DNA from: Limisphaerales bacterium | GTDB lineage: Bacteria > Verrucomicrobiota > Verrucomicrobiia > Limisphaerales > AAA164-E04 | Length of the DNA stretch: 64,000 nt | Reading direction: 5' to 3' | Assembly (NCBI GenBank): GCA_024761205.1 | Contig: JAMASS010000019.1 | Span: forward strand, 1 to 64,000 | Shown: positions 1 through 64,000 of the stretch, one piece after another | Position numbering within the stretch: the stretch's first letter is position 1 | Layout of the letters: each line of letters opens with the position of its first letter | The notes under the pieces: generated by a model | What the model saw: the letters and a program-made list of their open reading frames with translations, nothing else | What the model was told of the DNA's origin: nothing | Databases searched by the model: none | Position numbers and translations under genes: made by a program

Positions 1-458
1 GTGGGGAATTTCCGAAGAAACTGGAACAAACTCAGTTCCTGTGGCTTAGCCAAATCATGGGAATCTTTATCGGTCATACCCCTAAAATATACTTGACGCC
101 CGCTGTCTAGTCAAGTCATTAGTTCCCGTTTTTTTCTATTGCGGAAGGACTGCTCTCAGAAGGGCGGCGTTGGTGGGATTGTGATGTGATTTCAAGAATG
201 AAAATGAGTAACATAGATGAGGATGATGCCGCTAACAGCCTATGAAAATGACGCATCCTTGATCACGCTATGCAACTCTGCTTGGATAGTTTAGGTGGTC
301 GTAGTCACCGACCGGTTTCTCTGGCTTGACTGGCCGTCAATGAGAATCTTGTCCGGCAGGTTGGCGATGACATTATCACCCGCATGCTTCCATGCGGGTG
401 ATAGGTGCAAGGTATTTCATCGCTCGGTGCCTTGATTTGTGCCTCGGTATCAGATGGT

Positions 459-717
459 TTATTTTGAGGCTATGATGTGGGACAGTTCCTCCTTAAATAC
501 CCTGGCCTTCTTGGAAAGGAAATTCTTGCTGTCTTCTTCCATGATCAACCTATGAAAATCATAGACCGCGCTTTTAATCATAAATAGATCGATAGGAGCG
601 ATTCTCTATCCGCAAAACCCGCTTAAGATCCATCCGCACATACACACGGCAGACTGCGGAAATATAGTCTCTCATGGCAGAGAGGGTATTATCGTTTGTG
701 GTAGTCTTGTCAGACAT
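459..717 (-). pseudogene. Frameshifted small ORF of unknown function
   Basis: Read on the minus strand from ATG at 717, the frame gives a product beginning MSDKTTTNDNTLSAMRDY and running to about residue 46, where it stops. Shifting the frame there continues smoothly with MIKSAVYDFHRLIMEEDS and ends at TAA near 459-461. Joined, this would be about 85 residues, rich in charged helix-forming residues, with no signal peptide. I do not recognise the family. The smooth continuation and good codon use on both sides of the shift are why I call it one broken gene. It lies just upstream of the ThuA gene on the same strand. The rest of 1-458 shows no supportable gene. Confidence 0.4.
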
Positions 718-726
718 CAAAGTATT

Positions 727-1683
727 TTACTCGAACTTGCGGTGGCTGGACTTGTTTGCTGTGGGGAAGTCAGCAGGAATTTCGGTTTGGGTGACCTGAC
801 CAGTGGCGGCCCATTCTGCGCCACGTTGGAAAGTGATCATGAAGCCGACGCATTCGATGGAGTAATCGGCGTGTCCCATGGGAGTATGGAAGATGCGGCC
901 TTTGCCGTAGGTGAGGGTCATCATCATCGGTTCGTGGCGGCCGGTGCCGTTTTGCTCTTTGGCGGCGTAGGTGGTCGCGAGGATGTGCATGTTTTCGGCT
1001 GGGCCACGGAGACGGTCGTAAAGCTCATCTTTGGTGTGGAGCCATTGTTTGGGCATGCCCTTGGTGATGGGGTGCATGGCGTTGCGGATGGTGATTTGGA
1101 ATTCATGTTGGGGGCCGTGGGACCCGCCGCGGCCAGGGGAAGTATCCCTGATCAATTCGCCTTGATCGTTGTAGTAGACGTAGGGGCCGTGTTTTTCGTT
1201 GCGGCCACCCCAGCCGCCGAGGCCGATCATCTGATTGTAGGCTTCCCATTCCGTCCAACAGTTGTTTGCGGCATGGACGATGACCACGCCGCCTCCGTTA
1301 CTGACGTAATCTTCAAAGGCCTTTTGGGTGGTTTCCGGCCAAGGTGTGGCGCGCCAACCGTTGTTGTTGACCACGATGTCGTAGTCGAAAAAATTGGGGG
1401 AGAAATTCGGATCGGGGATGGGTTGTCGGGTGGCGGTGGTTTCTTTGCTGCTCGCTAGGGGATACGTGCTCAGATATTGCGCTCCTTGCCAGGTGAACTG
1501 CGTCCGTTCGATATGGACGGTGAAGAGACCGGTGTCTTCCAAGTAGCGTTTCATCATGGCTGTAATCTTCGGCCACATTGCGTGGTTGTTTTGGCCGTCG
1601 ACAATGAGCGTCTTGAGTTTAGGGGCGGCAGCACTGGTAGTGAATGAGAGTCCGAGGACGAGAGCGGCTAACTTTTTCATCAT
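727..1683 (-). CDS. Secreted ThuA-domain protein
   Basis: A 318-residue protein of the ThuA (trehalose-utilisation-like, glutamine-amidotransferase fold) family, common in Verrucomicrobiota and Planctomycetes near polysaccharide and sugar catabolism genes. A Sec signal peptide is evident (basic MMKK, hydrophobic core, SAAAP cleavage region). Family features follow: LIVDGQNNH near the N-terminus, the strand YDIVVNNNGW, GGGVVIVHAANN (about residues 130-141), and HPITKGMP, typical of ThuA proteins. The biochemical role of most members is unproven; some act on disaccharide-derived intermediates. Two consecutive Met codons could serve as start, and the 5' side carries a 15-bp tandem repeat. The long open frame on the opposite strand is a shadow of this gene. 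Confidence 0.85.
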   Translation of the reverse strand: MMKKLAALVLGLSFTTSAAAPKLKTLIVDGQNNHAMWPKITAMMKRYLEDTGLFTVHIERTQFTWQGAQYLSTYPLASSKETTATRQPIPDPNFSPNFFDYDIVVNNNGWRATPWPETTQKAFEDYVSNGGGVVIVHAANNCWTEWEAYNQMIGLGGWGGRNEKHGPYVYYNDQGELIRDTSPGRGGSHGPQHEFQITIRNAMHPITKGMPKQWLHTKDELYDRLRGPAENMHILATTYAAKEQNGTGRHEPMMMTLTYGKGRIFHTPMGHADYSIECVGFMITFQRGAEWAATGQVTQTEIPADFPTANKSSHRKFE

Positions 1684-1711
1684 AACTACGATCTCTATAA
1701 CTACGATCTCT
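1682..1711. repeat. 15-bp tandem duplication at the ThuA start
   Basis: ATAACTACGATCTCT occurs twice in direct tandem (1682-1696, 1697-1711), overlapping the first start codon of the ThuA gene. It shifts the upstream region by 15 bp and could alter the ribosome-binding context. Confidence 0.7.
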
Positions 1712-1881
1712 AACGTTTTAGTTTGCTCGAGCGGCGAGGGCGCCGATCGGACCGTGAGTGGTACTGGCGGGGATCATGAGTTTCGGGGGGATTGGTTTCA
1801 AGTTTGAAGTGTCAGGCGCCAAGTTCCAAGTTGAAGGATGATTCTTTTTGACAGGGGGATTAAAGGTAGATGGTGTTCTCT

Positions 1882-2193
1882 ATGAAAACTCCGGTGAGGC
1901 GGTGATTGCCGTTTACGCTGATTGAGTTGCTCGGCGTGATTGCCATTGTTGCCATCTTAGTCGGTATGTTGCTTCCGGTGTTGTAGTAGGCGAAGGATAA
2001 GGCTGGCAGTATTGGCGGCATTGCCATCTTGGGCGAGTGGTCGGGTTTGTTGCGAGCGGTGCCGATGGCGAGGTGGTTTTTACCGCAGTCCAGTATTTGG
2101 CCGCAACACTCAATCCTGATGGGCCTAACGATGCGTGGCACAATCCGGTCTCCCGAAAAACGGGGTGTTCTAAGGGAGCGGTGAGATAGGAAG
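1882..2193 (+). pseudogene. Fossil of a prepilin-like (type II pseudopilin) protein
   Basis: From ATG at 1882 the frame reads MKTPVRR, a stop, then LPFTLIELLGVIAIVAIL and VGMLLPVL, followed by two stops at 1984-1989. This is the prepilin N-methylation leader plus hydrophobic helix. Farther on, another frame gives DGPNDAWHNPV, resembling the conserved C-terminal region of type II pseudopilins. At least two nonsense codons and one frameshift separate the parts. Such secreted pseudopilin-like proteins are abundant in Verrucomicrobiota. The sequence from 2194 to 2761 contains no gene I can support, only a short open frame at 2407-2592 of unknown meaning. Confidence 0.7.
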
Positions 2194-2605
2194 TTTTCGA
2201 CGCCATGCACCCTGGGGCCTGGATGATTGTCCTGGGGTGTGTCCTGTTGCTTGGGTGTGAGGATTTCCCGCCGGAACAAGCTGAGTCGGCGGTCGCCTCT
2301 CAGGCGATAGTGATCGGGCGGCGCAAAGGCACAGTAAGATCAAGTGTGGGCTATCTGTGATTGACAGGTTGGCGGAGGGCGGAGATGTCGATGAGCAGCG
2401 GCTCGCTTGGTGAAAATGCGAATGAAGGGAACGAAGTTTTCGAGGGATGAGTCGGCGGCTTATCGTAATTCGTTGTCGTTTGTTTATGATCGGGCGCTTG
2501 AAGTGGCCGATTCACCGAAGGGCAAGATGAAGATTCTGCAGTCGAGCAGTAACTTTTGGGGTGCTTTCCAAAAAATCGTCCGCTTTGGGTGAGCGGGTGG
2601 TCGGC

Positions 2606-2628
2606 TCGACGGAGTCTCGCTCCACCTG
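2606..2628 (+). repeat. Short dispersed repeat, family C
   Basis: GGAGTCTCGCTCCACC-type motif, shared with near-copies at 4531, 18641, 20313, 21743 and 50434. It lies in non-coding sequence upstream of the outer-membrane efflux gene. Confidence 0.4.
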
Positions 2629-2761
2629 GATGTTGGTGGAGTATGGTTTGATCGATTCATTGTTTTTCCTGTATGTCCGCGGCTTCGTTATCCGAGAAAA
2701 GTTCCGTGTAACAGTTATCCTGCTGGCATGGTCATCGAAGTTGTTGCTACGGCCGAAATTT

Positions 2762-4198
2762 ATGCGAATTGTTTGTTTGGGCCTTATATTCGTCTTTCAG
2801 GGGTGCGCCTTATTCCCTTCTGAGCGCCCTGTGCGTGAGGGCAGTAAGCAACTCGAACTTCCGGAAATGTGGTACAATAGTGGCGCCGGGACGGAGGGAC
2901 AGATCTCAACTGGGTGGTTGAATACTTTCGACGATCCCGAAATGTTGGCGCTGGTCTTCGAGGCGTTGGAGCGAAATCAGGGTATTCGAATTTCTGAGGC
3001 GCAGCTCAAATTAGCTCAGGAGGCTTTGGTTTTTGGTCGGTCGCCGCTTCTGCCGCGATTTTCTTTTTCTAGGTCCGCTTCGGGCTCGGGTACGCGGGTT
3101 CGTGAGGAGGGGGGTAATCTTTCGCCTTGGCGAAGTTCTGAGAGCCACGGACTGACCGTCAACGCGTCGTGGGAGGTGGATTTGTGGGGACGGCTCCGCA
3201 ATCTGAACCGAGCGGCCGAGTATGACTACGAAGCGCAGAAGGCGGACTTTAGAGGGGCTCGACTTGCTCTGGCAGCGACGACCGCCAAGGCCTGGTGCAA
3301 TCTGATTGCGTCTAAACAACAGCTGGCGCTGGCGCACCAAACAAGAGAGAGTTTTGAGCGCAATTTTCGAATCACGGAGCGTAACTATAAAGCAGGCGAT
3401 TCGACAGCCAGTCCTTTGAGTGTTCAGTTTGCGGGAAATAACGTTGCCTCGGCTAAGCGATCTGTGATCTCGCGACAGTTGGCATTGGACGAAGCGAAGC
3501 GCGCGTTGGAAATTCTGCTGGGGCGCTACCCGGCGACCGCGATTGAAGCCCGAGATGAGTTGCCCCGGCTCGCGGAATCCGTGCCTTCTGGCTTGCCCTC
3601 TGAATTGCTCATGCGCCGTCCGGATTTGGCGGCGGCGGCTAATGATCTATTGGCTTCGGCGGAGAGAGCGACAGCCTCTCGGAAAAACCTGCTGCCAGCG
3701 ATTAATCTTTCCGGATCAGGCCGCGTCAACAGCGAGCGGATTGCGGATTTGTTCGTTGATCCGACGTCGATTGCTCGGAGTGCCGCGGCTTCCTTATCCC
3801 AGCCGGTATTCCAAGGAGGGAGTCTGCAAGCGCAGGTTCGTCAGGCGATGATTCGCAATGAACTGCAGCTCGAGTCGTTTGTGTCCACGGCTCTCCGTGC
3901 GTTCCGCGAGGTGGAATCGGCTTTGGCGAGGGATCTGTCTTTGGCGGCTCAGGAGGAATTCCTCGAGGTTGAGTTGTCGCAGGCCAGCCTTGCGGAAACC
4001 CAGGCGAATCGCGATTATTCAGAAGGGATCGTTAATATTATTCAGGTACTCGAGGCGCAGCGCCGCGCGTTCAACGCCCGTAATGCGGCGATTTCATTGA
4101 AGAACCAGCGGCTGCAAAATCGGATTGATCTGCATTTGGCACTCGGGGGTGACTTTGCGACGCAGCCGGAAGAATTTAGTGATGAAGTGGGTGAGTAG
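2762..4198 (+). CDS. RND efflux outer-membrane lipoprotein (NodT/OprM family)
   Basis: About 478 residues. ATG at 2762 is chosen because it begins a lipoprotein signal: MRIVCLGLIFVFQGC, with the lipobox Cys at about residue 15. The longer open frame upstream runs through a dispersed repeat and has no signal. Two outer-membrane-efflux halves follow, with alpha-helical segments typical of TolC-like barrels, for example the VNASWEVDLWGRL region and, in the second half, LSQPVFQGGSLQAQV. The protein forms the outer-membrane channel of a tripartite efflux pump. The adaptor and pump genes follow on the same strand, so the pump is likely transcribed together with it despite a 450-bp repeat-filled gap. 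Confidence 0.88.
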   Translation: MRIVCLGLIFVFQGCALFPSERPVREGSKQLELPEMWYNSGAGTEGQISTGWLNTFDDPEMLALVFEALERNQGIRISEAQLKLAQEALVFGRSPLLPRFSFSRSASGSGTRVREEGGNLSPWRSSESHGLTVNASWEVDLWGRLRNLNRAAEYDYEAQKADFRGARLALAATTAKAWCNLIASKQQLALAHQTRESFERNFRITERNYKAGDSTASPLSVQFAGNNVASAKRSVISRQLALDEAKRALEILLGRYPATAIEARDELPRLAESVPSGLPSELLMRRPDLAAAANDLLASAERATASRKNLLPAINLSGSGRVNSERIADLFVDPTSIARSAAASLSQPVFQGGSLQAQVRQAMIRNELQLESFVSTALRAFREVESALARDLSLAAQEEFLEVELSQASLAETQANRDYSEGIVNIIQVLEAQRRAFNARNAAISLKNQRLQNRIDLHLALGGDFATQPEEFSDEVGE

Positions 4199-4305
4199 AA
4201 GCATAAGCGCCGTTAGGTGAACGAGTGGAAGGGATTTACAGTCTCTTTTCTGTCGGGCTAGCGGTATGCGATTGGAAATGGTAAGGTTTTTGGACCAGTG
4301 GGGGT

Positions 4306-4350
4306 AGGGAAAGCGGTGAAAGATCACCGCACTCCAGGAGTGCTGCCGCG
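4306..4350 (+). repeat. REP-like palindromic repeat, family A
   Basis: Two adjacent palindromes: GCGGTGA-AAGA-TCACCGC and ACTCCAGGAGT. Related copies lie at 24768 (inverted), 47289 and 55844. All are intergenic. The 4199-4647 gap between the outer-membrane factor and the adaptor holds only repeats of families A, B and C. Confidence 0.6.
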
Positions 4351-4420
4351 TGATTGGAATGCTCTGAGATGCTGTCGGGTTCTGGAGGGTGTGATGAAAT
4401 GTGGTGAGTCCCGATAGCAA

Positions 4421-4465
4421 AGAGGTGGGGCGAGGGTCTCTTGAGCCGAGCGTCCACGGGTTGAG
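4421..4465 (+). repeat. Dispersed repeat, family B
   Basis: GGGGCGAGGGTCTCTTGAGC followed by CGAGCGTCC. It matches the copies at 20196 (GGGCGAGAGACTCTCGAGCC) and 50301 (GGGGCGAGAGCCTCTCAAGC). Confidence 0.5.
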
Positions 4466-4530
4466 CGCTTGGGGGTTGTCTTCAAGAGGGTCTTTGTCTT
4501 CGTTAGCTGGGCTGCGGCTGCCGCCGCCGG

Positions 4531-4553
4531 GGGACTCTCGCCCCACTTTGAAG
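4531..4553 (+). repeat. Short dispersed repeat, family C
   Basis: GGGGGACTCTCGCCCCAC, a near-copy of the other family C motifs, in the gap before the efflux adaptor gene. Confidence 0.4.
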
Positions 4554-4647
4554 CACGAGTTCAGACTTCCCAATGGTTGCGAATAACGATAAGCTGTTTG
4601 GTTCAGTTCGGGGCAGAATCAGGTCTTAAAATTGTCGGAATAGAAAA

Positions 4648-5922
4648 ATGGAAGAGAGTAATAAGGACAACGAATCTTGCGGTGGAGATGTGTCGCCCCT
4701 AAGTCCAAAGCTGATCCGGCTGGCATTGCCAGTAGTGATTCTCGTCTTCGGGTTTGCGGTGTATGCCATTCTTTCTCGGGAACCGGAGGAGAAGAAACGT
4801 CCCAAGGCGCTACCGCGGGCGATTAAGACACGGGTGGCCGAGTTAGCGTTGCAAGACTATGAGACGGTGGTGCGAACCCAAGGCATCGTGCGACCGTACA
4901 ATGAGGTGACCTTGACGGCTCAGGTGTCAGGTCGCATCGTGAAGATCATGCCGGAGTTTGAGGACGGTGCGTTTTTCAATGAAGGTGACGTTTTGTTGGA
5001 GCTCGACGAGACGGATTTTCAGACGGCGGTGATTGCTGCGAGAGCGGCATTGGCTCGATCAAAGACGGTCTTTGCCCAGGAACAAACGCGGGCCAATCAA
5101 GCGCGTTTGAATTGGGAGGATTTGGGCTATGATGAGGAGCCCAATGAATTGGTATTGCGGCTGCCGCAGCTGCGCGAGGCTGAAGCGAATGTCAAATCGT
5201 CCGAAGCCCAGTTGGCTCGGGCGGAGACAGACCTAAAACGGGCCAAAGTGCGAGCGCCGTATTCCGGTCGTGTGCGGCAGAGGATCGTCGGCTTGGGGCA
5301 GACGATTGGTGGGGCCACTCCGTTGGGCACCATTTTTGCCATTGACTTTGCCGAGGTGCGGTTGCCGATTGCCGGTCGGGATATGGCATTCTTAACCCTT
5401 CCGGAAGAAACGGGAGATCCAGCCGTGGAGGTCAGACTCAGAGATGCGCTGAACGAAGCGAATGATACAGTTTGGAAAGCGCAGATTATCCGCACCGAGG
5501 GGGTGCTGGATGAGATTACCCTCGAGTTATTTGCGATTGCTCGGATCGTTGATCCTTTTGGTCGTCAATCAGGGCAGCCTCCGCTACGGATTGGGCACCC
5601 GGTCGTTGGGTTCATTCCCGGCAAGGTGCTGAAAGATGTTTATGCCATTCCGCGGGTGGCAGTTCGTAAGCTTGAGAACATTTTCCTGGTCGACAAGAGT
5701 GATTTGACCCTCAGCCAGTTGACGATTAGCCCTATCTTTTCGGATGAGGATTATTTGATTGTCCGGCATCCTGCCATTACGCTGGACAAGTATCTGGCGA
5801 CGACCCATCTGATTTATGCGCCTGATGGCGCCAAGGCGGAGATCTTGCCTGAGGTTGGCGATGAACCAGTGGCTCAAGCCACGGAAGTGGCGCCGAAGGC
5901 GGGGGCGAAGAAGAGCACCTAA
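4648..5922 (+). CDS. RND efflux periplasmic adaptor (HlyD/MFP family)
   Basis: 424 residues. An N-terminal membrane anchor (LALPVVILVFGFAVYAIL, about residues 26-43) is followed by a beta-barrel/lipoyl half-motif (RTQGIVRPYNEVTLTAQVSG), a helical hairpin (about 110-190) and the second lipoyl half (VRAPYSGRVRQRIVGLGQTI). The adaptor bridges the inner-membrane RND pump and the outer-membrane channel. It is longer than some family members because of an extended C-terminal beta domain and an Ala/Lys-rich tail. Downstream it is followed within about 15 bp by a decayed RND pump, then by an intact one. Function as an adaptor is secure; the substrate is unknown. Confidence 0.9.
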   Translation: MEESNKDNESCGGDVSPLSPKLIRLALPVVILVFGFAVYAILSREPEEKKRPKALPRAIKTRVAELALQDYETVVRTQGIVRPYNEVTLTAQVSGRIVKIMPEFEDGAFFNEGDVLLELDETDFQTAVIAARAALARSKTVFAQEQTRANQARLNWEDLGYDEEPNELVLRLPQLREAEANVKSSEAQLARAETDLKRAKVRAPYSGRVRQRIVGLGQTIGGATPLGTIFAIDFAEVRLPIAGRDMAFLTLPEETGDPAVEVRLRDALNEANDTVWKAQIIRTEGVLDEITLELFAIARIVDPFGRQSGQPPLRIGHPVVGFIPGKVLKDVYAIPRVAVRKLENIFLVDKSDLTLSQLTISPIFSDEDYLIVRHPAITLDKYLATTHLIYAPDGAKAEILPEVGDEPVAQATEVAPKAGAKKST

Positions 5923-5937
5923 TCCCGCGGAGGATGC

Positions 5938-6887
5938 CTGATTCGTTGGTTCGCCCATAACGGCATTGCGGCCAGTTTTCTCATGGTGGGGATTTTGTTG
6001 GCGGGGGCCTGTAGGGTATTCTTCAAGATTCCCCTCGAAGAGAGGCCTTTGCGTACGTTTGACAGGGGCTATATGTCGATGATCTACTGAGGGGTGATCG
6101 CGAAGGATGTTGAAAAGGCGGTTCTCATTTCGGTGGAGGAATCCCTAGTGTCTCAACGGGGTCAAAATGGTCCAGACCGATGGTCATTGCGGGGAGGGCC
6201 GTGTCTATGTCAACGCAAAGGATGGGTATGGTCTTCGTGTCTTGTTGGAGGATGTCAAAAGTCGGGTCGTCGGCATCACGTTCTTCCCGTGTGAAACCAA
6301 ACAGCCGAGAATCTACATTGCGGATTCGTCCCGGTATTTGGAGGTCTTAGCCGTTGCTGTGATCGGGAGACTGGATGTCCATGATTTGCGCCGAGTTGCC
6401 GAGCGCGTGCGGGAGGATCTGCTGGAGATTGACGATATTAGCATCGTCAATCTGGCAGGGGAGAAGAACTACGAGATTGCGATTGAGGCGGGTCTGAACC
6501 GGTTGCGGCCTTTAACCTAGGCTTTGAGGATTCAGCCAACGCCGTGCGGTGGCAGTTCATTGATTTGCTTGGCGGGTTTGATTTGGCAACCTCTTCGTGC
6601 GAACCCGTATAACAAGGAAGCGTTCTCCCTGATTCCTGTGCGAGCGTCCAATCAATGACGACCTTTGTTGGTTTAATTCCGCTGCTTATGGATCGCTTAA
6701 TTTAGGCGCAGTTCTTGGTTCCGATGGCCGTCTCTCTTGGTTATGGTGTGTTTTCGCAACGGCGACTCCTCTGATTTTGGTGCCGTGCGCTTTGATGCTG
6801 GGACAGGATGCTGGACGGGTTATGGCGCGGCTCCGAAACTGGTATTTGGAGCCGTTCCGTATGTCTGGAGGGAACCCGCTCTGTTGA
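5938..6887 (+). pseudogene. Decayed, internally deleted RND pump copy
   Basis: This stretch is a degraded paralogue of the intact RND gene that begins at 7021. Its start reads LIRWFAHNGIAASFLMVG (ATG changed to CTG), close to MIRWFANNDIAANFLMAG in the intact gene. A stop follows MSMIY near 6088, then a frameshift, then a homologous stretch (LRVLLEDVKSRVVGITFF to EKNYEIAIEAGLNRL). About 6600-6655 the sequence jumps to the pump C-terminus (TTFVGLIPLLMDRLI, stop, AQFLVPMAVSLGYG). It ends with NWYLEPFRMSGGNPLC and a stop. Most of the transporter body (roughly 75%) is missing, so this copy cannot function. It sits where an RND pump would normally follow the adaptor. Confidence 0.9.
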
Positions 6888-7020
6888 ATCGACAACCTGA
6901 ATCTCATCGCTGCTTCGAATCAGAGCGCTAAAATTCTTTTTCCGGTGGGGGCTTCTTGCGTAGCCGAATGTCGATGCTGGTAGTCTCTAGTGGTGGAGCG
7001 TAGCCCTTGCATAGAATTTT

Positions 7021-10000
7021 ATGATCCGCTGGTTTGCAAATAACGATATCGCCGCGAATTTCCTCATGGCGGGGATATTGTTGACGGGCGTTTACACGGC
7101 TTTTTTTCGGATTCCTTTGGAGGTGAGTCCTCAGAGAACTTTCGACGGGATTTATTTCTCCATGGCCTATCGCGGCGGAACTGCGAAGGATGTTGAGCGG
7201 GCTATTTTGATCCCTGTGGAGGAAGCGTTGGAGGGCTTGAACGGGGTGAAGATGATCAATGCCGACGGCTATCGGGGACGCGCTCGGATTTGGATTGAGG
7301 CGGAACCGGGCTACGATTTGAGAATTCTGCTAGAGGATATTCAAAGCCGGGTCGACGGCATCACCACATTCCCCAACGAGACAGAAAGACCGGAGATCCG
7401 GATTCCTGATTCCACTCATTTTTACGATGTGTTGTCAGTGGCTGTAACGGGTCGTTTGGGTTCTCATGAGTTGCGAGGGGTGGCGCGGCGGGTTCAGGAA
7501 GATCTGTTGGAAATTGACGGGATCAGCTTGGTGGATCTATCTGGAACGCGAAACTATGAGATTGCCATCGAGGCCGATCCTGAGCGCTTGCAATCTTATA
7601 ACATCGGGTTGGGAGAGTTGGCGAATGCGGTGCGCCGATCGTCAATCGATCTTCCGGCGGGATCGATCCAAAGTCAAAGTGGCAATCTCGTTGTGCGAAC
7701 CCGCGGGCAAGCCTACTCACGGGAGGAGTTTGAGCGGATCCCCCTTCGTGCCAGCAATGGTGCGGAAGTCCGGCTCGGTGAAGTGGCGACTGTGATCGAC
7801 GGATTCGAGGAGGGCGACAAGGTTGTTGAGTTCAATGGCAAGCCGGCCCTCTTTGTTGAGATCATGCGGACCGGAAATGAGAGCGCGATTGATGTTTCTA
7901 ACAAGGTGACGGAATACGTGCGAACATCGGCTAGTCGGTTTCCGGACGGGATCGAATTATTCATCTTTGATGATGAATCGATCTCGATCCGCGGTCGGTT
8001 GAACGCCCTGACCTCATCCCTGCTGCAAGGAAGCCTCTTGGTGTTTCTGGTCCTCGGCCTCTTTCTTCGACCGCAGCTCGCGTTTTGGGTGGTGGTGGGG
8101 ATTCCTGTTTGCTTTGCCGGCGGTGTCATGTTGATGCCGACCTTTGGGGTCACCGCCAATGTGATGAGTATCTTTGGATTCATCATCGTGGTCGGGGTGG
8201 TCGTCGATGATGCCATCGTTACCGGCGAAAATATTTACTCAAAGATGCGGCAAGGGATGGATCCTTTGGAGGCGTCCATTACTGGCGCTCGCGAGGTGGC
8301 CGTGCCGGTGACGTTTGGCGTGCTCACAACGGTGGTCGCGTTCCTGCCATTGATGTTTTTCGAAGGGCGCTGGGGAAGTTTTGCCAAACAGATTCCACCG
8401 GTGGTTGGTCCGGTGCTGCTGTTTTCGCTGGTCGAATCAAAGCTGATTTTGCCCGCACATTTGAAGCACCTCAAAACGGGCGTTGTGGGGCGGAATCCGT
8501 TCCTGCGGATTCAACAACGATTGGCCGACGGATTGGAGCGTTTTGTGGAGAGGATCTACCAACCGCTCTTGGAGTACTCTGTGCGTCACCGGGGCGTTGT
8601 GATGGCAGTCTTCGCCGCCTCGGCTCTCGCGATGGCGGGTTACTGTCAAGGGGGGCGCTTGGGATTCCAATCGTTGCCATCGGTGGATCGCTTGAAGGTG
8701 TCGGCGTATCTCGGTTTGCCGAATGATGCGACGATCGAGAACACTCACCGTTGCGTGGACCGCATTGTTACCGCAGCCGAGAAGCTGAGGGGTGAGTTTG
8801 TGGATCAGGGAACGGGTAAGTCGCTGATCAAAAGCATTTTGACGGTCAGTGGAGCTCGGCATATCAGCAGCTCCTATAACAAGTCGCGTGCTTACGTTGC
8901 GGTGGAGGTGGTGCCGCCGAGTGTGCGGTCGGAGCCCGGGCCACGGAACAGTGTGATTGCCAACCGATGGACGGAGTTAGTCGGGCCGATTCCCGAGGCG
9001 ACGTATTTTCGAATTCGGGGAGAGGAGTCTCGGGGGAGGGATGAAGATCGCGAGACTGAGGCGCTGGAGTTGGAACTGCGAGGCCCATCATCGGAAATCA
9101 AGAATGCGATCGCCGAGCGGATTGCCGACGAGTTGAAGGCTTTTGAGGGAATCAATAATGCTCAAGCAGAGGTGAATCACGGCCAGGACGAATTGGAGTT
9201 TACCTTAAAGCCACGCGCTGCGGAACTGGGTCTCACCCAGCAGATGCTGGCGCAGCAGATTCGGCGGGCGTTTTTCGGAGAGGAGGCGCAGCGCTTGATG
9301 CGAGGCGTAGATGATATTCGCGTCATGGTTCGGTTGCCGCAGCAGGAGCGGGAGTCTTTGCATACCATTGATCGCCTTAAGATACGTACTCCAGATGGTG
9401 GTAGTGAGGTGCCGTTGGCGACTGTGGCCGATTTAACCTTTGTCCAGGCCCCTTCATCGATCGAGCGGAACGCAGGCGCGGAAATCATTCGGATTGGGGC
9501 ACAGCCAGTCGACGAAAATGTCGACATTATTGGTATCGCTCGCGAAATCACGCCGCGCTTGCAGGAAATATGCAACGAGGGAGAAGACCTGTCCTTTGTC
9601 TTCACTGGCTATGTTGCAGAAGCGGCGGAATCACGCAAGCGGACGATTGTTGGCTCCATTGCGCTGTTCTTCGCCTTGTTTGCGTTGTTGGCTATTCCCT
9701 TTAAATCTATGATCCAGCCGTTCTATGTCCTGATCGCGGTGCCGTTTGGCGTGATTGGGGCGCTGCTGGGCCATGTTGTGATGGGCATCACGCCGTCCTA
9801 CCTTTCAGTTTTTGGCATGTTGGCATTGGCTGGAGTGGTCGTGAATGACTCGCTAGTGCTGATGGATTTTGTGAATCGCCAGGTGCGTGAGGGTATGCCA
9901 TTGCGCGAGGCGGTATTGATTGCCGGTGGACGCCGTTTTCGTCCGATCTTGCTCACATCCGTGACCACCTTCGTGGGATTGATCCCGCTGCTTATGGATC

Positions 10001-10197
10001 GCTCGATTCAGGCGCAGTTTTTGATCCCCATGGCGGTGTCGCTTGGCTTTGGCGTTTTGTTTGCGACGGCTATCACCTTGATCTTGGTCCCTTGCTCGCT
10101 GCTGGTCGGGCAAGATATTGGCCGTCTTCTAGCTCAAGTGCGTGAATGGTATTTGGGGCCGTTTCGAGCGTCCGAAGTTCGCGTTCCCCATCCTTAG
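7021..10197 (+). CDS. RND efflux pump, inner-membrane transporter (AcrB/HAE1-like)
   Basis: 1058 residues, the usual length of the HAE1/AcrB family. It pumps substrates out using the proton gradient and acts with the adaptor and outer-membrane factor encoded upstream. Visible features: the N-terminal helix MIRWFANNDIAANFLMAG; two large periplasmic loops; GVVVDDAIVTGENIY in the fourth membrane segment (about residues 391-405), which supplies the Asp pair of the proton relay; the repeat half ALAGVVVNDSLVLMDFVN; and GGRRFRPILLTSVTTFVGLI near the C-terminus. The partner copy upstream is a fossil, so the tripartite complex would use this pump. The product is full-length and open throughout. Substrate is not predictable from sequence. 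Confidence 0.93.
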   Translation: MIRWFANNDIAANFLMAGILLTGVYTAFFRIPLEVSPQRTFDGIYFSMAYRGGTAKDVERAILIPVEEALEGLNGVKMINADGYRGRARIWIEAEPGYDLRILLEDIQSRVDGITTFPNETERPEIRIPDSTHFYDVLSVAVTGRLGSHELRGVARRVQEDLLEIDGISLVDLSGTRNYEIAIEADPERLQSYNIGLGELANAVRRSSIDLPAGSIQSQSGNLVVRTRGQAYSREEFERIPLRASNGAEVRLGEVATVIDGFEEGDKVVEFNGKPALFVEIMRTGNESAIDVSNKVTEYVRTSASRFPDGIELFIFDDESISIRGRLNALTSSLLQGSLLVFLVLGLFLRPQLAFWVVVGIPVCFAGGVMLMPTFGVTANVMSIFGFIIVVGVVVDDAIVTGENIYSKMRQGMDPLEASITGAREVAVPVTFGVLTTVVAFLPLMFFEGRWGSFAKQIPPVVGPVLLFSLVESKLILPAHLKHLKTGVVGRNPFLRIQQRLADGLERFVERIYQPLLEYSVRHRGVVMAVFAASALAMAGYCQGGRLGFQSLPSVDRLKVSAYLGLPNDATIENTHRCVDRIVTAAEKLRGEFVDQGTGKSLIKSILTVSGARHISSSYNKSRAYVAVEVVPPSVRSEPGPRNSVIANRWTELVGPIPEATYFRIRGEESRGRDEDRETEALELELRGPSSEIKNAIAERIADELKAFEGINNAQAEVNHGQDELEFTLKPRAAELGLTQQMLAQQIRRAFFGEEAQRLMRGVDDIRVMVRLPQQERESLHTIDRLKIRTPDGGSEVPLATVADLTFVQAPSSIERNAGAEIIRIGAQPVDENVDIIGIAREITPRLQEICNEGEDLSFVFTGYVAEAAESRKRTIVGSIALFFALFALLAIPFKSMIQPFYVLIAVPFGVIGALLGHVVMGITPSYLSVFGMLALAGVVVNDSLVLMDFVNRQVREGMPLREAVLIAGGRRFRPILLTSVTTFVGLIPLLMDRSIQAQFLIPMAVSLGFGVLFATAITLILVPCSLLVGQDIGRLLAQVREWYLGPFRASEVRVPHP

Positions 10198-10415
10198 GTG
10201 GTGATTCTTCTTGTAGGTTGAAGTTTCTGTGATTCTCGCCAGAATTTTTGGCATTTTTCGGGTGCGTTTTGCTTTTCGGTAAGATTGTTCGGAAAAGTGC
10301 TGAAACAAGAGCGAGCTAGCGTCAGTCTTTTGCCGATGGTTGTTCATGGGGGGGTGCCGGATTTAGGAGTTGATTGCGGTCTTTCCTTTGGGCTCAAAGC
10401 TTCGGCCGGTTTCCA

Positions 10416-10960
10416 CTATTCGTTTTTGATGATCCATATATTTCGGAACTGAGGAGGATTCCAATGCCCTTGGAGTTTGATCGACCCCGGCGTGTTTTCC
10501 GGCTCTGAGCGGCTTCTTCCGGTCTTGCCTGTGATTTCCAGTTTGTCGTGAATCTTGCCGCCGTTGTGCCGGACGGTCAGAATGGCGTTCTTCACTTTCT
10601 TGCCTTCCTTACGAACTGCGTTCGAAACTGCATGTCGTAGGTTTGCCATGTCAGTGGCGGAAAGCATATGTTCACGGGGGAGAGTGGCCTTCGTGCAAAC
10701 GTCGCTACATTCGTTGTTCAGGCCTTTGAGACTGAATGAATCGAGAATTTGTACCTCGTGGTGATCGACTTGATAAAAGCCGCTGTTGTCGCAGTTCTGC
10801 CTCGCGTGCTTCCGGGCGGCGGAACGGGGACATGAATTTATATATGCATGGTGTAGGTTCTGAAACGGCTGTGATCTCGGATGTCGTTGCCGTCCGTGTT
10901 GAGTAGTTGGGTTTCTTGGTCGAGTCGTTCGCTCATGAAGGTCGTATCCGATCCGTCGAA
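10416..10960 (-). pseudogene. DUF1080 (3-keto-disaccharide hydrolase-like) fossil
   Basis: Minus-strand frames show the C-terminal half of a DUF1080 domain: HEVQILDSFSLKGLNNEC, then KKVKNAILTVRHNGGKIHDK, and the terminal GSIKLQGHWNPPQFRNIW motif. The upstream part (NTDGNDIRDHSRFRTYTMHI) is in a different frame and ends at a stop. At least one frameshift and one nonsense codon separate the pieces. DUF1080 proteins are typically secreted and occur with ThuA and sulfatase genes in PVC bacteria. The start of the gene is missing. The 10198-10415 gap after the RND gene shows nothing recognisable. Confidence 0.75.
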
Positions 10961-11137
10961 CAGAGATCGTGGCGATGACTGAAGGAGTGAGGCCTAGGAT
11001 CGGGCTTTTCGGTGTGCTCATGTCCCGCTGATCATCAATTGGCCGGCCCGAGTGCCTTTCGGTCAAGTAAACAAGGTTCTGATTTGCTTTTCGGATTTTT
11101 TCTCAACCTTTGCGAAGCCGATCTGTGAGGATGATGG

Positions 11138-12195
11138 TTGGAGTTTTTGGCCACAGTGCCTAGGAAGGCTGTCTGCCTACAGCTTGCGGGGCCTATTTCT
11201 CACGCGGCATTGCCCGGGGGTGCGAGGAGGGTCTTGATTCATGGCGGTGACGGGTCTTCAGCGGACCACCCCATCAGTGACTTTCACAATCGTCATTTTG
11301 CGGCGCTCTGGGGTCTGTTTGGCCAGGTTCTGACGCTGTGCCGGGAAGCAGGTCTAGCGGAGCTAGGCCATGTGATGCTGGATGGCATCAAGGTCAAAGC
11401 CAATGCATCGAAGCACAAGGCGATGTCGTATACCCGGGTGGTTAAGGCGGAGGTGCTCTGGAAGCTGAGATTGCAACGTGGCTATAGCGGGTGCAGGTGT
11501 CGGATGCGGCTGAGGATGCCGAGCACGATGGTGATCTGGTGGCGACGAGATGCCGGAGTGGGATGGCCGATAAGCAACGGCGACTGATGCGGATCAAGGA
11601 GGCTAAGGCGGAAGCCCGGAAACCGGTGTCGAGGAAGTCCGAAGCTGCGCCCGAGACGCCCTGCCGCGGCCGGCCGCTGGACAAGGCACAACGCAACTTC
11701 ACCAATTCGCAAACAACGCTCAGGCTGCGGCCGATGCCAAACATCAGGTGATCGTCGCCTGCGGGGTAGGTGATAGCGGCAGTGATCAAACCTAATTGCA
11801 ACCCATGATCAAGACTATCGAGACGGCAGTGGGGAGGTTGCCGGATGAACTCTCCGCCGATGTCAGCTATTATAGCGAGGACAACCTCGAGATCCTGGAG
11901 GCGCACGGCATCCGCGGGACTGCCTCGCCACCGGGCGCCAGAAGCACGGCACGGTGGAGCAAGACCGCTGCGGCGGGAAGCCGGCAGGCGATCATGGCGT
12001 GGCGCTTGAAACAGGGTGAGCGGCGGAGCTGCTACCTCTCCTGGGCAAGGTGAGCATCGATCTCGTCTTTGGCCCGGTCAAGCAGGTCCAAGGCTTCCGA
12101 CAGTTCCTACTGTTCGCCTCGATCAGGTGCATCACGAATGGGTAATCGTGTGCATTGCCCACAACCTCAACAAGCTGGCCGCCACCAAGGCGTGA
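11138..12195 (+). pseudogene. IS1182-like transposase fossil
   Basis: Fragments in several frames match a DDE transposase of the IS1182-type group: the block around ISDFHNRHFAALWGLFGQVL, then GHVMLDGIKVKANASKHKAM, AEDAEHDGDLVATRCR, and near the end FGPVKQVQGFRQFLL with HNLNKLAATKA. At least four frameshifts interrupt it. The acidic catalytic region is partly recognisable (LDGIKVKANAS). No terminal inverted repeats could be defined, so the boundaries of the original element are unknown. It separates DUF1080 and sulfatase fossils and may have seeded the decay here. Confidence 0.7.
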
Positions 12196-12439
12196 CGCCA
12201 ATATCACACGCGACCCTACACCGGTCCCTGCAAACAGCTTCCACTGGCCCGGATCATCCGCGATGATTCAGGTCAACATCGCGCATGGCGACGCCATACC
12301 GCCCCTCGAAAACCCGCAGCACAGTTCAGCATCTCAAAAACCATGACCCAATCCACCGGGTCATCACAAAACAACCCCGTCCATGACAATACTTGGACAG
12401 GTTCTTGGGGAGTGAAGGGAAGAAGTGGGAATGGATTTG

Positions 12440-12715
12440 CGGTTGTTACTTTCTCCGGCCGTTTGTGCCGGTGTTTGGTGACGAGTATCAGTATTGGGGG
12501 TGCGGTACGTGTGGGACAGGCGATTCAGGCTCTGCAATAATGGGGATTTTCATGCCGTCTTGGAAGAGCTGCCTCTTGCTCCGGACGATGTTCACACCAA
12601 GGTGATGAGGGCTTGGCGTGAATCTCGGGTGGTTTTGGATTCGTTTCCAAAAGGCGGCAATCGAATTGACTATAATCGTGTGGCTGGAAGGTTGAAAGAG
12701 CCTGAGGGTAAGTAA
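12440..12715 (+). pseudogene. C-terminal fragment of a sulfatase
   Basis: The reading frame from about 12494 gives RYVWDRRFRLCNNGDFHAVL followed by APDDVHTKVMRAWRESRVVL and DSFPKGG. This resembles the C-terminal end of arylsulfatase-family proteins (YKLY-DGxFYDL, then a helix ending before xLxxFP). No catalytic core is present, so this is a leftover tail immediately upstream of a second sulfatase fossil. The assignment rests on pattern only. Confidence 0.4.
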
Positions 12716-12723
12716 TTGAGGCA

Positions 12724-13905
12724 ATGAAAACTCGAATGGTTCTATTGTTAATCGCAGGTTTGTAATGCATCTTTCGGTGGATTTTATGGCATAGCGGAGG
12801 CCAATCGTCCCAATGTCGTTATCGTGATGACCGATGATCAAGGGGTATCCTGAGTTGTCCGTTCGTGAAAATCCCGTGCTGAAGCACTCCATCTCGATCG
12901 CCTCCATAGTCAGAGCCTCCGTTTGACGGATTATTATGCTTCTCTCACAGGCACACCAGCGCGTGGCTCATTGATGACCGGGTTGGGTCCAGCGTGCCAT
13001 GGGCGATCAATGTGAGTAGCGGACGAGCATTGTTACGAGCTGGATTGCCTACGATGGCAAATATTTTGCCGCCAATGGGTATCGGACGGGAATCTTTGGA
13101 AAGTGGCGATTGGAGAAGACAGCTATCCTTACCGGCTGGGAGATCATGGCTTTGAAGAAGTGCTGTGGCTTCTGTCTTCGTCTGTTAATTTGGTTCCCGA
13201 TTTCTGGAGCAACGATGAGTTTCAACGATACCTGAGGCGATGATTGGATACAGGGCCTGTCGCGATTAGCGACGAACGGTTTTACTTTCCCTCCAATGTG
13301 CTGCACGGACCGTTTTGGGCACCCCAATGAGGATTTGGCGATCATGGAGAACAGGCGGTGGCTAAAATTGTAGACCTGCCTGCATTGGCACCCGGTATCA
13401 GGCAAAATCTTGCCGCCTACCTCGCGATGATTCGGAACGTTGATACCAACATGGGGTGTTTGGATGACTTTCTGCGTTGCGAGCAACTGTGGGATAATGC
13501 GGTGTTGATCTTTGCTATGGGCAACGGCAGCACCTTTGTCGATCAACAGGGGCAGATCCGGCGCGGTATCTGCAAGAATGGCTATTGGCATCTGGAGTCG
13601 CTGAGGCTGGAGAGTATGAGTTCGAGTTGCGTCGTTGGCTTGGGGAAGCGGAAACGCCGCTTGTAGCGGGGCTTCCGCCAGCGACACTAACGACGGGAAC
13701 CCGAGGGGTGGGGGCTGCGTCGTCGATCACTTGGGCACGTCTCTTGATATTAAGGGTGTTTCTTTGAACCAAGCGGTGACTGAGGGAGATGTAAAGACCG
13801 TGTTTGCAAACCATTTGAAAGCAGGGACGGCGCGCTTGTAGGCCTGGTTCGACAATGCCAACGGAGCCATCTGTGGCACCTGCTATAATTTATGTCCGGC
13901 GGAAG
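12724..13905 (+). pseudogene. Arylsulfatase-family fossil
   Basis: ATG at 12724 starts a signal-like MKTRMVLLLIAGL and a stop follows. A neighbouring frame supplies NVVIVMTDDQG (first metal-binding motif). Another has LRLTDYYASLTGTPARGSLM, the sulfatase active-site segment, where the formylglycine-forming Cys/Ser of the C/S-x-P-x-R motif is replaced (T-P-A-R). Further along, QNLAAYLAMIRNVDTNMGCL and LIFAMGNGS match the sulfatase core. The end (YEFELRRWLGEAETPLVAGL) is the arylsulfatase C-terminal domain. Several stops and frameshifts show long-standing decay. It would have been a secreted or periplasmic sulfatase. Confidence 0.8.
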
Positions 13906-13957
13906 TAGCCTGTTGGCGCAGAAAAATAATCGCCAAGCCTAGGGCTAGCCTCGTAAA

Positions 13958-14848
13958 ATGAGTCTCACTATGAAACTCCGAGTCTTTTGTGTTGCCGTTA
14001 TCGCACTGTGGTTTATTTCACCGACCGTCCTCGGTGAAAAGGCAAAGATCGTTTTCATCTCTGGGAAGCCCAGTCACGGGCCGATGTCGCACGAGCATCG
14101 GGCGGGTAATATGATTCTGGCGAAACGCCTGAATCAATCAGGACTGGATGTCGAAGCAATTGTATTGGAGGACGTGGGGTACCCTAAGAATCCGTCTGTT
14201 CTTGATGATGCCGCCACGATCGTCATTTTCTGCACCGGACACGGAGGGCATGTGCTAAATCCGCATCTCGAAGCCTTTGATGCTTTGATGAAGCAAGGCA
14301 AGGGGGTCGTGATGATCCACTGGGCGACTGAAGCCGTCGCCGGGGAGCCAGGGGATAAATTCCTGGAGTGGATGGGTGGGTTTTGTGACCTCAACTGGTC
14401 GGTGAATCCACACTGGACCCCAACCTTCGATCCATTGCCAGATCATCCTATCTGCAACGGAGTGGAACCTTTTACGGTCAATGATGAGTGGTATTACCAC
14501 ATGCGGTTCGTGAATGGACTTAAGGGGGTGACGCCGATTCTTACAGATCTGCCCGGGCCAGAGACCTTAGTGCGGAAAGATGGCCCTAGAAGTGGTAATC
14601 CCTATGTCAGAAAGGCAATTGCCAATGGAGAGCCACAGCATGTTGCCTGGGCTTACGAGCGTGAAGGCGGAGGGCGCGGGTTTGGCTTTACTGGAGGGCA
14701 CGTGCACGAGAACTGGCAGCATGATGAATACAGGAAGGTCATGCTAAATGCGATCCTTTGGACGGCTAAGGTGAAGATACCCGAGAATGGCGTGGAATCG
14801 GTGAAGGTCTCCGATGTAGAGATCCGCTCGAACCTGGATCCGAAGTAA
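13958..14848 (+). CDS. Secreted ThuA-domain protein
   Basis: 296 residues, intact amid fossils. The signal peptide is MKLRVFCVAVIALWFISP with cleavage after the VLGE region; ATG at 13970 is an alternative start. ThuA-fold features include KIVFISGKPSHGPMSHEH (about residues 28-45), TIVIFCTGHGGHVLNP, GKGVVMIHWATEA, and GFTGGHVHENW. These match the ThuA subgroup with a HGPxxHEH signature. Its sequence resembles the first ThuA gene only in fold, so the two are not recent duplicates. The neighbours on both sides are decayed genes, so the original pathway context is lost. Biochemical activity of this group is uncertain. Confidence 0.85.
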   Translation: MSLTMKLRVFCVAVIALWFISPTVLGEKAKIVFISGKPSHGPMSHEHRAGNMILAKRLNQSGLDVEAIVLEDVGYPKNPSVLDDAATIVIFCTGHGGHVLNPHLEAFDALMKQGKGVVMIHWATEAVAGEPGDKFLEWMGGFCDLNWSVNPHWTPTFDPLPDHPICNGVEPFTVNDEWYYHMRFVNGLKGVTPILTDLPGPETLVRKDGPRSGNPYVRKAIANGEPQHVAWAYEREGGGRGFGFTGGHVHENWQHDEYRKVMLNAILWTAKVKIPENGVESVKVSDVEIRSNLDPK

Positions 14849-14854
14849 GATCAG

Positions 14855-16740
14855 TCAGATATTGCTTCCAGCGGATAGCGGATCAAGTCCCGGAGCTCGG
14901 CCCGTATCATGACGGCAGTAAGGATGGTGGGCATGACGACGCTGCCTGCTTTGCTGGCGTGTTCAATCTGTACCGTCGCGATCTTGATGGATTTCATACG
15001 TAGCTGTGTCCTGGAGATGAAGCTCGGTAGCGGTTTCGCCGTGGCGGTAGCTAGAAGATCTCTCCTTCTTTGGTGTCAACATTGACAGCTATGTAACCTT
15101 CCCGAATCTGGCGATTCGGCCTGCGCCGACGATGGCGAGGTTTGGCCCGACATCGCTTCCCATGTTCCCAACTTTGTGGAGGGCTGTGCAGCTGGCCAAA
15201 GCGGAGAAGAATAGCTCTTTGCCGTGCTGCTCGACCTCAGCTGCCAGTGCGTCGACGAACGCTTTGGAGTGCTTTGGCACCTGCGGGTGCCCGCCCGATT
15301 GCTTGATTGACGACCGGGATCAGCATTTTGGCGTTCCGTCCACTGGCCTTAGTGCTTGATGTATCAGAATCACTGCGCTAGCAGAAAGCCCTAGGTGGTC
15401 TAGGACCTAAGCTAGGGTCGCCGTGTTCCCATCCGGGTGATTGAGAAACGGAGAGAGGAGATTGCTTGTGTGCTTGCTCCTCGCACTCTGGTTGGTTAGC
15501 TGAGCCGACAAATTCGCGGCCGCTGCAAGATCGAGCTTACCGACGGCTCGGATGGCTGCACTTTGGATTGAGGGAACAGCGGTCGATATGACGTGGGCTC
15601 GGATGGTGGTCTAGGCTTTGGAACCGAGAAGTCCTCTGAGCGCTTCGATTGCGTCTGCGTGGATGTTCACTGGAGCCAAGGCATCTTCCAAATGTGTTTT
15701 GAGTGAGTGTTGAGCCGCTTTGATTCTCCATACTCCTGCCAGGCAGATGCCTGCCGCAACAATATCGAGAGTTGAGCTAGCTAGTGCTTGCTCGACGTAT
15801 AGTAGCGTGCTGATTCCCGGCTGGTTGCCGTGCAGTTTGGCGACTGTGGCGAGTTTGTTGTGAGGATAGCTGGGCGTTGATTGTCGAGTCTTAGGACGAA
15901 ATCTAGATCGTCTTGGTTGCCAATCCTGATCAGGAGCGAAAGTAAAGGGTCTTGTTCGTCGTTTGTGGTCCCGGCGCGGAGGACAAGTGGACGAAGGGGG
16001 TCAGCGACTGCTTCACTACCGTCGGTTTTCAAAACGTAGCGGAGACGTTCGAAGCTCCCGTCAAAGTCAATCGACCTTTGCTGTAGTGCCGGAAGCCAAT
16101 AGGGTTTCAGCGTATTGATGCAGTGTGCCAGGGTATATCTCTTGGGTTTCTAGGACACCGATCGTCCGCATGAGCAGATGTTCGGTGCGTTTCGATCGAG
16201 CTGATGAATCCAAGCGAGGGTGGCCTTGACGGCGGTGTCGGCGGGGAGATCAAGGAGGCGTTGTTTGGCATTGTAGCGAGTGAGTCGTTCCGGAGAGTGG
16301 AGCGCGTCGAGGAGTTCCTCGAGTGAGCGATCAACGAGATTGATTGGGACGGCGGCGGATCGGTCGGTGGATGTGCACGCGCTAGATTCTACCGTGAGTA
16401 CAATCGCGCTTTGGATCACGGCTAGCTCTGATAGTGCCCGATGACCGAGTTGTACCAGTCGCACATGTAGATGGCGACGTCGGGGTTAACCCGGACATTG
16501 GCGGGCCGAAAGTCGCGTCGGGGCGACGTGATGATGTCTGGGAGAGCCTCTGCCGTGTAGCCACTGCTCTCATCAATGAAGCGATGGGCATGGAGGTTGT
16601 TGGGCATGAATCCACCCTGCACGACCGTACCTTGGAGCGATTCAGGGAAGTGTTCGGTGTGTAAAACTCGATGCCCGTATTGCGCCGATCGAGAACTGTA
16701 GGTGACATATATCGCGATTGGTGATCGGTTGGGATCATTC
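14855..16740 (-). pseudogene. PVC-type membrane-bound dehydrogenase / HEAT / heme-binding protein fossil
   Basis: On the minus strand, frames show the characteristic order of this large PVC protein family: a beta-propeller sugar-dehydrogenase-like end (GGFMPNNLHAHRFIDE, then FRPANVRVNPDVAIYMCDWY and NSVIGHYQS), HEAT-like helices (LEELLDALHSPERLTRYNAK), and a C-terminal cytochrome-c domain. The heme site should be CxxCH but reads CTALH (in GKELFFSALASCTALHKVG), with the second Cys lost. The end (MPTILTAVMIRAELRDLIRY) matches the family terminus. Multiple frameshifts and the lost heme Cys mark it as non-functional. Confidence 0.75.
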
Positions 16741-17390
16741 CCGGTAACGTGTAGAAGCCGCCGCTCTACGCCGCCGAGTTGTGGAAGATTTGATTCTATT
16801 CATCGTACATGATTTGAACGATGCATACTCAGCTTCGGGTGAGTGATTTTGCTCGTCAGGAGAGTCGCCCGGCGATGATGCCGGTGGGCGTGGCAGCGGT
16901 GGGAGATCAAGTGTGCCGGAAGCGATTCTTTGTATCCGCTGATCGGCCGACTGCATCAACGGTTTGAAATCTTCGAGTTCGACTCGGAGTTCCGGTCTCC
17001 CTCCCCGAATCGCTGATTCGGGCGGTCGCCGAAGGCAAAGCTTTAGTTTATGGGCCGCCAAGTTTTGAACCAAAGTTTGTTCTTTCGCTGAATTTCTAAC
17101 CGGAGTTGACGAAGATTGGCTGGTTTCGGTCCATGGATTCCGAGTCGGCTAGCGATTGCCTTTGCGACCTTCGGGTGCGACTCAGCCAAGAGATGGAGGC
17201 TGTTGGCTGTCAGAGCTTGGTTCACGCTTTTTGGGGTGAGATAGACGCAGGGATAGCCGCCGAGGATACGGATATTTTACGAAACGACACTGGAGTAGGA
17301 TCGGAGGGTATCGTTGAAGTCGTGGCGATCCGGATGATGCGGCAACTCCGGCTTCTCAAAGAGTCCGAAGCTGACTAGCACATACGGTGT
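16741..17390 (-). pseudogene. Degenerate sequence, probably part of the PVC dehydrogenase gene or a neighbour
   Basis: Minus-strand pieces such as VNQALTANSLHLLAESHPKV and TPYVLVSFGLFEKPELPHH look protein-like, but an internal stop and frameshifts break them and I cannot assign a family. They lie upstream of the dehydrogenase fossil on the same strand and may be its N-terminal remnant or a separate gene. Confidence 0.3.
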
Positions 17391-17391
17391 C

Positions 17392-17848
17392 ATGGCGCTC
17401 TCCAATCACGCGCGCTTTATCCATCAACCCGTTGAGGAATTTCTGTCGGAGGTGAAGGACAAGGGTACGGAGTTGGTCTTGGAAGACGAACCTCCCGATG
17501 TAAGCCTGTTTTTCGAGCCGCAGCGTTTATCCCATATTTTCTCAAATCCCATCAATAACGCGCTTGATGAAATGCTGTCCGACATGTCGTTACTTTGCGA
17601 TTTCGGTTGGAAGACGATCAACTCATCACTGAGATGGAAGATCAAAGGGAAGGGTGTCGCCAAAAATCGCACCGCAACTTTTCGAGGCTTTCGCTACCTT
17701 TGGCAAAAAACAGGGCACGGGACTCGGTTTCTCCATCTGCAGACGGATCATCAACGATCACGGCGACGACATCTTTTCCTTCAATTTGCCGATTCGAGAC
17801 GAACCAAAGGAGCCCGTGCCGTCACTCAAGGGAGCGTTTTCGAGTTGA
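17392..17848 (+). pseudogene. Sensor histidine kinase C-terminal fossil
   Basis: The first frame gives LEDEPPDVSLFFEPQRLSHI then FSNPINNALDEM, a degenerate N-box of a HATPase_c domain. After a frameshift, a second frame gives PQLFEAFATFGKKQGTGLGF followed by SICRRIINDHGDD, the F and G2 boxes. No phospho-acceptor His, sensor or membrane segment remains upstream, so only a truncated ATPase tail survives. Its 3' end overlaps the convergent minus-strand gene by about 90 bp. Confidence 0.75.
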
Positions 17849-18324
17849 TTGGTCGTGGCCACCGCTCGCCATTTTTGTTCGGACTTGAGCGACACTACCT
17901 CACCGGATTGCCAGGGATGCTCTTCAAAGTTGAGGATCAGCGTCCGGCTCATGATTTCAACTTCATGGCCGAATAAGTCGAACGTGACTGTTCCGGGTAA
18001 ATACGTGGTATCGAAGAAGAGTATCTTACCATAGGGGATATCAACACCGGGACCAGTGAACCGGATCAGCGCCGGTTTCTGTTGTACCGCTTCCCCTTCT
18101 AAGCGCACCGTTACGTTGGCAATCCCCAGTTTGGGTTGATTGATGATCAGCTTTGGTGTGCCGTCGGTCTCGCTCGAAAAGTTCAATTCCCACGGTCCTT
18201 TGCGGAGCCGCAAATGATGATCGCAACTGTAGAACAAGATGTAGCAGAGAAGAGCCAAGCCAAAAGCAATTCCGAAATGCCTCAAAATCCCTTCAGACTT
18301 ATACTCTGTGAACCGTTCACCCAT
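17758..18324 (-). CDS. Membrane-anchored conserved hypothetical protein
   Basis: ATG at 18324 (MGERFTEYKSEG) is preferred over the earlier ATG because a membrane segment follows directly (HFGIAFGLALLCYILFYSC, about residues 16-34). The rest is a periplasmic beta-rich domain with KGPWELNFSSETDGTPKLII and VRLEGEAVQQKPALIRFTGP. I know similar unnamed proteins from Verrucomicrobiota by pattern only and can give no function. The C-terminal 30 or so residues are encoded opposite the histidine kinase fossil, so the natural stop may have been lost and the present tail is read-through of that fossil. Confidence 0.65.
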   Translation of the reverse strand: MGERFTEYKSEGILRHFGIAFGLALLCYILFYSCDHHLRLRKGPWELNFSSETDGTPKLIINQPKLGIANVTVRLEGEAVQQKPALIRFTGPGVDIPYGKILFFDTTYLPGTVTFDLFGHEVEIMSRTLILNFEEHPWQSGEVVSLKSEQKWRAVATTNQLENAPLSDGTGSFGSSRIGKLKEKMSSP

Positions 18325-18640
18325 ACCGTTTGGAATGTGACACGAAGGATGGGGCATCGCAAGTTCCGACCATTGAAATTGGTCGCAGGAGGGTGTGGTT
18401 CACAGTAGAGAGTGAATTTCAAAAAAAGGTGGGGCAAATCCTGAGCCGGTCTGTCGAGCGATCAATTTGAACGAGGCTTCATGACGCGGGCGGGATTGAG
18501 CACGCTGACGGCGGGGTTGAGGTGCCGCGTTCGCGGCCTGAACCGGCGAGCAGACGGCCCTCGCTAGGCCGCGGAGGATGGAGAGCACAGTCGGGATGCC
18601 TTGCCCGAATCCGAAATGCCGCCTCGCGTTGTGAGACGGC

Positions 18641-18663
18641 GGCTCAAAAAAGTCTCGCCCTAC
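18641..18663 (+). repeat. Short dispersed repeat, family C
   Basis: AAAAAAGTCTCGCCCTACC, a diverged copy of the family C motif. The 18325-18744 gap around it shows no gene. Confidence 0.3.
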
Positions 18664-18744
18664 CGGTCTACGTGGGCGTTCGAGGGGAGTTCAGAAATCT
18701 GGAGGTATCCGCTTTGAAATAGATCATGATTACCACGCTAGCCC

Positions 18745-19213
18745 GGATTTCTCGCCAACAAGGATGGTCGCCATGAGACGGTCGAGATTTTGAGTCTTCC
18801 CGAGGGATGGGGCAGCAGCGGGCGGCTTGAGCCCCGGCTCGCCTGCGCCCGTTAGGTTCCTTGGCAGCTGGTCTCTCGGAAGCCACTGGACACTGTGGCT
18901 GTCTAAGGCCGAGAACCACGGTGCTCTTTGCCCTCGCTGGCGGCGTGCTTCCTCCGTGGGGACCGCTGGGCTTCCGGAGCGGGCCAGCCCCGAAGGAACA
19001 ACGCCTTGATCGCGGTGACGTCCGGCGGGGCGTCACTCCCCAAGCGCGAGCTAGCCGCCCTCGTCGGCGCAGCTGGCCCAAACCGGCCGCAAAAACGGCG
19101 TTTGCTTGATGGTGGGAGGCACAACGGCGAGAAGGGGTTGGGGCGGACATGGGGGCAATCTTCATGCTTCGCGAACTTCTTGCCGTCGGACAACCTTTAT
19201 TGACGAAAAATCC
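18745..19213 (+). mobile_element. MITE-like element with terminal inverted repeats (copy 1)
   Basis: Left end GGATTTCTCGCCAACAAGG; the right end, reverse-complemented, reads GGATTTTTCGTCAATAAAGG. The interior shares long blocks with the inverted copy at 52280-52630: the GGTCGCCATGAGACGGTCGA block, the GCGGGCGGCTTGAGCCCCGG block, CCCCAAGCGCGAG, and a TTCATGCTTCGCGAAC-type block near the right end. It is about 469 bp with no transposase, so non-autonomous movement is inferred. It lies directly upstream of the secreted hypothetical gene at 19286 and supplies a false N-terminal extension to it. No target duplication was identified. Confidence 0.65.
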
Positions 19214-19285
19214 AGGATAGGAGACAGCTACCGCATTGACAATTTTGATCGCTCTGCTACGAGTTGCACAACTTACAGATTGACT

Positions 19286-20095
19286 ATGATCAAGAGCAAA
19301 AACGCTGCATCCGCATTCCTCGACTCATTGGAGAAGACCGGAATCCAATGGCTTGTGATTGCAGGGCTTTCCCTTTCGTCAATCGTCTTTGCTCAAAACA
19401 ATGATGCCAATGACATTGAGGCCGGATCTGTCAGCGTCCGCGCCATCGCCATTGATCCGATCACGGGCGAAGAGATTGAAATTGATCCCAGCGAGATTCA
19501 GGAAATCCTTAAGTCCGTCCGGGGTGCGGGTATGGCTTCGGGACAGGCACTGATCCTCAACTCAGAAACCAGCACCTTTGAAAGCTTCGAACTCAATCCA
19601 GAGGATATTCAAAATCTTTTTGGAAGCGACCTGATCATCGGCGGTCCCCAGCAAACCCTGAGCAGACGTCCTGGTGAATCCGAAGAGGCATTTCAGGAAC
19701 GCATTGCTTCGATACTCGGCCAGCCCTTAAGCGACCGAGTCCAACAAGCCATCGGGCAAACCCGCACCTTGAAGGACTATCGCGAGCTGTTAGAAATCGA
19801 GAGCGATGAAGAATGGCAAGTCATCAAGCTTCGCCTAGAACCTGTCTTGAAACTCCGAACGAAGGCTCGTCCCGGATTCCTCGGCTCCACCGTCCGAATT
19901 AGTGGCAGCGTTCGGTCCAAACTTCAGCGCGCCATTCAAATGAACAACAGCGATAGACTGAGAAAAGCGATCGCGGCTTACCGAAACAACCAAAAAGAGC
20001 GCCAAACAAAGCTACAACAAGCACGGGAAGCCCTGCGGACGCTGCTGACCGTGAAACAAGAAGCACTCCTTGTTGTGGCGGGCGTGCTGGACTAG
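19286..20095 (+). CDS. Secreted helical hypothetical protein
   Basis: 269 residues from ATG at 19286. An earlier in-frame ATG (19106) lies inside the transposon-like element, so I reject it. The N-terminus (TGIQWLVIAGLSLSSIVFAQ) is a signal peptide or anchor. The mature part is charged and mostly helical, ending in a long coiled-coil-like stretch (LRKAIAAYRNNQKERQTKLQ, then QAREALRTLLTVKQEALLVV). Many Verrucomicrobiota encode secreted proteins with this terminal pattern, but no function is known to me. There is no evident operon partner. Confidence 0.75.
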   Translation: MIKSKNAASAFLDSLEKTGIQWLVIAGLSLSSIVFAQNNDANDIEAGSVSVRAIAIDPITGEEIEIDPSEIQEILKSVRGAGMASGQALILNSETSTFESFELNPEDIQNLFGSDLIIGGPQQTLSRRPGESEEAFQERIASILGQPLSDRVQQAIGQTRTLKDYRELLEIESDEEWQVIKLRLEPVLKLRTKARPGFLGSTVRISGSVRSKLQRAIQMNNSDRLRKAIAAYRNNQKERQTKLQQAREALRTLLTVKQEALLVVAGVLD

Positions 20096-20195
20096 CAGCG
20101 GACGCAAAACCAACGCAGACTTCGGAGCAATAATGGAGTGCAACGCCTATACACTGCGCTATGTGGCCAAAAGCGAAGACCGATTTGAATAAAAA

Positions 20196-20250
20196 GTCGG
20201 GCGAGAGACTCTCGAGCCGCCCTTCTCCGTAGCGCAACGAAAGAGGGCGG
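20196..20250 (+). repeat. Dispersed repeat, family B
   Basis: GGGCGAGAGACTCTCGAGCC followed by GTAGCGCAACGAAAGAGGG. It matches 50301-50362 over about 50 bp and 4421 over a shorter stretch. Confidence 0.55.
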
Positions 20251-20312
20251 TAGCGTCATCGCTTGAGGCTATGAATCCATGCGGACACCCTCCATTCTCC
20301 TCGGCGATAGCA

Positions 20313-20337
20313 GCTCGACGGAGACTCGCTCCACCTG
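20313..20337 (+). repeat. Short dispersed repeat, family C
   Basis: CGACGGAGACTCGCTCCACC, nearly identical to the copy at 2606. Between 20096 and 20560 I see only repeats. Confidence 0.45.
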
Positions 20338-20560
20338 ACCGCTTTCAATCGCACCCATTTACCTGCCATCCGGAGCCTTGGCGAGAGCAGGGAATACGCA
20401 ATAGCCTCATCCCCACAAACCGATAATGATTCGGTTCCTTTTCACCGACATCCTCTATTTCCTAGAGATCGGCTACACGCCAGGATGTCGCTCAGACTCG
20501 CGAAACACGGAATCGTAGGAACAAGGCGAACTGAGCTTTATACAGTGTGATTGACGGCAA

Positions 20561-20722
20561 TAGCAAACCCATACCACCCATCAAACTGACAGATTCTCAC
20601 GGTAAAATTGTCGTCCTTGAATTCTTCCAATCCTTGGTGTCCAGGATGTCACTCGCATGACCTTCCCACCCTGAAAGTTGATCAAAGAGAAACTGAAGAA
20701 CGAACCAACCTACATTCGCTCC
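20561..20722 (+). pseudogene. TlpA-like thioredoxin fragment with a frameshift
   Basis: One frame reads PIPPIKLTDSHGKIVVLEFF, the approach to a thioredoxin active site. One base later the frame shifts and continues WCPGCHSHDLPTLKVDQRE, giving the CPGC redox motif. Removing one T near 20635 restores one reading frame. Only about 50 residues remain, so this is a truncated remnant of a TlpA/ResA-type periplasmic redoxin, unless the frameshift is a sequencing error. Confidence 0.6.
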
Positions 20723-20740
20723 CTATTGGTCACTAGAAAC

Positions 20741-21712
20741 CTAAAGCCGACAGCGATTGAACACCAGAGGCATCACCAGCGAAACCAAAAGCCCGGTTAC
20801 CAGACCATACAAATAGTCAACGGAGAGCGCTGCCGCAAAGGGAAGAACAACGATATCTTCCCCCCGCATTAGTCGGCGACTAACCAATACGTAGGGTCCC
20901 ACCAGCGCTCCTCCGAGCAGGAACCGCAAGATCCGAGCCCGCCCATCCCGAGCGTTTCGATCCTGCTTCCAGACGACCAAGACGCGGTATCCTCCCAAAA
21001 CACCCAAGGTCATCCCCGCCAACATGATCGGCGAATGCAGGCTGAAGGGATTGATGATCCCGTCCTCTGGACGCTTTTCCAATGCCATCGCAACCCATTC
21101 CTGAGGCAACTCAACATCGGAAACCAGCCAACGAGTCAGCAAAGCCACGCCACACGCCAAAACAGAACAGCTCAACAGCACCAACAACTGCCGCCTCAGG
21201 TCAAGCCGGAGAAAACCAGGTTTGATCTTTGACTCTAGATGTGGATAAAACGCGAGAAATCCCAACCCCAAGCTGATGCCTACGACAACCTGAGCAACAG
21301 AATGCACTCCCAAGTAAATCCTTGAAATCCCCACGCCCGCAATGAGGCCGCCACACAATATCCACACCTTCAATCGATGCCAATGTCGCCCGAGCTCACC
21401 CCATACTGCAGCCGCGACCAGAGAATGCCCGGAGGGCATACCAAAACCACTCGCGTGGGTAAGCCCTTTGATTTCGGGCTCGATCCAGTAAGGCCGCAGC
21501 GTGTGAAAACTCAGCTTCAGAATTCCCGTGAGCCATGAGCACGTGAGGTTCACAAACCAAACCCGACTCATCGCCGAGTAATCCCAGCACCAATAGAGGC
21601 CGGACAACAGCACCCCGAAGCCCGTAGAGGGTCCGAATTCACTCAACGCCCGCAACAACCAATGCACCGGCGCCCCAGTGCGTTGAAACCAAATGATGAA
21701 TTCCGTTTCCAT
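20741..21712 (-). CDS. PAP2-family membrane phosphatase
   Basis: 323 residues from ATG at 21712 (METEFIIWFQRTGAPVHWLL); the upstream in-frame ATG lies in a dispersed repeat and is not used. The three PAP2 motifs are present: KLSFHTLRPYW (KxxxxxxRP), GFGMPSGHSLVAAAVWG (PSGH), and SRIYLGVHSVAQ (SRxxxxxHxxxQ, where Gln replaces the common Asp). Multiple hydrophobic helices make it an integral membrane phosphatase acting on lipid or isoprenoid phosphates. The Gln variant is seen in some PAP2 subgroups. No partner gene is adjacent in the same direction except the kinase operon upstream. Confidence 0.85.
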   Translation of the reverse strand: METEFIIWFQRTGAPVHWLLRALSEFGPSTGFGVLLSGLYWCWDYSAMSRVWFVNLTCSWLTGILKLSFHTLRPYWIEPEIKGLTHASGFGMPSGHSLVAAAVWGELGRHWHRLKVWILCGGLIAGVGISRIYLGVHSVAQVVVGISLGLGFLAFYPHLESKIKPGFLRLDLRRQLLVLLSCSVLACGVALLTRWLVSDVELPQEWVAMALEKRPEDGIINPFSLHSPIMLAGMTLGVLGGYRVLVVWKQDRNARDGRARILRFLLGGALVGPYVLVSRRLMRGEDIVVLPFAAALSVDYLYGLVTGLLVSLVMPLVFNRCRL

Positions 21713-21742
21713 TAAACCTTCTTCCCAAGCTCGGATGATCTG

Positions 21743-21768
21743 CCCCCGAGGGAGTCTCGCCCCATCTC
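21743..21768 (-). repeat. Short dispersed repeat, family C
   Basis: CCGAGGGAGTCTCGCCCCAT motif between the PAP2 gene and the AarF-like kinase gene. It creates an artificial N-terminal extension of PAP2. Confidence 0.4.
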
Positions 21769-21790
21769 GCAATCACCCCCTGACCGCCCC

Positions 21791-23125
21791 TTAGTCCAGC
21801 CGCTCCAGCGTTCCCGTGATTTGCTCTCCCACTCGACAACGCACCAAGGCAGTGTCAATCCGTGCGGCTAATCGATGCAGCAAGTAAGTCAATCCCAGCT
21901 CTGCTCGGGACGCGAAAACGTACTCTGGGTTGGCAATCCGTTCTCGCAACGCCTCATCCCACATGGACGTAAGTCCAGTTAAGAAATCCTTATTACCAAA
22001 ATCCACCTTGGCCGTGCCCGGAGTGGCAGATGGGAACAGCTTTTCGAAGCGCGCGATTCCCGTCTTCGCCAAACGTTGTCCGCCTGCTGAGGCTGCCAAC
22101 TTGTCGTTGCCGCAAACAAAGCGCGCGATTCTTCGAAAGCCGCCCGGTTGATTTTTCCACCCTCCATCGATCAAGGTGTCGACCAATGCACACAAATCCT
22201 TCGAACATCGTTTGATGCAGCCGAAGTCCACCAATCCAATGGTCCCGTCGTCATTAAGCAAATAATTGCCTGGGTGAGGATCGGCATGAAACGCGCGCGT
22301 CGCCCTCAGTTCAAAGTGATAGATCTCCATGAGCCGTTGCCCGATCAGATTTCGCAGCTTCTTTTTGGGCCTCGCAGCCAAGAATTCGTCGACCGATTTT
22401 CCGGACAAAAGCGACATCGTCAGCACACGATCTGTGGAGAGCTCAGGCCTGACATGTGGAATTCGCAAATAAGTCAAAGGCGCCAAAGCCCCTCGAAATG
22501 CCTCCAGATTCCGGGCCTCATTCACATAATCGGTTTCCTGGAGAAAGCCCCATTCGGCTTCAGCAATCAAATCCGAAGCGACATGACCAAACACCTGAAC
22601 GGGCAGCGTTGCCGAACGGATGAGTTTGAAATCGTTTTCGATTGCGCTGCGGATTCCAGGGTACTGAATCTTCACGGCCAATAGTTCGCCATCTTTAGCC
22701 CGGGCGCGGTGCACCTGGCCGAGCGATGCAGCGGCAAACGGGACGTCATCAAATTCGGCGAACATTTCCTCTGGGGGCCGACCAAAGGATCCCTTGAACT
22801 GGGCTCGCGCGAGCGTCGGATGCATTGCCGGCGCCTGACCTTGCAGCTGGGCCAATTCCTTAATCGCCTCTTTGGGAAAGGCATGCCCCATCATACTCAG
22901 CACCTGCCCGATTTTCATGGCCGGCCCCTTGAGATTTCCGAGCTCGGATCGAGCCCTGCGCGATGCCCGGGCGTGAAACGCCTTCCGCCGTTCGTCGGCA
23001 AGCTCTGACCCTTTGATGAGATTCTGAACCTGGTAAGCCAAATAGCTGCCGGTCAAGCTAAAGCCCAATCGCCCCAGCTTCAATCCGCGCCGCACCAGAT
23101 CATTGTCCGTTTTCACCATTCCCAA
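21791..23125 (-). CDS. AarF/UbiB (ABC1) atypical kinase-like protein
   Basis: 444 residues. Family hallmarks are visible: KIGQVLSMMG (the KxGQ motif, about residues 67-76), AAASLGQVHRARAKDGELLA, VKIQYPGIRSAIENDF, and YLLNDDGTIGLVDFGCIKR (the DFG-like metal-binding segment). The family (UbiB/ADCK/AarF) acts in ubiquinone-related lipid metabolism or as an atypical ATPase. The gene start overlaps the end of the TetR regulator gene by 13 bp, so the two are co-transcribed. Function of this particular homologue is unknown. Confidence 0.9.
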   Translation of the reverse strand: MGMVKTDNDLVRRGLKLGRLGFSLTGSYLAYQVQNLIKGSELADERRKAFHARASRRARSELGNLKGPAMKIGQVLSMMGHAFPKEAIKELAQLQGQAPAMHPTLARAQFKGSFGRPPEEMFAEFDDVPFAAASLGQVHRARAKDGELLAVKIQYPGIRSAIENDFKLIRSATLPVQVFGHVASDLIAEAEWGFLQETDYVNEARNLEAFRGALAPLTYLRIPHVRPELSTDRVLTMSLLSGKSVDEFLAARPKKKLRNLIGQRLMEIYHFELRATRAFHADPHPGNYLLNDDGTIGLVDFGCIKRCSKDLCALVDTLIDGGWKNQPGGFRRIARFVCGNDKLAASAGGQRLAKTGIARFEKLFPSATPGTAKVDFGNKDFLTGLTSMWDEALRERIANPEYVFASRAELGLTYLLHRLAARIDTALVRCRVGEQITGTLERLD

Positions 23126-23792
23126 GATTCTTGAGTCCGCGCCAGTTTTTCGCCAGCCTGGAGCGAACGGTCCAATAAAGCCAACGTGTTTTCTTTCCCC
23201 GAGGATTGGTCATGCAGCCAATACGAAATCATCGCCAAGTGAAAGACGCCAAAGGCGTAGGCGCCGAAGTCTCCCACCCGAGGAATCTCCTCCCGCGCCT
23301 CGGCAGCGGCAAAGATTTCCTTGATAAACCGTAGATACCGCAAGTTGAGATGCTGGCTCTCCAAACTCAGCGGGCTAAACTTCGATACCGGCTGCAACGC
23401 CCGCAGATACACCGCACCGATGAAATCCTCATACGGGCTGATTTGCTCCAGATGATGGTAAATGACTGCGAACAGCCGCTCTGCCAAGCTGGCATCGCGC
23501 AATCTCTCTTCGCCTTCGAACCAGGCAATCAGGCCGTCAATTTCGCTTTCAAAAAAAACAGCGCCAAATCCTCCTTGGTGCGGAAGTAATTGAACAAGGT
23601 GCCTTCTGCGATGCGTGCCTTTTCAGATATCTCCTTGGTAGTCGTTTTGTAAAATCCCTTCTCACGCAACAAGGCCAAGGCCGCCTGAAGGATTTCACGC
23701 TTAATGCGTTCTTTACTCTCGGCTCGCTTCCCCGGTTTCTTCTTGCGTGCTGCCGGCCGAGCGCTAGTGGGCTTCTTTTTCTTCTCTGCCAT
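23113..23792 (-). pseudogene. TetR-family regulator with a homopolymer frameshift
   Basis: From ATG at 23792 a basic N-terminal extension is followed by a TetR helix-turn-helix ([19 protein letters not shown], then [20 protein letters not shown]). The frame then stops. Adding one base in the A8 tract at 23551-23558 (T8 on the coding strand) gives [19 protein letters not shown] and a C-terminal ligand-binding half through ARTQESWEW, stopping at 23113. The whole gene would encode about 226 residues, and its end overlaps the AarF-like kinase by 13 bp. The lesion may be a true frameshift, slippage, or a sequencing error. Confidence 0.8.
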
Positions 23793-23912
23793 AAAATCTG
23801 AGTTGACGGATGTTGCCTCAATCGAATGAATCCATCGCTTCCGGTTTCCGCTACCACGTTTCTCCAGGTATGTCGGGGCCGCTCCCGACGCTCTAATTTG
23901 AGAAAATCCTTC

Positions 23913-24458
23913 CTAGCCGCCGAGCTCACTCAAGGCGCGGGTCCTCAAGAGCGAGGGAACACATGACCTGATCATAACCATACCGAGGCGTGGAAACTTT
24001 CGCTGCGGAAAAAGTTGTTGAATAAGTCCCTTCGCGAAATAAACCACCCGCCCATTGTCTCTCCCAAAGAGCGGATGGTAGAAACAATATTGATCATGGG
24101 TGGCCATCCGCCTCGCATTCACCCCTAGACCTTCGAGTTCCTCGGATTCGGCATACCAAATATCACCCAAAAAGGAGCGACCACTTCCAATTTGTCCGGC
24201 GGTCATAGTCCACTTCTCACGATACTCATTGCAGTGAACACTTACGGAGTCGACGTAGCTCATCCCCTCGTCAGCACGTAGCGATAACGCGATATCCCTC
24301 CCTTCAATAAAGCCGCCGGCAATCAATTCAGGCATTCGCTTGGCCAACAAAACACTGCGTTTTGACATGTTGTCAACAATCTGTATCCCGAGGCATCCAT
24401 CCGAAAAATCGCCTTTGTCCCCTCGTGGATTCGACGGCACATAACGCCGCGACTCCAA
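23913..24458 (-). CDS. Hypothetical protein of unknown family, possibly degraded
   Basis: An open frame of 181 residues with reasonable composition but no recognised domain. It contains LRADEGMSYVDSVSVHCNEY and GIQIVDNMSKRSVLLAKRMP. An alternative upstream frame starting inside the operator palindrome (ATG at about 24516) gives MSRLIFVKVPISRCLQFGLF followed by GVAALCAVE, which looks like a signal peptide. The true gene may therefore be a secreted protein frameshifted at its 5' end. The two palindromes upstream suggest regulation, probably by the TetR protein encoded 120 bp downstream. Confidence 0.4.
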   Translation of the reverse strand: MESRRYVPSNPRGDKGDFSDGCLGIQIVDNMSKRSVLLAKRMPELIAGGFIEGRDIALSLRADEGMSYVDSVSVHCNEYREKWTMTAGQIGSGRSFLGDIWYAESEELEGLGVNARRMATHDQYCFYHPLFGRDNGRVVYFAKGLIQQLFPQRKFPRLGMVMIRSCVPSLLRTRALSELGG

Positions 24459-24502
24459 ACAATCCGAACTGAAGGCATCTCGAAATGGGCACTTTCACAA
24501 AA

Positions 24503-24516
24503 ATGAGTCTACTCAT
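24503..24516. promoter_or_regulatory. Palindromic operator-like site 1
   Basis: ATGAGTCTACTCAT: a perfect 6-bp inverted repeat around a 2-bp centre, the size of a TetR-family operator half-site pair. A second near-copy starts 50 bp away. Position: upstream of the minus-strand gene at 24458 and of the TetR gene. Confidence 0.55.
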
Positions 24517-24552
24517 GAAACATTCATGAAACTTCGCACGTCAACACTGAAC

Positions 24553-24566
24553 ATGAGTTTGCTCAT
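24553..24566. promoter_or_regulatory. Palindromic operator-like site 2
   Basis: ATGAGTTTGCTCAT: the same half-sites as site 1 with one mismatch (ATGAGT and GCTCAT). The 50-bp start-to-start spacing is compatible with two sites on one promoter, five helical turns apart. Confidence 0.55.
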
Positions 24567-24767
24567 TTTTAAAATTGCCAACAGGCAACTCCCGACCGAG
24601 AACCCCGGTAACGCCAAAACCACCAATTTTGCTTCGCCCCAAATAGACGAGCCCCTTCCCATCAGACTGAAAGCCAATTGATGCAAATCATCCACCCCTC
24701 CTAGTGGAGGGCGAGTTTGGAACAGTGCAAACTCGGCGCAGCCCGCTCACAACGAGTAGGCCACAAA

Positions 24768-24794
24768 GCGGCGATTCTTCACCGCTTTCCCTCG
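24768..24794 (-). repeat. REP-like palindromic repeat, family A (inverted copy)
   Basis: GCGGCGATTCTTCACCGC is the reverse complement of the family A core. The flanking 24570-24961 region shows no gene. Confidence 0.4.
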
Positions 24795-24961
24795 GCTCAA
24801 AACTTCCGAATGGTCCAATTACACATCTCCTCAATCACCCTTCCCTGTGCCAACAAATACACAGTGGCGGTATCCTAGCGTGTCATTATACTAGGTCAAA
24901 TTGCACCCTCAATCACCGCATTGACTCGTGCACGGTCACTGCATAAACTAACGATAATTTC

Positions 24962-25827
24962 ATGAAAGCATTCAATGCCAACGTCACAAATCATCGGCCT
25001 GCCCCTGCTGCTGTATATGTACCCCCCCCCCCCCCCGAGCGAACCGGGCCTTCACCCTCATCGAACTATTGGTCGTCATCGCCATCATCGCCATTCTGGC
25101 GGGAATGCTGCTCCCGGCACTCTCCAAGGCAAAAGCCAAGGCCCATGAGGCGGCCTGCATTAATAATCTGAAACAGATTGGCATCGCCTTCGCCATGTAT
25201 CTCGATGATAACGAGGACACTTTCCCGGGCGTTGCCTCACGTGGTGCATTCGACCCCCAACGCGAGGATTGGATTTTTTGGAACCTCAATCGTCCCGCCG
25301 CCAACGGCATGACCAAAGAGTATATCAACAATCCCCAAAACAGCGCCATTGCCCCCTACATCGGCAGTTTCACGACGAACCTTTTTCGCTGCGGCTCCGA
25401 CAAGGATTGGGAGGCTCGCCGCAAAAAGAGACCGGTAGACGCCAACATCTATTCCTACTCCATGATGAGCTACTTCATTTCCAGCACAAAGAACCATGGC
25501 CCCGGCTCAGTTCTGTACCCGCCTCACATTTCTCCCTTCAAACAGAGCGCTATTAAATTGCCGACGCAAAAGATGGTGATCGTCGATGAAAACGGCGACC
25601 CCGAAATTGGTATTCCGAATATTTCGTTCATTGACGACGGACGCTTTACCCAGCACAACTGGCTTGCCGCTCGGCATCGCATTCCGCGTGGTAAAAAGCC
25701 GGCCAACGAGCAAGATTACCGCAATCGCGGGCGTGGCAATGTGTTGCTCGCAGATTGGCATGTTGAGTCCTTTTCACCCGGACAAGCCAAACAGCAGAAG
25801 CACTACGACACCCAATGGGTCGAATAG
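24962..25827 (+). pseudogene. Prepilin-like secreted protein interrupted at a C15 tract
   Basis: ATG at 24962 reads [10 protein letters not shown] and then runs out of frame through a 15-C tract (25022-25036). The correct frame after the tract gives [20 protein letters not shown], the prepilin N-methylation segment, and continues open for about 260 residues ([35 protein letters not shown]) to 25827. A tract of 16 C (or 13) would restore the frame. The C-terminal [12 protein letters not shown] segment resembles the H-X9-DG region of PVC pseudopilin-like proteins. The lesion may be phase variation, decay or sequencing error. The body is intact. Confidence 0.75.
25022..25036. repeat. C15 homopolymer in the pilin-like leader
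   Basis: Fifteen consecutive C bases, the longest homopolymer I noticed in the window, located between the start codon and the prepilin cleavage motif. A change of +1 or -2 restores the frame. Confidence 0.9.
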
Positions 25828-25933
25828 CCGCGTCGGCTTTAGGGCGGTCCCGCTTTCCTTTCCAAGCCCGGATGCAGTCGGCATTCCGGGCTTTTTGTTT
25901 GCCAACCTATCCCAACCTTTTTAGCGTCTGCCC

Positions 25934-26905
25934 ATGTTCCAGCGATCAATTGTGACACTTGTGCTGCTCGCGGCCTTGGGTGCCGTTTCGACTCTCTCAA
26001 CCGCGGACGCCGACTCATCTTGGCATGGCGTCCGCATCCTGCCCGACAAGGGAAAGCTCCGCATCGAGATCAACGGCGAATTCTTTTCGAACTATATCTA
26101 CGAGGACGTGACCCGCCCTTTCCTGCATCCCGTCATTGGGCCCGCCAAGCTTCCGGTCACCCGAAACTGGCCCATGGGATTCAAGGAAGGCGAGGCCAAG
26201 GATCATCCCCATCACCGTTCCTTTTGGTATGCCCACGGGGAGATCAATGGATACGATTTTTGGTCGGAGTCGGATCAGGCCGGGACCACTCAGCATATTT
26301 ACTTCAAAGAAATCACTTCAGGCCCTGATTTCGGGAAAATCGTTTCCCTTAATGAACTGGTCGCCAAGGACGGTTCCGTGGTGGGCACGGACACAAGGGA
26401 AATCACGATTCACAATCGACCTAGCTCCGAGCGCGTCATTGACTTTAACATCACCATTCATGCATCACACGGTGGCCTCGTATTGGGAGACACCAAGGAA
26501 GGCTCCATGGCCATCCGCCTCGCCCCAACCATGCGACTGAAAGGCGCTGTGGGCCAAGGTCATATCATCAACAGTGAAGGACAGTCGGACGATGAGACGT
26601 GGGGCAAGCGCGCCAAGTGGGTCGATTATTATGGTCCGGTTCAGGATCAAACCGTTGGTGTCGCCATCTTTGATCATCCCGAAAACCCGCGCCACCCGAC
26701 ATGGTGGCACGTTCGGAACTACGGCTTGTTTGCGGCCAACCCCTTCGGCATTCACGATTTCGAACGGAAGCGGAAGGGCGTTGGAGATTATCCGGTCACG
26801 GAAGGCGCGAACGTCACATGGAAGTACCGGTTTTTCATGCACCTCGGTGACGAGCGAGCCGCCGACGTTGCTACGAGGTATGACGAATTTGCCCGCACAC
26901 GATAG
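25934..26905 (+). CDS. Secreted PmoA-like / DUF6807 protein
   Basis: 323 residues with a Sec signal (MFQRSIVTLVLLAALGAVST to the ADADS region). Conserved segments of this PVC-typical family are present: FFSNYIYEDVTRPFLHPVIG (about residues 50-70), DHPHHRSFWYAHGEINGYDF, DHPENPRHPTWWHVRNYGLF and AANPFG. The family is annotated as PmoA-like or DUF6807; despite the name its enzymatic role is not established, and it is usually found with polysaccharide or sugar-degrading genes. The following sequence is a fossil of another secreted protein. Confidence 0.85.
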   Translation: MFQRSIVTLVLLAALGAVSTLSTADADSSWHGVRILPDKGKLRIEINGEFFSNYIYEDVTRPFLHPVIGPAKLPVTRNWPMGFKEGEAKDHPHHRSFWYAHGEINGYDFWSESDQAGTTQHIYFKEITSGPDFGKIVSLNELVAKDGSVVGTDTREITIHNRPSSERVIDFNITIHASHGGLVLGDTKEGSMAIRLAPTMRLKGAVGQGHIINSEGQSDDETWGKRAKWVDYYGPVQDQTVGVAIFDHPENPRHPTWWHVRNYGLFAANPFGIHDFERKRKGVGDYPVTEGANVTWKYRFFMHLGDERAADVATRYDEFARTR

Positions 26906-26934
26906 GCCGTTATCACTACATGGCCGGAAATACA

Positions 26935-27293
26935 ATGAATCGTCTTTTTTGCTATCACCCCTACTCGCCGCAATGGTGTTTCAGCTAAAAGCCGAGGCCC
27001 AACCTCTGGCACCGCAGCTGCTCGAGAATTATCGGCTAGCCTGTTCCCAGAACTTTGAAGGGGAACACTGGCGCAGAGCCAATTCGACGTTACCGACAAC
27101 AACGCGTGGTGAACGGGCACGCTCCATCAGGATGATCGGTCAAACCAAACCTGCGAACTTCACCAACAAAGCCAAAGCCACCGCACCGGTTGCCTTTGAA
27201 CATGGCCTACATCCGATCGACGAAGGTGGGCGTTTCATTCTCAATGTCGATCTCCTTCATTATACAATCAAGCAAGCACAGCAGTGGAATTGA
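26935..27293 (+). pseudogene. Fossil of a secreted beta-sandwich (DUF1080-like) protein
   Basis: One frame gives a signal-like LLSPLLAAMVFQLKAEAQPL then SQNFEGEHW. A second frame contains FDVTDNNAWWTGTLHQDDRS and CELHQQSQS, and the first resumes with GGRFILNVDLLHYTI. These alternate in a way that suggests one secreted jelly-roll protein with several frameshifts. The pattern F-VTD-AW, ELHQ-S, FxLxVDLL recurs in secreted PVC proteins that follow PmoA-like genes. Only about 120 residues remain. Confidence 0.45.
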
Positions 27294-27407
27294 CGATTGA
27301 CGATGCGTCTGCGGATTGTGAGGTGAAGCCCTATTAGTTGACGAACGCTTAGGGAGCATACTTGGCATCGCAACGAGATTAACTCTATGATAAAAAGAAG
27401 AATATAG

Positions 27408-29693
27408 ATGGCAATTTTTGATCTTTCTAAGTTCTCGGCGCGACTTAAGGAGTTCGACGCGCTACGTGACAGGGATACGGTAAAAACCGGCATCGTTGAC
27501 TGCATTCGGCCAGAATACGCGAATGAATGGCCGTTGCAGTTGCTCCCGTCAGTTCGTGATGCGTTAACCGGTTCTGGCATCTCGCGTCCCTACCGGCATC
27601 AAGTCGATGCGATCGTCAAATCGCTGAGCGGCGCCGACGTAGTCATGGAATCGCCTACTGCCAGCGGGAAAACGCTGGCGTTCGCTGCCCCCATGCTTGA
27701 TTCACTGGTGAGAAATAAAGGCTCTCATGCGCTGATGATTTACCCAAGGAAGTCGCTGGCTTTTGATCAAAGGATGCAAATCCTGCCACTCTGCAAGCCG
27801 CTTTCCATCGAATCTTGGCCATATGATGGTGATACGGACAAAGAGCACAAAAAGGTTATCCGCACACAACCTCCCGACATTCTGTTGACCAACCCTGAGT
27901 ATCTGAACGATTCCTTCCTAGGTCATCGCGAAAAGTGGGATGATTTTCTGCGCAACCTGCGCTACGTCGTCATTGATGAAATGCATGAGTACCGCGGATT
28001 TTTCGGCAGCAACATGGCCCTCCTGCTACGCCGGTTCTTTCTGTATTTGAACCGCATTGGCGCTGAGCCGCAGGTGTTTCTATCAACGGCAACTTGCGCT
28101 AATCCCCAAGAGCACGCCAAAGCGCTTATTGGCCGCGACGTTGCGGTTGTGTCTGCCCGAAACGCTCTGCGGCCAAAGCGGCATTTTATGTTTATCCAGC
28201 CGGAGATTCCTGATTACCGATACTGGGAATTTTTGCGGGTGCGCGTTGAGAAAGCGTCACTGGCAACCCTTGCCGAAGGGCTGCAAACGCTGGTGTTCTG
28301 CCCCACCAAACGCTTCCTCGAAGAGGCTTTCGGCAAGTGTCAAGGTAAAGCAGAGGAATATGGGCTAGACCCCGAGCAGATTTCGGCATTTCACGCCGAT
28401 CTGAAAGAAGATGACCGACAGGATATACAACAGAAAATCAAATCGGGTAGCCTTCGCGTCATCTTCACAACCAACGCACTGGAATTGGGGCTCGATATCG
28501 GCGGGCTGGATGCCGTCATCCTGGCAGGATTTCCAACTAGCGTTATGTCAGCATGGCAGCAAATTGGGCGCGCCGGACGTGGTTGGGATAAGGATGCCCT
28601 GGTGCTGTTCTATGCAATGAACGACCCGATTGACCGCTTCTTTGTCGGCAATCTGGATGCTTTTCTGCACAAACCATTTGACCAACTGGTCATTGACCCC
28701 GACAACGAAAAATTGATTGACAACCACCTGGCCTCGCTCATTCAGGAGACGGGGGGTGAGTTCCGTCCTGACGACAAGCCGATACTCGGCAGTGCGTTTT
28801 ATGATGCCGCCATAAAGGATGGAGGAAAGCCGCCGAAAGGCTACCGCCCGCAGCCCCAGCTGAAGATGCGCGGCGGTACCGGGCAATCCTTCGAATTGCG
28901 GTTGGGAAGAAAGGAAAACGATCGCATCGGCCGCATTTCCGCAGAGCGGAGATTCAGGGAAGCCTACCTCGGCGCCAGATTTACCTTTTTCGGGCGGCGC
29001 TATCGGGTGCGCTCTCACGAGACGGGCGCTGTGGTTCTCGAAGATGCCGACCCCAACTTGAGGACGGAACCTGGTTTTTACACCGTGCTGAACACATCAC
29101 CATCGAAGATTTTCGACGGTTTCAGCTATGGCAATGACGACATTGCGGTCTACTGCGGTGCCGTGAACGTAGTGACCAACTTCACCGGATATAAGCTCGT
29201 GAACGAGCGAACCGGGGACGTCGTCGAAGAAACTCGCGGCGCGGCGGAGGCACATTACCAAAATGAATTGCACGCTTTCTGGATCGACGTTCCGGAAAGC
29301 GATGCAGTCAACGCCGGGATTGGCGCGGTGGAACATATGATTCGCGTCGGCGCGATGTTCGTGATTCCGGCAGATCGGTTTGACACCAGCACCTTTTCCA
29401 AAGCCAAAGGCGAACCGGCGGCTTACTATTACGAAAATTATTCCGGCGGCATTGGCGTTGCCAAAAAGTTGTTCGAGGTGTGGAAAACCACCCTGCAAAA
29501 GGGCATGGAAATCGCCAAGGCTTGTAGTTGTCGTTCGGGATGCCAAAACTGCATTGAACCGGCCAAGTCACATAACATCAGCAATGCCGAGATTAACAAA
29601 ACAAGCGGCATTGAATTGGCTCAGACGTTATTGTCGGCAGCGGAAGAGGGCCCGAACCGCAAATTCCGCAATGGGCGCATGGTGCCAGTTTGA
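27408..29693 (+). CDS. DEAD/DEAH-box helicase with C-terminal DUF1998 Zn cluster (MrfA/YprA-like)
   Basis: 761 residues, close to the ~750 of MrfA/YprA. Helicase motifs are clear: SPTASGKTLAF (Walker A, about residue 81), the box VVIDEMHEYRG (DEMH, about 189), and QQIGRAGRGWDKDAL (motif VI, about 383). The C-terminus carries the Cys cluster CSCRSGCQNCIEP (about 705-718), diagnostic of DUF1998. MrfA-type proteins act in mitomycin-lesion repair, and DUF1998 helicases also occur in defence systems such as DISARM-like or Hma-like clusters. A methylase that could be a partner lies 14 kb away (43408), not adjacent. The start is ATG at 27408. Confidence 0.9.
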   Translation: MAIFDLSKFSARLKEFDALRDRDTVKTGIVDCIRPEYANEWPLQLLPSVRDALTGSGISRPYRHQVDAIVKSLSGADVVMESPTASGKTLAFAAPMLDSLVRNKGSHALMIYPRKSLAFDQRMQILPLCKPLSIESWPYDGDTDKEHKKVIRTQPPDILLTNPEYLNDSFLGHREKWDDFLRNLRYVVIDEMHEYRGFFGSNMALLLRRFFLYLNRIGAEPQVFLSTATCANPQEHAKALIGRDVAVVSARNALRPKRHFMFIQPEIPDYRYWEFLRVRVEKASLATLAEGLQTLVFCPTKRFLEEAFGKCQGKAEEYGLDPEQISAFHADLKEDDRQDIQQKIKSGSLRVIFTTNALELGLDIGGLDAVILAGFPTSVMSAWQQIGRAGRGWDKDALVLFYAMNDPIDRFFVGNLDAFLHKPFDQLVIDPDNEKLIDNHLASLIQETGGEFRPDDKPILGSAFYDAAIKDGGKPPKGYRPQPQLKMRGGTGQSFELRLGRKENDRIGRISAERRFREAYLGARFTFFGRRYRVRSHETGAVVLEDADPNLRTEPGFYTVLNTSPSKIFDGFSYGNDDIAVYCGAVNVVTNFTGYKLVNERTGDVVEETRGAAEAHYQNELHAFWIDVPESDAVNAGIGAVEHMIRVGAMFVIPADRFDTSTFSKAKGEPAAYYYENYSGGIGVAKKLFEVWKTTLQKGMEIAKACSCRSGCQNCIEPAKSHNISNAEINKTSGIELAQTLLSAAEEGPNRKFRNGRMVPV

Positions 29694-30379
29694 ATACGGT
29701 AGGTTGGCGGATGATGCAGCAGAGCGGAAGCACGCGCGAGAATCAACGGCGCGACGTTGTTAGCTTGTGGACAGCCCTTGGTCGTTTCGCCAATATGCAC
29801 AAGAGTGGCGCATGGGGCAGCAGGTTATTCCCCGGAGTTGCTAGTCGTGCCGATGACCTCGCCTTTATCAAAGGCGGTCCACGGCTCGAGCGGAGCCTAT
29901 GGAGGCGCTTTGCTCAAAATCCACACGGGGATCGGCCCCGTTCGTAGTGAGCCAACCTAGGCACCGAGAACGCCGATTTGCCAAGTTTTCTCACACTAGG
30001 CCACCCGCATCGGCAAACACAATCAGTCTGTCAAAGAAATCAAATCGCGATTGAAAACCTCAACAACCAACATGTCACACGGACAACTCGACGCGTCCAA
30101 CTCAATTTTCTTCGTCAAATCAATCAACAACAACTAACACACACCGGGCCCGCACCCGAACTAGCCGCCCGTTCGGAAGCCTTTGATTTAAAGCCCACCA
30201 AATGCAAGCCAGAGCACCCGGCGACATCATGCTTAGTGCTGAAACAGCCGCACCCGCAAACAAGCCCAAAGAGTCGTTTCAACAAGTGCCGCATGAAGCC
30301 TCTATCCTCAATTTCAACTAACGAAAAATCTCAGAGCTATGATCCCGCAACCAAGATTTGGATTTAGCCAAGTTGTTGA
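29694..30379. other. Gene-free region before the small-membrane-protein block
   Basis: No recognisable gene. Short open frames (for example 29757-29960 and 29978-30367) have no signal, domain or ribosome-binding support. Confidence 0.5.
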
Positions 30380-31015
30380 TCATAATGCTTCAGGCGGTTG
30401 CTTCTGCGACGGCGGGCGGAAGGTGCGGGCGTCGATGCGCTGCGGGATGTTCTCCGTGGCCAGCTCGAATCCCGGGTCTCCACAAAGATAGTTATCAATC
30501 TCTATTATGCAGTCGTCGTTGCGCAAGCCCTTGTCCGAAACGCCCTCCCATACATAAAGGCCATCACCGCCGACAGGCCAGTAGATGATCGGCCAGTAAC
30601 CTAACGATGTTATATCGGGATCGCCTCCAGCCAGGTTCACTCGCTCTTCGAATTCCACCCAGGTCTCAGTGAGATACCAGTAAATCATGGCATCACTACG
30701 ATGTTTGTTGTGACTTATTTCAGAGAAGGGATCCCGGTCCGGGGTCATGTCGTTGCGCCGTCCGTCTATCACGGCGTTGAGGGCGTTGAACGCCGGGCAC
30801 GCCCAGAGTTCGGCATCCAAATGAAAAACCCCGAAACCGATGACTTTCTCGTCTTTCGAGTAGATCGTCCCAACCATTAAATGACTCTTAAGGACATATA
30901 CTCGCTCCCGATAGTAGAACTCGTATTTGTCCGGGGGATACGGAACAGAAGCCGCCTTCATCCGCCGGGAGGACGGGTCGTAAAAGGTTGCCAAAACCGA
31001 GTATTCATCCGCCAT
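30380..31015 (-). CDS. Hypothetical protein of unknown function
   Basis: 211 residues from ATG at 31015 (MADEYSVLATFYDPSSRRMK). The ATG is preceded by a GGAG-type ribosome-binding site (AAAGGAGAGACG). The longer upstream frame is rejected because it reads through the preceding ORF. No membrane segments. The protein is rich in aromatic and charged residues (KYEFYYRERVYVLKSHL, DAMIYWYLTETWVEFEERV). I recognise no family. It follows the methyltransferase and a 39-residue ORF with tight spacing, which implies one operon. Confidence 0.65.
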   Translation of the reverse strand: MADEYSVLATFYDPSSRRMKAASVPYPPDKYEFYYRERVYVLKSHLMVGTIYSKDEKVIGFGVFHLDAELWACPAFNALNAVIDGRRNDMTPDRDPFSEISHNKHRSDAMIYWYLTETWVEFEERVNLAGGDPDITSLGYWPIIYWPVGGDGLYVWEGVSDKGLRNDDCIIEIDNYLCGDPGFELATENIPQRIDARTFRPPSQKQPPEAL

Positions 31016-31029
31016 CGTCTCTCCTTTGC

Positions 31030-31149
31030 TTACGGCGAGAGGGCTTCCCAGACGTAGCCCCAGACGGGGAAGTGCACCCCCGTCAATTTGGCGCAGGCCC
31101 AGGCCAGGGTCTGCGCCCCGAACTCCTGATTGATTCGAACGGCGTTCAT
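31030..31149 (-). CDS. Possible 39-residue small protein
   Basis: ATG at 31149 starts 6 nt after the methyltransferase stop codon, and the frame ends 14 nt before the next gene, with a ribosome-binding site between. The product starts MNAVRINQEFGAQTLAWAC and ends VWEALSP. Dense packing of three genes on the same strand supports reality, but no homologue is known to me. Confidence 0.4.
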   Translation of the reverse strand: MNAVRINQEFGAQTLAWACAKLTGVHFPVWGYVWEALSP

Positions 31150-31155
31150 GAAGTT

Positions 31156-31857
31156 TCAGGCGGGGCGCGACAAACGAGCGGGAACGCCCCGCACATCCTT
31201 GACCGCCAAAAGATTGAACGCATGGCGGCAACGCACATCCGCCCGCAACCCCCACGCCAAAGCCGCGTCTAACACCGCCACGCCCGAAAAACGCCACCGA
31301 AACTCACCGGCGTAACCATGTAAATACTTCAGCCCCGTCGTGCCGAACACCTCGTAGCCCAACCCCATGAAATCATGCGCAAACCAGCCCGACAAATGCC
31401 GCTGATGTTCATTGCCAAATTCCGGACCCTGCGGCACAAAACCATTCAGCGTTTCCAGCAACACGAACCGCCGCGTAATCGCCTCGCATTGTTCCAGCAA
31501 CGCGAACCCCTGCCGCTTGGGCAAATGTTCAATCACCCCATACAACGTCACCAAATCAAACGGCTCCCCGCCCAACCGCGCCACAATCTCAGCCGGTTCG
31601 ACGGCCAGCACATCCGCCGCCAGATACGCATCATGCAGCCCCCGCGCCTTCGCCCGCGCCACCGCCGCTTCGCACACATCCACTCCCGCCGTCCAAACTC
31701 CCGGTCGGAACCCGCTCAAATGAGACCATTCCCCACAACCGACATCCAGAGCGCGGGCGACCTCCCCGCTCGCAATCAGCCGCGCGGTATGCTCCCGCGC
31801 TGCGGGCAAACCAAACACCCGCTTCAACCAGTGGCGCATCCCAAAGCGTTCTTTCAT
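31156..31857 (-). CDS. Class I SAM-dependent methyltransferase
   Basis: 233 residues from ATG at 31857 (MKERFGMRHWLKRVFGLPAA); an earlier ATG at 31899 is less likely. Motif I ALDVGCGEWSHLSGF, motif II-like WTAGVDVCEAAVARAKARG, and FDLVTLYGVIEHLPKR (post-I/motif IV) define the Rossmann methyltransferase fold. Residues near QRHLSGWFAHDFMGLGYEVF suggest a small-molecule or sugar methylase, but substrate cannot be told. It begins the downstream half of the minus-strand block. Confidence 0.8.
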   Translation of the reverse strand: MKERFGMRHWLKRVFGLPAAREHTARLIASGEVARALDVGCGEWSHLSGFRPGVWTAGVDVCEAAVARAKARGLHDAYLAADVLAVEPAEIVARLGGEPFDLVTLYGVIEHLPKRQGFALLEQCEAITRRFVLLETLNGFVPQGPEFGNEHQRHLSGWFAHDFMGLGYEVFGTTGLKYLHGYAGEFRWRFSGVAVLDAALAWGLRADVRCRHAFNLLAVKDVRGVPARLSRPA

Positions 31858-31954
31858 GGCCGTAAAGGTAACGCCTCCGCACCATGATCCCGAACCCAAT
31901 TCTTGGATTCAGTCAGTGCTGCAGCGGACGGAAGGCGCGGACGTTTGCCGCAAG

Positions 31955-32260
31955 TCAGCGGAGTGTATCGAGTCTGAGTCCAAAGATCACGAGACATAAA
32001 CCAATCCAAAGATAAACCAGGATTCTTTGCCATCGGCTCCCCGACCAAACGACAACAGGGAAAAGCATTGCCAGGGTGATTGCGAAAAAAGCGGCAAATG
32101 CGTAGTTCTCGACGGCATCGAAGTTTTTATACACTAGGGGAAGTATTTATATCCATAGCACCATGATGGGCAGAGACACTGCATACGCCATAACAAGCCG
32201 CCAATTGGCGGTGCGGAATGGTCTGCTGAAACATTGCTTTTTCCAAGGTTGTTTGCTCAT
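31955..32260 (-). pseudogene. Small membrane protein of array, type A copy 3, with nonsense codon
   Basis: From ATG at 32260 the product starts MSKQPWKKQCFSRPFRTANW and reaches the first membrane segment, then a TAA at 32147-32149. Reading past it continues ILPLVYKNFDAVENYAFAAF and a second membrane segment (LFPVVVWSGSRWQRILVYL) to a stop at 31955. The PVVVW-xxxRWQ motif matches the other array members. One point stop makes it a recent pseudogene. It is the last member of the A-B-A-B-A array. Confidence 0.65.
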
Positions 32261-32281
32261 CGCAAGGTTTTCCTCATTAGT

Positions 32282-32335
32282 TTATTGTTTAGTTCTCCGG
32301 AGGTTCTTACACCCACAAATCTGCCAGCTTTTCAT
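32282..32335 (-). CDS. Mini-ORF 4 of array (17 residues)
   Basis: Product MKSWQICGCKNLRRTKQ, beginning about 20 bp after the poly-T of terminator R4 and ending about 22 bp before the next membrane-protein start. It shares the pattern M-x-S-aromatic-x-I-x-G-C-x-x-L-R-R with three other mini-ORFs and with the protease C-terminus. Translation is unproven. Confidence 0.4.
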   Translation of the reverse strand: MKSWQICGCKNLRRTKQ

Positions 32336-32351
32336 CCCGTCGGCAACAAAC

Positions 32352-32392
32352 AAAAAACCCGCCCCGTCCGCCAAAGGCAGAGCGAGGCGGGC
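32352..32392 (-). terminator. Rho-independent terminator R4
   Basis: On the minus strand a GC-rich stem-loop precedes TTTTTTG just after the type-B copy 2 gene. The stem differs in detail from the other copies but retains pairing. Confidence 0.6.
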
Positions 32393-32418
32393 GCAGCGGA
32401 AAAGGCGGTTGCTGCAGG

Positions 32419-32760
32419 TTATTGGGCGAGGTTCAATAAACCACGGACACTCACCCCGACAAGAAACAACAGGAACGCCACTCCCAACAGGGCCGGAACC
32501 CTTTGCCGCCAACTGCCCCACACCGCCACCGGAAGCAACATCAACGCACCTGAGAGCCACAGAAACATAAAGACCAAATCAAAGCATACCCTTACAAGTT
32601 CCATTGCGTTACCCATCAGTACGCCATAGATCATGCTAAGGGGCGGAACAACTATAAAGACAGCAGCAAATATAACAGTGCCCATAACGATCGTCAGTCC
32701 GCCCTTCAGCCGCTTGGTCAAAGCGGACTCATCCGGTATGAAGTAGCTTTTCAAGTTCAT
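32419..32760 (-). CDS. Small membrane protein of array, type B copy 2
   Basis: 113 residues (MNLKSYFIPDESALTKRLKG). Two or three hydrophobic helices; the LLPVAVWGSWRQRVPALLGV motif is shared with the other type B protein (33422-33757). No signal peptide, no known domain. The SYFIPDESALTKR start parallels HYFIPKQSALTKR of type B copy 1. Confidence 0.7.
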   Translation of the reverse strand: MNLKSYFIPDESALTKRLKGGLTIVMGTVIFAAVFIVVPPLSMIYGVLMGNAMELVRVCFDLVFMFLWLSGALMLLPVAVWGSWRQRVPALLGVAFLLFLVGVSVRGLLNLAQ

Positions 32761-32777
32761 GCTCGCACATCTTTTCG

Positions 32778-32843
32778 TCAGCGTCGTTCGTTGCGCCCGT
32801 CTCTCGTCAAATCTTCACAGCCGTAAATGTTAAAGCTATCCAT
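32778..32843 (-). CDS. Mini-ORF 3 of array (21 residues)
   Basis: Product MDSFNIYGCEDLTRDGRNER plus one Arg. It is located between terminator R3 and the type B copy 2 gene. It resembles the end of the secreted protease, where MDTWQIYGCEDLRRNGP occurs. Confidence 0.4.
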   Translation of the reverse strand: MDSFNIYGCEDLTRDGRNERR

Positions 32844-32859
32844 CCCGTCGGCAACAAAC

Positions 32860-32898
32860 AAAAAACCCGCTCCGTCCGCCAAAGGCGGGCGAAGCGGG
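32860..32898 (-). terminator. Rho-independent terminator R3
   Basis: Minus-strand stem formed by CGCCCGCC-TTT-GGCGGACGG flanked by CCCGCTT/AGCGGG, followed by TTTTTTG. The repeat unit 32819-32927 is nearly identical to R1. Confidence 0.7.
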
Positions 32899-32920
32899 CG
32901 CAGGGGAAAAGGCGGTTGGA

Positions 32921-33232
32921 TTAAATAGGTCCGAAGAAATACTCGATAATCATCACCAACAGCACCCCAAGGGGCAGGGCGGACAGCAACCAAGCCACAA
33001 CTTTTTGCCAAAGTTTTCCCCACACCATGACGGGAAGCATGACCATCGGAATGGTGAAAAACAAAACATCTAATATCACATCATAAAAGTCTCTCGGGCT
33101 GAGAGCGGGATTAGAAGCAAGTAATAGATAGCTTAGTAGCACCCAAGAGAAGCGCCATATCGGACGATTGAAGCGTCTCCCGATAAAACCAGCCTTGTCC
33201 AAGATTTTCACAGTTCTCTTCACCTCCTGCAT
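32921..33232 (-). CDS. Small membrane protein of array, type A copy 2
   Basis: 103 residues. A basic N-terminus (VKRTVKILDKAGFIGRRF), a first membrane segment (SWVLLSYLLLASNP), and a second pair of hydrophobic stretches ending VMVWGKLWQKVVAWLLSALP. The last stretch is almost identical to type A copy 1 (PVMVWGKLWQKVVAWLLSSL), so the duplication is recent in that part. Function unknown. Confidence 0.7.
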   Translation of the reverse strand: MQEVKRTVKILDKAGFIGRRFNRPIWRFSWVLLSYLLLASNPALSPRDFYDVILDVLFFTIPMVMLPVMVWGKLWQKVVAWLLSALPLGVLLVMIIEYFFGPI

Positions 33233-33251
33233 CAGTTGCCTCCGCTTTCGG

Positions 33252-33305
33252 TTATGGGCCGTTTCTTCTCAAGTCCTCGCAGCCGTAAATCTTAAAGCTA
33301 TCCAT
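33252..33305 (-). CDS. Mini-ORF 2 of array (17 residues)
   Basis: Product MDSFKIYGCEDLRRNGP, the same last 9 residues as the protease C-terminus. The DNA GGGCCGTTTCTTCTCAAGTC onward is identical over about 37 bp to the protease 3' end. Confidence 0.45.
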   Translation of the reverse strand: MDSFKIYGCEDLRRNGP

Positions 33306-33321
33306 CCCGTCGGCAACAAAC

Positions 33322-33362
33322 AAAAAACCCGCCCCGGAAATTCCGAGGCGGGCGAAGCGGGC
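33322..33362 (-). terminator. Rho-independent terminator R2
   Basis: Minus-strand stem with a different inner loop (CGGAATTTCCGG) from R1 and R3 but still paired (CCGCC/GGCGG), followed by TTTTTTG. The retained pairing despite sequence change supports a hairpin function. Confidence 0.6.
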
Positions 33363-33421
33363 GCAGAGGAAAAGGCGGTTGCCGCAAGGCAAGCCGTCAG
33401 CCGATGCCGCCTGACGCCCCG

Positions 33422-33757
33422 CTAACCTGCGGCACGGTCCAATAAATTAAGGACGACCATCAATAAAACAAACAACAAGAATCCCGCTCCTAGCAGTCCC
33501 GGAATCCTTTGCTTCCACCAGCTACTGCCCCACACAGCCAACGGAAGCAATATGACAGAGAGTGAGATCAACAAAACCGTAATGAAAAACCCGGCCAATG
33601 CCTCTACACGTTCCATTCCGGTAGTAGCAGGAACACATAATAGATAAAGAAGAATAGTTATGTAAGTGGCCACAAAGAGCCACTTGGCCACCTTCATCCG
33701 CTTGGTCAAAGCGGACTGCTTCGGTATGAAGTAGTGTCTGATTTTGTCTTTGTCCAT
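33422..33757 (-). CDS. Small membrane protein of array, type B copy 1
   Basis: 111 residues, starting MDKDKIRHYFIPKQSALTKR. Hydrophobic segments around WLFVATYITILLYLL and LLISLSVILLPLAVWG, then WWKQRIPGLLGAGFLLFVLL. The SALTKR element after an HYFIPKQ-type start is shared with type B copy 2. Function unknown. It lies between two terminator repeats. Confidence 0.75.
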   Translation of the reverse strand: MDKDKIRHYFIPKQSALTKRMKVAKWLFVATYITILLYLLCVPATTGMERVEALAGFFITVLLISLSVILLPLAVWGSSWWKQRIPGLLGAGFLLFVLLMVVLNLLDRAAG

Positions 33758-33781
33758 TTTCTCCGGTCCTTTCTCTCAGGG

Positions 33782-33835
33782 TCAGGGATCGGTCCGTCTC
33801 AGATCCCGGCAACCGTAAATGTTAAAGCTATCCAT
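33782..33835 (-). CDS. Mini-ORF 1 of array (17 residues)
   Basis: Product MDSFNIYGCRDLRRTDP. The stop codon lies about 24 bp upstream of the type B copy 1 start, which has a GGAGAAA ribosome-binding site. The pattern is the same as the other mini-ORFs. Confidence 0.4.
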   Translation of the reverse strand: MDSFNIYGCRDLRRTDP

Positions 33836-33851
33836 CCCGTCGGCAACAAAC

Positions 33852-33889
33852 AAAAACCCGCCCCGTCCGCCAAAGGCGGGCGAAGCGGG
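33852..33889 (-). terminator. Rho-independent terminator R1
   Basis: Minus-strand stem formed by CCCGCTTCGCCCGCC-TTT-GGCGGACGGGGCGGG, followed by TTTTTG. The repeat unit 33807-33916 shares over 90 bp with R3. Confidence 0.7.
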
Positions 33890-33911
33890 CGCAGGGGAAA
33901 AGGCGGTTGGA

Positions 33912-34232
33912 TTAAATAGTTCCGAAGAACAGTTTGAAATACGCGATAAGCATCACCAACATTACCCCAAATGACAGGGAGGACAGCAACCAAGCCACAA
34001 CTTTCTGCCAAAGTTTTCCCCACACCATGACGGGAAGTAAAAAAAGGGGAATAGCAAAAAAAACAACTGCCTCAACTATCCTTCGAAAAGATAGCCAAAG
34101 AGTGGGATGGTGATCCATTCCATCATCGGAAAAAAATACCGTGTAGAGATAAATTATCAGCGCGATTGCTATTCGCCAGCCTGTGCTTCTGAATTGCCTG
34201 CCACAGAAGTAATTTTTACAATCCGGTTTCAT
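33912..34232 (-). CDS. Small membrane protein of array, type A copy 1
   Basis: 106 residues: MKPDCKNYFCGRQFRSTGWR, then IAIALIIYLYTVFFS as the first membrane segment and VEAVVFFAIPLFLLPVMVWG plus LWQKVVAWLLSSLSFGVMLV as the second and third. It is the first gene after the protease, starting 24 bp beyond its stop with a GGAGG-type ribosome-binding site (AAGAGGAGGAAAGAAACC). Function unknown. Confidence 0.75.
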   Translation of the reverse strand: MKPDCKNYFCGRQFRSTGWRIAIALIIYLYTVFFSDDGMDHHPTLWLSFRRIVEAVVFFAIPLFLLPVMVWGKLWQKVVAWLLSSLSFGVMLVMLIAYFKLFFGTI

Positions 34233-34256
34233 TGGTTTCTTTCCTCCTCTTGACTT

Positions 34257-37165
34257 CTAAGGGCCGTTTCTTCTCAAGTCCTCGCAGCCGTAAATCTGCC
34301 AAGTGTCCATTTCCGTGAACCCATGCTCCAATGCCTTCTCGGCGAACAAGCGCATACACTCATTCAGAGGTTTATTTTGCATCCAGTTGGAAAAGAGAAC
34401 AGCCAAAGCCTCAGCCATTTCATTATGTTGGCGTCCCGCATAAACAATATTATTTAGATGAGCCCCTTGAGGCACCTTAATTTCACCATGCCAGAGAACG
34501 ATGGCGCGGGGTTTGCGTCCCAAATCCAGATACTTCTGTACGGTGCTGGTCTCCGGGCTGATGCCGAAGACGTTGGGCCAAGTGCTGGTAACGGTTTCGC
34601 ACCCCATCAAAATCACCAAGCGATAGGGATGTTTGATCCGGATATCCGGGTCGGTCCTGAAATCCCACACGATCTTCGTCGAATTGCCGAGGGTTTCCGC
34701 TATTTCTTGAGTGTAAATCGCATCGTCCGGAGGATTATTGGGGTCATACGCTCCTCGTTTAGGTTCCCAAAACCACGGCGTCCGCGGCGCAATAAACTCG
34801 GCATGACCGTGGCCGAACCAAAAGAAGTTGCGGCTGTTTGGCAGGGCCAGGGTGTCGAGCAGGGTTCGTTTGTTGGCGCCGGTTCGAAATTGAAAGGTGG
34901 TTCCGACATCGTAGCCGTTGGGCGAGGGAAGCACCCGATACTCCCGGTTGTCCGGAAAAGCGGGGTTGGCGATGATGTTGATGATGCCGTTCTGAATCAT
35001 GCGGTGTTTGTGCTCAAATTCTTGCCGCCACAGGCCGCCCCATTTTATGGCTTCCGAATCCCATCCCCAAGCGACGACGAAGTCGTCTCCGTTCCAGGAT
35101 TCTTCCTTGGTGAAGGCCGTTTCTTGGACGGGGTTCCCGATATCCGGGCGATCTTCCGGTCCAGAAGCGGCGGCCACGGTCACGGCGCCGCCCAGAGCTG
35201 CCAGCGGTTGAACGAGGAAGAATTCGGCGCGGATGTTCTTGTCGTCGGGTAGGGGAGTGTCGGGGCCGATGTCCACCCGAATAGCAATGCGCGAGTTTTG
35301 CGGGCGCGTCGCCAGGGACGCGAGATAGGTGTCGTCTTCGTCGTAGAAGTCGATGAGGACATCAAAGGGGTCGGCGGGGTTGTAACCGTTCACGTCAGCG
35401 ATGATGTTGAGGTATTCGTCGAACTGACTGGCGAGAGGATCAAAGGTAAAACGGTTGTTGACGGTGATGGAGCGGGCTTCGCCCCGGACAAGGCGGTAAT
35501 CGCCGGGGATTCCCGGGTATTGGGTTTGGAGTTGCAAGGACCTGGAGCCGTTAGGGGTGTGGCGGGTGTTCCAGTGAAGTTTCCATTGATTGCCGTCTTT
35601 CTCGATGAAGGCGTCGCCGGTCACTTCGCCATCGACAACGAGGCTGAAGTCGGTGCCGGCGGGCACTTGGGATGAGATGTTGAGGTTGACGGTGAGGATG
35701 CCGGAGGCTTGCACCGGAAGGCCGGAAAGCCTCAGGGGGTGGGCATCGGCAACACCGGGCCGGGTGTGGAGTTTGAGTTCGGCGGCGTGGGGCAGGCCGT
35801 CATTGTCGTTGTCCGAGTAGGGATCGATTTCCTCGTCGGGCACGTCGGTGACGGTGACGCGGAAGAAGCAGATTGCGTCGCTGTGGTTGAAGCATTCCCT
35901 GATTCGTCCGGTGCTGGCGGCGGTGACGGTTTTCAGGGTCGTCCATTGCGGGGCGATTAGGGAGAGGGCCGCCTCAATCTTGTAGGTGCTGCCTTCCACT
36001 CCGTCCCAGAGGAGGCAGAGGTTGTTGGGCGGATTGTACTCGATGGCCAATCGGTCTCCCACGCTTTGCGCATTGGCTATGAATCGGGAAGCGAGAGGTT
36101 GGGCTTTCTCGAATAGTTGACTAGGTTCATCCACGCTTTGCTCTCTGGCTATGGGAGCGGGAGCGGGAGGCGTCGGTGGAGGGGTAGATGGCCGGCTGGG
36201 AATCTGGGTTGGGGTGGTGTCCGGGGTGAAGCCGTAGCGGAGGGTGTAACTGCCGGTGTCGATGGAACAATAGTGGCGAACCCCGGTCTCGAAGCGCTGT
36301 ATCGGTGGCGACTCTGTCTCCGTGCTTCCACTCCGCTCCAATGGCTCCGCAGGTCGTTTCTGGTAGCGCTGTCTCGATGGCGGGTAGTGTACGCTGTTAC
36401 GACTAGTGTCGATGGAACAATAGTGGTTCACTTTGACGTAGTAGGTGCCGGCGGTGACTTCGTGGGAAATGTTGAAGTTGCGGCCGGTGCCGCCGTCGTC
36501 GTTCCGGGTCAATTCGTTACCGTTGTTGTCATATAAGCGGCCGTAGGTGTCGGTCTCGTCGCCGGTGTATTCGGTGTAGGCCCAGATGGTGCCGGCGCAC
36601 TGCACGGTGAGGTAATAGTTTTCGGAATCGCCGCTGTAGCTAATGGAACCGCTGCGCATTAATGAGAGCTCTCTGCATTGCGCATTGGCGGCGGCGGGCG
36701 CGGGAGCGGGAGGCGCCGGTGGAGAGGTGGATGGCCGGCTGGGAATCTGGGTTGGGGTGGTGTCCGGGGTGAAGCCGTAGCGGAGGGTGTAACTGCCGGT
36801 GTCGATGGAACAATAGTGGTTCACTTTGACGTAGTAGGTGCCGGCGGTGACTTCGTGGGAAATGTTGAAGTTGCGGCCGGTGCCGCCGTCGTCGTTCCGG
36901 GTCAATTCGTTACCGTTGTCGTCGTATAAGCGGCCGTGCCGTAGGTGTCGGTCTCGTCGCCGGTGTATTCGGTGTAGGCCCAGATGGTGCCGGCACACTG
37001 CACGGTGAGGTAATAGTTGTCGGAATCGCCGCTGTTGCTGATGGAACCGCTGCGCATTAATGAGCGCTCTTTGCATTGCGCATTGGCGGCGGCGGGCGCG
37101 GCGATGAGGACCGCCGCAATAATGAAAAGTTTGGTGATTTGTTGTCTGAGGCTGAACGTTTTCAC
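34257..37165 (-). pseudogene. Secreted caspase-fold (clan CD-like) protease with PPC repeats, frameshifted near the 5' end
   Basis: The gene starts at 37165 with signal peptide MKTFSLRQQITKLFIIAAVL to the ANAQC cleavage region. Duplicated beta-sandwich units resembling PPC (bacterial pre-peptidase C-terminal) domains follow, each with NYYLTVQCAGTIWAYTEYTG and TAGTYYVKVNHYCSIDT. Then come Ig/Fn-like sections and a C-terminal caspase-like catalytic region with FFWFGHGH (candidate His) and RLVILMGCETV (candidate Cys). This His/Cys pattern fits clan CD proteases, of gingipain/CHAT type. A 5-bp tandem duplication (GCCGT x2, 36933-36942) frameshifts the first repeat; otherwise open for over 900 codons. 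About 950 residues if repaired. The C-terminus MDTWQIYGCEDLRRNGP resembles the mini-ORFs downstream. Confidence 0.8.
36277..36426 (-). repeat. 150-bp in-frame insertion in the protease repeat region
   Basis: The 21-bp segment GTGTCGATGGAACAATAGTGG occurs at 36256-36276 and 36406-36426, bracketing 129 bp of extra sequence. The insert translates in frame (SRQRYQKRPAEPLERSG, then STETESPPIQRFETGVR) and has an internal direct repeat, GCGCTGTMTCGRTGGCG, at about 36293 and 36367. The other repeat unit lacks it. Confidence 0.6.
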
Positions 37166-37365
37166 ATTACTCTGATGATAGCTTGGTCCTTATTGTCGCA
37201 CTCCGGTAAGGCGATGGCAAACGTAACCCGCACCGGGCCGTTTGCAAACATTATCAGTAAAGCACTGAAGTAGTTCCCGCTTATTCGTTCCGCCACTGCC
37301 GAGAGCGGCGTCCATTGTTCGCTTGTTGGGAGACAATCCCCGAGGGGACGAATTGAAGTGTCAAG

Positions 37366-37441
37366 TGGTGGGCGATGAGGGACTCGAACCCCCGACCTGC
37401 TGTGTGTAAAACAGCTGCGCTAGCCTCTGCGCCAATCACCC
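37366..37441 (-). tRNA. tRNA-Val (anticodon UAC)
   Basis: 76 nt including an encoded CCA. The acceptor GGGTGAT pairs with ATCGCCC (one G-T wobble), the D arm is GCGC/GCGC, the anticodon stem GCTGT/ACAGC carries loop TTTACAC with UAC at positions 34-36, and the T arm GGGGG-TTCGAGT-CCCTC includes the standard TTCGA. It lies on the upstream flank of the protease/small-membrane-protein block. The region 37442-37870 shows no gene. Confidence 0.95.
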
Positions 37442-37870
37442 CTGCCACACTTGACCGGCACCCGGAACGTCACCGGACGGCATTGTGCGGCATTGTGCGG
37501 CATTTGAGTTCCGGCGCAAGCTCATTTACTGAAATCTTCCCGAGGCCAAAGGCGCTGATTTTAGGCAGAAATTTTTAAGACGGGGATTCACTGGAGCAAT
37601 ATAATGAGGAAAATCCTGCCGATCCGGTTCAAATGCCTTCCGTGACAACAGTCCTCTACTCGCTCCTGTTGCTCACGGCTTCAATGCCGGTCATGCAGAG
37701 CCACCATAGCAATAAAATCATTGTCACGCCCATAGCCGTCTGGTAGAAACTTTTGCGTCTAAATTCCATGAGTGTCGACGGTGAAATCTGTAATCCCGAG
37801 GCGGTGTTTTTATATCGCAGCGGGTGTTCGCAGCCGCTCGGCAACCGCGAACTTCAATTCTTAAAACACC

Positions 37871-38491
37871 ATGTCAACTAACCACAATCCTTCGGATGAC
37901 AGCGGCGTGTCGAGGCGTGGGTTCTTGAAAGGCTTGGGCGTCGGAACCGTCACCACGGGGGTTCTCTCAGACGCCAGCCTGCACGAGGCCCAAGCGGCAC
38001 AGTCGGGGGTCAAGGGACCGGGAGAGACGGCAGTCGTTCTCAAGGTCAACGGGAAAAACCAACAACTCAATGTCGAGCCCCGGGTCACGCTCCTTGATGC
38101 GCTGCGTAATCGCTTGGATCTCACGGGTCCGAAAAAGGTCTGTGACCGCGGGACCTGCGGCGCCTGCACTGTGCTCGTAGACGGCGATCCCTTGTATGCC
38201 TGCTTGATGCTGGCCATTGAGGCCCAAGGACGAGAGATTACCACGGTGGAAGGCCTCGGCACTCCCGATAAAATGAACGCGGTCCAGGAGGCTTTTGTCG
38301 AGCGCGACGCCCAGCAATGCGGTTTTTGCACGCCCGGTTTTGTCACTGCGTGCTCCGCCTTTGTTCGTGACAACCCCAACGCAACGACCGACGGGATTTG
38401 TAAAGGTCTGGGGGGCAATCTCTGCCGCTGTGGCACTTACGCCGGTATGTTACTCGCCGCGGCGGACGCAGCCAAGAAAGGAGGCGTGTAA
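37871..38491 (+). CDS. Molybdenum hydroxylase, [2Fe-2S] subunit (Tat-exported)
   Basis: 206 residues. Tat signal SRRGFLKGLGVGTVTTGVLS near the start. Two [2Fe-2S] clusters are coordinated by Cys motifs: the plant-type CDRGTCGACTVLVDGDPLYAC (shown in parts: CDRGTCGAC, then PLYAC) and the C-terminal QCGFCTPGF with GNLCRCGTY. This is the small subunit of the xanthine dehydrogenase / aldehyde oxidoreductase superfamily. It passes electrons between the Mo cofactor subunit and the FAD subunit. The three-gene order Fe-S, Mo, FAD is tightly packed; this gene overlaps the next by 1 bp. The Tat signal implies a periplasmic complex. Confidence 0.92.
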   Translation: MSTNHNPSDDSGVSRRGFLKGLGVGTVTTGVLSDASLHEAQAAQSGVKGPGETAVVLKVNGKNQQLNVEPRVTLLDALRNRLDLTGPKKVCDRGTCGACTVLVDGDPLYACLMLAIEAQGREITTVEGLGTPDKMNAVQEAFVERDAQQCGFCTPGFVTACSAFVRDNPNATTDGICKGLGGNLCRCGTYAGMLLAAADAAKKGGV

Positions 38492-40629
38492 TGGCTAAAG
38501 TCGCATGGCCCGCAGAAAACGATCGCAAGATCATCGGCTCACGTATCTCGCGCGCCGATGGCCCGGTCAAAGCAACTGGTGCCGCAAAATACTCTTATGA
38601 CATCAATCGGCCCGGAATGCTCTGGGCAAAACTCGTCACCTCACCGAAGGCGCACGCCAAGCTAATCTCAGTCAATACCTCGATCGCTTCCGCCCTGCCG
38701 GGCGTCCAAGCCGTCTGGGTCGACAACGACATGATCGGCGAGGAACTCCGCTACGTCGGTCAAGTCATTGGCGCGGTGGCCGCGGAGACGGAGGAAGCCG
38801 CCAGCGAGGGCGCCGAAAAGGTGGAGTTGCTGCTCAAGGTCCTCGAACATCAAGTCGACGATAAGGATCCCTCTCTTACCATCGGCCGGCCCTCCAATAG
38901 GGAAAACGGCAACCTTGATGAAGGTTTCGCTAGCGCCGACGTGATCGTGGAAGGCAATTACGGTATCCCCGTCATCACCCATTGCTGCCTGGAACCGCAC
39001 GGTCAGGTCACTGAGGTCAAGGATGGCGAACTTTATGTCTGGCCCTCGACCCAAAACGTCTCACGCTACAGCAATCAGTTTGGTGACGAGATCGAAATTC
39101 CCCAGAATAAGATCCATGTGGAAACCCAATACATGGGCGGCGGCTTTGGATCAAAGTTCAATATCGACAAGTGGGGCATCATCGGTGCCAAACTCTCACA
39201 GGAAACCGGCCGGCCAGTAAAGATCATGCTCGACCGCCGGGAGGAACTGATGATCGGTGGCAATCGACCCTCCGGTTTCGCCAAAGTCAAGGTCGGCCTC
39301 CGACAGGACGGCACAATCACCGCCGTTGACGCCGAAGTGTGGGGTTCCGGTGGCCAAGGCGCCTTCCGTCCGCCGCCAGTCCCCTATGTCTTTACCAAAG
39401 TGCCAAATACACGCTTGGTGGGTAGAGGCATACGGACGAACCGCGGCGGAATCCGTGCTTGGCGCGCGCCGAATCATCCCCAAGGTTGCTTGATTACCAT
39501 GTCCGTCCTAGATGATGCCGCCGCCGCACTGGGAATGGATTCGCTGGAATTCTTCATGCGCAACGCCGCTCTCACGGATCGTCCCGAGACCTATCGCGAG
39601 GAGCTACAAATCGCCGCCAACATGATCGGCTATCGCCAAAAAGCGCATGCCCGAGGCGACAGTGGGTCCGGACCGGTCAAGCGGGGACTCGGCATCGCCA
39701 TCCACACTTGGGGCGGTCGCGGCCATCCTTCGGAATGTGATGTCACGATCCATTCCGACGGGTCGGTTGAATCCAAGATCGGCAGCCAAGACCTCGGCAC
39801 CGGAACGCGAACCTGTATTGGGATGGTGATTGCAGAGACCTTGGGGCTTCCCTATGAGGCGATCACCGTGCATCTAGGTCGCAATGCATATCCACCATCC
39901 GGCGCTTCGGGTGGCAGCACCACCATCGGCGGCATCTCGGTCTCGGCCCGGCGAGCGGCAACCGATGCGCTCAATGACCTTCTGGCAACGGTAGCCGGTC
40001 ACCTCGGCACCGCCGCAGATAGTCTTGAAGCCAGTGGCGGACGCATCCACCATACCGACAAGCTGGGCGGAGGCGTTTCCTGGAGGGAGGCCTGCTCCAT
40101 GTTGGGCCCGAATTCGATCACGAAACGCGGCATTAATAACCCCGGCGAATCACAGCAAGAAGGTCTAATCAGCGCCGGTGTCGGCGGGGTCCAGATCGCT
40201 GATGTTTCGGTGGATGTCGAGACGGGTGTCGTCACCATGAACGAGATGGTAGCCGTGCAAGACTGCGGCTTGATCGTCAACATGAAGTTGGCGGAAAGTC
40301 AGTTCTACGGCTCCCTCATCATGGGGATCACCTATGCGCTCTACGAAGAATCGATCTATGATTTGAGGACTGGCATCATGTTGAATCCGGACATGGAATT
40401 CTATCGCTTGGCCGGAATCAAAGACGTCGGCAACCTCAAAGTGCACATGATGACCGGGCAAGGTTATGATGATCGCGGCATCATCGGACTCGGCGAGCCT
40501 CCCGTCATTTCACCCGGCGCCGCAATTTCGAACGCCGTCGCCAATGCCTGCGGCGTTCGAGTGCCCAACCTACCGTTAACACCCGAAAAGGTCCTTGCCG
40601 CCCTGCAGAAAGGGGGCGATATCGCATGA
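38491..40629 (+). CDS. Molybdenum hydroxylase, molybdopterin-binding catalytic subunit
   Basis: 712 residues, matching the large subunit of xanthine dehydrogenase-family enzymes. Characteristic segments: YMGGGFGSKFNIDKWG near residue 213, RAWRAPNHPQGCL, GASGGSTTIGGISVSARRAA (Mo-pterin binding), and GIIGLGEPPVISPGAAISNA, which holds the active-site Glu (GEPP). The enzyme oxidises a hydroxylatable substrate such as an aldehyde or aromatic heterocycle; the substrate cannot be told from sequence. Its start overlaps the Fe-S gene stop by 1 bp, and its stop overlaps the FAD gene start by 4 bp. Confidence 0.93.
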   Translation: MAKVAWPAENDRKIIGSRISRADGPVKATGAAKYSYDINRPGMLWAKLVTSPKAHAKLISVNTSIASALPGVQAVWVDNDMIGEELRYVGQVIGAVAAETEEAASEGAEKVELLLKVLEHQVDDKDPSLTIGRPSNRENGNLDEGFASADVIVEGNYGIPVITHCCLEPHGQVTEVKDGELYVWPSTQNVSRYSNQFGDEIEIPQNKIHVETQYMGGGFGSKFNIDKWGIIGAKLSQETGRPVKIMLDRREELMIGGNRPSGFAKVKVGLRQDGTITAVDAEVWGSGGQGAFRPPPVPYVFTKVPNTRLVGRGIRTNRGGIRAWRAPNHPQGCLITMSVLDDAAAALGMDSLEFFMRNAALTDRPETYREELQIAANMIGYRQKAHARGDSGSGPVKRGLGIAIHTWGGRGHPSECDVTIHSDGSVESKIGSQDLGTGTRTCIGMVIAETLGLPYEAITVHLGRNAYPPSGASGGSTTIGGISVSARRAATDALNDLLATVAGHLGTAADSLEASGGRIHHTDKLGGGVSWREACSMLGPNSITKRGINNPGESQQEGLISAGVGGVQIADVSVDVETGVVTMNEMVAVQDCGLIVNMKLAESQFYGSLIMGITYALYEESIYDLRTGIMLNPDMEFYRLAGIKDVGNLKVHMMTGQGYDDRGIIGLGEPPVISPGAAISNAVANACGVRVPNLPLTPEKVLAALQKGGDIA

Positions 40630-41603
40630 ACTCATTCGAATACTCCGCTCCGTCCGATCTAAGAGAAGCGTCCTCACTCCTTGGCAACCGCTGGGGACAA
40701 ACGGAAATCCTTGCCGGCGGCACCGATCTGGTGACGTCACTCAAACAAGGGATCACGAAACCCAAACGAGTGGTCAGCCTGCGAAACATTCCCGAGTTGG
40801 GACGCATCCGGGTGAAGAAGAACAGCGTCAAAATCGGTTCGATGGTCACGCTTAGCGTCCTCACCGCGAACTCGACCGTTCAGGAGGAGTTTCCCTCCCT
40901 GATCACCGCGATCGAAGGTATCGGCGCCCCTCAGATTATCAATGCCGGCACCGTCGCCGGAGATCTCTGTCAGCGGCCCCGTTGCTGGTATTTTCGCAAC
41001 GGCTTCGGCTTATTGGGCGAAGAGAACGGTGAGTCGTTGGTGCGGTCGGGCGACAATCGTTACCACGCAATCTTCGGCAACAGTGGACGCGCCCTTTTTG
41101 TGAGCGCCTCTAGTTTGGCACCAGCGCTCATCGCGCTGCAGGCGGAAATCGAGATCGCTGATCCGACCGGCAGCAAGCGTTGGATCAATGCCGACGGCTT
41201 GTTCCAAGTGCCGTCAAACGCAGAGGAACGGGAGGTGAGCTTGCGCGCCAACGAGATTGTGACCGAGGTTAAGATCCCGAGAGAAAATATGCGCAACGCT
41301 ACCTATGAGGTGCGGCATCGGCACGGCTTGGATTGGCCCTACGCCACCGCTTCGGTGGCCTTCAAGCTGAAGTCTGGCATAGCCAGTGACGCGACTGTGG
41401 TTTTGGGCCACGTAGCCCCAACGCCTTGGGCCGCCGTGTCCGCCTCGAATCTCCTTAACGGAGGCCGAGTGACCGATGATCTCGCCGCCGCAGCCGGTCA
41501 AGCCGCCATCCAGGGCGCCTCGCTCCTCAGCGGCAACGGCTACAAGGTTCAAATGGTCAAAACCGCGGTCAAGCGGGCCGTCCTGGCGGCGGCCAACGCT
41601 TAA
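40626..41603 (+). CDS. Molybdenum hydroxylase, FAD-binding subunit
   Basis: 325 residues. FAD-binding PCMH features: EILAGGTDLVTSLKQG (about residues 28-43) and GAPQIINAGTVAGDLCQRPR. A Cys-containing loop (LCQRPRCWYFRNGFG) is typical of this subfamily. The C-terminal CO-dehydrogenase flavoprotein domain contains SNLLNGGRVTDDLAAAAGQA. It transfers electrons to the final acceptor. The 4-bp ATGA overlap with the previous gene and shared strand imply translational coupling. Confidence 0.92.
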   Translation: MNSFEYSAPSDLREASSLLGNRWGQTEILAGGTDLVTSLKQGITKPKRVVSLRNIPELGRIRVKKNSVKIGSMVTLSVLTANSTVQEEFPSLITAIEGIGAPQIINAGTVAGDLCQRPRCWYFRNGFGLLGEENGESLVRSGDNRYHAIFGNSGRALFVSASSLAPALIALQAEIEIADPTGSKRWINADGLFQVPSNAEEREVSLRANEIVTEVKIPRENMRNATYEVRHRHGLDWPYATASVAFKLKSGIASDATVVLGHVAPTPWAAVSASNLLNGGRVTDDLAAAAGQAAIQGASLLSGNGYKVQMVKTAVKRAVLAAANA

Positions 41604-41627
41604 TCATCCAAACGTAATTTAACCATC

Positions 41628-41840
41628 ATGAGTGACAGCGCGAACGAATTGACCAGTTTCGTCATTCCCTGCCGTTACTTGCGAACTAATAAGATGTTTC
41701 ACGGTGCGCCCGATGAACAGCTCGACGACTCGGACGCTGGCTATTGGTGCGAAAAAACCCGTGAAACGTTCGGTCCGGACGGTGAATGCGTCGGGAAAAG
41801 TGATTGCGGGAGCGACCGTTCGTGCTATTTATCCTATTAG
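41628..41840 (+). CDS. Small Cys-rich protein
   Basis: 70 residues with Cys at CRYL, YWC, GEC, SDC and RSCY: PCRYLRTNKMFHGAPDEQLD, then GYWCEKTRETFGPDGEC and CGSDRSCYLSY. It starts 24 bp after the FAD subunit and likely belongs to the operon. Similar small Cys-rich proteins next to molybdenum hydroxylases exist in PVC bacteria by my recollection; they may bind a metal cluster or metal ion. Function is unknown. Confidence 0.7.
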   Translation: MSDSANELTSFVIPCRYLRTNKMFHGAPDEQLDDSDAGYWCEKTRETFGPDGECVGKSDCGSDRSCYLSY

Positions 41841-41916
41841 CAGGTGTTTGTGCCGATCTTCGCTGTTCGCGGCCATTCACCGAAACGGAGTTCCCATTGA
41901 GAAGACAGCTTGGAAA

Positions 41917-42588
41917 ATGAATTCGATGAAAAATGTATCAGCTCTGACGGCGGCCGTGTTGCTCGCCTTTGCCGTCACCAACGCGCAAGCGATTACGGGT
42001 GACTACCTCGAGGTTCGCTCCTGCGATATCTACACCGGCCCTTGCTTCGCGAATGCGGAAATGGGGCTTACCGGCAAGGAAGGCATGATGGTTTGGTCCA
42101 TCCGCCAAGGGGAATGGAACGGCGTTTGCCTCGACGGTCTCAAAGTCATTGTGGTGGTTGCCACCGATGCGACGCTCGGAGACCTGCGTTACGAGCCCCA
42201 GAGTGGAAAAGCCGTGGTGATCGTTGACTCCGCCGCTGAGAGCAAGCAACAAGACGCCTTGTTGAACTTTGCCTGTGCCATGGCGGGCGACCTGATCAAG
42301 GAAGTCACGGAAGTAAAACAAATCACGATCGAGTCTAGCTTGGGTGTTTGCAAGGAAGCCGGCTGCGCGAATATCAAGGCTGGCGATCTGATCGACATCA
42401 CGACCCGCTGCATCAGCGATCAAGATCACCTTTGCGGCAACGAACGAACCTTCTATCCCCCGCTCATCAAAGTCCACGGCGCCTATCCTGCCGTCACGGA
42501 ATTGGCGAGTTATCGGGGCACGGGTCTTAACCGAACCTGGCAATTAACGGACTATCGCTCCGCTTTTTTGGCCAAGTTTGAATACTAA
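41917..42588 (+). CDS. Secreted DUF1326 family protein
   Basis: About 223 residues. ATG at 41917 or 41926 (MKNVSALTAAVLLAFAVTNA) is preferred because a signal peptide with a QA-ITG cleavage region follows. The longer frame upstream is not supported. DUF1326 hallmarks: YLEVRSCDIYTGPCFANAEM, GLTGKEGMMVWSIRQGEWNG and VVVATDATLGDL. Two Cys residues in the first motif (SCDIYTGPCF) could be functional. Family function is unknown; close spacing to the hydroxylase cluster suggests a supporting role. Confidence 0.85.
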   Translation: MNSMKNVSALTAAVLLAFAVTNAQAITGDYLEVRSCDIYTGPCFANAEMGLTGKEGMMVWSIRQGEWNGVCLDGLKVIVVVATDATLGDLRYEPQSGKAVVIVDSAAESKQQDALLNFACAMAGDLIKEVTEVKQITIESSLGVCKEAGCANIKAGDLIDITTRCISDQDHLCGNERTFYPPLIKVHGAYPAVTELASYRGTGLNRTWQLTDYRSAFLAKFEY

Positions 42589-42675
42589 GAGCCGGTTCTC
42601 AGTCATTATGGGTCGGAAGCAATTGCGTTTCCGGCCCTTTCCCTTTAAAGTCCGCCCCTTGCAACGTTGCGCAAC

Positions 42676-43389
42676 ATGATGATCTTATTTGCGAACTTTC
42701 GATCTGGTTGGATGAATCTCCTGACTTGCTGCTCTTTTGCTCTAGCCGAGTTTGTCTGTCTCTCGCTGGCTGCCGATGCCTTCAGCGTTAAATCCATCAA
42801 AAAATCTCCCCCCAGTTCTTTCAGCGAATCGATCAAGTCAGAACTCGGCAAGACTGCGGTCCAAGTCGCCAAAGATGGCAAGCCCATCTACGAGGTCTGG
42901 CTTCGCAAGGAACTCCCACTCAAAGGCGCAATCGATTCTCCGCCAAGGGCGCTCAATGCCGTCGGCCAGACTAGCCTCCTAGGCGCGATTTCCGTTCTGA
43001 CCGACGAGCGCGACTATCGCGACGACGAGTTATTTAGTGGCGACTACACGATTCGGTTCGGCCTCCGTCCCGAGGACGGCAACCATTTAGGCACTTCCGA
43101 ACATCTCTATTTCGCCGTCCTCATCGAAGCCAAGCATGATCAGGAACTCGGAAAGATCACAAAATCCAAACAGTTGGTTAAAGCCAGCAGCAAGAGCTCC
43201 GCCAACGATCATCCGGTGGTCCTCAGCCTCTATCCGGTCGGCACCGGCGAGGCTGCCGGACCGAGCCTTCACGAGCCGGCGCCGGAACACAAAGCCCTGC
43301 GCCTGTCCCTCCCCACGAAAAGCAAAGACGGCGGTGCATCCCCGCCGATCGTCTTCGACCTCGTCATCGAAGGCACGGCGGATTTCTGA
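42676..43389 (+). CDS. Secreted hypothetical protein
   Basis: About 237 residues with a signal-like N-terminus (GWMNLLTCCSFALAEFVCLS). The mature part has VQVAKDGKPIYEVWLRKELP and FSGDYTIRFGLRPEDGNHLG, resembling unnamed verrucomicrobial proteins with beta-rich domains. No catalytic motif seen. ATG at 42676 is used; 42712 is an alternative that keeps most of the signal. It ends at TGA directly before the next open frame. Confidence 0.65.
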   Translation: MMILFANFRSGWMNLLTCCSFALAEFVCLSLAADAFSVKSIKKSPPSSFSESIKSELGKTAVQVAKDGKPIYEVWLRKELPLKGAIDSPPRALNAVGQTSLLGAISVLTDERDYRDDELFSGDYTIRFGLRPEDGNHLGTSEHLYFAVLIEAKHDQELGKITKSKQLVKASSKSSANDHPVVLSLYPVGTGEAAGPSLHEPAPEHKALRLSLPTKSKDGGASPPIVFDLVIEGTADF

Positions 43390-43407
43390 TTGCCCGGCGC
43401 CTGGCAA

Positions 43408-46314
43408 ATGGTCAATCCACATCAGACCGAAGGCAGCGCAAACCACGCGCTCGGGCGGCTTCTCGCCCGCGTCATGCCCGGCCGGCAGACGCAAGCCGAG
43501 TGTACCAACATGATTGCGGGCGCAAACAACGCCGGCTTACGCCCGGACATCATTATCACGGCATCGGGCCGGGCGCCGGTCATCATTGAAGCGGAATACC
43601 TGCCCGCGCAAGGAGTGGAAAGGGAAGCCGTTGATAGAATCGGACTCAAAGTCAGCGACGAACCGCACCCCATCGAAGCCGTCATTGCCTTGCGCTATCC
43701 GGAGGCGATTGCCGAAGCCGATGACCTGGAAGCTGCGCTCGGCAGTTGCCGCCTCTCCTACTGTGTGCGGTATGCCGACCAAACGCGCTTTCCCAAATCC
43801 GGTTGGCTGGAAGGCAGCGTCAGCGACCTAGCGGACTTGGTGGACATTGTGGCCGTTCCAGAGGGCGCGATTGATGAGGCCACGGAGATACTCAAAAGCG
43901 CCATTGAGTCAGCCGTCAGTGTTGTCACGAACGAGAGAGAAAATCGGCCGGGAATCATCCAAAACATTGCCGAGATGCTGGAGATGACCGACCTCCTGCA
44001 CGCCCGCCGCATGGCCTGCTGCATGATGGCCAACGCCCTCATCTTCCAAAACCGCCTCGTTGGTATCCACAAGAAAGAAGGCATTCGGCCCCCCTCAATG
44101 ATTTGCGGGAAAGGAGCCAGCAATCTGCAATCAGAAACGATCGAAGAGTGGACGAAAATTCTCGAAATCAACTACTGGCCCATCTTTGCCGTCAGCAAGG
44201 ATATATTGGGAGTATTTCCGCCCAGCATGGCCGCGCCCATCTTGAGGCGCCTGACGCGCGCCGCCGAGAAGATAGAAGAATGCGGCATGACTTACGCCCA
44301 CGATGTCACCGGAAAATTCTTCCAACGCCTCACGGCGGACCGCAAATACCTAGCCGCCTTCTACACCCTGCCGCAAAGCGCTTCCCTGTTGGCTCGGCTG
44401 GCGATTGCCAAAATGAGGGACGTGGTTTGGAGTGACCCCGACGCCATCGGACGGCTGCGCGTTGCGGACTTCGCCTGCGGCACCGGCGCGCTGCTATCCG
44501 CCGTTTACGGGCAGATGGCCTGCCGCCATGAACGAGCCAGCGGCAAGGCGAGCGCCCTGCATCAAGCCATGATGGAGAACGTCCTTTGGGGCTTCGACAT
44601 CCTTCCCAGCGCCGTTCACATCACTAGCTCCACCTTGTCCGGCGTGCAACCCGACGTTGGCTACGACCAATCCCGCCTTTACAAAATGGACAGCGGCCGA
44701 GATGACGACGGCAACGTCAAAATCGGCTCCCTGGAACTACTCGACACCAGCGAGCAATCTCTGATGAAGCTCAACCTGAGTGACCCGGCCAGACGCATCA
44801 GCAGCGGGGGAGAAAAAGGTGCCGGACACATCACCGTGGACGTTCGGAACGAAAGCTACGACCTCGTGATCATGAACCCGCCGTTCACGAGAGCCACCAA
44901 CCACGAAGGCAAGCACATCAATGTCGTCAATCCTGCCTTTGCCGCTTTCAACGCCAAACCGGACGAACAAACGGCCATGGGCGCGCGCTTGAACAATCTG
45001 GGCAAAAAAACTTGTTACCACGGCAACGCCGGCATTGCTTCCGCCTTTGCCGCCATTGCCGACAAAAAACTCAAGCCCGGCGGTGTCCTCGCGCTGGTGC
45101 TGCCCTTGTCCGTTGCCGGCGGTTTGTCCTGGCAGAAGCTCCGCGCACTCCTCGCTGAGAGCTACACAGACGTTGAAGTCGTCAGCATTGCCGCCAACGG
45201 CGGTGACATGTCCTTCTCCGATGAAACGGGAATGGCGGAATGCCTGATCGTGGGGCGCAAACTCAATCCCGACGAACCGCCCGATCACAAAATTCGCTTT
45301 ACTTCCCTGCTCCGCCGCCCTGCCGGTTTCGTTCAAGCGGCGGAAATCGCAAAAGAACTCATCGTCGCCGATTCCATCCGTGACGTGGCCGACGGACCTT
45401 TCGGCGGCACGCCTGTGTTTTGCGGCGGCGAGAAAATGGGCGAAACCATCACGGCAACCGTTCACGAAACCAGCCCAACATGGAATCCCGTCCGTATCCG
45501 GGATTACTCGCTGGCGCAAACCGCCCATGCGCTGACACAAGGAAAACTCTGGCTGCCAGGCGAGCCCAAGGCATTGGAATTAAAAACCATGCCTGTGGGC
45601 GAAATCGGAAAATTGGGCTTGGTGCATCGAGACATCACTGGCACGCCAAATCGCGGTCCGTTTAAGAAAATGCCTCCAAGTCGAACGGCCACCTATCCCG
45701 CCTTGTGGAACCACAACGCCAAAGCAGAAACGAGAATTATTTGCGAACCGGATTCACAGTTACAGGTAAGGATTGGAATGGAATCAAAAGCGCCGGCGGT
45801 GTGGAAAACTCGCAGCCGAGCTCATCTGAACAGCGATTTTCGGTTTAATTCACAGCCGTTAGCCGTGGCGTTTACCGAGACGAAAAGTCTCGGTGGCACT
45901 GCTTGGCCCAATGTCCGTTTCCGCAAAGCCGGATTTGATTACACATTTGCAGTTTGGGGAAACAGCACCCTCGGGTTGCTGAGTCAATGGTGGCACGCCA
46001 ACCTTCAACAGACGGGACGCGGGCGCATCACCATCCGCTCCGCCGAAACCCTTTCCGTCCTGGACTTCCGCGCCTTGAGCGACGAGCAACTGAAAATAGC
46101 CCAAGACATCTTCGAGGATTTTCGCCGGCGCGACCTGAAGCCTGCCTACCAAGCCGACACCGATCCCAACCGCGAACATCTGGACCGCCGCATCCTCTGC
46201 GATTGCCTCGGCTTGGGCGAATCCACCTTCGAAGCCGTCCGCCGGCTCGCCGTCAAATGGTGCGCCGAACCCAGCGTTCACGGCGGCAAGGCGAAAATTA
46301 AACATCCGGCATAA
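43408..46314 (+). CDS. PD-(D/E)XK-like nuclease fused to an N6-adenine DNA methylase
   Basis: About 968 residues from ATG at 43408 (MVNPHQTEGSANHALGRLLA); a TTG start at 43390 is less likely. Residues about 45-70 contain LRPDIIITASGRAPVIIEAE, a pattern (D-x(n)-E-x-E) seen in PD-(D/E)XK nucleases. The methylase core follows: LRVADFACGTGALLSAVYG (motif I, about residue 352) and DLVIMNPPFTRATNHEG (catalytic NPPF, about 489). Target recognition lies near the C-terminus. Such fusions act as restriction-modification-like or phage-defence enzymes. It is plausibly linked to the DUF1998 helicase at 27408, but no shared operon exists here. Confidence 0.85.
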   Translation: MVNPHQTEGSANHALGRLLARVMPGRQTQAECTNMIAGANNAGLRPDIIITASGRAPVIIEAEYLPAQGVEREAVDRIGLKVSDEPHPIEAVIALRYPEAIAEADDLEAALGSCRLSYCVRYADQTRFPKSGWLEGSVSDLADLVDIVAVPEGAIDEATEILKSAIESAVSVVTNERENRPGIIQNIAEMLEMTDLLHARRMACCMMANALIFQNRLVGIHKKEGIRPPSMICGKGASNLQSETIEEWTKILEINYWPIFAVSKDILGVFPPSMAAPILRRLTRAAEKIEECGMTYAHDVTGKFFQRLTADRKYLAAFYTLPQSASLLARLAIAKMRDVVWSDPDAIGRLRVADFACGTGALLSAVYGQMACRHERASGKASALHQAMMENVLWGFDILPSAVHITSSTLSGVQPDVGYDQSRLYKMDSGRDDDGNVKIGSLELLDTSEQSLMKLNLSDPARRISSGGEKGAGHITVDVRNESYDLVIMNPPFTRATNHEGKHINVVNPAFAAFNAKPDEQTAMGARLNNLGKKTCYHGNAGIASAFAAIADKKLKPGGVLALVLPLSVAGGLSWQKLRALLAESYTDVEVVSIAANGGDMSFSDETGMAECLIVGRKLNPDEPPDHKIRFTSLLRRPAGFVQAAEIAKELIVADSIRDVADGPFGGTPVFCGGEKMGETITATVHETSPTWNPVRIRDYSLAQTAHALTQGKLWLPGEPKALELKTMPVGEIGKLGLVHRDITGTPNRGPFKKMPPSRTATYPALWNHNAKAETRIICEPDSQLQVRIGMESKAPAVWKTRSRAHLNSDFRFNSQPLAVAFTETKSLGGTAWPNVRFRKAGFDYTFAVWGNSTLGLLSQWWHANLQQTGRGRITIRSAETLSVLDFRALSDEQLKIAQDIFEDFRRRDLKPAYQADTDPNREHLDRRILCDCLGLGESTFEAVRRLAVKWCAEPSVHGGKAKIKHPA

Positions 46315-46375
46315 AGCGTTCGGCCCGCTCGCCGAGCGAAACCCACCGCACCACTCACACCGTCGGGAGGCGTTT

Positions 46376-47191
46376 TCAACTGGGCATCCAGAGCGGCGAG
46401 CTCGGGGGAGCGGAAGCGTCGCGCAGCGCCTTGATGGCGATGTAGGGCGGCACGAAATGACTGCGCTCCCGAAAGCTGCCCTTCGGCGCTGAGGGGTCGG
46501 CATGTCTCGGCTCTCTCACATCGTGAATCGTAAATCCCTGTGCGCACAGCCCGCCGAGAATCGCTTCGAGCGTGTGCAGGAACTCCTGCGCACCGGCCTC
46601 GCGATGTTCCGAGCCGGACACCGGTGGCAGCGGTCCGGACCGATAGTAGGGTTCCCGAATCTGATAAGCACCGTTAGCTCCAGGCATTGCACCCGCTTGA
46701 AGCGAAATGGGCTGCTTGTGCTGTGAGACATAGATCCCGCCCGCCTTCATTACCCGCGAGACTTCCTGAAACATCGGGCGCAGGTTTTCAACGTAGCAGG
46801 TACTCACCGGTTGCAAGACCACATCAAACGAGCAGTCCCCCAGATCGCTGAGATCACACATTGAGGTTTGGAGCGTCATCACTGACAGCCCTTCCCGCTG
46901 AGCCACCTCACGGTCGAGCGCCAGCATGGCTTCGCTCAAATCGACAATTGTGGCTTCTGCTCCTTGAGCGGCAAAGACCGGGCCATGCCTCCCGCCTCCC
47001 GCCGCCAGACAGAGCACTCGTTGTCCGGCAATCGGTTCCGGAATCCAGCCAAACGGATTGATCACCCGGTCCGGATGTGTGAAGTCTTCGGCCGTTGCGG
47101 GATTCGCGAAACTGGAGCCGCTTCGAACCAAATCGTCCCAAGCCTGTTGGTTCTGTTTTTCCGGTGAGGTCATCAATCTGTGCTCGACCAT
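46376..47191 (-). CDS. Class I SAM-dependent methyltransferase
   Basis: 271 residues; ATG at 47173 is an alternative start. Motif I reads RVLCLAAGGGRHGPVFAAQG, followed by ATIVDLSEAMLALDREVAQR and, later, SFDVVLQPVSTCYVENLRPM and EVSRVMKAGG. The fold is typical of small-molecule methyltransferases; substrate unknown. It is convergent with the nuclease-methylase gene (62-bp gap) and unrelated to it by sequence pattern. Confidence 0.85.
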   Translation of the reverse strand: MVEHRLMTSPEKQNQQAWDDLVRSGSSFANPATAEDFTHPDRVINPFGWIPEPIAGQRVLCLAAGGGRHGPVFAAQGAEATIVDLSEAMLALDREVAQREGLSVMTLQTSMCDLSDLGDCSFDVVLQPVSTCYVENLRPMFQEVSRVMKAGGIYVSQHKQPISLQAGAMPGANGAYQIREPYYRSGPLPPVSGSEHREAGAQEFLHTLEAILGGLCAQGFTIHDVREPRHADPSAPKGSFRERSHFVPPYIAIKALRDASAPPSSPLWMPS

Positions 47192-47288
47192 AGGGAATCA
47201 TCCACTGATATCCAAGGCGGGTGTGATTTCAAGAGAGCGCACGGCGGGCTGCTTGAAGTCAGGTTTGACGCCGGTTGCGCCAAGGGAA

Positions 47289-47334
47289 ATGGGGAAAGTG
47301 GTGAAGAATCACTGTCCCCCAAGACGCTGTCGCG
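47289..47334 (+). repeat. REP-like palindromic repeat, family A
   Basis: AAAGTGGTGAAGAATCACTG: a family A copy with 2-3 changes from the one at 4306. It is followed by CCCCCAAGACGCTGTCGC. The 47192-47544 gap otherwise shows no gene. Confidence 0.5.
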
Positions 47335-47544
47335 CTAAGGCTCATCTGATGTTGCCCGCCAGGTTTCACTCGTGTCGGCTAGAGGTTTGGCGTCGGCGGA
47401 GAGTGCGGTAATCCTTCGCCGCTTTGGTCTCATCACAACAGACAGAATCACTTCAAAGTTGTTCACATATCGAATCATGCTCGCCATGTCCTCCTCAACA
47501 ATTTCCTATTTTAAAACCTCTCAATCGCCCCTAGGATATCCCGC

Positions 47545-48831
47545 ATGTTGTTGCAGGAACAAATGACTGAGATCGCCCGCCGGGCGAAGATCGCCTCGCG
47601 AGGGTTGTTGCGGCTGTCCGCCGATCAGCGGAACGCTTGCCTCAATAGCATGGCGGACGCGATTGACACCCAGAGCGGAGCCATCCAAACTGAAAACCAG
47701 AAGGACTTGGAGTTTGGAAGAGAGTGGAACCTCTCCAGCGCGCTCCTTGATCGGCTGAAGCTTACCGACAAACGAATCGCCGGTATGAGCCAAGGCCTGC
47801 GAGAGGTTGCTGATCTGCCTGATCCGGTCGGCCGCGTCCTGAATGAACGCATACGACCGAATGGCCTTAAGCTGCAAAAGGTTTCCACGCCCATCGGCGT
47901 GGTCGTCATCATCTATGAATCACGGCCAAACGTCACGGCTGATGCCGCCGGACTCTGCCTCAAATCTGGCAACGCCACCATCCTTCGAGGCGGCAAGGAA
48001 GCCGTTCACTCCAACCAGATCATCGCCAAGACCATGGTGGAAGCTGCCCATCAACAGTGTTCGGAGTTTCCGCTTGACGTCATTCAAGTGATTCCCACAA
48101 CCGATCGGCAAGCGATCCCCGTCCTTCTCTCGCTAACTGAATACATCGATCTATGCCTGCCGCGAGGTGGCGAAGGTCTCATCCGAGTGGTGGCCGAATG
48201 CTCGCGAGTTCCGGTCATCAAACACTACAAGGGAATCTGTCATGTCTACGTCGATCGCGACGCTGATCTCAATCAAGCCGCCGCAATCGCCGTAAACGCG
48301 AAAACGCAGCGAGCTGGTGTCTGCAACGCGATCGAAACTCTCCTCATTGACGATTCGATCAAAGAGACGTTTGCGCCAAGAGTGGTCCAAAATCTCTGGG
48401 AACAGGGCGTGGAAATCCGCGGTGATGAAAGTCTGCACCAAGTGATCAATAGCCAACCCCGGCCCGAAGGTGCCAAATTCGAAATGGCATCCGAGGATGA
48501 TTGGAAGTCCGAATATCTCGATCTGATTCTTTCAGTAAGAATTGTCGAGGACGTTAATGCCGCCATTGAGCACATTAACACTTACGGCTCTGGACATTCC
48601 GATGCGATCGTCACCAAAAACGAAGAGACGGCCAAACTGTTCATGAGTGAAGTCGATGCGTCAGCGGTTTACTGGAATGCTTCCACACGCTTCACCGACG
48701 GTGCTGAATTCGGGATGGGTGCTGAAATCGGGATCAGCACGGACAAGATCGGCGCTCGCGGGCCCATGGGTTTGGAGGAGCTCACGAGTTACAAGTGGCT
48801 AGGATATGGTGAAGGTCAGATTCGGAACTGA
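47545..48831 (+). CDS. proA: Gamma-glutamyl phosphate reductase
   Basis: 428 residues, family-typical length. It reduces gamma-glutamyl phosphate to glutamate-5-semialdehyde in proline synthesis (cytosolic, NADPH). Motifs: PIGVVVIIYESRPNVTADAA, AGLCLKSGNATILRGGKEA, IDLCLPRGGEGLIRVV, and RAGVCNAIETLL, which contains the catalytic Cys of the aldehyde-dehydrogenase superfamily. The C-terminal GPMGLEELTSYKWLGYGEGQ segment is standard. ATG at 47545; M7 at 47563 is an alternative. proB is not in this window. An ATP-grasp-like gene starts 21 bp downstream. Confidence 0.95.
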   Translation: MLLQEQMTEIARRAKIASRGLLRLSADQRNACLNSMADAIDTQSGAIQTENQKDLEFGREWNLSSALLDRLKLTDKRIAGMSQGLREVADLPDPVGRVLNERIRPNGLKLQKVSTPIGVVVIIYESRPNVTADAAGLCLKSGNATILRGGKEAVHSNQIIAKTMVEAAHQQCSEFPLDVIQVIPTTDRQAIPVLLSLTEYIDLCLPRGGEGLIRVVAECSRVPVIKHYKGICHVYVDRDADLNQAAAIAVNAKTQRAGVCNAIETLLIDDSIKETFAPRVVQNLWEQGVEIRGDESLHQVINSQPRPEGAKFEMASEDDWKSEYLDLILSVRIVEDVNAAIEHINTYGSGHSDAIVTKNEETAKLFMSEVDASAVYWNASTRFTDGAEFGMGAEIGISTDKIGARGPMGLEELTSYKWLGYGEGQIRN

Positions 48832-48852
48832 TCCAGGGCTTCGCCGTTTTTC

Positions 48853-50298
48853 ATGTCAACCGCTGACCGCCACTGCGGGAAAGGAAGCCCATTGACGATC
48901 GACGAATCAATGTCCCTGGAAACGGCTCGCAGACGTACGGCGTTCATTCGATCTCGTCTTCCAGAGAGTGGTCTTTTCGCCGGGCAACAGTGGAAAATTT
49001 CGCCGACGCCCTTTGAACTGGAATCGCGCCTGGCTAAGGATCTCCAAAAATTCGGTCGAGTACTTCTCCAATTCTATCGGGCAAGCGATCTCCTTTATCG
49101 CAAAAGCGTAGAAGGCACACTACCAAGCTGGATCGCAGACTTGCTTGATCAAGGCAAGCCCAACTCGCTGATCAAGCTCCAACGAAGCGAGGCTTTCAAA
49201 CTCCAAACGCCGAGAGTCATCCGTCCCGATATTCTGCTAACAGAAGAGGGTTTCTCCATCACGGAACTCGACAGTGTTCCCGGCGGCATTGGTCTCATCG
49301 GATGGCTCAACCAAACCTATGATCAACTCAAACAGAATTTCGGAGATACTGAACCGCCGATTCCAGGTGAATCTGTTTCATCATCTCGAAAAAAACGACC
49401 GCAATCGCTAGTCGGCGGCCCGAAAGGACCAATCGAAGGTTTTCGTGGCATCTTCGGCAATTACCAGCGGATACACTTAGTCGTCTCAGATGAATCAGAG
49501 ACCTACCGGCCGGAGATGGAGTGGTTGGCCGCGCAGATGTCCACGGACGACTTCTGCTCGGTGCGCTCTCAGACATTTGATCAATTTCAGGAAGGCGATG
49601 CCGTCTATCGGTTCTTTGAGCTATTCGATCTGGAAAACGTTAGTAACGCCTCCCAAGTATTCGACCTGGCCTCTCGTCAATTGATTCAACTCACGCCGCC
49701 TCCGAAGTATGTCGTTGAGGAGAAAATGCTGTTCGCTCTGCTGTGGAACCGGAATCTGCGCAAGTTCTGGCGACAAGAGATTGGCGAAGGATTCCTGCGC
49801 AAGCTTCAGACTCACATTCCTTATTCCTGGGTGGTCGACCCTTCACCCTTGCCACCACACGCAGCCTACCCGGAGCTCGGCCTCACAGACTGGCATCAAC
49901 TCAAATCCCTTTCACAGAAAGAACGCCGCCTTATTTTAAAAATCTCCGGTTTTGCTTCGGAAGCCTGGGGGTCGCGCGGAGTTTACTTAGGCAGCGATCT
50001 TTCTACGGAAGATTGGAGCCAAGCCGTGGACCAGGCGATCCAACGCTTTGCCAACAACCCCTATATCCTCCAGCGATTTGCCAAACCGAAAACTGTCGCA
50101 AGCCATTGGTTTGATTTTGAGGCTCAGCGTTTACAACCAATGACCGGAAGAGTGCGCCTTTGCCCTTACTATTTCGTCCATGGCAAAGGCGACCAAGCCC
50201 GAGCCGAACTCGGTGGCTGCTTGGCAACCGTCTGCCCTGCGGACAAGAAAATCATTCATGGGATGCGGGATGCGATCTTGACACCTTGTGTTGGTTGA
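48853..50298 (+). CDS. ATP-grasp-like protein of unknown function
   Basis: 481 residues. Segments recalling ATP-grasp folds, possibly circularly permuted: RPDILLTEEGFSITELDSVP with GGIGLIGW; YPELGLTDWHQLKSLS; LILKISGFASEAWGSRGV; and NPYILQRFAKPKTVASHW. The IDSVPGG/ELDSVPGG segment and the KISGFASEAWGS Gly-rich loop are the best pointers. No signal peptide. It lies 21 bp after proA on the same strand, so it is probably co-transcribed. Function is unknown; an amide- or peptide-bond-forming reaction would fit the fold. Confidence 0.7.
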   Translation: MSTADRHCGKGSPLTIDESMSLETARRRTAFIRSRLPESGLFAGQQWKISPTPFELESRLAKDLQKFGRVLLQFYRASDLLYRKSVEGTLPSWIADLLDQGKPNSLIKLQRSEAFKLQTPRVIRPDILLTEEGFSITELDSVPGGIGLIGWLNQTYDQLKQNFGDTEPPIPGESVSSSRKKRPQSLVGGPKGPIEGFRGIFGNYQRIHLVVSDESETYRPEMEWLAAQMSTDDFCSVRSQTFDQFQEGDAVYRFFELFDLENVSNASQVFDLASRQLIQLTPPPKYVVEEKMLFALLWNRNLRKFWRQEIGEGFLRKLQTHIPYSWVVDPSPLPPHAAYPELGLTDWHQLKSLSQKERRLILKISGFASEAWGSRGVYLGSDLSTEDWSQAVDQAIQRFANNPYILQRFAKPKTVASHWFDFEAQRLQPMTGRVRLCPYYFVHGKGDQARAELGGCLATVCPADKKIIHGMRDAILTPCVG

Positions 50299-50300
50299 GA

Positions 50301-50362
50301 ACGATGGGGCGAGAGCCTCTCAAGCCGCCGTCCGACGTAGCGTAGCGAAAGGGGGGGCGGAA
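50301..50362 (+). repeat. Dispersed repeat, family B
   Basis: GGGGCGAGAGCCTCTCAAGC then CGTAGCGTAGCGAAAGG. The best match is 20196-20250. Confidence 0.55.
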
Positions 50363-50433
50363 TTCAAACATGCAGCACCAACGTAGGACAAAACAAAGCT
50401 GTCTCATCACTGCGAACCTTCATCGGCAGTAAC

Positions 50434-50457
50434 GGCTCGGACAGAATCTCGCCCCAC
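50434..50457 (+). repeat. Short dispersed repeat, family C
   Basis: GGCTCGGACAGAATCTCGCC followed by CCACA; a diverged family C motif. Confidence 0.35.
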
Positions 50458-50469
50458 ATAAAACAACCT

Positions 50470-51141
50470 TCCCGGTTCCGGACCGTCCACGGGTAACAAA
50501 CAATCATCTTGAAAAAGGTGAGGGAACCTCCAGTGGCGAATAAATCTCCACCTTCCTGGTAGGGGTTTGGAGAGAATTTTTAACAAAATGACCAAGGAAT
50601 TTCTCCTCAGCACGCGCCATCTGCTTCATTCGCCGGCCAACGCACTTCTTCACCCGCGAATCGCTGTAAATTGAACCCCTCAATCTTCACAAAGATATCC
50701 CGTCGACAAAACAAGAACGAACCGGCGGCCTAGTGAAGACAAGAATGAATCCGGTTCCATAACCCCATGAGCACCGCCATAGCCACTCCCTAGGCATCAC
50801 AAGGTGCCACGTGCCAGCTGCCACCGATGACCCGGCCCGCCGCAACCGTCTGACAAAGATCGCGGAGCGAGTCCTTGGAAACCAGCAAATCGGCGTCCAC
50901 AAACATCAGTCACTCCCCACTAGCAACGGAAGCACCCGTTTTCGTGCCCGCCCGATTTGATTTTGCGGTTCAAAGATCACACGAGCGCCCTCAGTCGCGG
51001 CGACCTGAGCGGTTCGGCCGCTTGAGTTGTTGTCGCAGACAATCACTTCCCAGTTCCAGCCTCCGTTCATAAACACCGTCGCCACCCGACGGATCGACTC
51101 AAGGCAAAATTAAACGCGGGAATGACAAACAATATCTTCAT
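50470..51141 (-). pseudogene. Family 2 glycosyltransferase fossil
   Basis: Minus-strand frames give MKILFVIPAFNFALSR then, in another frame, GGWNWEVIVCDNNSSGRTAQ, VAATEGARVIFEPQNQIGRA, and later FVDADLLVSKDSLRDLCQTV. The last contains the DxD-type acceptor site of GT-A enzymes. The C-terminal piece FVKIEGFNLQRFAGEEVRW fits the catalytic end. Three or more frameshifts and internal stops make it non-functional. It would have been a cytosolic glycosyltransferase in cell-wall or lipid glycan assembly. Confidence 0.7.
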
Positions 51142-51166
51142 TTCGCTCGCTCGCTGAACTTAGACA

Positions 51167-52068
51167 CTCTCACCACTGAGCAGCGCATCTTCCAGCGTGA
51201 TGACCTTTGAGCCAGACGCACCCGTGTGAAGGGGCTGCCCGCCGTGACCACGCCCACCATTCCCTTCCCCGATAGGATGAACATGTGAACGGCGTTTTCA
51301 CCGTGTTATCCGAAGAAGGCGCCCTTGTCAAAAGAGCCTGTCAGATTCGTCTTCTTAACGACGCCCCCTTGCTGTAATCCTTCCTTCAGATAGTCATTTC
51401 TGCAATGGACCGGCAAAGCCCGGCATGCGGTCCGCATTCACATATTGCTGGTTATTGTCCACCAGCAAGACACTGATCTCCCCGTCGTGCAATGACTTGG
51501 CAACGGATCGAACCAGCGGAGCGGCGCCCACAAAGAGATTTCCTGAGGGTTGAAATCCCCAGCCATCCGGCCAGGGCACCGGCGGTATAAGGCCATAGAT
51601 GGATATCGTCCCCACTATCACAATGAAGATGACCGGAACCAGCTGCTCTGCCTCGGACATTCCATGATCCTGACCTACCGCTTTGACCCCGATGATCTCG
51701 CCTACGACCCAGATCGGCAGCCGACTTGCAGGTGGCATCGTCCAACACGAAGGCACGGCCTTCTCAAACGCCTCGCCGGCATACAATGGCCCTTCAGCTT
51801 CTCTCTTTTCAGTCAAGTCGAAATTAGCGGACAAGTCACCACGCAAGATGACGCGACCAACAGCGCGGTCGTGCTTCCGGGCGTAGCATTCGTCTCGGGG
51901 AGCCGCCACGGAAACGGTCACTGATGCCAACAAAATGATCAGGTAGGCAACTTTGATCCTCAGTCCATCTACGTCGATATTAATCAATGTGGCGAGCACG
52001 ATCAAGCTGTATCCCTTCATCGCCGTAGTCGAATGGCTAAACGCGCAGTCCCTGCCGCTTGAATCCAC
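51167..52068 (-). pseudogene. Na+/H+ antiporter (CPA1-like, with NAD-binding tail) fossil
   Basis: The largest open part starts with AFSHSTTAMKGYSLIVLATL and has membrane stretches, including VIFIVIVGTISIYGLIPPVP, typical of CPA1 antiporters. It continues with a TrkA-N-like NAD-binding piece: GNLFVGAAPLVRSVAKSLHD, GEISVLLVDNNQQYV. Frame continuity breaks at the front and back, and the tail (LAGSKVITLEDALLSGESV-type, about 51167-51240) is in another frame. The transporter core is too short, about 225 residues, to span the full channel. Confidence 0.6.
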
Positions 52069-52279
52069 CGTTAGCTTTTTTCGCGCCGAGGTGATGACGG
52101 CCGATGGATTCTAGACTGCGCTCGGACGGTTCCCTCAAATGGTGGCGAGGTCTTCCGTCGCTCGTCAAATGAAGACTATACCCTGCTGCTGCGAACGTTG
52201 GGCATCGTCTACATTAATACGAAACTTCTCACTCTGACAATGAAGCAAAGACATCCGTCGATCGCCACAGCTCCAGCTC

Positions 52280-52630
52280 GGATTTCTTGCCAATAGAGGT
52301 TGTTCGACGGCAGGAAGGTTGGCGAAGCATGTGGATTGCAACTATGGCTGTCCCAACCCTTCCCGGCGGCAATCTCGCGCTTGGGGCCCTGACTAGCATT
52401 TCGGCTAGGCCGTTGCCAATCCCTCTTTGGGGGAAGAACGCTCCGCCCCTCCGGGCAGCTAGCAGGGTGAGGTGCCCTGCAGGCGGGGGGTGACTCGCGG
52501 CTAAGAGATGGCCTTGCGACCCCCAGCCGGCAAAGCCGGGGCTCAAGAGCCGCCCGCCGCCGCCCTATCTTCGAGAAGTCCTCAAAATCTCGGCTGCCTC
52601 ATGGCGGTCATCTTTATTGGCGAGAAATCC
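52280..52630 (-). mobile_element. MITE-like element with terminal inverted repeats (copy 2)
   Basis: Left end GGATTTCTTGCCAATAGAGG; the reverse complement of the right end reads GGATTTCTCGCCAATAAAGA. Opposite in orientation to copy 1 (18745-19213), with internal indels making it 351 bp. Shared blocks in matching order: left TIR, a CCAAGCGCGAG block, the CCATGAGG..CGAGATTTTGAG block and right TIR. No transposase inside. Confidence 0.65.
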
Positions 52631-52730
52631 AAGCGAGGGGGGCGGAGGTGAGATGCGTGGAAGAAAAATCAGCCCGCCCATTTCCGAAGAAAGGCATGAA
52701 GCGGAGAATAGAGATAATTGACCTCGGCTG

Positions 52731-54728
52731 CTATTTTGGTTGGTGGGAGAGACCTAGGTGGGTACGGACCAAGGAGCGAATCTCACTGACGAGTGCCCGA
52801 TCTCGGATTAGGTCCGCAAAGCGAAACTGAGGTAGACCGCTTTGCTGTTTGCCGAGAAATTCGCCAGGGCCACGAAGTTTCATGTCGTGTTCCGCAATAG
52901 CAAATCCGTCCCGGGTGGATTCTAGGATCTTGAGGCGTTTCTGCGCCGCTTCATTTTTCTCATGCGAAACGAGAATGCATTGCGAGTCGTGACGACCACG
53001 GCCAATTCGACCGCGGATCTGGTGAAGCTGGGCGAGCCCGAATCTCTCGGCGTTTTCGATAAGCATGACCGTTGCGTTGGCTACGTCCACACCTACTTCA
53101 ATGACGGTCGTCGACACTAGCACTTGGATTTGATTGGCCCGGAAGTCGGCCATCACCTGGGCGGCTTCGTCGCGAGGTAGCTGTCCGTGAATCCAGTGAG
53201 CCGTGAATGGGGCGATTTGTTCTTTGATTTTATCGAGTTCCGATTGGAGGGATTTGATATCGTCGTCTTCCGTTCCTTCGATTCTCGGATAAACCACATA
53301 GATCTGCCGGCCTTCCTCGAGTTTTTGTCGGACGAATTTCCAGATGCGGTCCAGTCGATTGGTGTGCCTCACATAGGTCTTGATATCGCCGCGGTGACGC
53401 GGCAATTCGTCGATGACAGAATGTTCGAGATCGCCGTAGACGGTGAGGCCAAGCGATCTTGGGATCGGCGTGGCTGTCATTGTTAAAAGGTGTGGGTAAT
53501 GCCCTTTTTTGAGCAGCCGGTCTCGCTGGCTGACACCGAAGCGGTGCTGTTCGTCAATGATGACAAGTCCGAGCTGGTTGGGTTGGTAGTTGTCTTCCAG
53601 TAGCGCGTGCGTGCCGATTGTTAGGCCCGGTTCCGAATCGTGCGCCGGTGGTTTCGTATTACCGGTAAGGAGGCCGAGATTGATGGACAGCGGACCGAAC
53701 CACCTTTCAAATGTATGGAAATGTTGTTTTGCTAGGAGTTCGGTTGGGGCCATGAGGGCTGCGTCATAGCCGCTTTCGATGACTATGACAGCAGCCATGG
53801 CGGCGACGGCTGTTTTACCGGAGCCCACATCGCCTTGGAGGAGGCGGCGCATTGGGCTCGGACGGTTGAGATCGTGGCGGATCTCTTTCATCACCCTCAG
53901 TTGCGCTTTGGTGAGGGTGAAGGGCAGCTGTTTCAGGAATGGCTGAATCAATTGGTTGCTGTTTTCACATGGTGGCGCTTTGGCCTTTTGTGTGAAACGT
54001 AAGCGGCGGGTTTGGAGCTTCAACTGAAAGGTGAGGAGTTCCTCCTGTGAAAAGTATTCGCGCGCGGCGATTGTTTGCGCCATCTCTTGAGGGAAGTGAA
54101 GTTGCTGGACGGCTTCACGACGATTGAGCGAGGAGGAAAATGGAATGCCGAGGTCAAGATCGGTGATGTGATGGCCATACTTTTCAAGTGTGTTCCAGAT
54201 AAAGTCCCTTAGCCAACGTTGGTGGAGCCCTTTCGTAAGAGGATAGATGGGCACAATGCGGTTTAGATGAACGGTGATATCTTCCGCCTCGTCGATCAAT
54301 TCGGTCTCGGGCTGATCAACGGTGACTTTTTTCGAAATTGAAGGCTTACCGTAGACTAGGAGTTCCATGTTGGCCTGAAACTGTTGGGCAAGGTACGGCT
54401 GGTTCCACCAGCGGCAGATCAACTCACCGGTTTCATCGCCAAGCAAGACTTCAACGAGTGAGAGTCGGCGGCGGTGAGTTTTTTTCAGTGAAACGGATTG
54501 AACAGTTCCTCTGAAGACCGTCGGCAAGTCGGGAATGGCCTCGTTGATGCGGGAAAATCTCCGGCGGTCCTCATAGCGCTTTGGTCGGTGAAGCAGTAGA
54601 TCCTCCAACGTATGGAGCTTTAGTTTTTGGAATTGTTCTGCGCGTTGAGAGCCGACGACTCCGGGGAGGGCAGATAGAGGGATTGCAGTGGGTGCGTCAG
54701 CGAGAGTGTCGTTCGCTGCCTCATTCAT
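52731..54728 (-). CDS. recG: ATP-dependent DNA helicase RecG
   Basis: About 665 residues from ATG at 54728 (MNEAANDTLADAPTAIPLSA); an earlier frame start would overlap the upstream gene. An N-terminal wedge/OB region is followed by SF2 motifs: LLQGDVGSGKTAVAAMAAVI (Walker A), LVIIDEQHRFGVSQRDRLL (DEQH), TMTATPIPRSLGLTVYGDLE, and QIRGRIGRGRHDSQC (motif VI). RecG remodels stalled replication forks and Holliday junctions. It starts 19 bp after the stop of the isomerase-like gene, so the two are likely co-transcribed. Confidence 0.95.
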   Translation of the reverse strand: MNEAANDTLADAPTAIPLSALPGVVGSQRAEQFQKLKLHTLEDLLLHRPKRYEDRRRFSRINEAIPDLPTVFRGTVQSVSLKKTHRRRLSLVEVLLGDETGELICRWWNQPYLAQQFQANMELLVYGKPSISKKVTVDQPETELIDEAEDITVHLNRIVPIYPLTKGLHQRWLRDFIWNTLEKYGHHITDLDLGIPFSSSLNRREAVQQLHFPQEMAQTIAAREYFSQEELLTFQLKLQTRRLRFTQKAKAPPCENSNQLIQPFLKQLPFTLTKAQLRVMKEIRHDLNRPSPMRRLLQGDVGSGKTAVAAMAAVIVIESGYDAALMAPTELLAKQHFHTFERWFGPLSINLGLLTGNTKPPAHDSEPGLTIGTHALLEDNYQPNQLGLVIIDEQHRFGVSQRDRLLKKGHYPHLLTMTATPIPRSLGLTVYGDLEHSVIDELPRHRGDIKTYVRHTNRLDRIWKFVRQKLEEGRQIYVVYPRIEGTEDDDIKSLQSELDKIKEQIAPFTAHWIHGQLPRDEAAQVMADFRANQIQVLVSTTVIEVGVDVANATVMLIENAERFGLAQLHQIRGRIGRGRHDSQCILVSHEKNEAAQKRLKILESTRDGFAIAEHDMKLRGPGEFLGKQQSGLPQFRFADLIRDRALVSEIRSLVRTHLGLSHQPK

Positions 54729-54747
54729 CAATCGTGACGTGGCCTTT

Positions 54748-55752
54748 TTAGGCGGAGTGGAATGCCTTTCGAAGCATTGCGATGCTTTTGGGAACCGCAA
54801 TACTTGCAGGTTCCTTGCCTTCCATCTCGAGCGAGACATAGCCGGAATAGTTGACACGCTTCAAGATTCGGGCGATGCGAACATAGTCGAGATCGAGCGT
54901 GTACCATTCACCTCCGCCGCAATACGTTTTTGCCTGAACAAAGATGGTCTGTGGCGCGATGGCTTCCAGTTTGGTGTAGGGGTCTTCAAGAAAGTTTCCA
55001 GTGTCCATGAGCACGCCCAGCCAGGGAGATTCGATTGCGTTCACAATTCGCAGCAGACCTTCTGGCGTTCTGGTTAGTCCCCAGTGGTTCTCTAGTGCCA
55101 GGGCGACGCCGAGCTCTTCCGCTTTGGGAAGACAGCGTTCGATGGAATCGCTGCACCACTGAAACCCTTCATCTTTGGTATGGCCGGGGAGGATCGGTTC
55201 CTCGCCGCGCGCGGCCATGAGATCGTCAAAGGATCGAATCGTGTTCCACCGCCCTGAGTTGAGCCGGATGCAGGGGATGCCCATTTCGTGAGCCAATTCC
55301 ATGCAGTGGATTGTGTGATCGATATTCTTCTGACGGACCTTGGGGTCGGGGTCAACAAAATCTTGGTGAATCGACAGAGCGATGAGATCAACGCCATTGA
55401 AGAAGGCTTCCCGTTTGAGTCCTTGGAGGTAGCTGAGCGTTTCATTCGCCATTTGTCGGTGGAGGATATCGACACCCTCCACGCCGAGATCGGCAGCATG
55501 GTGGATGACTTGCTCGATGGGATATTTCTCCGTTCTGAAGTGCCAGTAGGAATAGGTGGAGATGCCCAGTTTGAGCGAATCTCTTGATGCGGTTTGGCGG
55601 GGAGTTGAGACACAGCCTACGGTTGTCGCTGCAGTTGCTGTGGCGGCTGCGGCGAGAAACTTGCGGCGAGAGAGTGGGCGACTGTGCATAGGCGGACGAG
55701 TTTTGGGAGAGGAATCAGCCATTGAGTCGGGATTTTGAGATGTGTCGTTCAT
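54748..55752 (-). CDS. Tat-exported sugar-phosphate isomerase/epimerase-like protein
   Basis: 334 residues. A twin-arginine signal RPLSRRKFLAAAATATAATT and a Cys at VGCVST (possible lipoprotein) precede a TIM-barrel domain of the AP-endonuclease-2/xylose-isomerase-like group: LKLGISTYSYWHFRTEKYPI, ALENHWGLTRTPEGLLRIV, GVLMDTGNFLEDP, and SGYVSLEMEGKEP. Metal-binding Glu/His/Asp residues of the barrel (E in ALEN, H in NHW, D in MDTGN) are conserved. Such secreted isomerase-like proteins are common in Verrucomicrobiota; substrate unknown. The protein is expected outside the cytoplasm. Confidence 0.85.
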   Translation of the reverse strand: MNDTSQNPDSMADSSPKTRPPMHSRPLSRRKFLAAAATATAATTVGCVSTPRQTASRDSLKLGISTYSYWHFRTEKYPIEQVIHHAADLGVEGVDILHRQMANETLSYLQGLKREAFFNGVDLIALSIHQDFVDPDPKVRQKNIDHTIHCMELAHEMGIPCIRLNSGRWNTIRSFDDLMAARGEEPILPGHTKDEGFQWCSDSIERCLPKAEELGVALALENHWGLTRTPEGLLRIVNAIESPWLGVLMDTGNFLEDPYTKLEAIAPQTIFVQAKTYCGGGEWYTLDLDYVRIARILKRVNYSGYVSLEMEGKEPASIAVPKSIAMLRKAFHSA

Positions 55753-55843
55753 GCCATTGAGGATTGGATTTGTTAAGTCGGGAGCTCAGGATATAGCAGG
55801 TTTTATCTGCGGTGACGAGACTTAGTGAGAAAATAGTTGCTAG

Positions 55844-55887
55844 GTGAAAGCAGTGAAAAATCACCGCATTCCAGGAGTGCCATCGCC
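55844..55887 (+). repeat. REP-like palindromic repeat, family A
   Basis: AAAGCAGTGAAAAATCACCG followed by CATTCCAGGAGTGCC, closest to the copy at 4306. The surrounding 55753-56296 gap has no gene. Confidence 0.55.
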
Positions 55888-56296
55888 CGATAATTAGAAA
55901 AGGTGAGATGCCGGCAGGCACTGCCAGCCATCCGAAACGTCGGGGAGGGATGGGGTGGGTTTACGGTTTTTCTCCGCTTTGGATTTTCGTAGATCCAAAT
56001 TTGCCCGAGAGAACTGCTTAAGAGAAAAGACGAGCGGGCCTTGATGCACACACGGTTTCTATTCAACATCAAGACCCGCCACCTCCTCACTCAAGGAGGT
56101 AGGTATTCATTAGCTAGATTCGGACCAAACTCTCGGGTATTGATAAAAACAGAAGGCGGTTGGGATTTTAGTCCCAGTTTTTTGGATCAGGAGCTGAAGT
56201 CTCTACCGATTTCGCCGGAACGATCAAAATAAATGCTGGCTCGGATCTGCCTATTTCGAACACAGTGGCGTGCGTGGTACGACGGTTCCGATTTTG

Positions 56297-56533
56297 ATGA
56301 AGGCGAAGATTACGATTACTCCGAAGAAGGCTGTTCTGGATCCTCAGGGAAAAGCGGTGAAGAACGCACTGGAGCACTTGGGTTATGGGGGAGTCAGCAA
56401 TGTGCGAGTGGGCAAATACCTGGAATTGGAGGTGGAGGCGGACAGCCCTGAGCTCCGGACCAAGGTGGATGAGGCTTGCTATCGTTTCCTGAGCAATCCT
56501 GTGATCGAAGATTACGAAGTTGAATTTGAGTGA
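56297..56533 (+). CDS. purS: Phosphoribosylformylglycinamidine synthase subunit PurS
   Basis: 78 residues from ATG at 56297 (MKAKITITPKKAVLDPQGKA), the usual PurS length. Contains AVKNALEHLGYGGVSNVRVG and KYLELEVEADSP. PurS bridges PurQ and PurL in formylglycinamide ribonucleotide amidotransferase. The first gene of purSQL here; 47 bp to purQ. Confidence 0.92.
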   Translation: MKAKITITPKKAVLDPQGKAVKNALEHLGYGGVSNVRVGKYLELEVEADSPELRTKVDEACYRFLSNPVIEDYEVEFE

Positions 56534-56580
56534 ATTCGGCTTTTGTAAGCTTTGATTGATCGTTTTCCTCCGAATAGCTC

Positions 56581-57282
56581 ATGAAATTTTCCGTCCTTCA
56601 GTTTCCTGGCTCTAATAGCGATCAGGATTGCGTCCATGCGGTTCGGACCTTGGGGCATGAGGCTCGTTATCTCTGGCACAAGGAATCTGCGGTATCCGAC
56701 TGTGACGCCGTTTTGGTGCCGGGAGGATTCTCCTACGGTGATTATCTGCGGGCCGGGGCGATTGCTCAATTCAGTCCTATCATGCCAGCGGTCGTTGATT
56801 TCGCCCAATCTGGCGGTCTGGTTCTCGGGATCTGCAACGGGTTTCAAATCCTCTGTGAAGTGGGTTTGTTGCCGGGAGCGCTGGTGCGGAATCAGGGGCT
56901 GACCTTCCGTTGCGAGCATGTTTATCTCCGCACCGCCAACCGAGAGACCCCTTTCACACGAGCAACACCCGTTGAAACTCAAATACGAGTGCCGATCGCC
57001 CACGGCGAGGGGTGCTTTGTGGTGGAAGAGACCACCCTGGAGCAGGTTGAGTCCAATGGCCAGATCCTATGGCAATACTGTGATGCCGGCGGGAATGTTA
57101 CCGACGCTGCCAATCCGAACGGATCCCTCCGAAACATCGCTGGCGTGTGCAACGACAAGCTGAATGTCGCCGGTCTGATGCCTCATCCCGAACGAGCCTG
57201 CGAGGCGGTTATTGGCAGCGAGGAGGGGAAATGGATACTGAAGAGTATGATTGAAGCGCTCAAAGAGAGAAATGACGGTTGA
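56581..57282 (+). CDS. purQ: Phosphoribosylformylglycinamidine synthase subunit PurQ (glutaminase)
   Basis: 233 residues of the class I glutamine amidotransferase type. FPGSNSDQDCVHAVRTLGHE, VLVPGGFSYGDYLRAG, GLVLGICNGFQILCEVG (nucleophile Cys in GICNG), and GLMPHPERACE (catalytic His/Glu) are seen. It supplies ammonia to PurL for FGAR amidation. 33 bp from purL. Confidence 0.95.
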   Translation: MKFSVLQFPGSNSDQDCVHAVRTLGHEARYLWHKESAVSDCDAVLVPGGFSYGDYLRAGAIAQFSPIMPAVVDFAQSGGLVLGICNGFQILCEVGLLPGALVRNQGLTFRCEHVYLRTANRETPFTRATPVETQIRVPIAHGEGCFVVEETTLEQVESNGQILWQYCDAGGNVTDAANPNGSLRNIAGVCNDKLNVAGLMPHPERACEAVIGSEEGKWILKSMIEALKERNDG

Positions 57283-57315
57283 TCGGTAACATGGATTTGC
57301 AACCACATCCCATTC

Positions 57316-59628
57316 ATGGTAGAGCCTGAAATCACTGCGGATATAATCAAGAATCATGGCTTGACCGAAGAGGAGTTTGAGCGAATCAAGCAACGGCTCG
57401 GTCGGTCGCCAAATTATACAGAGCTCGGAGTTTTCTCCGTGATGTGGAGCGAACATTGCTCCTACAAAAATACGCGTCCGCTCCTCAAACAATTTCCCAC
57501 CAAATCGAAGAGTGTGCTGGTTGGGGCAGGGGAGGAAAATGCGGGCATTCTGGACATTGGCGATGGATTAGCCGTGGCCTTCAAAATCGAATCGCACAAT
57601 CATCCCAGCGCCGTCGAACCCTTTCAAGGCGCGGCGACTGGCGTTGGTGGGATTTTGCGGGATATTTTTACCATGGGCGCCCGCCCGATCTGCGCAGCCA
57701 ATTCCTTGCGGTTCGGCCCTTTGAGTTCTCCCGAGGTGCAGCGATTGCTTAAAGGAGTCGTCGCCGGTATCGGTCACTACGGGAACTGTTTCGGGGTGCC
57801 GATGGTTGCCGGTGAGGTTTATTTTGATCCGTCATATGAGGGCAATCCTTTGGTCAATGCCTTTGCGCTTGGGGTGCTGCGCCACGCTCAGATTGCGCGC
57901 GGTGCGGCGAAGGGGATTGGGAATCCGGTCTTCTACGTGGGACCGGCGACTGGCCGGGACGGTCTAGCGGGTGCCGCCTTTGCGTCTCAGGATCTGACCG
58001 AGGAATCCGCTGAGCAACAACGAGGAGCGGTGCAGGTAGGCGATCCGTTTATGGAGAAACTTCTGCTTGAGGCGTGTTTGGAGCTGTTGGGCACTGGCGC
58101 GGTAGCCGGAATTCAGGACATGGGCGCCGCTGGCTTGACTTGCTCCGCTTGTGAGACAGCCGCTCGTGGGGGCACGGGGATCGAGATCAATCTCAACAAA
58201 GTGCCTCAGCGGGCGCCCAACATGACCCCCTGCGAAATCATGCTGAGTGAGTCTCAGGAGCGAATGTTGATCATCGTTCACAAGGGGCGCGAAGCAGAGG
58301 TGAAACGAATTTTTGACAAGTGGGATCTTCCCTGGGCAGAGATCGGGTTCGTTACGGATACCGGTCGCATGGTCGTCCGCCATGAGGGTGAGGTGGTCGT
58401 CGATCTGCCGGCTCGGGAACTGACCGATGAGGCGCCGATTTATCATCGCGACAGTCGGCGGCCGGCCTATCTCGACGAATATCAACAGCTTACCCTGGAT
58501 CAGGTCCCGTTCAGTGAGGGACCACAGGAGGCCCTTCTGAGACTGTTAGCTTGGCCGACTATTGCATCAAAGAACTGGGTCTACCGGCAATATGACTACA
58601 CGGTGCGTAGCAGCACCGTGCTCTTCCCTGGTTCGGATGCGGCGGTGGTGCGCGTGAAAGAAGATTCGTTGCCGGAGATCTCGAAGGGTTCCAAGGGAGA
58701 CGAGTTCTTTGTAGAGAAATATCTGGCCCTTACGGTCGATTGCAATGCAACTTATGTGTATTTAGATCCTTATGAAGGAGGACGCTTGGCGGTGGCGGAG
58801 TCGGCTAGAAATCTTGCTTGTTCTGGCGCTCTGCCTTTGGGAGTGACGAACAACTTGAATTATGGAAATCCCCATGATCCGGAGTTGTTCTGGCAGCTGA
58901 AGGAATCGGTTCGAGGGATTGCCGAGGCGTGTGCCTTTTTCGACACGCCGGTAACGGGCGGGAATGTCAGTCTCTACAATCAGAACCCGAATGGTGCGAT
59001 CGATCCGACGCCGGTCATCGCCATGGTGGGGCAGATCGAGGATGAAGACTTTATTACGAGCCAGTGGTTCAAGGAGGAGGGCGACGTCATTGTGCTGTTG
59101 GGGAATCCGGTCGACATTCAGGACCCGCTGCTCGGTTTGGGTGGTTCGGCTTATCTCCAAGTCATTGAGGGGCGGAAAACGGGACATCCCCCGAGGGTCG
59201 ATTTCGCCCGGGAAAAGCAACTGGCCGATGCGCTACGCGGTTGGATTGGGTCGGGAGTTATCAAGAGCGCCCATGATTGTAGCGAGGGTGGGCTCGCGGT
59301 GGCATTGAGTGAATGTTGTGTTTCTCGCGATGTGGCCCGACAAACTCCCAGTTTGGTGGGAGCGGGGATCCGGCTGGAAGCACAGCCGGATATTTGCGCG
59401 GAGGCGATGCTTTTTGGTGAATCGCAGTCCAGAATCATTGTGACGGTCAGTAAGGCATTTCTGCCGAAGGTGATCGGGCAAGCTGAAATCCTCAAAATTC
59501 CGGTTGCGGAAATTGGGGTGGTTGGCGGCGATCGATTATGTATTCAGTACGGGACGTCGGATTTTTCGTGGAAATTGGACGAATTATATGATGCCTGGTG
59601 GTCGGCTCTCAAACGCCAACTAGCGTAG
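57316..59628 (+). CDS. purL: Phosphoribosylformylglycinamidine synthase subunit PurL
   Basis: 770 residues. ATP-binding AIR-synthase-fold halves: [60 protein letters not shown], and [20 protein letters not shown] in the first half; [20 protein letters not shown] and [16 protein letters not shown] in the second. Forms FGAM from FGAR with ATP and ammonia; acts with PurS and PurQ encoded directly upstream. Confidence 0.96.
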
Positions 59629-59899
59629 CACACTTGGCTGTGGACTCGGGACATAAGGGGACTGTGCCATGAGGACCCCGCGGCAGTCCTCAAGAAGGCA
59701 CAAATTGTTGCTTCCCTTTAGAATTCAAGATAACGTCTTGGCCTTGGTCATTTCCAACGACGAGAACGAAGGAAAAGAGGCGCTCAGTCCACGGAGTGCT
59801 TCCACGAGGTGGTCATCGCATCTTTCGACACTCGGGTTCTTGCTCTTTCTTCCACAAACCAAACTGACCTGCCGAATCTGATACCGTGAGATTCAACTA

Positions 59900-61360
59900 A
59901 TGCAAGATTACCCCAAGCACTATTGTGGCGTTTTCGGTATTTACGGGCATCCCCAAGCGGCTGAATTGGCCTACTACGGTCTTTACGCCTTGCAGCATCG
60001 GGGCCAGGAGAGTGCGGGAATCGTTTCCTGTGAGGAAGGTGAGTTTTTTCATCGGCGTGCGATGGGACTCGTGCCTCAGGTTTTCAGGCCCGATGATTTG
60101 GAGCGGCTCAAAGGGAGTATGGCTATTGGGCATACTCGTTATTCTACCACGGGTTCTTCATTGGCGAGTAATGCCCAGCCGATCATCGTTGACTGCAATC
60201 GCGGCAAAATCGCCATTGCACACAACGGCAATCTGACCAACGCGGCCCAGTTACGGGACGAGTTGGAAGCGAAGGGCAATATTTTCCAAACTACGGTTGA
60301 TAGTGAAATCATTCTGCATCTTTTGGCCCAACCCGTCGATCCAGGGTGTCGCAATAGTCTGGTAGAGACCGGTCGTCGTATCAAAGGCGCTTATTCCCTC
60401 GTGATCATGACACCGGAGGAGTTGATCGGAGTGCGCGATCCACACGGGTTTCGTCCTTTGTCGATTGGGAAGGTAGATGGTGCCCACGTGTTGTCTAGTG
60501 AAACCTGCGCCTTTGATTTGATCCACGCCAAGTTCGTTAGGGATGTCAAGCCCGGGGAGATCGTAATCATCGACAAGAATGGTCTAAGAAGTATTGACGC
60601 TTTTCCTTTGCATCGTCACCGCGCGCTGTGCGTGTTTGAATTTGTCTACTTTGCCCGACCGGACAGCAATCTTGCCGGTCGCAATGTCTACGACGCCCGA
60701 GTGAAGATGGGACGGCAACTAGCCCGGGAACACCCGATCGAGGCGGATATGGTCGTGCCCGTGCCTGACAGCGGAAACTATGCGGCGCTGGGTTACTCAC
60801 TTGAATCCGGGATTCCGTTCCAGATGGCCTTTGTTCGGAACCACTATGTGGGGCGCAGTTTCTTGCAACCGTCTCAGTTAATTCGGGACTTTAATGTTCG
60901 GGTGAAGCTGAATTTGGTTTCCGATTTGGTTCGGGGAAAACGGGTAGTCACTGTGGATGACTCCATTGTTCGCGGGACGACTAGTAAAGCCCGCGTTAAC
61001 AATTTGAAAGAGGCGGGAGCAAAGGAGGTTCATGTATTGGTCAGCTGCCCGCCGCACATGCACCCCTGTGTCTATGGCATCGATTTTCCCGATCGTTCCA
61101 AACTCATGGCGGCGAATTCCACGAACGAACAGATCTGTAAGTATTTGAACGCTGATTCCCTGGCGTACCTTTCTCAGGAAGGTATGGTCGGCGCCACCGG
61201 GCTGCCGGCTCAGTCCTTTTGCACCGCCTGTTACGATGGCAATTATCCGGTACCCTACGATCCCGCTGTAGACAAGCACATCATGGAACGGCGCCGAAGT
61301 GAGGTTCAGAGTCTGGGGCAGGTCGTTACTGAAGAAGAGCGGCAATCACATTTTATATAA
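59900..61360 (+). CDS. purF: Amidophosphoribosyltransferase
   Basis: 486 residues. It catalyses the first committed step of purine synthesis (PRPP to phosphoribosylamine). N-terminal nucleophile Cys at residue 9 after a short propeptide (MQDYPKHY-CGVFGIYGH). Glutaminase segments ALQHRGQESAGIVSCEEG and IGHTRYSTTGSS; PRPP-binding VVTVDDSIVRGTTSKARV; Fe-S-associated Cys in FCTACYDGNYP near the C-terminus. Separate from purSQL by 271 bp without an intervening gene, same strand. Confidence 0.96.
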   Translation: MQDYPKHYCGVFGIYGHPQAAELAYYGLYALQHRGQESAGIVSCEEGEFFHRRAMGLVPQVFRPDDLERLKGSMAIGHTRYSTTGSSLASNAQPIIVDCNRGKIAIAHNGNLTNAAQLRDELEAKGNIFQTTVDSEIILHLLAQPVDPGCRNSLVETGRRIKGAYSLVIMTPEELIGVRDPHGFRPLSIGKVDGAHVLSSETCAFDLIHAKFVRDVKPGEIVIIDKNGLRSIDAFPLHRHRALCVFEFVYFARPDSNLAGRNVYDARVKMGRQLAREHPIEADMVVPVPDSGNYAALGYSLESGIPFQMAFVRNHYVGRSFLQPSQLIRDFNVRVKLNLVSDLVRGKRVVTVDDSIVRGTTSKARVNNLKEAGAKEVHVLVSCPPHMHPCVYGIDFPDRSKLMAANSTNEQICKYLNADSLAYLSQEGMVGATGLPAQSFCTACYDGNYPVPYDPAVDKHIMERRRSEVQSLGQVVTEEERQSHFI

Positions 61361-61949
61361 ATGACGAAGGTGGGGCAGGCTAGCCGAATCTAAAGCGGAC
61401 ACCCAGTCTCTTCAGTTAAAGTGAAGCTGCTATTGGCGACAACGTGATTGGATTGATCTGGGGGCAGTGGGTAAGAAGCGGTATTTAGCTTGGCGACAAT
61501 TCAATCAGTGCTGAGATACGCCCGTTCGTGAACGGATGCGGATATGGGAACTCTCTTTGAGGAATCCGAGCATCTATAAGCGTGGGTTTACCTTTCAGGG
61601 TGCTGATCGACTAATATTGGTTGCAGTTATTTTTACTATAGCATGGGTAGTCTTTTTCTTGCTCGACCGCCCTTATATAGGGTGCGGGTTATGTTGAGGA
61701 AGATTTGCGCCTGTTGTTCATTCCTTTTTCACTAGCATTTCACAGAATTTTGTGAGAAATGTTAAAAAATAGGAAGGGTTGGCGCGCTTGAACCTTATAG
61801 GGAGGGGTGATGCGGTTTCTTACACATTGAGTCGGTGAAGAAGTGCCGGGAGCTCAGCAAAGTTGAAGTTCTCGATGACGGATACTAAGAGATGCTACTT
61901 TCTTTTCTTGGCCCTTGTTGCCGCTATCGCGTTCCATATAGGGTATCGC
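61361..61949 (+). other. Gene-free region after purF
   Basis: No gene supported; low coding content and AT-rich segments near 61600-61760. No strong terminator was identified. Confidence 0.4.
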
Positions 61950-62590
61950 TCAGTGTTCGCTCAAGAGGAGAGACCTAAGGATAGGTAGGTGTCTGGAGGT
62001 CCAATGCGGCGGATAGAGGAAAGAGTGATGATTGCGGTTGCGTTTGATGAACGAGATTGCTTTGTCTGTGTATCGACGGGTCAATTCTGCAGGGGCTACT
62101 GAACGCTTGACGATTTCCTCATTGGGCAATAAAGAAACGCCGCCCGTTTCTTGAAAATAAACGGTTTGGACCGGATCAAGGTTGTGAAGCAACCCAAGGT
62201 ATTCATGGGATCCCTGGTTTCGAGGGAGAAAGGGCTTGTGAAATTCGAGATGTCACATTTTGCCGATGCAAGCGGTCCGATAACCTTCTTGCTGAACCCA
62301 TGTCGCAAGCCCGACGCGGCGAGTAGCATCCGGGTTAAAAGACCCGCATGTGAGGGGTTAACGAATCGGTGCTTGCGGCATAATAATAGTCCGTGAGTCG
62401 GATACCTTGGCTGGCTAGGTCGTCGATGCGAAGTGTCTTGACTTCCGACGTACCATGATATCCGAGGTCGTAGTAACCCTGGTCGTCGACCAGGAGGAAC
62501 ACAATATTCGGGGAGCTGGTTTGTTAGGCTGGGGCATTGAGCAAGAGGCAACAGAGGTGCAGAGCGTGGTTAGCTTGGTTTTCATCGTGA
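61950..62590 (-). pseudogene. Sulfatase N-terminal fossil
   Basis: On the minus strand one frame reads SPNIVFLLVDDQGYYDLGYH followed by LRIDDLASQGIRLTDYYYAA, the sulfatase metal-binding and substrate regions. The active-site C/S-x-P-x-R is not found intact (SLTPHMR appears instead). Another frame continues NLDPVQTVYFQETGGVSLLP and ELTRRYTDKAISFIKRNRNH. Stops and frameshifts interrupt throughout, and the C-terminal half is missing. The region 62591-62953 has no gene I can support. Confidence 0.7.
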
Positions 62591-62953
62591 CTTGAACTGC
62601 GTTTCCCCAAAATTGTTGAGGAATGATTTCTTGGGTTCGGTTCTTAATCAATGTGAAAGATATTGGTAATGAGTTTTGCCTTCGGGCTGTTGCCGGGATT
62701 TGAGGGCATGGGGGCTGGCAAAGAGTCCGCCAGCGTTGGCAGACTTCGGTTTGGGTGATGGCCTCCCGGTGGGCTTCGCTCTCGATTTCGGCGTGGGCAA
62801 AGAGCTGGTTGGTTTTTCGATGAAGAAAGATGGAGTAGTTGTGGACTCCGTGCTCCTTGAAAGTTTGCTCAGGGTCGGGCCAGATGGGATTGTGGCGTTT
62901 GATCTATTGTTCGTGAGAGTGCGGATAGAGGGCTATAACGAAAGCTTTGCGGA

Positions 62954-63892
62954 TCATTCTTGAAGATTCTCCTGCAGGTTTAACCAGCTCTTGATGGTTT
63001 GGGTAATTCTTTGTGATGCGTCTTGTTGAACGAAGTGACCGACGTTGGGAATGGTCACCAGGGTGAGGTCTTTTTCTAGCCACTCCCAAGTGTCATTGAG
63101 GCCCGGCGGCAGCAGTGCCCAGTCGTCGAGCCCGTGAAATATCAACACGGGACACTGCACCTTGATGACCGGGGTGGTGGATTCTCGATACGGTTCCCGA
63201 GGGTAGTTGCACTTGTAGTAGTTCAGCATGGCCTCGAAATCGGACCGCTCGAAGGCGGCGATGTATCGTTCCTTGGCCGAAGGATCGGCTACCCAATTGG
63301 CGAGTCCCTTGGCGGTCAAAGTCAGGTGGGCACCTTCTTGCTGAAAGCCGCGGGCGTAGGCGCTGTTTTCTTGTTGTTTTGGATTGTTGGCCAATTCTCG
63401 GGTGAGACCGCGAGGATGAGGCAAGTTGAGAATGATCAGGTATTTGGTGAGATCAGGGTGCTGCATGGCGAAATGCCACGCAACGAAGCCGCCCCAGTCG
63501 TGGCCGACGATAATGGCGTTCTTCTCGTCCAGACTTTCGATCACCTTTTTGACATCTTTGACCAGGTGATTGATGTCATAGGCAGCTACCCCCTTTGGTT
63601 TGCTGCTCCTGTTGTATCCCCGTTGGTCCATGGCGACCGTGCGGTAGTGAGGGGAGAGTCCGCTCATTTGCTTTCGCCATGTGTACCAATAGTCGGGGAA
63701 TCCGTGGATCATGATCATCAACGGACCTTGGCCCAGGCTGGCATAGTGGATGGTGACATCGCCGTTTTTCGCATAGCCGTGTTCGACTTGATCGTGGATT
63801 TCGGCGTCGGCGGCATTCGTCCGAGCCACAATGAGGATGAAGCTGGAAAACAGAAAGTGGCTGACTCGTAGGAATCGAATGAGGCGGATCAT
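62954..63892 (-). CDS. Secreted alpha/beta hydrolase (epoxide-hydrolase-like)
   Basis: 312 residues with a signal peptide ([20 protein letters not shown] and on to the NAADAE region). The alpha/beta-hydrolase fold is clear: [18 protein letters not shown] (HGFPxxWY oxyanion loop), [20 protein letters not shown] (nucleophile Asp in GHDWGG), [14 protein letters not shown], and [12 protein letters not shown] (catalytic His). The HGFP and GHDWGG pattern is typical of epoxide hydrolases and haloalkane dehalogenases. Periplasmic or secreted; substrate unknown. Confidence 0.88.
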
Positions 63893-64000
63893 AAGCGGAG
63901 GCTAAGTCCCGCTCGCTGGGAAGGAAAGCACTTCTCGGAAAAACTGAACTCGGGCTGGTTCGATTCATTTACTACTCAGGGCGGCGACTTTTTCAACTAG

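What the first reader, a model, noticed from the sequence alone, without database searches (positions are those of the whole stretch)
32282..33916. Repeat units combining a terminator and a mini-ORF resembling the protease C-terminus
After each of the first four membrane genes a near-identical unit of about 110 bp holds a GC-rich hairpin plus T-run, then a 17-21 codon ORF (MDSFNIYGCEDLxR type), then a ribosome site and the next membrane gene. The protease ends with MDTWQIYGCEDLRRNGP, and its DNA end is identical over about 37 bp to unit 2. The mini-ORFs keep ATG, stop and the I-x-G-C-x-x-L-R-R core although codons vary. They may be leader peptides, short genes, or copies of the protease 3' end that spread with the array.
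Basis: seen in the sequence. Interest (0 to 1): 0.68.

Follow-up and report, generated by a model that had tools for sequence, protein, structure and literature searches.

The report
Toxin-tail scraps between immunity-like genes
The repeated mini-genes are leftover ends of a secreted caspase-like toxin gene, each still attached to the small membrane (probably immunity) gene that follows it, and the shared ends have let these gene cassettes shuffle; this is a new example of known toxin/immunity gene arrays rather than a new kind of peptide gene.

Summary
On the minus strand, four membrane genes are each followed by a strong hairpin plus T-run and a 17-21 codon ORF, and the protease 3' end shares 37 identical bp with unit 2. 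The mini-ORFs are best explained as orphan 3' ends of the protease. Two more arrays in the same genome (contigs C24, C34) carry protease tails of about 130-142, 47-53 and 17 codons before the same family of membrane genes. Some tails are frameshifted or lack a start, and one junction has no mini-ORF. The mini-ORF ATG is an internal Met codon of the protease, without a Shine-Dalgarno. A second protein with the same N-terminus (95% identical) but a different C-terminus, and a third with a related N-terminus (53-74%), each have their own partner gene; in both arrays orphan tails precede extra partner copies. That is the layout of a polymorphic toxin with orphan toxin-end/immunity cassettes. A 476-bp exact copy of one cassette in another array begins and ends inside the tail, so the tails are where cassettes have been exchanged. 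The hairpins are good terminators. Leader peptide or short-gene function is not supported, though not fully excluded. Toxicity and immunity are inferred, not shown.

The parts
34257..37165 (-). Caspase-like effector gene (signal peptide, PPC repeats, C-terminal caspase/CHAT-like domain); 3' end encodes MDTWQIYGCEDLRRNGP. Signal peptide and first repeat (37165-36935) are in another frame than the rest, so this copy is frameshifted near 36940
   Evidence: frame change against the intact C34 paralogue; fold
34260..35135 (-). Caspase-like domain; invariant His codon 34811-34809 (FGHG) and Cys codon 34601-34599 (GCET)
   Evidence: A1 alignment, His109 and Cys179 invariant; AlphaFold pTM 0.79; Foldseek best hits SAVED-CHAT and caspase-11 with probability 1.00
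33912..34232 (-). Membrane gene 1, probable immunity gene, 106 aa; start 24 nt after the effector stop
33856..33890 (-). Terminator hairpin of unit 1, followed by T5
   Evidence: -27.5 kcal/mol, z -3.8
33782..33835 (-). Mini-ORF 1, MDSFNIYGCRDLRRTDP: orphan effector tail
33422..33757 (-). Membrane gene 2, 111 aa (93% aa identity to the C24 copy)
33327..33353 (-). Terminator hairpin of unit 2, followed by T6
   Evidence: -24.6 kcal/mol
33252..33305 (-). Mini-ORF 2, MDSFKIYGCEDLRRNGP: orphan effector tail; 37 bp identical to the effector 3' end
32921..33232 (-). Membrane gene 3, 103 aa, identical to the C24 copy
32866..32898 (-). Terminator hairpin of unit 3, followed by T6
   Evidence: -26.8 kcal/mol, z -5.1
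32778..32843 (-). Mini-ORF 3, MDSFNIYGCEDLTRDGRNERR: orphan effector tail
32818..33293 (-). 476-bp block identical to C24 (L009 6081-6556); both ends lie in tail cores (AAGATTTACGGCTG to AACATTTACGGCTG): exchanged cassette
   Evidence: flank comparison
32419..32760 (-). Membrane gene 4, 113 aa
32357..32392 (-). Terminator hairpin of unit 4, followed by T6
   Evidence: -29.9 kcal/mol, z -5.1
32282..32335 (-). Mini-ORF 4, MKSWQICGCKNLRRTKQ: orphan effector tail, more diverged
31955..32259 (-). Fifth membrane gene, a remnant with one in-frame stop
31033..31158 (-). Orphan tail of the second effector type (INQEFGAQ..), one stop inside
30380..31021 (-). Partner gene of the second effector type (FYDPSSRRMKAA.. 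family)

Best explanation
The mini-ORFs are the shortest members of a series of orphan 3' ends of a secreted, caspase-like effector gene. The locus is a polymorphic-toxin-like system: a shared N-terminus (signal peptide, PPC repeats), an exchangeable C-terminal toxin domain, and immediately downstream a cognate partner gene, here a small multi-helix membrane protein that is probably the immunity protein. When modules duplicate, or new ones displace the effector C-terminus, the partner gene stays behind with the last codons of its former toxin gene attached, because those codons lie 17-24 nt upstream of its start. Partner genes of one class also gained a terminator at their 3' end. The near-identical tails then served as homology blocks in which cassettes [3' half of tail, Shine-Dalgarno, membrane gene, terminator, 5' half of tail] were copied and shuffled between arrays. 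Shown from sequence: tails of several lengths, shared N-terminus with different C-termini, tail-to-tail cassette copying, terminators. Inferred: toxicity, immunity function, and RecA-type homologous recombination as the exchange mechanism.
For: Protease C-terminal fragments of about 142, 131, 47-53 and 17 codons precede membrane genes in C34 and C24. All 16 credible membrane-gene homologues of the genome lie in the three arrays. The C34 effector shares the window effector's N-terminus (95% over about 280 residues) but has another C-terminus with its own partner array and orphan tails. The C45 protein shares the repeat region at 53-74% identity, has a third C-terminus, and its second partner copy is preceded by an orphan tail of about 60 codons. 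The 476-bp exact match runs from tail core to tail core; upstream flanks are unrelated (4% identity) and downstream flanks belong to other modules. One C34 junction joins a membrane-gene end directly to the 3' half of a tail. The pairing of this caspase domain with a similar small membrane protein recurs in other Verrucomicrobiota (L025, L026), and orphan tail plus partner recurs in G837 and G501. Precedents: PMC5361080, PMC9484751, PMC3482391.
Against: No toxicity, secretion or immunity was tested. The window effector is frameshifted near its N-terminus. All seven hairpin-type mini-ORFs keep ATG and an open frame; a naive substitution model gives about 0.008 for that, and their pN/pS is 0.32. 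However, the longer tails, some of them frameshifted upstream, give 0.34, so the signal may be inherited from the time they were part of the toxin gene. The genome is a 92-contig draft, and a 476-bp exact repeat could be mis-joined, although both contexts would still exist. Toxin tails this short are not described in the papers read.
Confidence: 0.78

Rival explanations
1. Plain tandem duplication: a membrane gene duplicated together with a bit of upstream DNA that happened to be the end of the neighbouring protease gene, with no toxin/immunity biology. The tails are passive hitchhikers.
For: Alternating A/B membrane-gene types about 1 kb apart in the window indicate tandem duplication of a two-gene unit; C24 genes b and c are tandem copies (80% over 372 bp).
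Against: It does not explain tails of three discrete lengths, the same layout for unrelated C-termini, the same N-terminus on different C-termini, or cassette copying between contigs with both ends in the tail.
Confidence: 0.12
2. The mini-ORFs are translated leader peptides or regulatory short genes that control the next membrane gene, with the hairpin acting as an attenuator.
For: Seven of seven hairpin-type mini-ORFs keep ATG and stop; pN/pS 0.32. Strong terminator hairpins are present.
Against: The hairpin lies before the mini-ORF, the wrong order for attenuation by a leader peptide. No Shine-Dalgarno. No promoter-like site between hairpin and mini-ORF. The ATG is an internal toxin codon. 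C24_2 lacks a start, C24_3 is frameshifted, and one C34 junction has no mini-ORF although its membrane gene is intact.
Confidence: 0.05
3. The tail core is a site-specific recombination site of a cassette system resembling an integron, moved by a dedicated recombinase.
For: The exchanged cassette begins and ends in the same 11-bp core, ATTTACGGCTG.
Against: No tyrosine recombinase within 50 kb of an array; the core is ordinary coding sequence; no inverted repeat in the tail core by inspection; the tails of the other toxin types are unrelated in sequence. Homologous recombination suffices and has been described for immunity arrays (PMC9484751).
Confidence: 0.05

Closest known systems
Orphan effector/immunity arrays of the Vibrio cholerae T6SS (PMC5361080)
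   Same: One effector followed by an array of immunity genes; displaced effector 3' ends are pushed back with their immunity gene; modules exchanged by recombination
   Different: Here the effector has a signal peptide and PPC repeats, no T6SS link was looked for or found, the array genes are paralogues of one family, and the retained tails can be as short as 17 codons behind a terminator
Polymorphic toxin systems and polyimmunity loci (PMC3482391), including CDI and Rhs orphan modules
   Same: Common N-terminus with exchangeable C-terminal domains, partner gene immediately downstream, orphan C-terminal modules; caspase domains listed among toxin/processing peptidases; HEAT-repeat immunity proteins in Verrucomicrobia listed
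   Different: The C-terminal and partner families tested here have no Pfam match above cut-off; the delivery route is unknown
esaG and tsaI immunity-gene strings of the Staphylococcus aureus T7SS (PMC9484751)
   Same: Strings of non-identical immunity paralogues; membrane immunity protein (TsaI); recombination between homology blocks; a tspA toxin fragment between tsaI10 and tsaI11
   Different: Homology blocks there lie in the immunity gene and intergenic region; here the joint is the retained toxin tail
Caspase/CHAT (clan CD) peptidases
   Same: Predicted fold, FGHG and GC(E/N) catalytic motifs
   Different: Only about 8-10% identity to solved members; C-terminal domain of a large secreted protein

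Membership tests
Polymorphic toxin system | Shared N-terminal region with alternative C-terminal domains | tested here: met
   C11 and C34 share signal peptide and repeats at 95% identity with different C-termini; C45 shares the repeats at 53-74% and has a third C-terminus
Polymorphic toxin system | Partner gene immediately downstream whose family tracks the C-terminal type | tested here: met
   Small membrane protein with the caspase type (three arrays, plus L025 and L026), FYDP protein with type 2, 419-aa protein with type 3
Polymorphic toxin system | Orphan toxin-C-terminus/immunity modules downstream | tested here: met
   Tails of 17 to 142 codons before extra partner copies in C11, C24, C34 and C45
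Polymorphic toxin system | C-terminal domain is toxic and is neutralised by the partner | not testable with these tools
   Needs expression in a laboratory strain
Polymorphic toxin system | Recognised delivery machinery (T5SS, T6SS, T7SS, PVC and others) | tested here: inconclusive
   Signal-peptide-like N-terminus and weak PPC hits below the Pfam cut-off; no machinery searched genome-wide
Clan CD caspase-like peptidase | Caspase/haemoglobinase fold with His-Cys dyad | tested here: met
   His109 and Cys179 invariant; Foldseek probability 1.00 to SAVED-CHAT and caspase-11, TM-scores about 0.4
Intrinsic terminator | G+C-rich stem followed by a T-run | tested here: met
   All 8 hairpins fold, -21.6 to -29.9 kcal/mol, z -3.0 to -5.6, each followed by a T-run of about 5-6
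Leader-peptide attenuator | Translated leader ORF upstream of the terminator that controls the next gene | tested here: not met
   The ORF lies after the terminator, without a Shine-Dalgarno
Integron-like cassette array | Nearby integrase and attC-like sites | tested here: not met
   Nearest tyrosine recombinase about 55 kb away on C34, none elsewhere near an array; no inverted repeat in the tail core by inspection

The most novel reading that the evidence does not exclude
The 17-codon tails are kept by selection because they work: as a dedicated homology joint that keeps toxin tails and immunity cassettes exchangeable, or as short translated tails that bind the membrane partner or prime its translation. 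This would be a minimal cassette format [terminator, toxin tail, immunity gene] built into a family of secreted caspase-like toxins of Verrucomicrobiota.
Probability: 0.12. Interest if true: 0.65.

Novelty: new member of a known kind. Interest (0 to 1): 0.42.

Why it matters
It links a puzzling repeat to a known process, the build-up of orphan toxin-end/immunity cassettes. It points to an undescribed toxin/partner set in Verrucomicrobiota: a caspase-like domain with a small membrane partner, and two further C-terminal types with their own partners, none of the families tested having a Pfam match above cut-off. The 476-bp tail-to-tail copy captures a cassette exchange with both endpoints located to within a few bases. 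It also warns that conserved mini-ORFs next to toxin-like genes can be inherited gene ends, not small-protein genes.

Tried and rejected
Small-protein or leader reading: rejected on order, Shine-Dalgarno, tail series and broken tails. Integron-like site: no nearby recombinase. Genome-wide repeat element: the 166-bp unit matches only the three arrays. Pfam gave no family above cut-off for the caspase domain, membrane proteins, FYDP proteins or the 290-aa partner. A profile search of PDB sequences was inconclusive; the only clan CD hit was an RTX cysteine protease at E 0.31. Substitution ratios on the tails could not separate present selection from inherited constraint. Family-level genomes held no relative (0 of 10), so no close-species comparison was possible.

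Full report
What is there. All features lie on the minus strand. The effector gene (34257-37165) ends in MDTWQIYGCEDLRRNGP and is followed by four membrane genes of 103-113 aa and the remnant of a fifth. After each of the four there is a G+C-rich hairpin with a T-run and a mini-ORF of 17-21 codons. The exact 37-bp identity between the effector 3' end and unit 2 was confirmed. The 166-bp unit around the first hairpin matches only eight places in the 4.94-Mb genome, all in three arrays: C11 (this window), C24 and C34.

The mini-ORFs are the short end of a series. A search of the genome with the protease C-terminus found further fragments, each upstream of a membrane gene: about 142 codons in C34, 131 in C24, then 47-53 codons in both. 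Reading the arrays shows that nearly every membrane gene is preceded by a piece of the protease 3' end, of varying length and state of decay. C24_2 has no start codon, C24_3 is split over two frames, and C24_4 carries frame changes upstream of an intact end. At one C34 junction the preceding membrane gene runs directly into the 3' half of the tail, with no mini-ORF (ATTGCCGGGATTTAAGGCGGACCGACCC). The hairpin class holds the shortest pieces. Their ATG equals an internal Met of the protease (GFxGMDSW), and homology continues a few bases upstream of it. The G-run before the ATG touches it, and pairing with the anti-Shine-Dalgarno is weak (-2.6 kcal/mol for five of six hairpin-type starts scored at the right base, -5.5 for the sixth; the seventh, C24_6, was scored three bases off and is not used). 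Ten of 13 membrane genes score -4 to -12.

The tails are exchange points. The longest exact match between arrays is 476 bp, window 33293-32818 against L009 6081-6556. It starts at AAGATTTACGGCTG in one tail and stops at AACATTTACGGCTG in the next. Upstream of it the two arrays are unrelated (4% identity: hairpin class in C11, longer tail in C24). Downstream, C11 continues with membrane gene 4 and C24 with a membrane-gene-2 relative. So one cassette, made of the 3' half of a tail, a membrane gene, a terminator and the 5' half of the next tail, was copied. Unit 2 of the window and the C34 unit likewise share their upstream half (95% over 119 nt) but not their downstream half. No tyrosine recombinase lies within 50 kb of an array, so homologous recombination is the simplest mechanism; this is an inference.

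The system around it. The window effector and a 598-aa protein in C34 share signal peptide and repeats (95% over about 280 residues), but the C34 protein has a different C-terminus. It is followed by several FYDPPSRRMKAA-type genes, separated by orphan tails (INQEFGAQSVATACANL..) related to that C-terminus. A third protein in C45 shares the repeats at 53-74% identity, has a third C-terminus, and is followed by two copies of a 419-431-aa partner. The second copy is preceded by an orphan tail of about 60 codons. One layout with three C-terminal types is the signature of polymorphic toxins with orphan C-terminus/immunity modules (PMC3482391; PMC5361080). The caspase domain has invariant His and Cys, and its model (pLDDT 72.6, pTM 0.79) matches SAVED-CHAT and caspases. 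The membrane proteins share an LLPVxxWGxxxQ(K/R) motif, recognisable also next to the same effector type in other Verrucomicrobiota. Orphan tails upstream of a partner occur independently in G837 and G501. None of 10 family-level relatives holds the system, and 35 of 320 genomes of the order (this one included) hold some relative of the domain, which fits an accessory trait that moves between lineages.

The hairpins. All eight hairpins, counting C24 and C34, fold strongly although their inner sequences fall in two classes. CCCGCT..AGCGGG in unit 3 and CCCGCC..GGCGGG in unit 4 are one change kept on both sides (read); with so few sequences no formal covariation test was made. They are terminators of the membrane genes. 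Because they precede the mini-ORFs by about 15-20 nt, and no promoter-like site was found there, the mini-ORFs would be reached only by read-through.

Selection. The hairpin-type tails have pN/pS 0.32, the long tails 0.34, and column shuffles 0.83 and 0.95 on average, though only 40 and 34 shuffles were usable. A naive model gives about 0.008 for all seven hairpin-type frames staying open. Because most differences lie in the 3' halves that travel with the downstream module and were coding in a toxin before, and because broken tails show the same ratio, this is expected by descent. It cannot exclude some present constraint.

Limits. Toxicity, immunity and secretion are inferred from layout and fold. 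The window effector is frameshifted near 36940 relative to the C34 paralogue, so this copy may be inactive or the base call wrong. The genome is a 92-contig assembly, and exact repeats could be mis-joined, though the two contexts of the 476-bp block would remain. Transmembrane segments were only estimated from hydropathy.

Noticed in passing
window 36935-36945 (-): The effector's signal peptide and first PPC repeat are in a different frame from the remaining 900 codons, unlike the intact C34 paralogue: a frameshift or base-call error.
   Followed up: partly
L009 3050-3476 and L010 minus-strand 7279-7705: An exact 427-bp copy of the 5' part of a DUF58 gene lies at the left edge of the C24 array, fused to a type-2 toxin tail; the intact gene follows the C34 array. 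The order suggests a circularly permuted transfer between the arrays.
   Followed up: partly
L009 1407-1569 and 3009-3165: 157-163 bp direct repeats (terminator plus DUF58 upstream region, 95-98% identical) flank a 386-aa gene.
   Followed up: no
L098 and L009; window 30380-31158 (-): FYDPPSRRMKAA-type genes overlap the start of the following orphan tail at TCATGA, and tandem copies of about 911 bp are 94% identical in C34.
   Followed up: partly
L089 6510-7690: In G501 an orphan caspase tail lies directly behind a REP-associated (RAYT-like) transposase gene and before a broken partner gene.
   Followed up: no
L025, L026, L084-L088: In relatives the caspase-like effector is followed by a conserved 270-320-aa partner (AYKFVAVTLMLAxAN..) in addition to, or instead of, the small membrane protein; no Pfam match for the one tested.
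   Followed up: partly
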